Assembly (NCBI GenBank): GCA_947508145.1 | Contig: CANNRV010000003.1 | Location: 1 to 33,332 of the forward strand | Reading direction: 5' to 3' | Source of the DNA: Comamonadaceae bacterium | GTDB lineage: Bacteria; Pseudomonadota; Gammaproteobacteria; Burkholderiales; Burkholderiaceae_C | DNA length: 33,332 nt | In this document: in pieces, positions 1-33,332 of the stretch | How the letters are laid out: each line of letters starts with the position of its first letter | Numbering within the stretch: position 1 is the stretch's first letter | The notes under the pieces: generated by a model | Seen by the model: only the letters and a program-made list of their open reading frames with translations | What the model was told of the DNA's origin: nothing | The model's database searches: none | Made by a program: the position numbers and the translations under genes

Positions 1-231
1 AACATCGGCGCTTTGTCTGGCGCTAAGGTGTCGCCGGATGGCCGTGTGGTGTCTGAGCAGGAATGGAGTGCCAAGGTAGGCGAGTGGTTGCCCACAGCGG
101 AAGACCGTGCGTTTGTGCAAAGCCTGATGGGCCGTGTGGTGGAGCCGGGCAAGTTCGCTAACTGGATTGCGCCGCCTGCGATGGGTATCAATCGTCAGCC
201 GGTGGACTTTGAGTATGTGCGGTTCAACTGA
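1..231 (+). CDS. boxB: Benzoyl-CoA 2,3-epoxidase subunit B (BoxB), C-terminal fragment, 5' end outside window
   Basis: C-terminal peptide ...FANWIAPPAMGINRQPVDFEYVRFN resembles BoxB C-termini; boxA lies downstream on the same strand. Confidence 0.85.
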   Translation, partial: NIGALSGAKVSPDGRVVSEQEWSAKVGEWLPTAEDRAFVQSLMGRVVEPGKFANWIAPPAMGINRQPVDFEYVRFN

Positions 232-271
232 TTGCAGCTTTTGTATTTGAACCAGTTGATGCACTGAACCC

Positions 272-935
272 GCGCGTCGGCAGCGACAGGCGGGGTTCCT
301 CATACAGCGAGCTGAAATCGTCACCCCGCCTGCCTCTGCCACCGCGCTGCGAAAGGCGTCAGTCGGTTTGTGTGGTGAAAGATTGCTAAGCCGGTGTGGC
401 GGTGATGATGTTGGTTGGTTCAAGTTGCAGATGATTGCTGAATCCGCGCGTCGGCAGCGACAGGCGGGGTTCCTCATACAGCGAGCTGAAATCGTCACCC
501 TGCCTGCCGCTTCCACCGCGCTGTGAAAGGCATCAGTTGGTTTGTGTGGTGAAAGATTGCTGAACTCGCGTGGCGGTGGTGATGTTGGTTGGTTCGGGTT
601 GTGAAAGATTGCTGAACCCGCGCGTCGGCAGCGACAGGCGGGGTTCCTCATACAGCGAGCTGAAATCGTCACCCTGCCTGCCGCTTCCACCGCGCTGCGA
701 AAGGCGGGGTTCCTCATACAGCGAGCTGAAATCGTCACCCTGCCTGCCGCTTCCACCGCGCTGCGAAAGGCATCAGTTGGTTTGTGTGGTGAAAGATTGC
801 TAAGCCGCTGTGGCGGTGGTGATGTCGGACGGTTCAAGTTGCACATGATTGTTGAACCCGCACGTCGGCAGCGACAGGCGGGGTTCCTCATACAGCGAGC
901 TGAAATCGTCACCCCGCCTGCCGCTTCCACCGCGC
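272..935. repeat. Array of imperfect-palindrome (hairpin) repeats: copies at 272-347, 446-521, 620-695, a truncated copy at 702-761, and 860-935
   Basis: Copy starts are spaced 174, 174 and 240 (174+66) bp apart. Each full copy has 24-nt arms (about 20 of 24 paired) around a 28-nt loop TTCCTCATACAGCGAGCTGAAATCGTCA. A 66-bp direct tandem duplication (636-701 / 702-767) makes the truncated copy. Confidence 0.9.
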
Positions 936-1040
936 TGCGATTCACATTGTTTTAGCTCGTAGTTTCAAGGATAGAAAATGCACTTCGAGTTGGCTTCAAG
1001 TACATCTGTGTCGCGCAAAGTCATTTCCTTCGCAGAGGAC

Positions 1041-1104
1041 ATGCAGGCCGGGGTCGGGTGACGATTTCAAGCTTGCGCATGAGGAACCCGGCCCCGGTCT
1101 GCGT
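1041..1104. repeat. Inverted-orientation hairpin sharing the loop of the 272-935 repeats but with a different stem
   Basis: Arms atgcaggccggggtcggg / cccggccccggtctgcgt pair over 18 positions (3 G-T wobbles). The 28-nt loop on the minus strand is TTCCTCATGCGCAAGCTTGAAATCGTCA. Confidence 0.85.
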
Positions 1105-1190
1105 GGCCTAGGGCTCAGCAAAGATCAGAAGACCAAATCAAGAGACCAATTGCAGCCACAATCGCAACAACACGAACACAAAACCAAGCC

Positions 1191-2459
1191 ATGAGCACAG
1201 ACACCGCCGAACTGCTACAGCAACACGTGATTGACCCCGAGGTGTGCATACGCTGCAACACCTGCGAAGCCACTTGCCCCGTGGGTGCGGTCACGCACGA
1301 CAGCCGCAACTACGTGGTCGACCCGGACAAATGCAACCACTGCATGGCTTGCGTGCCGCCGTGCCCCACGGGTTCGATTGACCATTGGTTGCCAGTGTTG
1401 CGCAGCAAAGCGTATTCATTGGCAGAACAACTGTCCTGGGACGAACTGCCGGCCGCGCAAGCGGTGGATGCATTGCAAGCCACTTCGCAAGTGTCGGGCA
1501 GCACGGCGTTTGAAACATTGGCCACATCCGTGCCAACCACCAGTTCTGCTGCGCCCGCGCTCAACACCGCAGCCATGGGTGCCACTGTGCCGCCATGGTC
1601 TGCCGCACATCCATACACCAATTTGCATGGCCCCAAGTCGCCGATCACCGCGACGGTGGTCGGCAATATGCAAGTGAATGAGCCCGGCACAGACAACGAA
1701 ACACACCACATCGTGCTGGACTTTGGCAGCATGCCGTTTCCGGTGCTCGAAGGTCAATCGGTGGGCATCGTGCCGCCCGGCGTGGACCCGAATGGCAAGC
1801 CGCATCATGCGCGTCAATATTCAGTGGCCAGCCCGCGCAACGGCGAGCGGCCCGGTTACAACAACTTATCACTCACCGTGAAACGCGTGGTGCAAGACCA
1901 CCATGGCCAGGCCGTGAAAGGCGTGGCATCCAACTATTTGTGTGACCTGAAAACCGGCGATAGCGTGCAAGTGATTGGCCCGTTTGGCAGCAGCTTTTTG
2001 ATGCCCAACCACCCTGGCAGCCACATCGTGATGATTTGCACCGGTACCGGCAGCGCACCCATGCGCGGCATGACCGAATGGCGCAGACGCATACAGGCCA
2101 GCGGCAAATTTGCAGGCGGCAAGCTGATGCTGTTTTTCGGCGCACGCACGCAGCAGGAGTTGCCTTACTTCGGCCCGTTGCAAAAGTTACCCAAAGACTT
2201 CATCGATATTCACTTTGCGTTTTCACGCACACCCGGTCAACCTAAGCGCTATGTGCAAGACGCGATGCGGGATGCATCCGCACAACTGGCCACTTTGCTG
2301 CAAGACCCGCAAACGCATTTTTATGTCTGCGGTTTGAAGAGCATGGAAGAGGGCGTGTTGCAGGCCATGCACGACATCGCTGTAGCTGCGGGTTTGGATT
2401 GGACTTCGATTGCAGCGGGGTTGAAGCAAGAGGGTAGGTTGCAGTTGGAGACGTATTGA
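1191..2459 (+). CDS. boxA: Benzoyl-CoA 2,3-epoxidase subunit A (ferredoxin + FAD/NAD reductase domains)
   Basis: N-terminal double 4Fe-4S motif [16 protein letters not shown]...[16 protein letters not shown] followed by a ferredoxin-NADP reductase-like domain ([22 protein letters not shown]). Confidence 0.92.
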
Positions 2460-2573
2460 GGCTTAGCGGCCGGAGTGAATGGCGCACACGTCATAGGGTA
2501 GTTGTTTGATAGATACACAGCGACCAAAGGATTAATCTTTGGTTGCTGATATTCATTCCATTGAATGAAGTCG

Positions 2574-2600
2574 GTACTTATAAAGTACTTTTTAAGGTAC
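2574..2600. promoter_or_regulatory. Candidate operator: GTACTT-ATA-AAGTAC palindrome plus a third half-site AAGGTAC
   Basis: Perfect 6-bp inverted repeat with a third related half-site, immediately upstream of the toxin-remnant ATG at 2608. Confidence 0.4.
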
Positions 2601-2607
2601 ATTACAA

Positions 2608-2741
2608 ATGAGGCCGATTCAAAAGTTACCTGCTATTTTTTACTGTTCTGCATCAGGGCATGAGCCTGTTCGCGAATGGTTAAAGACGGTGAATACGCCA
2701 TCACACGTTTGAAAGAATGGAAACATGAGCAAAACAACTAA
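2608..2741 (+). pseudogene. Remnant of HigB/RelE-family (Gp49-like) toxin gene
   Basis: Frame 1 gives MRPIQKLPAIFYCSASGHEPVREWLKT(VNTPSHV*), like the N-terminus of HigB-type toxins. A shifted frame gives a plausible toxin C-terminus ...EYAITRLKEWKHEQNN* (stop 2739-2741) overlapping the antitoxin start; the middle is missing. Confidence 0.6.
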
Positions 2742-3021
2742 ATCCAACAAACACTCGGGAAGCAGCTTTGACGAATTCTTGATTGAAGAAGGTATTTATG
2801 AGTCAGTTCAAGCGCGCGCATTGAAGCGTGCATTGGCCGAGCAACTGAGTGATGCCATGCAAACCGGAAATATCAGCAAAGTGGCTATGGCGCAGCGCAT
2901 GGTGACGAGCCGATCTCAGTTAGACCGGGTACTTGACCCGGAGAATTTGTCCATTCAATTGGATACGTTGATCAAGGCGGCCAGGGCGGTGGGTAAGACA
3001 GTTGAAATTCGGTTGCGGTAA
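2725..3021 (+). CDS. XRE/HigA-type helix-turn-helix antitoxin
   Basis: 98 aa with HTH-like segment ISKVAMAQRMVTSRSQLDRVLDPENLSIQLDTLIKAARAVGKTVEIRL; follows the toxin remnant. Confidence 0.7.
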   Translation: MSKTTKSNKHSGSSFDEFLIEEGIYESVQARALKRALAEQLSDAMQTGNISKVAMAQRMVTSRSQLDRVLDPENLSIQLDTLIKAARAVGKTVEIRLR

Positions 3022-3258
3022 GCGCAAGACTAAAAATGCTCAATGCGATAATTTCCGTCGGATTCAATCAAAGCCGGATTAATAATTCAGCAGCTAAAAA
3101 AAGAATGCCCCAGGGTTTCTGCACACTCTCTGGATGGGTGAGAGGGCTTACTTCCAAGGGGCGGATGTGCTGTAAATTTTAAGAAGCACACGCTGGTTTG
3201 CATAGATCAATCGTTGCAAGCGGTTAACAGATCAGCAATCAATTGAAAGGACTTATGC

Positions 3259-3426
3259 ATGGTCTCCACTTCAAACATACCGCAGTTGGAAGATGCTCAA
3301 CAGAAAGAAACCATTAAGAAAGAACAGTCAAACCTTTGGCTTGAAGAACACGCAGACTTCGTGAAAGCCTACAACCAGACTGTGGCCCAAGAGGGTTTGC
3401 CACTGTCTGAATGGACAACATTCTGA
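3259..3426 (+). CDS. CcdA-like antitoxin (55 aa), no adjacent toxin
   Basis: ATG at 3259, TGA at 3424: MVSTSNIPQLEDAQQKETIKKEQSNLWLEEHADFVKAYNQTVAQEGLPLSEWTTF, similar to CcdA-family C-termini (W.EE...A.YN..V...G.PL..W..F). Absent from the ORF track, probably because of its length. Confidence 0.6.
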   Translation: MVSTSNIPQLEDAQQKETIKKEQSNLWLEEHADFVKAYNQTVAQEGLPLSEWTTF

Positions 3427-3434
3427 AAGTCGCG

Positions 3435-3905
3435 CTACCCAGCCACTGCCTGACACACATCCACCCACTGACCCTGTGTCACTTGCTCAAGTAATTCCAC
3501 CGATATCCTCACCGCGCTATTGACCGAGCCCGCCGCTGGCAACACCTCGTCAAAAGCTTTTAGCGATACATCCAAATAAATGGGCAGAGGCCGCGCCAAG
3601 CCGAACGGGCAAACGCCGCCCACCGGGTGGCCGGTGATGTCAGCCACCACCTCGGGTGACAACATCTTGCCTTTGCCTAAAGCGCTTTTGAATTTCAGGT
3701 TGTCTATGCGTGCGTCGCCGCGTGCTACCACCAACACATCGCGGCCATCACTCAGTTTGAATGCCAGTGTTTTAGCAATGCGCCCGGGCTCTACGCCGTG
3801 TGCGGCAGCGGCCAGCGCCACGGTGGCGGTGTTGGCCTCGGTTTCCAAAATCGGAATATCGATTTGCAGTGACTGAAAAAATGTTTGAACAGAAGACAGG
3901 CTCAT
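3435..3905 (-). CDS. YbaK/EbsC-family aminoacyl-tRNA deacylase-like protein
   Basis: GRIAKTLAFKLSDGRDVLVVARGDARIDNLKFKSAL...GHPVGGVCPFGL is characteristic of the YbaK fold. Start set at MSLSSV (3905); the ORF is open to 3941. Confidence 0.85.
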   Translation of the reverse strand: MSLSSVQTFFQSLQIDIPILETEANTATVALAAAAHGVEPGRIAKTLAFKLSDGRDVLVVARGDARIDNLKFKSALGKGKMLSPEVVADITGHPVGGVCPFGLARPLPIYLDVSLKAFDEVLPAAGSVNSAVRISVELLEQVTQGQWVDVCQAVAG

Positions 3906-3962
3906 GGTGGCAGTGTGTGTGGCGGTTAACATGATTCTCATCTATCTGTTCAAGGCCAGGCC

Positions 3963-4550
3963 ATGACCACCGACACCACACCGATAGCCAGCATCGAGCA
4001 ACGACTGGACGCGATACAAACCGTGCTGCAACGCCACGGCATGCAGCCTGCCGAATTCATCGACACGTTTGACGAACTCGCGCACGATCACTGGGTACCT
4101 GCCAATGGTGCGGGCCTGATTGCACGCGCTTGGACAGACCCGGCGTTCAAGCAATTGCTGCTGACTGATGGCATGGCCGCGATCCGCGAAGCAGGTTTGA
4201 GCATGCCGCCGCACCACCGCCATTTCGTCGTGCTTGAAAACACCGACGACATACACAATGTGATTTGTTGCACGCTGTGTTCATGCACTGCGTTCACCAT
4301 CATCGGTTTGCCGCCTGACTGGTACAAGGAACTGGCTTACCGTTCGCGCGTGGTGCGAGAGGCACGCACGGTCTTGCGTGAGATGGGTTTGGACTTGCCC
4401 GCGCAAATGCAAATACGTGTGTGGGACACGACCGCTGACACGCGCTACATGGTGATGCCGCAACGGCCTGCTGGTACAGAAGGTTTCTCGTTAGAACAAC
4501 TCACTGCCCTCATCAGCAAAGACGCGCTGATCGGCGTGGCCCGCATTTAA
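3963..4550 (+). CDS. Nitrile hydratase subunit alpha (cobalt-type metal motif)
   Basis: ICCTLCSCTAFTIIGLPPDWYK contains CTLCSC, the Thr-containing motif of Co-type nitrile hydratases (Fe-type is CSLCSC). Confidence 0.9.
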   Translation: MTTDTTPIASIEQRLDAIQTVLQRHGMQPAEFIDTFDELAHDHWVPANGAGLIARAWTDPAFKQLLLTDGMAAIREAGLSMPPHHRHFVVLENTDDIHNVICCTLCSCTAFTIIGLPPDWYKELAYRSRVVREARTVLREMGLDLPAQMQIRVWDTTADTRYMVMPQRPAGTEGFSLEQLTALISKDALIGVARI

Positions 4551-4560
4551 AGGAAGACAC

Positions 4561-5178
4561 ATGGACGGCATGCACGACTTGGGCGGCAAACAAGGTTTCG
4601 GCAAAGTGCTGCACAGCCGCGACGCGGTGGTGTTTCATGCCGACTGGGAAGTGCGGGCGAATGCCTTGTACAGCTTGGCGGTGAAAAGCGGTGTGTTCAA
4701 CATGGACGAATACCGACACGCCATCGAGCGCATGACACCACAGCATTACCTGAGCGCCAGTTATTACGAACGCTCGCTGACCAGTTTGGCGACGCTGTGT
4801 GTGGAGAAAGGCTTGGTCACGCGCGAGGAATTGGAGCAACTCGCAGGCGGTGCTTATCCGCTGGCCATGCCCCCGGCTGCGGGACGCGGCAACCACGCGG
4901 GCCGCACCGCGTTTGTGCCGGGCGACCATGTGCGTGTACGCGATAAACATGTGGCAGGCCATGTGCGCATGCCCGGTTACATACGCGGAAAACACGGTGT
5001 GGTGATCAGTCAATCTCCTGCTTATCCGTTTCCGGATGCACACGGCCACGGCATACACGCGGATGACGAGCCCACTTACGACGTGCGTTTTGAAGCCGCG
5101 CATTTGTGGCCGCAAGGCGCAGAGGATGCGCTGGTGCATGTGGCGGTGTTTGAAAGTTATTTGGAGTTGGACGTATGA
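4561..5178 (+). CDS. Nitrile hydratase subunit beta
   Basis: MDGMHDLGGKQGFG N-terminus, YYERSLTSLATLCVEKGLVTREEL, C-terminal FxxGDxVRV...PGYIRGKHGVV; follows alpha. Confidence 0.9.
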   Translation: MDGMHDLGGKQGFGKVLHSRDAVVFHADWEVRANALYSLAVKSGVFNMDEYRHAIERMTPQHYLSASYYERSLTSLATLCVEKGLVTREELEQLAGGAYPLAMPPAAGRGNHAGRTAFVPGDHVRVRDKHVAGHVRMPGYIRGKHGVVISQSPAYPFPDAHGHGIHADDEPTYDVRFEAAHLWPQGAEDALVHVAVFESYLELDV

Positions 5179-5972
5179 AAGACACAGACAGCACGCTGGC
5201 GCAGTTTGACCAGGCCGGAGCCGAGCGCTTGGAAAAAATTTACCTCACACCCGATGTCGTGCAGCAGCGCGAACAAATTTTTCAGCTGCTGGATGTCAAG
5301 CCAGGCATGCACGCTTTAGACATTGGTTGCGGCCCGGGCCTTACCTCTTTGTCGCTGGCGCAGGCCGTGGGCAACAGCGGCCATGTGGATGCGATCGATA
5401 TCGCGCCGCCTATGTTGCAGTTGGCCGCACGCCGTTGTGCCGATGCCAAGCAAGTGGCGTTTCACCAAGCCGATGTATTGCAGCTGCCGTTTGCAGATGC
5501 GACTTTTGATGTGGCGCTGGCCACGCAAGTCTACGAATACGTGGCCGATATTGATGATGCATTGAGCGAACTGTGGCGGGTGATGAAGCCCGGCGCACAG
5601 GTGCTGCTGGTGGACACGGATTGGGAGTCTTGCGTGTGGGCCTGCCGAGATGAGGCTCGCATGCGCCGCATCATGCAAGGCTGGAGCCAACATATTCCAC
5701 ACCCGCAACTGCCGCGCACTTTGATCCAACGCATGCAAGGCGCGGGTTTTGCAGATGTGCAAGCGCACACCATTCCTTTGATGAACATGAATTACAGCAC
5801 CGACACTTTCAGCGGCGGCATGATGGGTTTCATTGCGTCCTTCGTTGGAGGCTTGCCAGACTTTGGCCCGCAACTCGCAGCCGATTGGCAAGCCGATGTG
5901 CAAACCATGAAAGACGCGGGCGGTTATTTCTTCAGTTTGAACCGGTTTGTGTTTGTGGCGCGTAAGCCATAG
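5175..5972 (+). CDS. Class I SAM-dependent methyltransferase
   Basis: ALDIGCGPGLTSLSLAQAVG motif I and later methyltransferase motifs; ATGA overlap with the nitrile hydratase beta stop codon. Confidence 0.85.
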   Translation: MKDTDSTLAQFDQAGAERLEKIYLTPDVVQQREQIFQLLDVKPGMHALDIGCGPGLTSLSLAQAVGNSGHVDAIDIAPPMLQLAARRCADAKQVAFHQADVLQLPFADATFDVALATQVYEYVADIDDALSELWRVMKPGAQVLLVDTDWESCVWACRDEARMRRIMQGWSQHIPHPQLPRTLIQRMQGAGFADVQAHTIPLMNMNYSTDTFSGGMMGFIASFVGGLPDFGPQLAADWQADVQTMKDAGGYFFSLNRFVFVARKP

Positions 5973-6010
5973 GTCTAATGCCGCAGGTGTGGACTCATAG
6001 CAACTTGGCA

Positions 6011-7237
6011 TTAAGCACTGGCTTGGTTTTTCCACCGCCTGTACAACCACAACACAATCACCATATTCAAAGCATTCCACGCCACGCCATTGATAAACGC
6101 CGCGTGGTAAGAACCGCTGATATCAAAAATCTTGCCGGACAACCAACCGCCCAAGGCCATGCCCACCAGCGAGGCCATGATGATGGTGCCGGTGCTGGCC
6201 CCCACATTTGCCGCCGGAAAATGCTCGCGCACGATGATGGCGTAAGACGGCACGATGCCGCCTTGAAACAAACCGAACATGGCTGACACCAGGTACAGCG
6301 GCACCAATCCGTCAAACGGTAAGAACATCAACAGCGCAATGCCTTGCAACACCGAGCCGAGCAGCAAAGTGCGAATGCCGCCGATGCGGTCGCAAATCGC
6401 GCCGGACACCAAACGGCTGACGATGCCACAGGCCAGCATCAGCGACAACATCTCCGCGCCGCGCGCCGCGCCGAACCCTAAGTCGCTGCAGTACGCCACG
6501 ATATGCACTTGCGGCATCGCCATGGCCACACAGCAACCGACCGCCGCCAGACTCAGCAGCCATTGCGCTTGCGGCACCGACAAACCAAAGGGCCGGTCTG
6601 AGGCGACCACACCGGTGTGGCTGACTGGTGCGTGTTGCAGTTGCGGCGGGCGTTCGCGCATACGCAAAGCCAGCAGCGCCATGCCCAGGCCGCAAAACAC
6701 ACCGATGCACACATAAGTGCTGCGCCAACCGATGTGCGTCACGCCCCATTGCGCCATCGGCGGCCACAACGTACCCGCAAAATAGTTGCCGCTGGCGCAC
6801 ACCGCCACCGCAATGCCGCGACGCTTGTTCCACCATTGGCCGGTGTCGGCCAACAAGGGCGCGAAGGTGGACGCTATACCCAGCAAACCCAACAGGCCTT
6901 GCGCCAAAGCAAAACCGATGATGCCGCCCGACATGCCAGCCCAGACAAAGCCACCGGTGACACCGGCTGCACCCACCGCCAACACCCGCGCGATACCAAT
7001 GCGGTCTGCCCAACGGCCCAACCACATGCCGCCAAAGCCAAAGCCCAGCATGCACAAGGTGTAAGGGATGGAGGCATCTGCGCGGCTGATGCCGAACTCG
7101 GCTTGCACCGCAGGCAGCACCACCGACACCGCGTACATGCCGCTGTTACCCAACAGCATCAACAGCAAAGTGGTCAGCAAGCGCCAAGCGGCTTTGCGTG
7201 AATCGATGTCGGCAGGGTTGGCGTAATGCGGGTTCAT
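6011..7237 (-). CDS. MFS transporter
   Basis: About 12 hydrophobic segments and MFS loop motif GMWLGRWADRIGIARVL; start MNPHYANPAD at 7237. Confidence 0.85.
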   Translation of the reverse strand: MNPHYANPADIDSRKAAWRLLTTLLLMLLGNSGMYAVSVVLPAVQAEFGISRADASIPYTLCMLGFGFGGMWLGRWADRIGIARVLAVGAAGVTGGFVWAGMSGGIIGFALAQGLLGLLGIASTFAPLLADTGQWWNKRRGIAVAVCASGNYFAGTLWPPMAQWGVTHIGWRSTYVCIGVFCGLGMALLALRMRERPPQLQHAPVSHTGVVASDRPFGLSVPQAQWLLSLAAVGCCVAMAMPQVHIVAYCSDLGFGAARGAEMLSLMLACGIVSRLVSGAICDRIGGIRTLLLGSVLQGIALLMFLPFDGLVPLYLVSAMFGLFQGGIVPSYAIIVREHFPAANVGASTGTIIMASLVGMALGGWLSGKIFDISGSYHAAFINGVAWNALNMVIVLWLYRRWKNQASA

Positions 7238-7342
7238 GTGAGCGAGCCTAGCACGGCCATGTGGTCGCAGCATGCACATATTCGCTATGCAAATGTGTGG
7301 TGTGAAGTGCAGTGGTGAACAGGGCCAAACCTATGCGGACAT

Positions 7343-7383
7343 AAAAAAACAGGCCATGCTTGGAAGTCCAAAAATAGCCTGTT
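7343..7383 (-). terminator. Rho-independent terminator downstream of the lipoprotein gene
   Basis: Minus strand AACAGGC...TTGGACTTCCAA...GCCTGTT followed by a T run; stem 7348-7354 / 7377-7383. Confidence 0.75.
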
Positions 7384-7425
7384 GTTTGGTTGCCGGTTTT
7401 TTATGCAAGACCGGCAGAAATGCGC

Positions 7426-9156
7426 TTAGCGTTTGGCGCGTATGTTAATGTTGAAGTCCTTAAAGTTACCGCCAAATCCCGGGACGTATTGACCTACACC
7501 CAGAGCCCAACCAGTGGGCGAACCAATAGACAGGGATTTGAAATTTGTTTTGGTGGTTAAAGCAAATCCACTTTGCGGGTTTATATATCTGGTGTAGGTG
7601 GTTGGCTGAGAGTCTTGCGGAGCGATCACATAAGTGTAGGAATTGGTTTGAGGTGAAACTGTCATTACTTTAGATCCTGAATTTTCACCTGAATAAAAGC
7701 CCAAGCTTGAGTTCTGCGTGTAGTAAGAGCCCACTGACCACTCCATACCTGCTGCCCTTTCTTGACCGACACTTGGGAGGCTCATGGGTGTGAGCTTGGT
7801 CATGGCGATCAGGCCGTTGAATGTAGTTTTGAATTGACTGACATAGGTGTCTGTCACAGTAATAAACATAGTGGATTGACTGCCGGTCGAATACAGAATG
7901 GTTTTGTAACTACCGCCATCTGGATGCGTGCACGAGTATGTGCCGTCGGCATTTTTAGTGCAGCTATCACTGGTAATAGTTTCTATTTCTTCAGTGCAAT
8001 CAGGTGCTGCGGTAGAGCTGGTGGTGTCACAACCATAAGCCTTCATACTACTTGAAGTGTTAATCACGTATTTTCTAGGATCGGCAAATTGTCCGTAACT
8101 TGTATTGTTCAAGAATGCAATAGCCGGGTAAGTGCCCGCAAAATTCGCATCGGTGAGGGAATTATTTGTTTGCTGCGGAACCGTGATGCCAAATTGATTT
8201 GATGAACTCATAGCCCAAGCCCAAACACCACCTTCAGACACGCGGACTTCAAGCGCATTGCCATCGATAGTGCTGGTGAATGCGCATGGAATGGTCTTAC
8301 CTGACGTATCCTTTTTGAGAACTACATCAGAACTCACATTGGTTGAAAGATTCGTCATCTTCATACTGCCCGCTGTGAAGTCCATGTCATAGCCCACAGG
8401 GTCACCACCATAGATATTGAGTGCCCAAATCTTTCCGCTTCTGACGTAAGGACAGCTTTCTAATGCATTTTTTGCCTTGCCCACCACGGTCTCCATTTTG
8501 GATTTAGCTTCTGTCTCAGATTTCACCGATTTAATTTGTGTCGCCAGATCGCTGATTTTTTTGTCCGACGCAATCAGCGAGGCCATTAAAGCGTCAATTT
8601 TTTGATCGGTGCTGTCGCCCGCCTGACCTGACGTGGCGGCTTTCATGCTGCCTTTCAAGAAATCAACATCTTTCATGTCCGCATCTGTGCCAATGGCCGC
8701 TGTGGCTGCTCTGATGTTGGTCATACCTGCGTTGATTTTGTCTGTGGTGATATTGCTCGCCACTGTGTCTGTGAATTGTGTGAAAGAAGTCGCGGGGTCG
8801 TCACCCAATACATTGGCCACCACTAAGTGAGTGACCGGATTGATGTTGGCGGTGGTTGAGCCTTGTTCAACAAAAGAATAGACAGTGGTCTTGGTTATCG
8901 GGTCCACGGCTTTGAGCATGCATGGCCCCACACCGTTGGACACTTTGACTTCAAAACTGCCGTCTGCGTTGCTGGTGGCTGTGCCGGTGCCGGTTTTGCA
9001 TTTGGCTTCTACCGTGCCACTGGAAATCGCTGCGCCGGTTGCTGCAACACCCGTCAGGGTGATTCCACTGAAACTGCTGCTGCCTCCACCGCCACCACCA
9101 CAGGCGGCCATCGAGCACAAGACAGCAGTCAAGAACGAATAGCTTAAGGTTTTCAT
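7426..9156 (-). CDS. Secreted lipoprotein of unknown function with Gly-rich tether
   Basis: Signal peptide and lipobox MKTLSYSFLTAVLCSMAAC followed by GGGGGGSSS; Ser/Thr-rich, lower-GC coding sequence. Confidence 0.8.
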   Translation of the reverse strand: MKTLSYSFLTAVLCSMAACGGGGGGSSSFSGITLTGVAATGAAISSGTVEAKCKTGTGTATSNADGSFEVKVSNGVGPCMLKAVDPITKTTVYSFVEQGSTTANINPVTHLVVANVLGDDPATSFTQFTDTVASNITTDKINAGMTNIRAATAAIGTDADMKDVDFLKGSMKAATSGQAGDSTDQKIDALMASLIASDKKISDLATQIKSVKSETEAKSKMETVVGKAKNALESCPYVRSGKIWALNIYGGDPVGYDMDFTAGSMKMTNLSTNVSSDVVLKKDTSGKTIPCAFTSTIDGNALEVRVSEGGVWAWAMSSSNQFGITVPQQTNNSLTDANFAGTYPAIAFLNNTSYGQFADPRKYVINTSSSMKAYGCDTTSSTAAPDCTEEIETITSDSCTKNADGTYSCTHPDGGSYKTILYSTGSQSTMFITVTDTYVSQFKTTFNGLIAMTKLTPMSLPSVGQERAAGMEWSVGSYYTQNSSLGFYSGENSGSKVMTVSPQTNSYTYVIAPQDSQPTTYTRYINPQSGFALTTKTNFKSLSIGSPTGWALGVGQYVPGFGGNFKDFNINIRAKR

Positions 9157-9252
9157 TCAATCTCTTTTTAGGTGCCAAAAACAGCATGATAGACAAAAAG
9201 ATGTATTAAATGAGTTGAATTAACCTTTTTATATGTGTAATTGAAGGAGTGT

Positions 9253-11019
9253 TCAATTTTGATTGAACTGCAAAGCCGCCAAACTGGCATACAAACCGCC
9301 TTTGGCCACCAACTCTGCATGCGTGCCTTGTTCCACCAGGCTGCCGTGGTCCAGCACCCAAATCACATCGGCTTGTTGCACCGTGGCTAAGCGGTGGGCA
9401 ATGACCAAGGTGGTGCGACCTTGCATGGCGGTTTCCAAAGCCGCTTGCACCATGCGTTCACTGTTGGCATCCAACGCACTGGTGGCTTCGTCCAGCAACA
9501 ACAGCGGCGGGTTTTTCAACATGGCGCGGGCAATCGCGATGCGCTGGCGTTGACCGCCTGACAGACGCACGCCTTTTTCACCCAGAAACGTGTCGTAGCC
9601 CTGCGGCAGTTGCACGATGAATTCATCGGCGAATGCGGCTTTGGCCGCAGCCAGCACCTCGTCGTCGCTGGCCTGCGGGTTGCCATAGCGGATGTTGTCC
9701 ATGGCGCTGCCCGAAAAAATCACCGGCTCTTGCGGCACGATGCCAATGCGCGAGCGCAAATCGTGCAAGCTCATGTCGTTGATCGCTACGCCGTCCAACA
9801 CAATGCGCCCGGCTTGCGGGTCGTAAAAGCGCAGCAGTAAGCCGAACAAAGTGGTTTTGCCAGCCCCACTGGGGCCGACAACGGCCACTGTTTGACCTGC
9901 ATGAATCTCGCCGCTGAGCCCGGCCAGCGCCAGGGTTTGTGGTCGTGACGGGTAATGAAAATCCAGCGCTTGCAAGGACACTGAAGAACCGCTTTCAGGC
10001 CAAGCGGCTTGTTTGGGCTGCTCGGGGGAACTGACTACTGAGCGTGTATTCAACAACTCCATCAAGCGTTCGGTGGCTCCGGCGGCACGCAGCAAATCGC
10101 CGTACACCTCACCCAGCACTGCGAACGCACTGGCCAGCAAAATCACATAGACCACGGTCTGGCCGAGTTCACCGGCGCTCATGCTGCCGTCGCGCACCGC
10201 CATGGTTCCTTGGAACAAGCCCCAGAGCAAGGCCGCACTGCTGGCCAGAATGATGAAACCCACCAAGACCGAACGCGCCAGTGCGCGGCGCAAAGAGGTT
10301 TTGACGGCTTGTTCTGTGGAGTCGGTAAAACGCGTGGCTTCGCGTTGTTCGGCGGTATAGCTTTGCACCACGGGAATCGCGTTCAACACCTCAGAGGCCA
10401 AAGCGCTGGCGTCTGCCACGCGGTCTTGGCTGGCGCGGGACAAGCGACGCACGCGTCTGCCTAAAGTCATGCTGGGCCACACCACCAGCACCAGCAAACC
10501 AATGACTTGCAGCATCAGCATCGGGTGGTTCCACACCAGCATCAAGAGCGCACCGGTGCCCATGACCAAATTGCGCAAGCCCATAGAGAGCGATGAGCCG
10601 ACCACGGTTTGCACCAGCGTGGTGTCGTTAGACAAACGCGACAAGACTTCGCCGGTTTGCGTGGTTTCGAAAAACGCCGGGCTTTGTTCCAGCACATGGC
10701 CGTAGACCGCATTGCGCACATCGGCGGTGATGCGCTCACCCAGCCAAGTGACGGTGTAAAAACGCGCCGCTGAAAACAGCGCCAATGAAGCTGCCACGCC
10801 AAAGAGTTGCATGAACTGACCGGCCAATCGCTCGGCGCTGCCCGGCCCGGTCAGGCCTTGGTCGATCAACTGTCGCAGCGCCCAGGGAAAGGCCAGCGTC
10901 GCACCGGCGGCGAGCAACAAGAACAAACCGGCCAGCGCAATGCGTGCTTTGTAAGGCCGGACAAACGGCAACAGGCCGCTGAGGGATTGGGGGGAGGCGG
11001 TGGGCTTGGGAGTTGACAT
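9253..11019 (-). CDS. ABC exporter, fused permease-ATPase (MsbA-like)
   Basis: Six-TM N-terminal domain; Walker A GPSGAGKTT, signature LSGGQRQRIAIARA, Walker B LLLLDEATSALD. Confidence 0.9.
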   Translation of the reverse strand: MSTPKPTASPQSLSGLLPFVRPYKARIALAGLFLLLAAGATLAFPWALRQLIDQGLTGPGSAERLAGQFMQLFGVAASLALFSAARFYTVTWLGERITADVRNAVYGHVLEQSPAFFETTQTGEVLSRLSNDTTLVQTVVGSSLSMGLRNLVMGTGALLMLVWNHPMLMLQVIGLLVLVVWPSMTLGRRVRRLSRASQDRVADASALASEVLNAIPVVQSYTAEQREATRFTDSTEQAVKTSLRRALARSVLVGFIILASSAALLWGLFQGTMAVRDGSMSAGELGQTVVYVILLASAFAVLGEVYGDLLRAAGATERLMELLNTRSVVSSPEQPKQAAWPESGSSVSLQALDFHYPSRPQTLALAGLSGEIHAGQTVAVVGPSGAGKTTLFGLLLRFYDPQAGRIVLDGVAINDMSLHDLRSRIGIVPQEPVIFSGSAMDNIRYGNPQASDDEVLAAAKAAFADEFIVQLPQGYDTFLGEKGVRLSGGQRQRIAIARAMLKNPPLLLLDEATSALDANSERMVQAALETAMQGRTTLVIAHRLATVQQADVIWVLDHGSLVEQGTHAELVAKGGLYASLAALQFNQN

Positions 11020-11104
11020 GCAAACTGGCGCTGTGAGAGGAAAACGCAGTGTATGTCTATTGGTTCAGGCAAACCCCAACAGGGACTGGGCTTGCAGAGA
11101 AAAA

Positions 11105-11118
11105 GGTGCGGCGGCACC
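11105..11118 (-). terminator. Minus-strand intrinsic-terminator-like hairpin in the intergenic region between the ABC genes
   Basis: Minus strand GGTGC-CGCC-GCACC followed by TTTTT; lies after the 11282 gene and about 85 bp before the 11019 start codon. Confidence 0.5.
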
Positions 11119-11212
11119 AAGCTTCATTCCTCAAAAAAGGCGACCGTCCCCGGCGCCACAAGGGCGCGCCCTTAAAACCAGGGCTATGAGCGAGGACGGT
11201 CTGAAACTTGGT
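11105..11212 (-). ncRNA. Candidate structured leader/intergenic RNA
   Basis: Nested helices: 11202-11212 with 11116-11126 (11 bp, one U-G in minus-strand RNA) and 11194-11201 with 11142-11149 (8 bp GGACGGTC/GACCGTCC); apical palindrome AAGGGCGCGCCCTT (11160-11173); overlaps the terminator hairpin. Confidence 0.4.
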
Positions 11213-11281
11213 TCCCCTGCCCAACAAGAATCGGCCACTGGCAAAACTTCTTGAGTGCGATTTGGATTTATTTACGCAGCC

Positions 11282-13114
11282 TCAATGGCTGACTTGCAAT
11301 ACATGGCTCTTGATGCTGCCTTCATTCACATTCACCAACTGCCACAAACGCTGGTGGTAGGCCGCCACGCTGGGCCGGTGAGCGACAGACACGAGTGCGC
11401 CGTTTTGGCGCATCACCATGAGCAGCAAGCGTTCATAAATGATTTTTTCCGAGGCCTCGTCCAATGCGCTGGTGGCTTCATCGGCAAACACCCAACTGGG
11501 TTGTTTCAAAAACACGCGTGCCATGGCCAGCCGTTGCGCTTCGCCGCCGGAGAGTTGTTGGCTCCATTGGCCGACGGTGTCGAGCTGCGAACTCAATTGC
11601 GGCAACAGCGCCAGTGCCAGCGCCTCTTTCATTTGCTCGTCGGTGTATTCGTTGCTGGCATTTGGATAGACCAGTGCGTTACGCAAACTGCCTTCCGGGA
11701 AATACGGTCTTTGCGGGATGAACACGGCGTTATTCGGAATCACCACAGCAGCGGATATTGGCAAGGGCTGGCGCTTCTCATCCCAACCGCGCACATACGG
11801 CCAGATACCGGCGAGCACGCGCAGCAAAGTGGATTTGCCGCTGCCCGAGGGGCCGCGTATCAGCACCGAGTCACCCGGGTTGACCTTGAGTACCACGTCG
11901 TCCAGCAACACGGTGCGGTCCGGCAAAGTGATGGTCAGCGCCGAGGTGTTGAGCGACGTGGCCGTGGGTGCATCTTCACCCAGGGGTTGTTGCACCGCAA
12001 AGGAAATGGCCCTGAGCGTTTCCATTTGGGTCGAGAACACACTCAAACGGTGGGTGGTGGCGGTCCACGAAGCGAGGTTGCTGTAGTTATTGATGATCCA
12101 GCTCATGGCATCTTGCACACGACCAAAGGCCGAGGAAATCTGCATCAATTCACCCAACTGAATCGCACCGGAGAAGTAACGCGGCGCGGCCACCAGAATG
12201 GGAAACACCACAGCGGCTTGTCCGTAACCCGAGCTGAACCAGGTGAAGCGCTTTTGCACTTTCAGCAATTGAAGGAAATTGTCCAGCACCAGTTTGAAGC
12301 GGTTTTGCAGTGATTGCTTTTCGAATTCCGCGCCACGGTCCATGGCAATGGCTTCGCTGTATTCGCGCACCCGCATCAGGTGATGACGGAAATTGGCTTC
12401 CAGTCGCTGTTGCTGGAAATTGAGCGGTGCCATGCGACGGCCCAGAAAGTGGCCGATGACACTGCCGCCGATCGAATACAACAAGGCCATCCACACCATA
12501 AAGCCGGGGATGTTGTATTCATAGCCACCGGCTTCAAAACTGAAGCCGCCGGACATCATCCACAAAATGCCGACGAAACTACCGAGCGTGACCACCGCAT
12601 CCAGCAACCCCAGGCTGAGGTCTACGGTGTTGGTGGTGAACAGTTGAATGTCTTCTTGAATACGCTGGTCGGGGTTGTCCGAGCCGGTGTAGCCGTCATG
12701 CCCGGCCAGCGACTGGCGCAATTCGATCTGGTAAAAAATCTGGTGCGTGGTCCAGCGGGTCAAAAAGTCGCGGGTCATCCAGGCGCGCCAGCGGATTTCC
12801 AACAACTGGGTCAGGTAAAAACGGTAGACCGCCACCACGATGAAGGCACCGGCCAGCATGGCGAACATCTTGAGTTGTTCCCAAAACACGGCTTCGTCAT
12901 GGTTTTGCAATGCGTCGTAGAACACGCGGTTCCAGTCGTTCAGCAGCACCAGCACATACACCTGTGCCAAATTCAGCGCCACGCACACCAACAGTAAAAA
13001 CCGCGCCGACCAGCGTTCATCCGAGCGGAAATAAGGCAGCGACAAGGTCCAGACATGGCGCAAATGCGTCTTGGTTTTGCGCCACATGCCGATAAAAGGG
13101 TCAAACAATCCCAT
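11282..13114 (-). CDS. ABC transporter, fused permease-ATPase of the SbmA/BacA-like (YddA) type
   Basis: N-terminal FLTRWTTHQIFYQIELRQSL...DNPDQRIQEDI typical of this membrane domain; Walker A GPSGSGKST; LSGGEAQRLAMARV. Confidence 0.85.
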   Translation of the reverse strand: MGLFDPFIGMWRKTKTHLRHVWTLSLPYFRSDERWSARFLLLVCVALNLAQVYVLVLLNDWNRVFYDALQNHDEAVFWEQLKMFAMLAGAFIVVAVYRFYLTQLLEIRWRAWMTRDFLTRWTTHQIFYQIELRQSLAGHDGYTGSDNPDQRIQEDIQLFTTNTVDLSLGLLDAVVTLGSFVGILWMMSGGFSFEAGGYEYNIPGFMVWMALLYSIGGSVIGHFLGRRMAPLNFQQQRLEANFRHHLMRVREYSEAIAMDRGAEFEKQSLQNRFKLVLDNFLQLLKVQKRFTWFSSGYGQAAVVFPILVAAPRYFSGAIQLGELMQISSAFGRVQDAMSWIINNYSNLASWTATTHRLSVFSTQMETLRAISFAVQQPLGEDAPTATSLNTSALTITLPDRTVLLDDVVLKVNPGDSVLIRGPSGSGKSTLLRVLAGIWPYVRGWDEKRQPLPISAAVVIPNNAVFIPQRPYFPEGSLRNALVYPNASNEYTDEQMKEALALALLPQLSSQLDTVGQWSQQLSGGEAQRLAMARVFLKQPSWVFADEATSALDEASEKIIYERLLLMVMRQNGALVSVAHRPSVAAYHQRLWQLVNVNEGSIKSHVLQVSH

Positions 13115-13120
13115 GAATCT

Positions 13121-14032
13121 TCAATCTTCGGTCAAAAGGGTATTTTGCACTCCGCTGGCCACATGGCCTGACGGCACATGACGGGCCGCAGATTCGATGT
13201 GCCCGGTCTGGTCGTCGAAAAAGAAATCCGGCTCGAATTCACGCAGAAATTCGCCCTTGGGCAGACCGCCCAAAAACATGGCTTCGTCCACCTGAATATT
13301 CCATTGCATCAGCGTGCGGATGGCGCGTTCGTGCGCCGGGGCGCTGCGTGCTGTCACCAAGGCGGTGCGTATGCGTATAGCCGGGGTACTTTCTTGCTGC
13401 AAGCGGTGCAAGGCGGCCAGCAAGGGTTTGAACGGACCGGCTGACAGCGGTTGCGCTGCTTTGTCTTTTTCGTGCTGTTGAAACGCGTTCAGGCCTAGCG
13501 ACTGAAACACCCGCTCGGCCTCGTCGCTGAACAGCACCGCGTCGCCGTCAAACGCGATTCGCACTTCATTCGGGTGGGCGGCGGAGGCATGCGCCGAATG
13601 CGGATACACCTGCGCGGCTGGCACACCGGCGTCCAGCGCGGCACGCACATCGCTTAAATGGGTGGACAAAAACAAATTGGCGTTCAGCGGTTTGAGGTAG
13701 CGCCAAGGTGGTTGCCCGCGTGTGAAACTGCCGCGCTGAATGTCCAAGCCGTAATGTTGCGCCGAGCGAAATACGCGCATGCCGCTGACCGGGTCGTTGC
13801 GCGACAAGATGACCACTTCCACCCGCGCGTCCCCGGGGCTGTTGAAGGCCAGCAGTTTTTTCACCAGTGAAAACGCCACGCCCGGCAGCGCCGGTTGCTC
13901 AAGACGCGCCAATTGCAAATCCATATAGGCGCGGTCGTCGTTTTGCTCAAAAACCTGGTTTTCTTCCTCGAAGTTGAACAGGGCCCGCGAAGAAATGGCC
14001 ACCACCAATTTGCCGTCCAGCGTACTTGCCAT
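13121..14032 (-). CDS. 5'-nucleotidase (cytosolic 5'-nucleotidase-like family)
   Basis: VVAISSRALFNFEEEN, VVILSRNDPVSGMRVFRSAQHYGLDIQRGSFTRG, FFDDQTGH motifs. Confidence 0.8.
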   Translation of the reverse strand: MASTLDGKLVVAISSRALFNFEEENQVFEQNDDRAYMDLQLARLEQPALPGVAFSLVKKLLAFNSPGDARVEVVILSRNDPVSGMRVFRSAQHYGLDIQRGSFTRGQPPWRYLKPLNANLFLSTHLSDVRAALDAGVPAAQVYPHSAHASAAHPNEVRIAFDGDAVLFSDEAERVFQSLGLNAFQQHEKDKAAQPLSAGPFKPLLAALHRLQQESTPAIRIRTALVTARSAPAHERAIRTLMQWNIQVDEAMFLGGLPKGEFLREFEPDFFFDDQTGHIESAARHVPSGHVASGVQNTLLTED

Positions 14033-14041
14033 GTTGAACCT

Positions 14042-15262
14042 TCATCGCACGAACTGATTGAGTTGGATGATGGGCAGCATGACCGCCAATACGATCAGCA
14101 TGACCACCGCCCCCATGGTAACAATCAACAGCGGTTCCAAAATAGTGGCCAGTTGCATGGCCCGGCGTTGCACTTCTTCAGACAAATGGTCGGCGGCGTG
14201 TTGCAGCATTTGCGGCAGCTGACCGGTTTGTTCGCCTAAGCTGGCAAACATGGGCAGCAAGCCGGGCAGCCGTTTGTTTTGCGACAAGGCCACCGCCAGC
14301 GGTGCGCCTTCGCGCACCAGTTCGATGGCCTGCAAAGCGTTGTCGCGCAGCGCCATATTGGACAAGGTCTGCGAGGCGGTTTGCAGGGATTTGAGAATGG
14401 GCACACCGGCCCCGGCCAGCAAAGCCAGGGTGCCGGCAAACCGCGCGGCGTTGTAGCCCAGGCTCAAGCGGCCCAAGAGGGGCAGGCGCAGCCACAGGGC
14501 ATCGAATTGCTGACGGAATGCGGCCTGGCGCAAGGCCAGCATCAGTAAAAGCCAGCCCAACACCAGCCCGCCCAACATCCAGGCCCACAGCGCTTGCACC
14601 CAGCCGCTCAGGGTCAGCATGAGCACGGTCAAGCCGGGCAGGCTGCGTTGGGTGCTGGTGAACACTTGCGCGACTTGCGGCACCACATAGGCCAGCAAGA
14701 AGATCACGATCAACAGGGCCACACCGCTGACGATGGCCGGGTACAGCGAGGCGGTCAGCAACTTCGCGCGCATTTGGTTGGCGGCTTGTAAATCGGCGGC
14801 GAGCTGGATCAGCACCTGAGCCAAGCGCCCGCTTTGTTCGCCCGAGTCCACCACGGCCAAATACAGCGGATCGAATTCGCGCGGGTGCATGGCCAGGGCT
14901 TGTGCCAGTGGTGCGCCTGCATTCACCTCGGCTCGCACCTGGGCTTGCAGTTCGCGTTGCGCCGGGGTGTCTGCTTGTTCCAGCAGGGCGGAGAGCGCCC
15001 GCTCCAGCGGCAAACCGGCAGACACCAAGCTGGCCAGTTGGCGGGTCCATACCGCCAATGTGCTGCGGCTGAAGACACGTGCTTGCCACAGCACGATGTC
15101 GCCTTTGCGGGTGGTCGGCGACAGCGTCAGGATTTGCAACTTGACGGTGACCAGCGACTGTTGCCGCAACTGGCTGCGGGCGGCGCGTTCAGATTCGGCC
15201 TCGATCACGCCTTGCACATTGCGGCCCAGCGGGTTGATGGCGTGGTAGGTGTAGGCCGGCAT
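14042..15262 (-). CDS. gspF: Type II secretion inner membrane protein GspF
   Basis: MPAYTYHAINPLGRNVQGVIEAESERAARSQLRQQSL and two T2SSF domains. Confidence 0.92.
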   Translation of the reverse strand: MPAYTYHAINPLGRNVQGVIEAESERAARSQLRQQSLVTVKLQILTLSPTTRKGDIVLWQARVFSRSTLAVWTRQLASLVSAGLPLERALSALLEQADTPAQRELQAQVRAEVNAGAPLAQALAMHPREFDPLYLAVVDSGEQSGRLAQVLIQLAADLQAANQMRAKLLTASLYPAIVSGVALLIVIFLLAYVVPQVAQVFTSTQRSLPGLTVLMLTLSGWVQALWAWMLGGLVLGWLLLMLALRQAAFRQQFDALWLRLPLLGRLSLGYNAARFAGTLALLAGAGVPILKSLQTASQTLSNMALRDNALQAIELVREGAPLAVALSQNKRLPGLLPMFASLGEQTGQLPQMLQHAADHLSEEVQRRAMQLATILEPLLIVTMGAVVMLIVLAVMLPIIQLNQFVR

Positions 15263-15265
15263 GCG

Positions 15266-16654
15266 TTAGTCCCGGGTGACGCGCAGCAGTTCTTGCGCCG
15301 AGGTGATGCCCAGCCCGACCAAACGCTGGCCGTCGTCGCGCAGGCTGAGCATGCCTTGTTGCAGCGCGGCTTCTTTGATGCGCGGTTCACCGGCGCGGTC
15401 GTGGATGAGCTGGCGCACGGTTTCGTCCACCGTCAGCAACTCGAAGATGCCGGTGCGGCCCTGGTAGCCGGTGCGCCCGCAGGCATCGCAGCCTTTGCCG
15501 CTGCAAGCGGTGCAGAGTTTGCGCACCAGCCGTTGCGCCAGCACGCCCAGCAGCGACGAGCTGAGCAAAAACGGTTCTATGCCCATGTCTGTCAAACGTG
15601 TGACCGCGCTGACCGCGTCGTTGGTGTGCAAGGTGGCCAGCACCAGGTGGCCGGTGAGCGAAGCCTGCACCGCGATTTGCGCGGTTTCGTGGTCGCGGAT
15701 TTCGCCGATCATGATGATGTCCGGGTCTTGGCGCAGGATGGCACGCAGGGCTTTGGCGAAGTCCAAATCAATTTTCGGGTTGACCTGGGTTTGGCCGACA
15801 CCGGCGAGCTCGTACTCGATCGGGTCTTCCACGGTCATGATGTTGGCGTGCGCCGCGTCCAGCATTTGCAGTGCCGCGTACAAGGTGGTGGTTTTGCCCG
15901 AGCCGGTCGGGCCTGTCACCAGCACGATGCCGTGCGGTTGTTGGATCAGTTGTTCAAAACTGTGCAAGGTGTGGCCTTGCATACCCACGGCTTGCAGCGT
16001 TAAGCGGCTGTCGCTTTTGTCCAGCAAACGCAGCACCGCGCGTTCGCCATGCGCCCCCGGCAAGGTGGACACGCGCACGTCAATGGCGCGTTGGCCCAAG
16101 CGCAAGGAAATGCGGCCGTCTTGCGGCAGGCGTTTTTCGGCGATGTCTAAATCGGCCATGATTTTCAAACGCGAAATCAGCGCGGCGTGCAAGGCGCGGT
16201 TTGGGGTGACGACTTCGCGCAACGTACCGTCGATGCGAAAACGCACGCTGGAATGGCGCTCATACGCTTCTATGTGAATATCGCTGGCACCGTCTCGCGC
16301 GGCTTGCATCAACAAAGCGTTGAGCATGCGGATGATGGGCGCGTCCGCCGAGGCCTCGAGCAAATCTTCCACGGCGGGCAGCTCTTGCATCATGCGTTTC
16401 AAATCGGCTTCGCTTTCCACTTCGCTCATCACCGTGGCGGCGCTGGACTCGGCCCCGGCATAGCTGGCGCTGATGCGTTGCGCCAGCGTGGCAGGGTCGG
16501 TTTCATGGAATTGCTGCACAGCGTGGCAGCGCAACACCTCGCTCCAAGCCCCAGGCGCCGGGCTGGCGTGGTGCCACAACGTCAAATGACGGCCATCGTC
16601 TTCCAACAGCAACTGGTGGCTGCGGGCAAACGCGTATGGCAAAGGATGGCGCAT
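15266..16654 (-). CDS. gspE: Type II secretion ATPase GspE
   Basis: Walker A GPTGSGKTTTLYAAL, IEAYERHSSVRFRIDG, RAILRQDPDIIMIGEIRDHETAQIAVQASLTGHLVLATLHTNDA, C-terminal CxxC...CxxCG zinc motif. Confidence 0.95.
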   Translation of the reverse strand: MRHPLPYAFARSHQLLLEDDGRHLTLWHHASPAPGAWSEVLRCHAVQQFHETDPATLAQRISASYAGAESSAATVMSEVESEADLKRMMQELPAVEDLLEASADAPIIRMLNALLMQAARDGASDIHIEAYERHSSVRFRIDGTLREVVTPNRALHAALISRLKIMADLDIAEKRLPQDGRISLRLGQRAIDVRVSTLPGAHGERAVLRLLDKSDSRLTLQAVGMQGHTLHSFEQLIQQPHGIVLVTGPTGSGKTTTLYAALQMLDAAHANIMTVEDPIEYELAGVGQTQVNPKIDLDFAKALRAILRQDPDIIMIGEIRDHETAQIAVQASLTGHLVLATLHTNDAVSAVTRLTDMGIEPFLLSSSLLGVLAQRLVRKLCTACSGKGCDACGRTGYQGRTGIFELLTVDETVRQLIHDRAGEPRIKEAALQQGMLSLRDDGQRLVGLGITSAQELLRVTRD

Positions 16655-16657
16655 GCG

Positions 16658-18757
16658 CTAGTGCCCCTGTTCCAGCGGTTGCGGGTTGAGCAAAGGCTGT
16701 GGTTTGACCGGCTGCGCTTTGTCGGTTTGTCCCGGCAGCGGCGGCAGCACCTGGTCATTGGGCACCGGCAAGGTGGCGGTGCCGGGTTTGAGCGATTCGG
16801 TTTGCAGGCCTTGCATCTCGCGGTAGCGACCGTTGGACAAGACCTCGGCGCTGACATCGTCGCGCACCACCACGGGACGCAAAAACACCAGCAGATTGGT
16901 TTTGTTGCGGCTGCGGCTTTCGCTTTTGAACAAGCCCCCTAAGAACGGTAAATCGCCTAAGCCGGGCACTTGCTGGCGGTTGTCTGAAAAGGTGTCGGAC
17001 AACAAGCCGCCGAGCACCACCACCGAGCCGTCGGCCACCACGATGTTGGATTCGATGGAACGCTTGTTGGTGATCAACCCGTCGGTGGTTTTTTTCGAGG
17101 TGTCAATGCTGGAGACCTCTTGGAAGATGCTCATCTTCACCGCGCCCGCGTCGTTGATTTGCGGCTTGACCTTGAGCGTCAAACCCACGTCTTTGCGCTC
17201 TACGGTTTGAAACGGGTTGACCGCGCCGCTGGTAGCGGTGGTGGCGTTGGTGTATTGGCCGGTGACAAAAGGCACGTTTTGGCCGACGACGATCTTGGCT
17301 TCTTCGTTGTCCAGCGTCAGCAGCGAGGGCCGCGACAAGATGTTGCTGCCGCCGTTGGATTGCAAAAAATTGGCCAGTGCGGTCATGACGGTGGAGCCGC
17401 CGATGTTGCGTGCCGTGCCTATGTTCAAACCCGCGCCGGGGAGGGTGGCGCCGTTGCTGGTGCTGATGCTCAGCAAGTTGTTGTTGGTGCCGAAGTTGGT
17501 GCCCAGCACGGCGATATTGCCGCCTGCGCTGCCCACCGCGTTTTGCCACTGAATGCCGAACTGCGCTTCCTTTGAAGAATCGACTTCGACGATCAGGCTT
17601 TCCACCAGCACCTGGGCGCGCCGCTGGTCCAGCGCATCAATGACCGCACGCAGTTGGCGAAACTGCGGTTCGGCGGCGGTGATGACCAGCGAGTTGGTGG
17701 ACGGGTCGGCTTGGATCTGGCCGCCGGTGGTGGGCAGGCTGCCGGTGCTGGCGTTGTTGCCCGGGGCCGCGCCCGGCGTGCTGCTGATGGCCAGGGTCGA
17801 CGCGTTGTTGCCCGCCATGGCGGCACGCAAGGTGTTGGCCAGTTTGGTGGCATCCGCATTTTTCAAATACACCACATGGATATTGCCGCTGGCCAGTTCG
17901 CTGGCCGGGCGGTCCAGCTTGTCGATCAGGCTGCGCACCTGTGCCTGACGCGCCGGGTTGGCGCTGCGCAAAATGATGGCGTTACTGCGCGGCTCGGCCT
18001 GAATGCTGGTTTTGAATCCGGTGTCGCTTTGACCGGCACCAGCGGTTCCTGTCGCGCCACCGTCCACCAGTTTGGCCAGCAAGGCTGCCAGGTCGGCGGC
18101 CAACGTGTGCTGCAAGGGAATGATTTCCACATCGGTGGCATTGGCCACGTCCAGCGAGGCGATGATGCGGCCCATGCGTTGCAGGTTGTCGGCGTAATCG
18201 GTGATCACCAGCGCGTTGCTGCCCGGGGTGACGTTGATGGTGTTGTTCGGGCTGATGAGAGGTCGCAGCACGGCGACCAGGTTGTTTGCGTTCTCGTGGT
18301 TCAGCTTGAAGATTTGCGTCATCACCTGCGCGTTGTTCGGTGTGCCTGACAACGGCACCACGGCGGTTTGCCCGCCTTGCAATTTGGCCTCGGCCTCGGG
18401 CACCAGTTTGTACAAGCCCTGGGTTTCAATGACCGCAAAGCCTTGCAGGCGCACCACCGCCAAAAACTGGTTCCAGGCCACCGACGCGGGCACCGGTTGT
18501 TCGGTGGTCAGCGACAAGCTGCCTTTGACACGCGGGTCCACCACCAGACTGCGTTTGGTCAAACCGGCCAGCGTGCGGGCCACGGCTTCTATGTCGGCAT
18601 TGACAAAATTGAGCGTGATCGGTTTTTCTGCAGCGGCTTTGGGTTTGTCATTGACCACAGCTGGCGGCTTGCGTTTATCGGCAGCATGCGCTGTAGACAT
18701 GGCAACACACAGCGCGGTCAGCAGACTGGGCAGGACAAATTTGGAAAGCGTTTGCAT
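16658..18757 (-). CDS. gspD: Type II secretion secretin GspD
   Basis: N-domains plus secretin core with VPGLGDLPFLGGLFKSES. Confidence 0.95.
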   Translation of the reverse strand: MQTLSKFVLPSLLTALCVAMSTAHAADKRKPPAVVNDKPKAAAEKPITLNFVNADIEAVARTLAGLTKRSLVVDPRVKGSLSLTTEQPVPASVAWNQFLAVVRLQGFAVIETQGLYKLVPEAEAKLQGGQTAVVPLSGTPNNAQVMTQIFKLNHENANNLVAVLRPLISPNNTINVTPGSNALVITDYADNLQRMGRIIASLDVANATDVEIIPLQHTLAADLAALLAKLVDGGATGTAGAGQSDTGFKTSIQAEPRSNAIILRSANPARQAQVRSLIDKLDRPASELASGNIHVVYLKNADATKLANTLRAAMAGNNASTLAISSTPGAAPGNNASTGSLPTTGGQIQADPSTNSLVITAAEPQFRQLRAVIDALDQRRAQVLVESLIVEVDSSKEAQFGIQWQNAVGSAGGNIAVLGTNFGTNNNLLSISTSNGATLPGAGLNIGTARNIGGSTVMTALANFLQSNGGSNILSRPSLLTLDNEEAKIVVGQNVPFVTGQYTNATTATSGAVNPFQTVERKDVGLTLKVKPQINDAGAVKMSIFQEVSSIDTSKKTTDGLITNKRSIESNIVVADGSVVVLGGLLSDTFSDNRQQVPGLGDLPFLGGLFKSESRSRNKTNLLVFLRPVVVRDDVSAEVLSNGRYREMQGLQTESLKPGTATLPVPNDQVLPPLPGQTDKAQPVKPQPLLNPQPLEQGH

Positions 18758-18759
18758 GC

Positions 18760-19548
18760 TCAGCCCAATCTCAAAATGGTTTTGTCACCGGTGCGCTGAC
18801 CCAGCACACCAAGTAAATTGTTCAAAGCGTTTTCATAGCCCAGCATGGCCCAGGCCTCGCCCTGAAAACGGAAATGCCCGGCTTGCCAACTGCCGCTGCC
18901 TTGCAGTTGCAATTTGCCTTCGCTGGTGCGCAGTTGCAGCGTGGGCGTGGGGCCGCCTTGCAATTGCACAACGTAAGTGCCCAGCGGTTTGAGGGTGGAC
19001 AAACTCGAACTGAGGTGGCGCAGTTCCAAGGTGGCCGCGCCGCTTAATCGCCAGTTGCCGTTGGACGTATGCCATTGCAGTTGCTGGCTGTTGAGCGCCA
19101 GACGGCCTTGCAGGTTCATGCTGTTCCATGGTGCGCCCAAGCCGGACAGCCATTGCGCCGGCCAGACCGAGTCGATGTTGTTGAGCGTGATGTGCAGGCC
19201 TTGCCAATCGGGTTTCAGTTGCATCAGCAGTGCTTGTGAGGTGCAGCAATCGACTTGCAGTTCGATCTGCAAGCTGGCATCCCAGTTCGGGCGTAGGCGC
19301 CAGTGCACACGTTGCGGCAAGGCCAGCGCCTCGCGCCCGCCCGCTCCGGCGGCCAGCACCCATTGCGCACTGCCGTCCCACACCGTGCCGCGCACCTGGC
19401 GCAATTGCACTTGCTCGTGCGTGAGGTGTTGCACCGCCAATGCCAGCCACTGCCCGGGCGCAAACCACAACAAGGCCGCCAGACTGCCGATCAGCAGGCT
19501 GATGAACAGCTTGTGCCGCGCGAGTGTGTCATTTGAAGTTGGTGTCAT
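18760..19548 (-). CDS. gspN: Type II secretion protein GspN
   Basis: Single N-terminal TM, GspN-like beta-rich sequence, position between gspM and gspD. Confidence 0.8.
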   Translation of the reverse strand: MTPTSNDTLARHKLFISLLIGSLAALLWFAPGQWLALAVQHLTHEQVQLRQVRGTVWDGSAQWVLAAGAGGREALALPQRVHWRLRPNWDASLQIELQVDCCTSQALLMQLKPDWQGLHITLNNIDSVWPAQWLSGLGAPWNSMNLQGRLALNSQQLQWHTSNGNWRLSGAATLELRHLSSSLSTLKPLGTYVVQLQGGPTPTLQLRTSEGKLQLQGSGSWQAGHFRFQGEAWAMLGYENALNNLLGVLGQRTGDKTILRLG

Positions 19549-19555
19549 AAGGTGT

Positions 19556-20029
19556 TCAGCGGCTGTTGGGAATGCTCAATACCAATTGGCCGTCCCAGTG
19601 GCCTTGGCGGGATTGCCAATGCGCTTGCTCTGGCTTGGCCCGGGCTTGCAGCCGCGCTTGGGTGATGAACTCGGCCAGTGCCTGCGGGGCTGCATCTTTG
19701 AATTGGATGTTGACCCGGTCGGCTTGCACCTGGACTTGGGTGGATGGTCCCAGCGTCTTGGCCAGTTCCTGCAAGCTGCGCAGACTGTTGGGCGGCGCTG
19801 CGGCGATTTGCTGTTGCAGTTGCTGTGCCTCCTGTTGCCACGCTTGCATGTCGGCCAACTGTTGGTCTAACTTGGCTTGTTGCGCCCGGTCGCCGCGCCA
19901 CACCTGCCAAGCCGGTGCCACGCCTGTTTGCCACAACAGCCACAGCCCCAGCAGCACGGCGAGGCTGTGCAAGCCAAGTTGTTCGCGCGGGCTGCGGGCG
20001 GCCAGCCACTGTTTGAGGCTGTCCATCAT
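19556..20029 (-). CDS. gspM: Type II secretion protein GspM
   Basis: MMDSLKQWLAARSPREQLGLHSLAVLLGLWLLW; start at 20029, 4-bp overlap with gspL. The ORF-track extension to 20536 is out-of-gene. Confidence 0.85.
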   Translation of the reverse strand: MMDSLKQWLAARSPREQLGLHSLAVLLGLWLLWQTGVAPAWQVWRGDRAQQAKLDQQLADMQAWQQEAQQLQQQIAAAPPNSLRSLQELAKTLGPSTQVQVQADRVNIQFKDAAPQALAEFITQARLQARAKPEQAHWQSRQGHWDGQLVLSIPNSR

Positions 20030-21210
20030 GGTGTTTTTCCTAGCCGCCACACGGCCACCCGGTCTTGCAGTTGCCAGTCGTAGCCTTTGGCTTGCCAAGC
20101 GTGTTTGCCGAGTTGCTGCACGGTGTCGTCCGGCAAACCGCTGATGCGCAATTCGCCCGGTTGGTAGTCCAGGCGCTCTGGCATGGCCGTGTTGGGCCAG
20201 GCATCGGCCAGGCTGTTGAGCATCTGCTCCATGTCGCCGGGTGACAGTTGACCGGCTTGCTGACGCAGTTGCTGCAATTCGCGTTGCATTTGCAAACCGG
20301 GGTCTATGACCACGCCAGTTTTCGGAAAGCTTTGGCGAAACAGTTGTTCCAGACTGTGTTGCTGGCGTGCCCGGTTGGCTTGGGTTTGCCAAGCCCAGAC
20401 ATTCATGCCCACCAATTGCACCAGCGCCAAAGCCAGCAAGCTGCGGCGGCAACTGCGCCATTGCGGGCCGGACCACAGGCTGCGCCACCCTTGCTGCAAC
20501 AGCCGCCAGCCGCGTGAACGCCGGTTGCTGGCCCATTCGTCTTGCGCCATGTCCCAGTCGGAGCGCGCTGCCTGCAACCAGCGCTGCGCTGTGGTCAGCA
20601 GCTCAGGCGCTTGGGCATGCCAGCGGGCGCTGTGGTTCACCATGGCCGGATCGGCCCACACGGTCACGGCGCTGGCTTGTGTCAATGCCGAGGCAGTAGG
20701 CGAGGGCAGCAACCACACGTTGTGCGCGTCACACAGCAAAGCGCGTTGCTCGCCCAGTTCATTCAACAGGTACAGCTTGGCCGCTTCGTCGCTGGCGACG
20801 GGCTGGTATTCGGGCAGGATGCGTTGCACCTGAAAACCGGCGGCTTGCAGCGGGGCCAATGCCTGGCGCAACCAGCGTTTGTCGCACACAGCCACTTGCA
20901 CCCAACCGCCTTGCCTGAGCGCAGCGGCGCTGCCCGGTGCAGTCACCATCAACAGGTCTTGCGGGTCTTGCAGCAACTCGTCTTCCAGCAGACTGTGCAA
21001 CACAGCGGTTTTGCGTGAACCCACGGCGGGCGGTAATTGGACACTGTGCCAAGACAGCACTTGCCAAGGAAGTAACACCACGGTTTCACCGTGACCGGAG
21101 GATAGACGACGGGCATCGGCTTGGGAGACTTGATTGACACGCATGCCGTCAGAACTGATCACGTAGTCCAACTGGCCTTGCGCCAATGGCGATAAATAAA
21201 TGATCAACAT
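20026..21210 (-). CDS. gspL: Type II secretion protein GspL
   Basis: GspL-like cytoplasmic domain and C-terminal periplasmic domain; syntenic position. Confidence 0.85.
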   Translation of the reverse strand: MLIIYLSPLAQGQLDYVISSDGMRVNQVSQADARRLSSGHGETVVLLPWQVLSWHSVQLPPAVGSRKTAVLHSLLEDELLQDPQDLLMVTAPGSAAALRQGGWVQVAVCDKRWLRQALAPLQAAGFQVQRILPEYQPVASDEAAKLYLLNELGEQRALLCDAHNVWLLPSPTASALTQASAVTVWADPAMVNHSARWHAQAPELLTTAQRWLQAARSDWDMAQDEWASNRRSRGWRLLQQGWRSLWSGPQWRSCRRSLLALALVQLVGMNVWAWQTQANRARQQHSLEQLFRQSFPKTGVVIDPGLQMQRELQQLRQQAGQLSPGDMEQMLNSLADAWPNTAMPERLDYQPGELRISGLPDDTVQQLGKHAWQAKGYDWQLQDRVAVWRLGKTP

Positions 21211-22181
21211 GGTGGTTGGATTCTAGAAACGCATCCCGGTTCTGAATACAAAGGTCGACGTTCTCGCCACACCGTTTTGCTGACGATTCCTTCACGTTTG
21301 ACCAGAGAGCGCTCTAGCAGCGTGATGCCCTCCAGCCTGAGTTGCCCCATGATTTCAAAATAACTGCTGCGGGTGTCGTGCCGCTTCTCGCTGATGGCTT
21401 GCGCCAGCGGGCCCATGCGACTGCGTGCATCTGCCAGGTTGTCCCAAGGCTTGTTGCTGCGCTCGTTCACCCATTGGCGGGCGGTGAACAGATCCAGCCC
21501 AGGGATGCTGGCGGACAAGACCTCGGCGCTGGCCGTGTTCAGGTTGATGGCGGTGCTCGCTGGCAGGATGGTGATGTGCGGCGCCAGTTGCGCCAAGCTG
21601 TTGCTGCTCAAACCCAGCCAGCTGAGTTGCTCAATATGTTGCGGCACCAAAGGCGCATTGGCTGGCGGATTGGTTTGCAGCGCGGTTTTCAAACGGCTGG
21701 TCCAGGCCTGCAATTCGGCATCGGGCAAACGCAGTTGCCGGTACAGGCGCAGCCAGATTTGCCATTCCGCCGGGTCGATCTCGCCATTCACAACCAGGTT
21801 GCGCACATTCAGCCGCGATTGCATGTCGGTGATGTGGCCGGACAAAAACACCTGATCGGCCAGCCCGTCTGCGTCAGTGATCACGCCGCTGGTGTCTGCC
21901 GCCAGAAACCGGGACAAACGCGCTTCTTGCAAAGGCAAGGCCCAGGGTTCGGCCAAGTGGTCCGCGCCGCCGTTGCGCCCGTCTTCACGCAACACCACCC
22001 GAGCCCAGTCCTGCGCACCGGCCAACAGCCAGCGGCCTTGTTGCGCATGCCGCTCGGCGGTTTCCACCGACACCGTGCGCCACTGTTGCCACAAACCGGC
22101 AGAGGCCAGCATGGCGATCAAGGCCACGGTCAACATGGCCATCAGCAAGGCCGCACCGCTGTGAGGGGTCGGGTGTTTCAT
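21204..22181 (-). CDS. gspK: Type II secretion minor pseudopilin GspK
   Basis: N-terminal GAALLMAMLTVALIAMLASAGLWQQW and downstream GspK helix-hairpin-helix region; syntenic. Confidence 0.88.
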   Translation of the reverse strand: MKHPTPHSGAALLMAMLTVALIAMLASAGLWQQWRTVSVETAERHAQQGRWLLAGAQDWARVVLREDGRNGGADHLAEPWALPLQEARLSRFLAADTSGVITDADGLADQVFLSGHITDMQSRLNVRNLVVNGEIDPAEWQIWLRLYRQLRLPDAELQAWTSRLKTALQTNPPANAPLVPQHIEQLSWLGLSSNSLAQLAPHITILPASTAINLNTASAEVLSASIPGLDLFTARQWVNERSNKPWDNLADARSRMGPLAQAISEKRHDTRSSYFEIMGQLRLEGITLLERSLVKREGIVSKTVWRERRPLYSEPGCVSRIQPPC

Positions 22182-22858
22182 GAGCGGCTCGGGTTGTAGC
22201 CGGGGTTGACCCAGTCCAGCGTCATCGACCCGCTGTCCATGTTGAATTGAATCCGCACCGCGTCCGGCAAACCGGCTTCTTGCAACTGCTGGTTGGCGGT
22301 CTTTGCGTCAGCGGCATTGCCCACACTGCTGAGCGGATTCACCCAGGCGTTGTCTCGGTAGTAAAACAATTGCCAGCTTGTCATCGGCATCAACTGCGCT
22401 TCAAACCGGCGCGATTCGCTGCTGGGGTTTTGCCCCCATTGGCTGGCTTCTTGCCAGGCTTGCAACACAGCGGCGCGGTCGCGCAGATCAGGCGACTGCC
22501 AGCGCCACCAATGGCCGTCGCGCACCGTCCAGGCCACCACCCACAGACCGGCGTCTTCACCGCCGTGCGACACACTGCCGCTGCGCCGCAGCATTTGCAA
22601 GGTCTTGCCGTTCCAGCCCAGCGCGGCATCCCGCAAAAGACCGGGCATGGCTTGCACAGCGTTCAAATCTGCCTGCCATTGAGACACGCTGACTTGCACC
22701 AGCGACACCGCGTCGGAGCGGGAACGCGTGACTTCACGTGTGCGCAACATGCTCTCCAGGCCGCGCCAACTCATGAGTGAGAGCAGCGCCATCAAGGCCA
22801 GCGCTACCAGCACTTCCACCAGCGTGAAGCCGCGCGTGGCTGTTGGCGGGCGCGGCAT
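22178..22858 (-). CDS. gspJ: Type II secretion minor pseudopilin GspJ
   Basis: Prepilin motif RG^FTLVEVLVALALMALLSLMSWRGL; start MPRPPTATRG at 22858. Confidence 0.88.
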   Translation of the reverse strand: MPRPPTATRGFTLVEVLVALALMALLSLMSWRGLESMLRTREVTRSRSDAVSLVQVSVSQWQADLNAVQAMPGLLRDAALGWNGKTLQMLRRSGSVSHGGEDAGLWVVAWTVRDGHWWRWQSPDLRDRAAVLQAWQEASQWGQNPSSESRRFEAQLMPMTSWQLFYYRDNAWVNPLSSVGNAADAKTANQQLQEAGLPDAVRIQFNMDSGSMTLDWVNPGYNPSRS

Positions 22859-23265
22859 CAAAACCGCCCTTGCAAACCGGTGACGCTGAGCAAGCCGCTG
22901 CCGTTTTCCCGCACTTGCACATCGACCCGGCGGAACAGCGGGTTGGGCGTGGCCGCCACGGTGATGCGCACTTGCATCTCGTGGTCCGCTTGCACGCAGG
23001 TCCCTTCTTGTTGACCCAGACTGGTGAATTGCGGCGACAAGCGCAGTTGCACCAGCGCGTTGTCCGCACAGGTTTGCGCCAACAGCATTTGCCACTGCCG
23101 CCCGGTGCTCATCGTCATGCTGGCCGATGCGCGCAAACCGGCCAACACGCTCACAGACAAAATGAACAAAGCCACCAACACTTCAATCAACGTGAAGCCG
23201 CTGGCGTTTTTTGTCGCCCGCGTTGAAAGGAGTGGCGGCGGCAGAGTCAAGGCAGCAGCTTCCAA
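22858..23265 (-). CDS. gspI: Type II secretion minor pseudopilin GspI
   Basis: Prepilin motif SG^FTLIEVLVALFILSVSVLAGLRA; syntenic. Confidence 0.88.
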   Translation of the reverse strand: MEAAALTLPPPLLSTRATKNASGFTLIEVLVALFILSVSVLAGLRASASMTMSTGRQWQMLLAQTCADNALVQLRLSPQFTSLGQQEGTCVQADHEMQVRITVAATPNPLFRRVDVQVRENGSGLLSVTGLQGRF

Positions 23266-23717
23266 GGCGCGACACCGTCGCTGCCCAGCGTCAAGCGGCT
23301 GGTGTCGCTGGCATGGCTGGCGGGTGGGATTAACTGCAAGCGCATAGCCGATTGAACGGGTTCGGCGCTGATCACCAGCCGCGTGGGTTCGCTGCGGGTG
23401 CCGGGGTTCAGCCAGCGTGTGTAGGGAGTTTTTTCACCGGCGGGATCGACAAGCCGGTTGTCGTTGCTGTCGTTGTCAGGCAATAGGCGCAGCACTTGCA
23501 CACTGAAACCGTTGGCATCCGATTGCCACAGCATTGGTGTTTGGCTGGCGCGGGCCTGGGCGCGGGTGGTTTCCAGCAGATTGACCAGCCTGTCGGCTTC
23601 ACGGTCCAGCACATGCGTGGAGCTCTCCCGCATGCTCAACACCACCAGCGAGCTGCCAATGGCCACCAGCAAGAGCACTACCAGTAATTCAATCAGTGTG
23701 AAGCCGTGGTTCCTCAT
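23247..23717 (-). CDS. gspH: Type II secretion minor pseudopilin GspH
   Basis: MRNHG^FTLIELLVVLLLVAIGSSLVVLSM; start at 23717. Confidence 0.85.
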   Translation of the reverse strand: MRNHGFTLIELLVVLLLVAIGSSLVVLSMRESSTHVLDREADRLVNLLETTRAQARASQTPMLWQSDANGFSVQVLRLLPDNDSNDNRLVDPAGEKTPYTRWLNPGTRSEPTRLVISAEPVQSAMRLQLIPPASHASDTSRLTLGSDGVAPWKLLP

Positions 23718-23748
23718 AGGCGCAGGCAGGCGGGTCAAGCCATGGGTG

Positions 23749-24264
23749 TTATTGCCAACTGCCGATGTCGGCGTTTTTGCCTTCGCCACCGGCTTGTCCA
23801 TCGGCCCCGAACGACAGCACATCCACTTCGCCTTGCACACCGGGGTTCATGTATTGGTAAGCATGGCCCCAAGGGTCGTTCGGTAATTTATCTAAATAGG
23901 ATTTCCAATTGATGGGCTCTGGGCCTGTGGCGGGTTTTTTCACCAGCGCCGCCAGACCTTGTTCTGCGGTGGGGTAACGCTGGTTGTCCAGGCGGTACAG
24001 CTTCAATGCTTGCATCAGGTTGTTCACGTCGGTGCGGGCGGCTGCAATGCGTGCGTCGTCAGCGCGGTTCAACACATTGGGTACGATCAAGGCGGCCAGC
24101 ACGCCGATGATGACCAACACCACCATCAACTCGATCAAGGTAAAGCCTTGTTGTGTGGAAGTGGCGGGGCGGCGCTGCTTGAAGAAGCTGCCTTTGCCGT
24201 TCATACCGAGTTCTGCAGACGTGGCGGAGCGGCGAAAATGTATGCAATGTGGTAAAGCTTTCAT
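23749..24264 (-). CDS. gspG: Type II secretion major pseudopilin GspG
   Basis: QQG^FTLIELMVVLVIIGVLAALIVPNVLNRADDARIAAARTDVNNLMQALKLYRLDNQRYPTAEQGLAALV; likely start MKALPH at 24264 (long leader). Confidence 0.93.
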   Translation of the reverse strand: MKALPHCIHFRRSATSAELGMNGKGSFFKQRRPATSTQQGFTLIELMVVLVIIGVLAALIVPNVLNRADDARIAAARTDVNNLMQALKLYRLDNQRYPTAEQGLAALVKKPATGPEPINWKSYLDKLPNDPWGHAYQYMNPGVQGEVDVLSFGADGQAGGEGKNADIGSWQ

Positions 24265-24309
24265 GGTTTTTTTAACCTTAAAGAATGCAAGTCGCATGAT
24301 AATGCGCCC

Positions 24310-24930
24310 ATGTGGATAAAAAACGTCAATCAGCGCACCCGAATGCCGTCAGCCCGATTACCTGCCGTGCTGTCTTTCGGCGTGTGGACCCTGACCGCCG
24401 CCGCAGGCACCGCCTGGGTGCTGGCACTGTGGCCGACAGACCAACGCCCGGTGGCCACAGTCGCCATGGGTTCGCCGGCAGCCACCGACTTGGCCGGTTT
24501 GCAGGCAGACATCGGCAAAGTGCTGGGGCGGCAACCCGAGCATGTCGCAGCTGAACCCGCCTTGGCCAGCCGCCTGGGTTTGTGGGGCGTGGCCCAAGCC
24601 GGTAGCAGCGAAGCCGTGGCGCTGATTTCCGTGGACGGACAAACGCCCAAGCCGGTGCGGCGCGGCAGCGAAGTGCAGCCCGGTTTGATGCTGCAATCGG
24701 TCACTGTGAATGAAGCCCGCTTGGGCAGCAGTTTGAACAGCGCACCCACTGTGGTGCTGCCCATGCCGAAGCGGCCCGAACCGTTGTCGGGTCAGGCGGG
24801 TGCACCGGTAAATGCCACTATCACCTTACCTGCTCAGCCGAGACCGGTATTGCCGCCTGCGCAACCCTTGTTGCCTGGCAACCCAGGGCGCGTGGAACCA
24901 CCAACGGGTGCGGCTGAGCCAAGGACTTGA
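24310..24930 (+). CDS. gspC: GspC-like type II secretion protein, divergent from the rest of the operon
   Basis: Single TM followed by an HR-domain-like region (LASRLGLWGVAQ...EAVALISVDGQTPKPVRRGSEVQPGLMLQSV); no PDZ-like region evident. Confidence 0.75.
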   Translation: MWIKNVNQRTRMPSARLPAVLSFGVWTLTAAAGTAWVLALWPTDQRPVATVAMGSPAATDLAGLQADIGKVLGRQPEHVAAEPALASRLGLWGVAQAGSSEAVALISVDGQTPKPVRRGSEVQPGLMLQSVTVNEARLGSSLNSAPTVVLPMPKRPEPLSGQAGAPVNATITLPAQPRPVLPPAQPLLPGNPGRVEPPTGAAEPRT

Positions 24931-24982
24931 ACCTCACTCTATATATATGCAGTGATGCTTCATGTACTGATCCAGAAATAAA

Positions 24983-25010
24983 AAACCCGCTGCGTTGCCG
25001 CAGCGGGTTT
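24983..25010 (-). terminator. Strong intrinsic terminator between gspC and the porin
   Basis: AAACCCGCTGCG-TTGC-CGCAGCGGGTTT perfect stem, T run on the minus-strand side. Confidence 0.85.
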
Positions 25011-25049
25011 GGGGTTTCAAACCTTCACCGGAACTAAGCCGGTGTCAGA

Positions 25050-26108
25050 TTAGAAAGTGTGGCGCAGGCCGATAGCGGTTGCAGTTGTTGAGTTATCACC
25101 ACCGTTGGTGTCTTTAGCAACGTTGTAGGAGAAATAGCCTGTTGTACGCTTGCTGAAAGAGTAATAAACGCCCAATTGCTGGCCGGTTGAAGACACATCA
25201 GCGGCGCTCTTGATTTTGGTTGTACCTGAAGATGTGCTGTAGCCGATGTTGATAGCACCGACAGGCACTGTCAGGCCAAAGGTATCAACACGAACACTGT
25301 CATCGTTCAAAGTTGAGCTGGTGTTCAGGTAAGTCAGCTTGGCCATACCTAAGTCATAGGTCAAGGCGGCCACTTGTGTTGTCACTGTGTCGCCGACTGC
25401 ACCAGCATGTGTGCCATTAGTTGTGGTACCTTGAGTTGCAGGGCCTGTCAATACCTTTGCAGTGGACAGTTGGTTGGCGCCAGAAGCCACACCTGCTGTG
25501 AACGGGCCGCTTGCATAGTTGATGCTCCAGGCTGATCCATCGCCTGCAGATTTGCCTGCACCAACAGTTTCATTGGTTCCGTAAATGGCCTGAACTTGCA
25601 AAGCGAAGCCATTCATTGAAGGTGATGAATAGGTCACGGCGTTTGTATTGACCAATTGGCCGTTACCGTAAATCACCATGAAAGGCAACCAGCCATTCAC
25701 GTTGTTCACAGCGTTTGGATCGGTACCGGCAGATGTAAGAAACACGGGGGAATATTGATTGCCCAATTGGAGGCTGCCAAAACCGCCTGACAAACCTACC
25801 CAAGCTTCGCGGTTTGCAGATGAACCGTTGTTCCAGTTGGTGTTATTAGCCAACAAATTGGTGCTGTTCAAGCCAAGACCATTTTCCAGCTTGAAATTGG
25901 CTTTCAAGCCTTCGCCGATGTCTTCTGAGCCAGTGAATGTGATGAAGCTGGGTGTATAGACAGACATCAAACCGGTTGTGCTTGATGAATCAGCACCGGC
26001 GTGAACGCCTTTGATGGTGGCGATTGACTGATCGATATTTCCTGTGATGGTAACTTCAGCAAAACTGACGCCTAAAGACAACAAAGATGCTACTGCAACG
26101 AGGGTTTT
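25050..26108 (-). pseudogene. Gram-negative porin lacking a start codon (possible pseudogene or silent copy)
   Basis: Intact porin sequence AEVTITGNIDQSIATIKGV...ATAIGLRHTF. The upstream in-frame signal-peptide codons KTLVAVASLLSLGVSFA are preceded directly by TAA (26111-26109), with no ATG/GTG; only internal TTG starts (ORF caller used 26084). Confidence 0.7.
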
Positions 26109-26181
26109 TTAACTATTATTAATAACTCGTGTTACTATTCATTGACATTTAAAAAGATTGATTGCTAAAGGATATAAACCC

Positions 26182-27402
26182 ATGGCGCAAGATATATTGA
26201 ACTATAGAACTAATCATTTCCCTGTGAATATCTCCTTTTTAAATCAGAACATACAGTCTGATGCATCCCAATGGATGTCTGTTATTCAGTTGAATCAAAA
26301 AGAAGTTAATAAACCGGTTGAATTTAAATTAAAACATTCATTAAATAATCATTCAGAAGATTTAAATAACCATAAAGGTATTGCTTTATTAAGCAGGGCT
26401 TCAGCGACAGATTTTGTGTCCATGGACCAGGTGGTGCGGGTCATTCTGGCCCAGGAAAAGCACAAAGTGGTGCGAAACGAAATTACCGAGGGCACTTACC
26501 GCATGACCAAGGTCAGGCTGGAAACGCATATTGCCGCTTTTTTTGCCGAGACTGATTTGCGCACTATCAACATGGGCAGCATCCAGCGCTTCATCGACTA
26601 TTTGTCAGACCAGGACTTGTCTACACCGACCATCGTCGGTTACATCGCGCAACTGCGAAAAGTACTGCGGTATTTGGTGGAGCAAGAGCACATTCCACAA
26701 ATGCCCTTGTTCCCCAAAATGAAGATCACGCAAAAACCGCGTGGCGCATTCACGGTCACCGAATACGCGGCCATTCTTCGTCAGTCCAAAACCTTGCGCC
26801 GACAGGTGTTTCATTGGGACAAGCCTGACACACGGTTTCACATCAAGCCCGAATACCGCAGCATGCCCCTGGAGATGAATTGGCTGATCCGCTTCATGGT
26901 GTACACGTTTTTGCGCCCGGGTGATGTGCGGCAACTGAAAAACAAGCACATAGAAATCATCAGCGGCAAGTTCAACTATTTGCGTTTAACGCCACCTGAA
27001 ATCAAACGCCACAAATCGCCCACCGTCAGCCTGCCGCAGGCAGTGAACATTTACAAAACGCTGCTGGCGCACCAAACGGCCAAAGGCTTTGGCAAGCCCG
27101 ATGACTATGTGTTTTTTCCGGAAGAAAAAAACCGGCTGCGCTGTTTGAACACCATAGGTTGGCTGTTCAACTGGATCATGAACACGCTGGGCATCAAGGC
27201 CGGGCCGCACGGTGCGGACCGCAGTTTTTACAGCCTGCGGCACACGGCCATTACCTTTCGTTTGATCTTCGGCGGCAACATCGATTTGCTGACGCTGGCG
27301 CGTAACGCCCGCACCTCGGTGGAGATGATCGAGAAGTTTTACGCCTCTACTTTGTCAGCAGAAATGAACATCAGCCTGCTACACAGTAAACGGCGGTCAT
27401 GA
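26182..27402 (+). CDS. Tyrosine recombinase / phage-type integrase
   Basis: FLRPGDVRQLKN (Arg I), SLRHTAITFRL (HxxR-type box variant), MIEKFYAS (catalytic Tyr); start ATG at 26182 preceded by AAAGGA (ORF track uses TTG 26158). Confidence 0.85.
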   Translation: MAQDILNYRTNHFPVNISFLNQNIQSDASQWMSVIQLNQKEVNKPVEFKLKHSLNNHSEDLNNHKGIALLSRASATDFVSMDQVVRVILAQEKHKVVRNEITEGTYRMTKVRLETHIAAFFAETDLRTINMGSIQRFIDYLSDQDLSTPTIVGYIAQLRKVLRYLVEQEHIPQMPLFPKMKITQKPRGAFTVTEYAAILRQSKTLRRQVFHWDKPDTRFHIKPEYRSMPLEMNWLIRFMVYTFLRPGDVRQLKNKHIEIISGKFNYLRLTPPEIKRHKSPTVSLPQAVNIYKTLLAHQTAKGFGKPDDYVFFPEEKNRLRCLNTIGWLFNWIMNTLGIKAGPHGADRSFYSLRHTAITFRLIFGGNIDLLTLARNARTSVEMIEKFYASTLSAEMNISLLHSKRRS

Positions 27403-27412
27403 CACAGTGTCA
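27400..27412. repeat. Perfect palindrome TGACAC-A-GTGTCA overlapping the recombinase stop codon
   Basis: Direct reading of 27400-27412. Confidence 0.8.
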
Positions 27413-27508
27413 GACCTGCTCCAAATGCAAACCTCACTCCAAAGCGGCGCACTTATGACCATTGACAGCGCAAGAGCCCGTATCAGGTTGTTGCCCCTTT
27501 AAGCCTGA

Positions 27509-29107
27509 TTACTCACACAAAAACAATTTATAAGCCGGGTTGTTTGTTTCATCCACATACGGGTAGCCAATACCTTGCAAAATTTTGTCAAAGTTGGCTA
27601 GGTCTTTGTCTGGCACTTGCAGGCCGACCAGAATGCGTCCGTAATCTGCCCCTTGGTTGCGGTAATGGAACAAGCTGATGTTCCAACCGGCGCGCATGGC
27701 CGACAAAAATTTCATCAGCGCGCCGGGCTTTTCCGGAAAGACAAATCGCAACAAACGCTCATTTTGCGCCAATGCAGAGCGACCGCCGACCATGTGGCGT
27801 ATGTGCTCTTGTGCCAAGTCGTCATGCGTCAAATCCAGCGCTTGAAAACCGTGTTTGGACAGGTGCGCGGCAACCTTGGGGCTTTGACCCGGTGCGCTGG
27901 TGGTCAGTCCGACAAACACATAGGCTTTGCGGGTGTCGCTGATGCGGTAGTTGAATTCGGTGATCGAGCGCGGCGCGGCGCTGCCACCGAAAGCAGGCAA
28001 GTCACCCAACACACCACAAAAGCGTTTGAAACTGCCTCGTTCTTCGGGAATGGTGACGGCGAACAAGGCTTCGCGTTCTTCGCCTACTTGGGCGCGTTCG
28101 GCGACAAAGCGCAGGCGGTCGAAGTTGACATTCGCGCCGCACAAAATGGCTGCATAAGTTTCGCCTTGGGTTTTGTGTTGTGCCACGTATTTTTTGATGG
28201 CTGCGACTGCCATGGCACCCGAGGGTTCGACGATGTTGCGGGTGTCAACAAACACGTCTTTGATGGCGGCGCAAACTTCGTCGGTGTCCACGCAGATGTA
28301 GTCATCCACCAGGTTTTTGGCGATGCGAAAGGTTTCTTCGCCCACCAGTTTCACTGCGGTGCCGTCGGCAAACAAACCCACATCGTCCAACGCAACCCGT
28401 TTACCGGCTTTCACCGACTGCAACATCGCGTCTGAATCAAAGGTTTGAACGCCAATCACCTTGATCTCCGGTCGCACGGCTTTGATGTAGTTGGCCACAC
28501 CTGAAATCAGTCCGCCGCCGCCGATGGCGACAAATACCGCGTCCAGCCGCCCCTGGTGCTGGCGCAAGATTTCCATGGCGATGGTGCCTTGACCGGCGAT
28601 CACCTCCGGGTCGTCAAACGGGTGAATAAATGTCAGACCTTGTTTCACACCGAGTTTGACCGCGTAAGCGTAGGCATCCGAGTAGCTGTCGCCGTGCAAC
28701 TGCACTTCACCGCCCAGCGCTTTGACCGCGTCAATTTTCAAACCCGGCGTGGTCACTGGCATGACGATGACAGCGCGGGTGCCCAGTTTTTTTGCGCCCA
28801 ACGCCACGCCTTGCGCGTGGTTACCGGCTGAAGCGCAGACCACGCCTTTTTTCAGTTGCGCCGGGCTGAGTTGCACCATTTTGTTGAACGCGCCGCGCAA
28901 TTTGAAGCTGAACACCGGTTGCTGGTCTTCTCGCTTGAGCAACACCTGGTTTTTGAGCTTTTTGCTGAGGATGGTGGCCGGGTCGAGTGCGGTTTCATGC
29001 GCCACGTCATAGACACGTGCCGTGAGTATTTTTTTCAAATAGTCGGCCGGGCTGAGTTTGCGTTTGCGGGCTGGGGAAGATGGGGCGGGGGCGGATTGAA
29101 AAGTCAT
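27509..29107 (-). CDS. ilvA: Threonine ammonia-lyase, biosynthetic (two C-terminal ACT-like domains)
   Basis: PLP motif FSFKLRGAFNKM, CASAGNHAQGVALGA, IGGGGLISGVANYIKA; C-terminal regulatory domains to ...ETNNPAYKLFLCE. Confidence 0.95.
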   Translation of the reverse strand: MTFQSAPAPSSPARKRKLSPADYLKKILTARVYDVAHETALDPATILSKKLKNQVLLKREDQQPVFSFKLRGAFNKMVQLSPAQLKKGVVCASAGNHAQGVALGAKKLGTRAVIVMPVTTPGLKIDAVKALGGEVQLHGDSYSDAYAYAVKLGVKQGLTFIHPFDDPEVIAGQGTIAMEILRQHQGRLDAVFVAIGGGGLISGVANYIKAVRPEIKVIGVQTFDSDAMLQSVKAGKRVALDDVGLFADGTAVKLVGEETFRIAKNLVDDYICVDTDEVCAAIKDVFVDTRNIVEPSGAMAVAAIKKYVAQHKTQGETYAAILCGANVNFDRLRFVAERAQVGEEREALFAVTIPEERGSFKRFCGVLGDLPAFGGSAAPRSITEFNYRISDTRKAYVFVGLTTSAPGQSPKVAAHLSKHGFQALDLTHDDLAQEHIRHMVGGRSALAQNERLLRFVFPEKPGALMKFLSAMRAGWNISLFHYRNQGADYGRILVGLQVPDKDLANFDKILQGIGYPYVDETNNPAYKLFLCE

Positions 29108-29157
29108 GGTGATCAGGGTTCAAGAAGCCTGTGATTGTCACGCATGTGACCGCTCAG

Positions 29158-29190
29158 AAAAAAAGCCCCGCAACTTGCGTTGCGGGGCTT
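29158..29190 (-). terminator. Intrinsic terminator in the ilvA leader region
   Basis: Minus strand AAGCCCCGCAA-CGCAAG-TTGCGGGGCTT followed by TTTTT; about 50 bp upstream of the ilvA start, with no annotated minus-strand gene above it. Confidence 0.8.
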
Positions 29191-29357
29191 GAACCACCTT
29201 TTCAGAGGGTGGAGGAGACAAACGGTGCTTTCGAAAAAGCGTAGCTCAACTTTAACTCAGTAGGAAAAGGCTTGCAATCGCAAAAGCGACTTTGTATCTG
29301 CACTTTAATGTCCATCCCACTGACAGACAATCAGATGGTTTTCACAAGGAGAATCAC

Positions 29358-29813
29358 ATGGAATGCACCGTCAGTTGGACCGGCGCGAGCGGCACCCGTT
29401 CGGCCATGGGTTTTGTGGCCGAAACCGGCAGCGGCCATCTGGTGGCCATGGACGGTGCGCCGGACCCGGACAAGCCTGATCAAAGCGGCCAAAACCTGGC
29501 GGCAAGGCCCATGGAATTGCTGCTGGCCGGTGCCGGTGGTTGCACTGCTTATGACGTGGTGTTGATGCTCAAACGCGGCCGCCATGCGGTCAGTGCTTGC
29601 AGCGTCAAGCTCAGTAGCGAGCGTGCTGATACCGACCCCAAGGTGTTCACCCGCATCAATATGCATTTCACGGTGCGTGGCAAAGGCATTGCGGCGAATG
29701 TGGTGGAACGCGCCATCAAACTCAGCCATGACAAATACTGCTCGGCCAGCATCATGTTGGGCAAAACCGCAGACATCACCACCAGTTTTGAAGTGATAGA
29801 CGACACCCACTGA
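29358..29813 (+). CDS. OsmC-family protein
   Basis: MECTVSWTGASGTRSAMGFVAETGSGH...RPMELLLAGAGGCTAYDVVLMLKRGR...SHDKYCSASIMLGKTADITTSFEV. Confidence 0.9.
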   Translation: MECTVSWTGASGTRSAMGFVAETGSGHLVAMDGAPDPDKPDQSGQNLAARPMELLLAGAGGCTAYDVVLMLKRGRHAVSACSVKLSSERADTDPKVFTRINMHFTVRGKGIAANVVERAIKLSHDKYCSASIMLGKTADITTSFEVIDDTH

Positions 29814-29921
29814 AGCAACTCGCGCCCGCTGGCGCAAGCGAACTCTGCTGAAAGCCGATGGTGTCGCGACCCACCTACATCGGGCTCAGGCCACAGGTGT
29901 TTTTTCTTGAAGGCAGTGGGG

Positions 29922-30542
29922 TTAAATGCGGTGCGCCACCGTGGTCATCACTTTAGCGGCGAGTTTCATCGCCTCGGTCACCGGTTTAGGCAAAGGCATG
30001 GCGCCGGCTTTTTGTGCGTCCGCCGCATGTTGCGCTTCGTCTTGCTTCATTTGCGTGACCACCGCGCGTGAAGCCAAATCTGCCAAAGGCAAACGCTGCA
30101 TGTGGTCTTGCAAATGCGCTTCCACTTGGTGCTCGGTTTCCACCACAAAGCCCAGGCTGAGCGCATCGCCGCCCAACTTGCCTGCCACATAGCCCAGGCC
30201 GAAAGCCCCGGCATACCAAAGCGGGTTCAGCAAACTGGGGCGTGCGCCCAGATCCGCCATTCGCGCCTCGGTCCAGGCCAAGTGATCGGTTTCTTCTTCG
30301 CTGGCGTGCTGGAAATGCGCTTTGAGTTGCGGGTTGCGCGTAGCCAAGGCCTGTGAAGCATACAAAGCTTGAGCGCACACCTCGCCCACATGATTCACCC
30401 GCATCAGCGCACCGGCCTCGCGGCGTTCTGCCTCGTTCAAGTCCAGGTGGTTGATACCAAGAGCAGGATAAGCGCGTTGTGCGTGGTGTTTGGCAAACAC
30501 GGTACGCAAGGCGTCGTCCAGGGTAGTGAGAAAAATATCCAT
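29922..30542 (-). CDS. coq7: 2-polyprenyl-3-methyl-6-methoxy-1,4-benzoquinone monooxygenase (Coq7 family)
   Basis: GALMRVNHVGEVCAQALY, EEETDHLAWTEARMADLGARPSLLNPLWYAGAFGLG, QMKQDEAQHA (di-iron motifs). Confidence 0.95.
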   Translation of the reverse strand: MDIFLTTLDDALRTVFAKHHAQRAYPALGINHLDLNEAERREAGALMRVNHVGEVCAQALYASQALATRNPQLKAHFQHASEEETDHLAWTEARMADLGARPSLLNPLWYAGAFGLGYVAGKLGGDALSLGFVVETEHQVEAHLQDHMQRLPLADLASRAVVTQMKQDEAQHAADAQKAGAMPLPKPVTEAMKLAAKVMTTVAHRI

Positions 30543-30740
30543 GGACCAAGCTTAATTCATATGCGTGAATTGCATCAAAGTATTAATTTCAAAGGATATT
30601 CAAGAAGAAATGCTTCAAGCTGGTGATAGTGACTGTGGTGTCGATGCACCATGGTCATGAAACTGACACACACGACAGCAAAGATACATGGGTTGGCTGA
30701 CAAAGCTAAACCCTCTTATCAATCCTTCGGAGTTTTAAAC

Positions 30741-31940
30741 ATGAAAAGATCTCTCATTGCCTTGGCTTGTTCAGCCACTATTGCAAGCGCCTACGCTGAC
30801 GTGGATGTGTCCGGCGGCATCAAAATGTATGGTGTACTTGACCAGTCTATTACAAGTCAGAAATTGGTACGTCCAGATACTGGTGCCGCCCAAGAATATA
30901 TTGGTATGTTTGCCGCCAATGCCACCAGTCGCATTGGTTTCAAAGGCAGCCGCGATCTGAGCGAAGGTTTCAAAGGGATTTTCCAAGCTGAAATTCAACT
31001 CGACCCTGATACTTCCACATTGCTGCCCAGCAAAAACCGCACAGCCTTTGTCGGCTTGCAAAGCGCAGATGCTGGCACCCTCATGATGGGTACCATGGAA
31101 ACCGCTGCCTATGAAGTGTTTGGCATGGACGTGAATGGCCGTGTTGAGTACAAGCCCCAAGTCTGGCGCACCACCACTTCGCTGGATCTGCAAGACCGTG
31201 CGAACAACTCCATCAAATACATCAGCCCTGAATTCGGCGGCTTGGCATTCCACTACCAGCAAAGTTTTTCCGAGTATTCTGATACATCCTCGCCGGTAGG
31301 CTCAACTGATAATAAATATGCGGAAATCATTTCAGTTGCACTTAAATATCACAAAGAAAATATGAAAGCGGCTTATGTGCACGATGAGACTAAAAATGCA
31401 TTGATGGGTTTCAAATTTGCAGGTCTTTCAAATGCAGGACCAACAACAACTGGTACATCTGACGGCTTGTATTACTATGGTGGTTTCAAAGACACTACCA
31501 CTTCCAGCCAAGCCAACACCACTGCAGCAATTACAAATGCAACTATCCAACGTGATATCGCATCAATTGGATACGATTTTGGAAGCTTCTATCTAAATTA
31601 CCTTTATGCGAAAAGTGCTTTAACAGGAACTTATGCGGGTAGCAATACGACACAAACAATTGGTGTAAGAGTTCCGTATGAAAAATTCACCTTTGCCCTG
31701 AGTTATGGCACCGGTAGTGTTAACAGCTACTACAGCTCTTCTGTTGATCCCGGTACCACAACAACTGCCCCTGCAGGTCGTGCTAAAGATGGAAGTCTTT
31801 CAGACACAACCGTTGGCGTTTACTACAACTTTGACAAATCCACTTCTGTCTATTTCCTGGGAAGTAGCAGCAAGTCCTCTGTCGGTGATTATGATGGTTC
31901 AAACACCACAGTGGCCATCGGCGCACGTTACAACTTCTGA
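30741..31940 (+). CDS. Gram-negative porin (intact)
   Basis: Signal peptide MKRSLIALACSATIASAYA, DVDVSGGIKMYGVLDQSI, C-terminal aromatic ...VAIGARYNF; start at 30741 rather than 30651. Confidence 0.9.
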   Translation: MKRSLIALACSATIASAYADVDVSGGIKMYGVLDQSITSQKLVRPDTGAAQEYIGMFAANATSRIGFKGSRDLSEGFKGIFQAEIQLDPDTSTLLPSKNRTAFVGLQSADAGTLMMGTMETAAYEVFGMDVNGRVEYKPQVWRTTTSLDLQDRANNSIKYISPEFGGLAFHYQQSFSEYSDTSSPVGSTDNKYAEIISVALKYHKENMKAAYVHDETKNALMGFKFAGLSNAGPTTTGTSDGLYYYGGFKDTTTSSQANTTAAITNATIQRDIASIGYDFGSFYLNYLYAKSALTGTYAGSNTTQTIGVRVPYEKFTFALSYGTGSVNSYYSSSVDPGTTTTAPAGRAKDGSLSDTTVGVYYNFDKSTSVYFLGSSSKSSVGDYDGSNTTVAIGARYNF

Positions 31941-31971
31941 TATCAATCTAAGCTCCAAGGCTTAAACTGAC

Positions 31972-32001
31972 AACCGCTGCTTCGGCAGCGGTTTTTTTTT
32001 T
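31972..32001 (+). terminator. Intrinsic terminator downstream of the porin
   Basis: AACCGCTGC-TTCG-GCAGCGGTT followed by a T run. Confidence 0.9.
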
Positions 32002-32037
32002 GACGCATCACCGCCTAAGCACACATCTCGCCGAAAT

Positions 32038-33332
32038 ATGATGGCACTCATGCGTACAAAATCTCCTCCACAAGCGAACAAGGCATGGGTATTCAAACCT
32101 CAAGCGAAAGCTACTTCCTCCATACAAGCGCAGTTTCAACAGGCGGTCTCGTTTCATCAGCATGGGCAAGGGTCTAAAGCCTCCGCCTTGTATGACAGCA
32201 TCATCAAGGCCCAACCTGGGCATGCGGATGCCTGGCATTTGCGCGGACTGCTTGCGACACAAACGGGTGCGCATGGCCAAGCGGTTCAATGGATTTCTCA
32301 AGCGATTGGTTTGAATCCCCACAACCCCGCTTATTACAACAACCGCGGGCTGGCGTATCAGTCGCAAAGAATGTTGGTTGAGGCATTGCGTGACTTTCAA
32401 CATGCCGTCGTTTTAGAGCCAAACTTGGCACAAGCGCATTGCAATCTGGGCAATGTGTTGCAGCAACTTCAACGCTTTCAGGAAGCATTGATCAGTTTTG
32501 ACCAGGCTATTGGGTTGCAGCCCGGTTACGCTGACGCGTATTTCAACCGGGCGAATCTTCAGGTGTTGTTGCAGCAGCCGCATCAAGCCGTTCTGGATTT
32601 TGATCAGGCACTGGCGATGGCTCCCGGGGACGCGGAAATTGTTTACAACAAAGCCACTGCCTTATTGCTAAGCGGCATGTATGAAACTGGCTGGCCCTTA
32701 CATGAATCACGCTGGGAGCGCCCATCTTCCAGACATTTATGTCGTTCAATGAATGTGCCTTTGTGGCTGGGCGATGGCAATATCAAAGGTAAAAAAATAC
32801 TGTTGCATGCAGAGCAGGGACTGGGCGATACCATGCAGTTCATCCGCTATGTGCCCATGGTTGCAGCGCGCGAGGCTACTGTTATTGTTGAAGTTCAAGC
32901 GCCGCTGATGTCGCTGTTTGAGCACATGCCGGGAATTTCTGTGTTGCTACAAAAAGGCGATGCGCTGCCGCCGTTTGATGTTCATTGCCCATTGATGTCT
33001 TTACCGCTGGCATTCAACACCACCTTGAATACTGTTCCTGCCGCTGCTCAGTTTCAGCTTCCTGATGACAAAAAAATGTATTGGTCAAACAGATTGGGGG
33101 CAACAGTGAAACCGCGCGTCGGACTCGTCTGGAGCGGCGGAGTTCATACAGGCCACATTGAATCAAGACTGGTTTTTGATCGACGCAACCTGCCTTTGTC
33201 GCATCTCAAGGCATTGAAGGGTATCGATGTGACATTCATCAGCCTGCAAAAAGGCGAACCCGCCGAATCTGAGTTCAGGCAAGCCGTGGCTGCTGGCTGG
33301 GATGGCCCGCCTATTCAAGACCATGTCAGCGG
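32038..33332 (+). CDS. TPR-repeat protein with C-terminal glycosyltransferase-like domain, 3' end outside window
   Basis: ATG at 32038 opens an uninterrupted frame to the window edge; TPR-like repeats (AWHLRGLLATQTGAHGQAVQWISQAIGLNPHNPAYYNNRGLAYQ...) then LLHAEQGLGDTMQFIRYVPMVAAR...PRVGLVWSGG. Confidence 0.8.
   Translation, partial: MMALMRTKSPPQANKAWVFKPQAKATSSIQAQFQQAVSFHQHGQGSKASALYDSIIKAQPGHADAWHLRGLLATQTGAHGQAVQWISQAIGLNPHNPAYYNNRGLAYQSQRMLVEALRDFQHAVVLEPNLAQAHCNLGNVLQQLQRFQEALISFDQAIGLQPGYADAYFNRANLQVLLQQPHQAVLDFDQALAMAPGDAEIVYNKATALLLSGMYETGWPLHESRWERPSSRHLCRSMNVPLWLGDGNIKGKKILLHAEQGLGDTMQFIRYVPMVAAREATVIVEVQAPLMSLFEHMPGISVLLQKGDALPPFDVHCPLMSLPLAFNTTLNTVPAAAQFQLPDDKKMYWSNRLGATVKPRVGLVWSGGVHTGHIESRLVFDRRNLPLSHLKALKGIDVTFISLQKGEPAESEFRQAVAAGWDGPPIQDHVS

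Follow-up and report, generated by a model that had tools for sequence, protein, structure and literature searches.

The stretch of DNA analyzed here, 33,332 nucleotides long and hereafter called the window, opens with the end of the boxB gene, which is followed by an array of five hairpin elements, a sixth hairpin in the inverted orientation, and boxA (Table 1). Further features of the window are a run of type II secretion genes, an open reading frame with a weak integrase-type domain match, and a small gene that by reading has the look of an antitoxin.

Table 1 Features of the window
Feature	Position	Strand	Basis
boxB 3′ end (benzoyl-CoA 2,3-epoxidase subunit B), upstream neighbor	1–231	+	NCBIfam TIGR03225, E 8e-31, profile end 471/471
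Array copy 1, apex 296–323	278–341	+	Model R1, 79.1 bits
Tandem-duplicated block with the array copies	280–940	+	Three 247-nt copies, 92–93% identical, spacing 174 and 240
Array copy 2, apex 470–497	452–515	+	Model R1, 77.5 bits
Array copy 3, apex 644–671	626–689	+	Model R1, 77.5 bits
Array copy 4, apex 710–737; duplication junction cost most of the left arm	692–755	+	58.0 bits; sequence
Array copy 5, apex 884–911	866–929	+	Model R1, 79.6 bits
CGCAG, 5′ side of hairpin 1041–1104 on the constrained strand, REP-tag-like position	1031–1035	+	Sequence
Hairpin element with 18-bp stem and apex	1041–1104	− (TTCCTCAT reading)	Model R1, 72.7 bits
Conserved apex of hairpin 1041–1104, TTCCTCAT-GCGCAAGCTTG-AAATCGTCA	1059–1086	−	Pattern match
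boxA (benzoyl-CoA 2,3-epoxidase subunit A), downstream neighbor	1191–2459	+	NCBIfam TIGR03224, 718.7 bits
Short possible toxin fragment, before the antitoxin-like gene	near 2608–2712		By reading
Small gene, antitoxin-type helix-turn-helix look	2727–3021	+	By reading
Type II secretion gene run (GspD, GspE, GspF, GspK, GspL, T2SSN)	13121–23095	−	Profile matches
ORF, weak phage-integrase SAM-like domain match	26158–27402	+	PF13102, E 6e-7

The arms of the sixth hairpin, at 1041–1058 and 1087–1104, pair on the + strand at 18 of 18 positions when checked by hand (15 Watson-Crick pairs and three G·U wobbles), bearing out the complete stem pairing proposed in a first-pass annotation of this DNA. The three wobbles turn into A·C mismatches when the minus strand is folded, and the folding energy is accordingly far more favorable for the + strand (−54.0 kcal/mol, z −6.5) than for the minus strand (−38.5 kcal/mol, z −3.7); the + strand is the better-folding single strand of this element. 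In the minus-strand reading, its 28-nt apex is TTCCTCAT-GCGCAAGCT-TGAAATCGTCA, with identical letters in the relative G044, while all five array apexes read TTCCTCAT-ACAGCGAGC-TGAAATCGTCA. A pattern search of the window for TTCCTCAT-N9-TGAAATCGTCA returned six matches, five on the + strand and one on the minus strand, and none in 100 shuffles, in agreement with the earlier description of this hairpin as carrying the loop flanks of the array in inverted orientation around a different middle 9 nt.

The inverted hairpin pair that lies between boxB and boxA has been enlarged in this window by tandem duplication. The orthologous gaps in G044, G109, and G121, whose neighboring genes were taken as orthologous from position and length alone, hold two or three copies with the same two stem types. 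The first-pass annotation had preferred selection to passive duplication; the covariation described below upholds this for the family, but the five array copies themselves are a local tandem duplication.

The hairpin at 1041–1104 and the five array copies are members of one dispersed hairpin family. A degenerate pattern search in relatives recovered this apex on stems of other sequence, and a covariance model, R1, was built from 15 elements; its alignment displays both-sided changes at 16 of the 18 outer-stem pairs, and the observed covariation score was reached by none of 500 shuffles. Altogether, 149 distinct elements were extracted, so that the further genomic copies with a conserved loop and compensatory stem changes, on which the first-pass annotation had staked its reading, were found in number. 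In the layout common to the family, an 18–22 bp stem of locus-specific sequence bears at its tip the motif TTCCTCAT-nested hairpin-AAATCGTCA. The apex is near-invariant (TTCCTCAT ... AAATCGTCA, the outermost pair being T-A or C-G) and forms, across the family, an internal loop of TTCCTCAT against AAATCGTCA with a small nested hairpin of 8–17 nt as its cap; the latter varies in sequence and length, and its stem letters covary (examples are G-CTGG-GGTA-CCAG, GCTGCGAGCAG, and GGTGCGGGCACGCAC). The 28-nt loop of the first-pass annotation thus keeps its length and flanks in common with the array, but it is not one open loop. Among 35 elements with a mutual difference of at least 12 of 36 stem positions (the dissimilar set), 94.4% of the stem pairs are Watson-Crick, against 46.5% with shuffled arms (maximum 52.9%), and at least two pair types occur at 17 of 18 stem positions. 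In 14 of these 35 elements, the TGACGATTT strand has CGCAG or CGTAG at its 5′ foot, as compared to a shuffled mean of 1.6 and a single occurrence at the other flank; the tag letters in the family are mostly GCAG, not GTAG.

The stems are also polar. Positions that are not Watson-Crick are mostly A·C in the TTCCTCAT reading, which corresponds to G·U on the complement, and G·U favors one strand by 26 to 3 among the 35 dissimilar elements (p about 8e-6) and by 169 to 18 in all 149 elements. From these nearly one-sided wobbles it follows that it is the TGACGATTT...ATGAGGAA strand whose fold is under constraint, which is the + strand for the hairpin at 1041–1104; the family polarity thus identifies + as the better strand of the window copy, in agreement with the folding energies. 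Constraint would be a likelier source of this bias than mutation, since the leading-strand skew, mostly positive for GC and negative for AT on the right arm of G057, would push the other way where the TTCCTCAT strand is leading. Covariation and the one-strand G·U bias together fit a structure that is read single-stranded and recognized at its tip, which supports the earlier proposal of an element selected as folded RNA or single-stranded DNA with loop recognition. Selfish mobility accounts for the data at least as well as a host function.

Within the genus, which may be Limnohabitans, model R1 matched 40 of 84 genomes, with up to 24 copies each; within the family it matched 32 of 251 genomes, these representing 23 of 141 genera. 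Of 250 genomes in an order-wide sample, two had matches, both from the carrier family and none from the other families of the sample; as far as sampled, the hairpin is restricted to one Burkholderiales family, the Comamonadaceae. It occupies many unrelated loci and is absent from close relatives. Where the apex alone was matched in other families and phyla, the stem was missing and the match is ascribed to chance; a phage origin was rejected as the apex matches in viral contigs likewise lack the stem, and the plasmids searched for the hairpin gave no match. A known annotated family, which the first-pass annotation had named as evidence against its reading, was not encountered in Rfam: the window holds no match at the gathering score, and the sub-threshold ones are chance matches to microRNA and snoRNA models only. 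A literature search turned up no relevant account of repeats like these from Limnohabitans or Comamonadaceae. The hairpins apparently constitute a so far undescribed family of repeated DNA in many Comamonadaceae genomes.

Inverted pairs are frequent, with members about 60–140 bp apart that possess different stems and near-identical apices, and the intergenic copies, judged by simple ORF calls, lie mostly in gaps between convergent or unidirectional genes. Both orientations relative to genes occur. In counts that take in orthologues, single copies from unidirectional gaps have an antisense TTCCTCAT strand in 13 cases and a sense one in 4; of 12 copies inside genes, 9 have it sense, and it is the leading strand for 20 of 24 single copies from four complete or near-complete genomes. 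In these four genomes, the origin was located from dnaA at the beginning of the contig (G057) and from skew (G057 and G049), and was assumed in G047 and G104. As both gene orientations occur, yet 20 of 24 copies share the same replication strand, DNA fits better than mRNA. This comparison bears on the main rival explanation, a structured RNA motif (a cis-acting mRNA element or a small RNA) whose apical internal loop a protein would recognize, and whose copies would be selected for an RNA role such as 3′-end protection or regulation. Such a motif would be in keeping with G·U tolerated on one strand, with a conserved internal loop accompanied by compensatory changes, and with copies that lie mostly downstream of genes, their constrained strand being mRNA-sense in 13 of the 17 single copies in unidirectional gaps. 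We regard it as unlikely, however: within genes the constrained strand is antisense in 9 of 12 copies, inverted pairs place it on both DNA strands, and a motif without an Rfam match would have to serve many unrelated loci while being dispensed with in close relatives. Two other candidates were set aside. For an intrinsic terminator, the T-run of the TTCCTCAT reading lies before and not after the hairpin, and the opposite strand has an A-run behind it; for an integron attC site, judged from general knowledge, the conservation is apical instead of basal.

Family members sit even in essential genes without breaking them. Copies are found in frame in uvrA, in leuS, in the gene for a formate-dehydrogenase-like molybdopterin subunit (fdhA), and in that for an HrpA-like helicase (hrpA), where they encode peptides such as PGSSCGEPKSSPG. 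In leuS, the insert occupies the same place in G041 and G204, which belong to different genera, while most relatives read VVSVKDQ-AFND without it; in G040 and G101 (loci L139 and L140), only alanine-rich flanking residues are kept, which suggests loss of the insert by imprecise deletion. An old insertion followed by loss could also explain a leuS site filled in two genera. The leuS gene of G367 (L135) carries an apparent degenerate remnant of the insert. The uvrA insert is present in G057, G047, G049, G032, and G041 and absent from G040, G104, G010, G003, and G101. Genus g93 possesses a long uvrA frame (2,330 codons in L114) with several hairpins, partly as inverted pairs, and the best R1 matches of about nine further genera also lie in uvrA, two of these without base-by-base inspection. 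In the carrier family, uvrA is about twice its usual length, with two UvrA-like halves and roughly 1,900–2,300 codons (L114 2842–9831 of G290; also L113, L115, L116, L129, and L352–L366). At the hrpA site, 7 of 20 stem positions hold different Watson-Crick pairs among four orthologues, which are nonetheless 97% paired, demonstrating that pairing is maintained despite the coding constraint.

The filled and empty sites, from which we infer mobility for the family, also weigh on an explanation that invokes neither selection nor mobility. Here, template-switch repair of quasi-palindromes would perfect the inverted repeats, gene conversion would homogenize the apices, and ordinary duplication would spread the copies. 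The plain tandem duplication of the window array, the apex variants that pair members have in common, as conversion would give, and the general knowledge that one template-switch event can make both-sided changes would all accord with it. It nevertheless predicts wobbles without strand bias, where 26 to 3 was observed, no clean insertions, which leuS and uvrA possess, and no apex conservation across 23 genera; this explanation is already disfavored and appears highly improbable.

A real, covarying, and strand-polar hairpin family is thus at hand, and we think it probable that the element is a REP-like mobile palindrome of DNA, most likely recognized at its apex. This reading draws on the 149 elements, in which the apex is constant and the stems are compensated, the sites in leuS and uvrA that are filled or empty among relatives, the in-frame gene copies with compensatory changes inside the coding sequence, the inverted pairs, host genes, and placement that match those of published REPs (PMC3733652), the G·U bias, and the tag enrichment. 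Each copy is a hairpin with an 18–22 bp stem and a capped apical internal loop, in many copies with a basal CGCAG/CGTAG tag; the stem sequence drifts by compensatory changes while the apex stays near-invariant, and copies would spread as single-stranded DNA hairpins whose apex is read by a putative hairpin-binding enzyme of the HUH/Y1 type or another. Against the mobile reading, published REPs have far shorter and less variable stems, and the hairpin flanks no transposase gene, the only Y1 enzyme having repeats of its own. A more specific proposal can be offered tentatively: the hairpin may hold its identity only in the apical internal loop, read single-stranded by a putative protein, with a stem that drifts under compensation, repeated in-frame entry into essential genes, and uvrA as a hotspot across many genera.

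The Y1 enzyme is a candidate mobilizer in trans. Of about 235–260 residues and single-copy in most genomes of the genus, it scores 72–87 bits against NCBIfam REP_Tyr_transpos (cut-off 80) and weakly matches the solved TnpA_REP 4er8 (E 1e-4). If this Y1 (HUH) protein mobilized the hairpin in trans, the hairpin would be the REP of a RAYT-like enzyme; the score near the cut-off, the association within the genus (36 of 40 carriers versus 29 of 44 non-carriers), and the lack of any other Y1 match in carriers like G057, G049, and G041 are in line with this, and the four carriers without the protein are incomplete assemblies or have a weak hairpin match. The idea is nonetheless quite doubtful, as 53 of 54 sampled family genomes possess the protein whether or not they carry the hairpin, no hairpin lies beside the Y1 gene at 15 loci, and long inverted repeats with GGGGTCAG flank the gene in two of four loci examined. 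A dedicated partnership was rejected on account of this ubiquity and these separate repeats, despite the genus-level association. The GGGGTCAG repeats are partly palindromic themselves (L295 3089–3947 and L304 3332–4169), giving a TIRYT-type element that is single-copy family-wide. The TIRYT motif is GGGGWSAS (PMC3733652), and for TnpAY1 subclass 2.1 no REP has been found (PMC6006769); the Y1 enzyme resembles these in its GGGGWSAS-type flanking repeats, which are unrelated to the hairpin.

These data add to the Comamonadaceae a mobile-looking palindrome family of unusual design, in which the apex is constant and the stem is free. The filled and empty leuS and uvrA sites, with compensation inside coding sequence, offer a natural experiment on selection for the protein versus selection for the nucleic-acid fold, and hairpins in the uvrA of about ten genera make it testable why palindromes accumulate in this gene, which PMC3733652 names among those carrying REPs in unrelated bacteria. 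The missing mobilizer poses a concrete question, as the sole Y1 enzyme is of a type without a found REP substrate.

Among known systems, the BIME/REPIN arrangement of paired REPs has as its common unit two inverted hairpins with two stem types, as here, but the two stems of the present pairs are unrelated in sequence and have the apex alone in common. Rickettsia palindromic elements (RPEs), likened here by description, are palindromes inserted in frame that the protein tolerates and that relatives lack at the corresponding site, and such insertions are what leuS and uvrA display; RPEs belong to a different lineage, and the cited review of REPs does not describe an apex-conserved, stem-variable design for them. 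REPs carry GTAG or CGTC tags, form inverted dimers, and lie near gene 3′ ends (Di Nocera et al. 2013, PMC3733652), and the genes of unrelated bacteria that contain them include uvrA and those for tRNA synthetase and RNA helicase (PMC3733652). Like these superfamilies, the present hairpins are dispersed, form inverted dimers, favor convergent or unidirectional gaps, and enter the same three kinds of genes with one strand polarity. Published REPs are, however, 20–40 bp palindromes with a family-constant stem, whereas the elements described here span at least 64 nt and have a locus-specific stem with the apex alone constant, and their putative tag, at the 5′ foot of 14 of 35, is mostly GCAG in place of GTAG. 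In a REPtron, the RAYT gene is flanked by the same repeat, while none of the 15 Y1 loci has the hairpin. We therefore call the family REP-like and do not file it as REP, as it departs from REPs in length, in the constant stem, and in the flanking transposase, and behaves as they do in its inverted dimers, its placement, and its copies inside genes.
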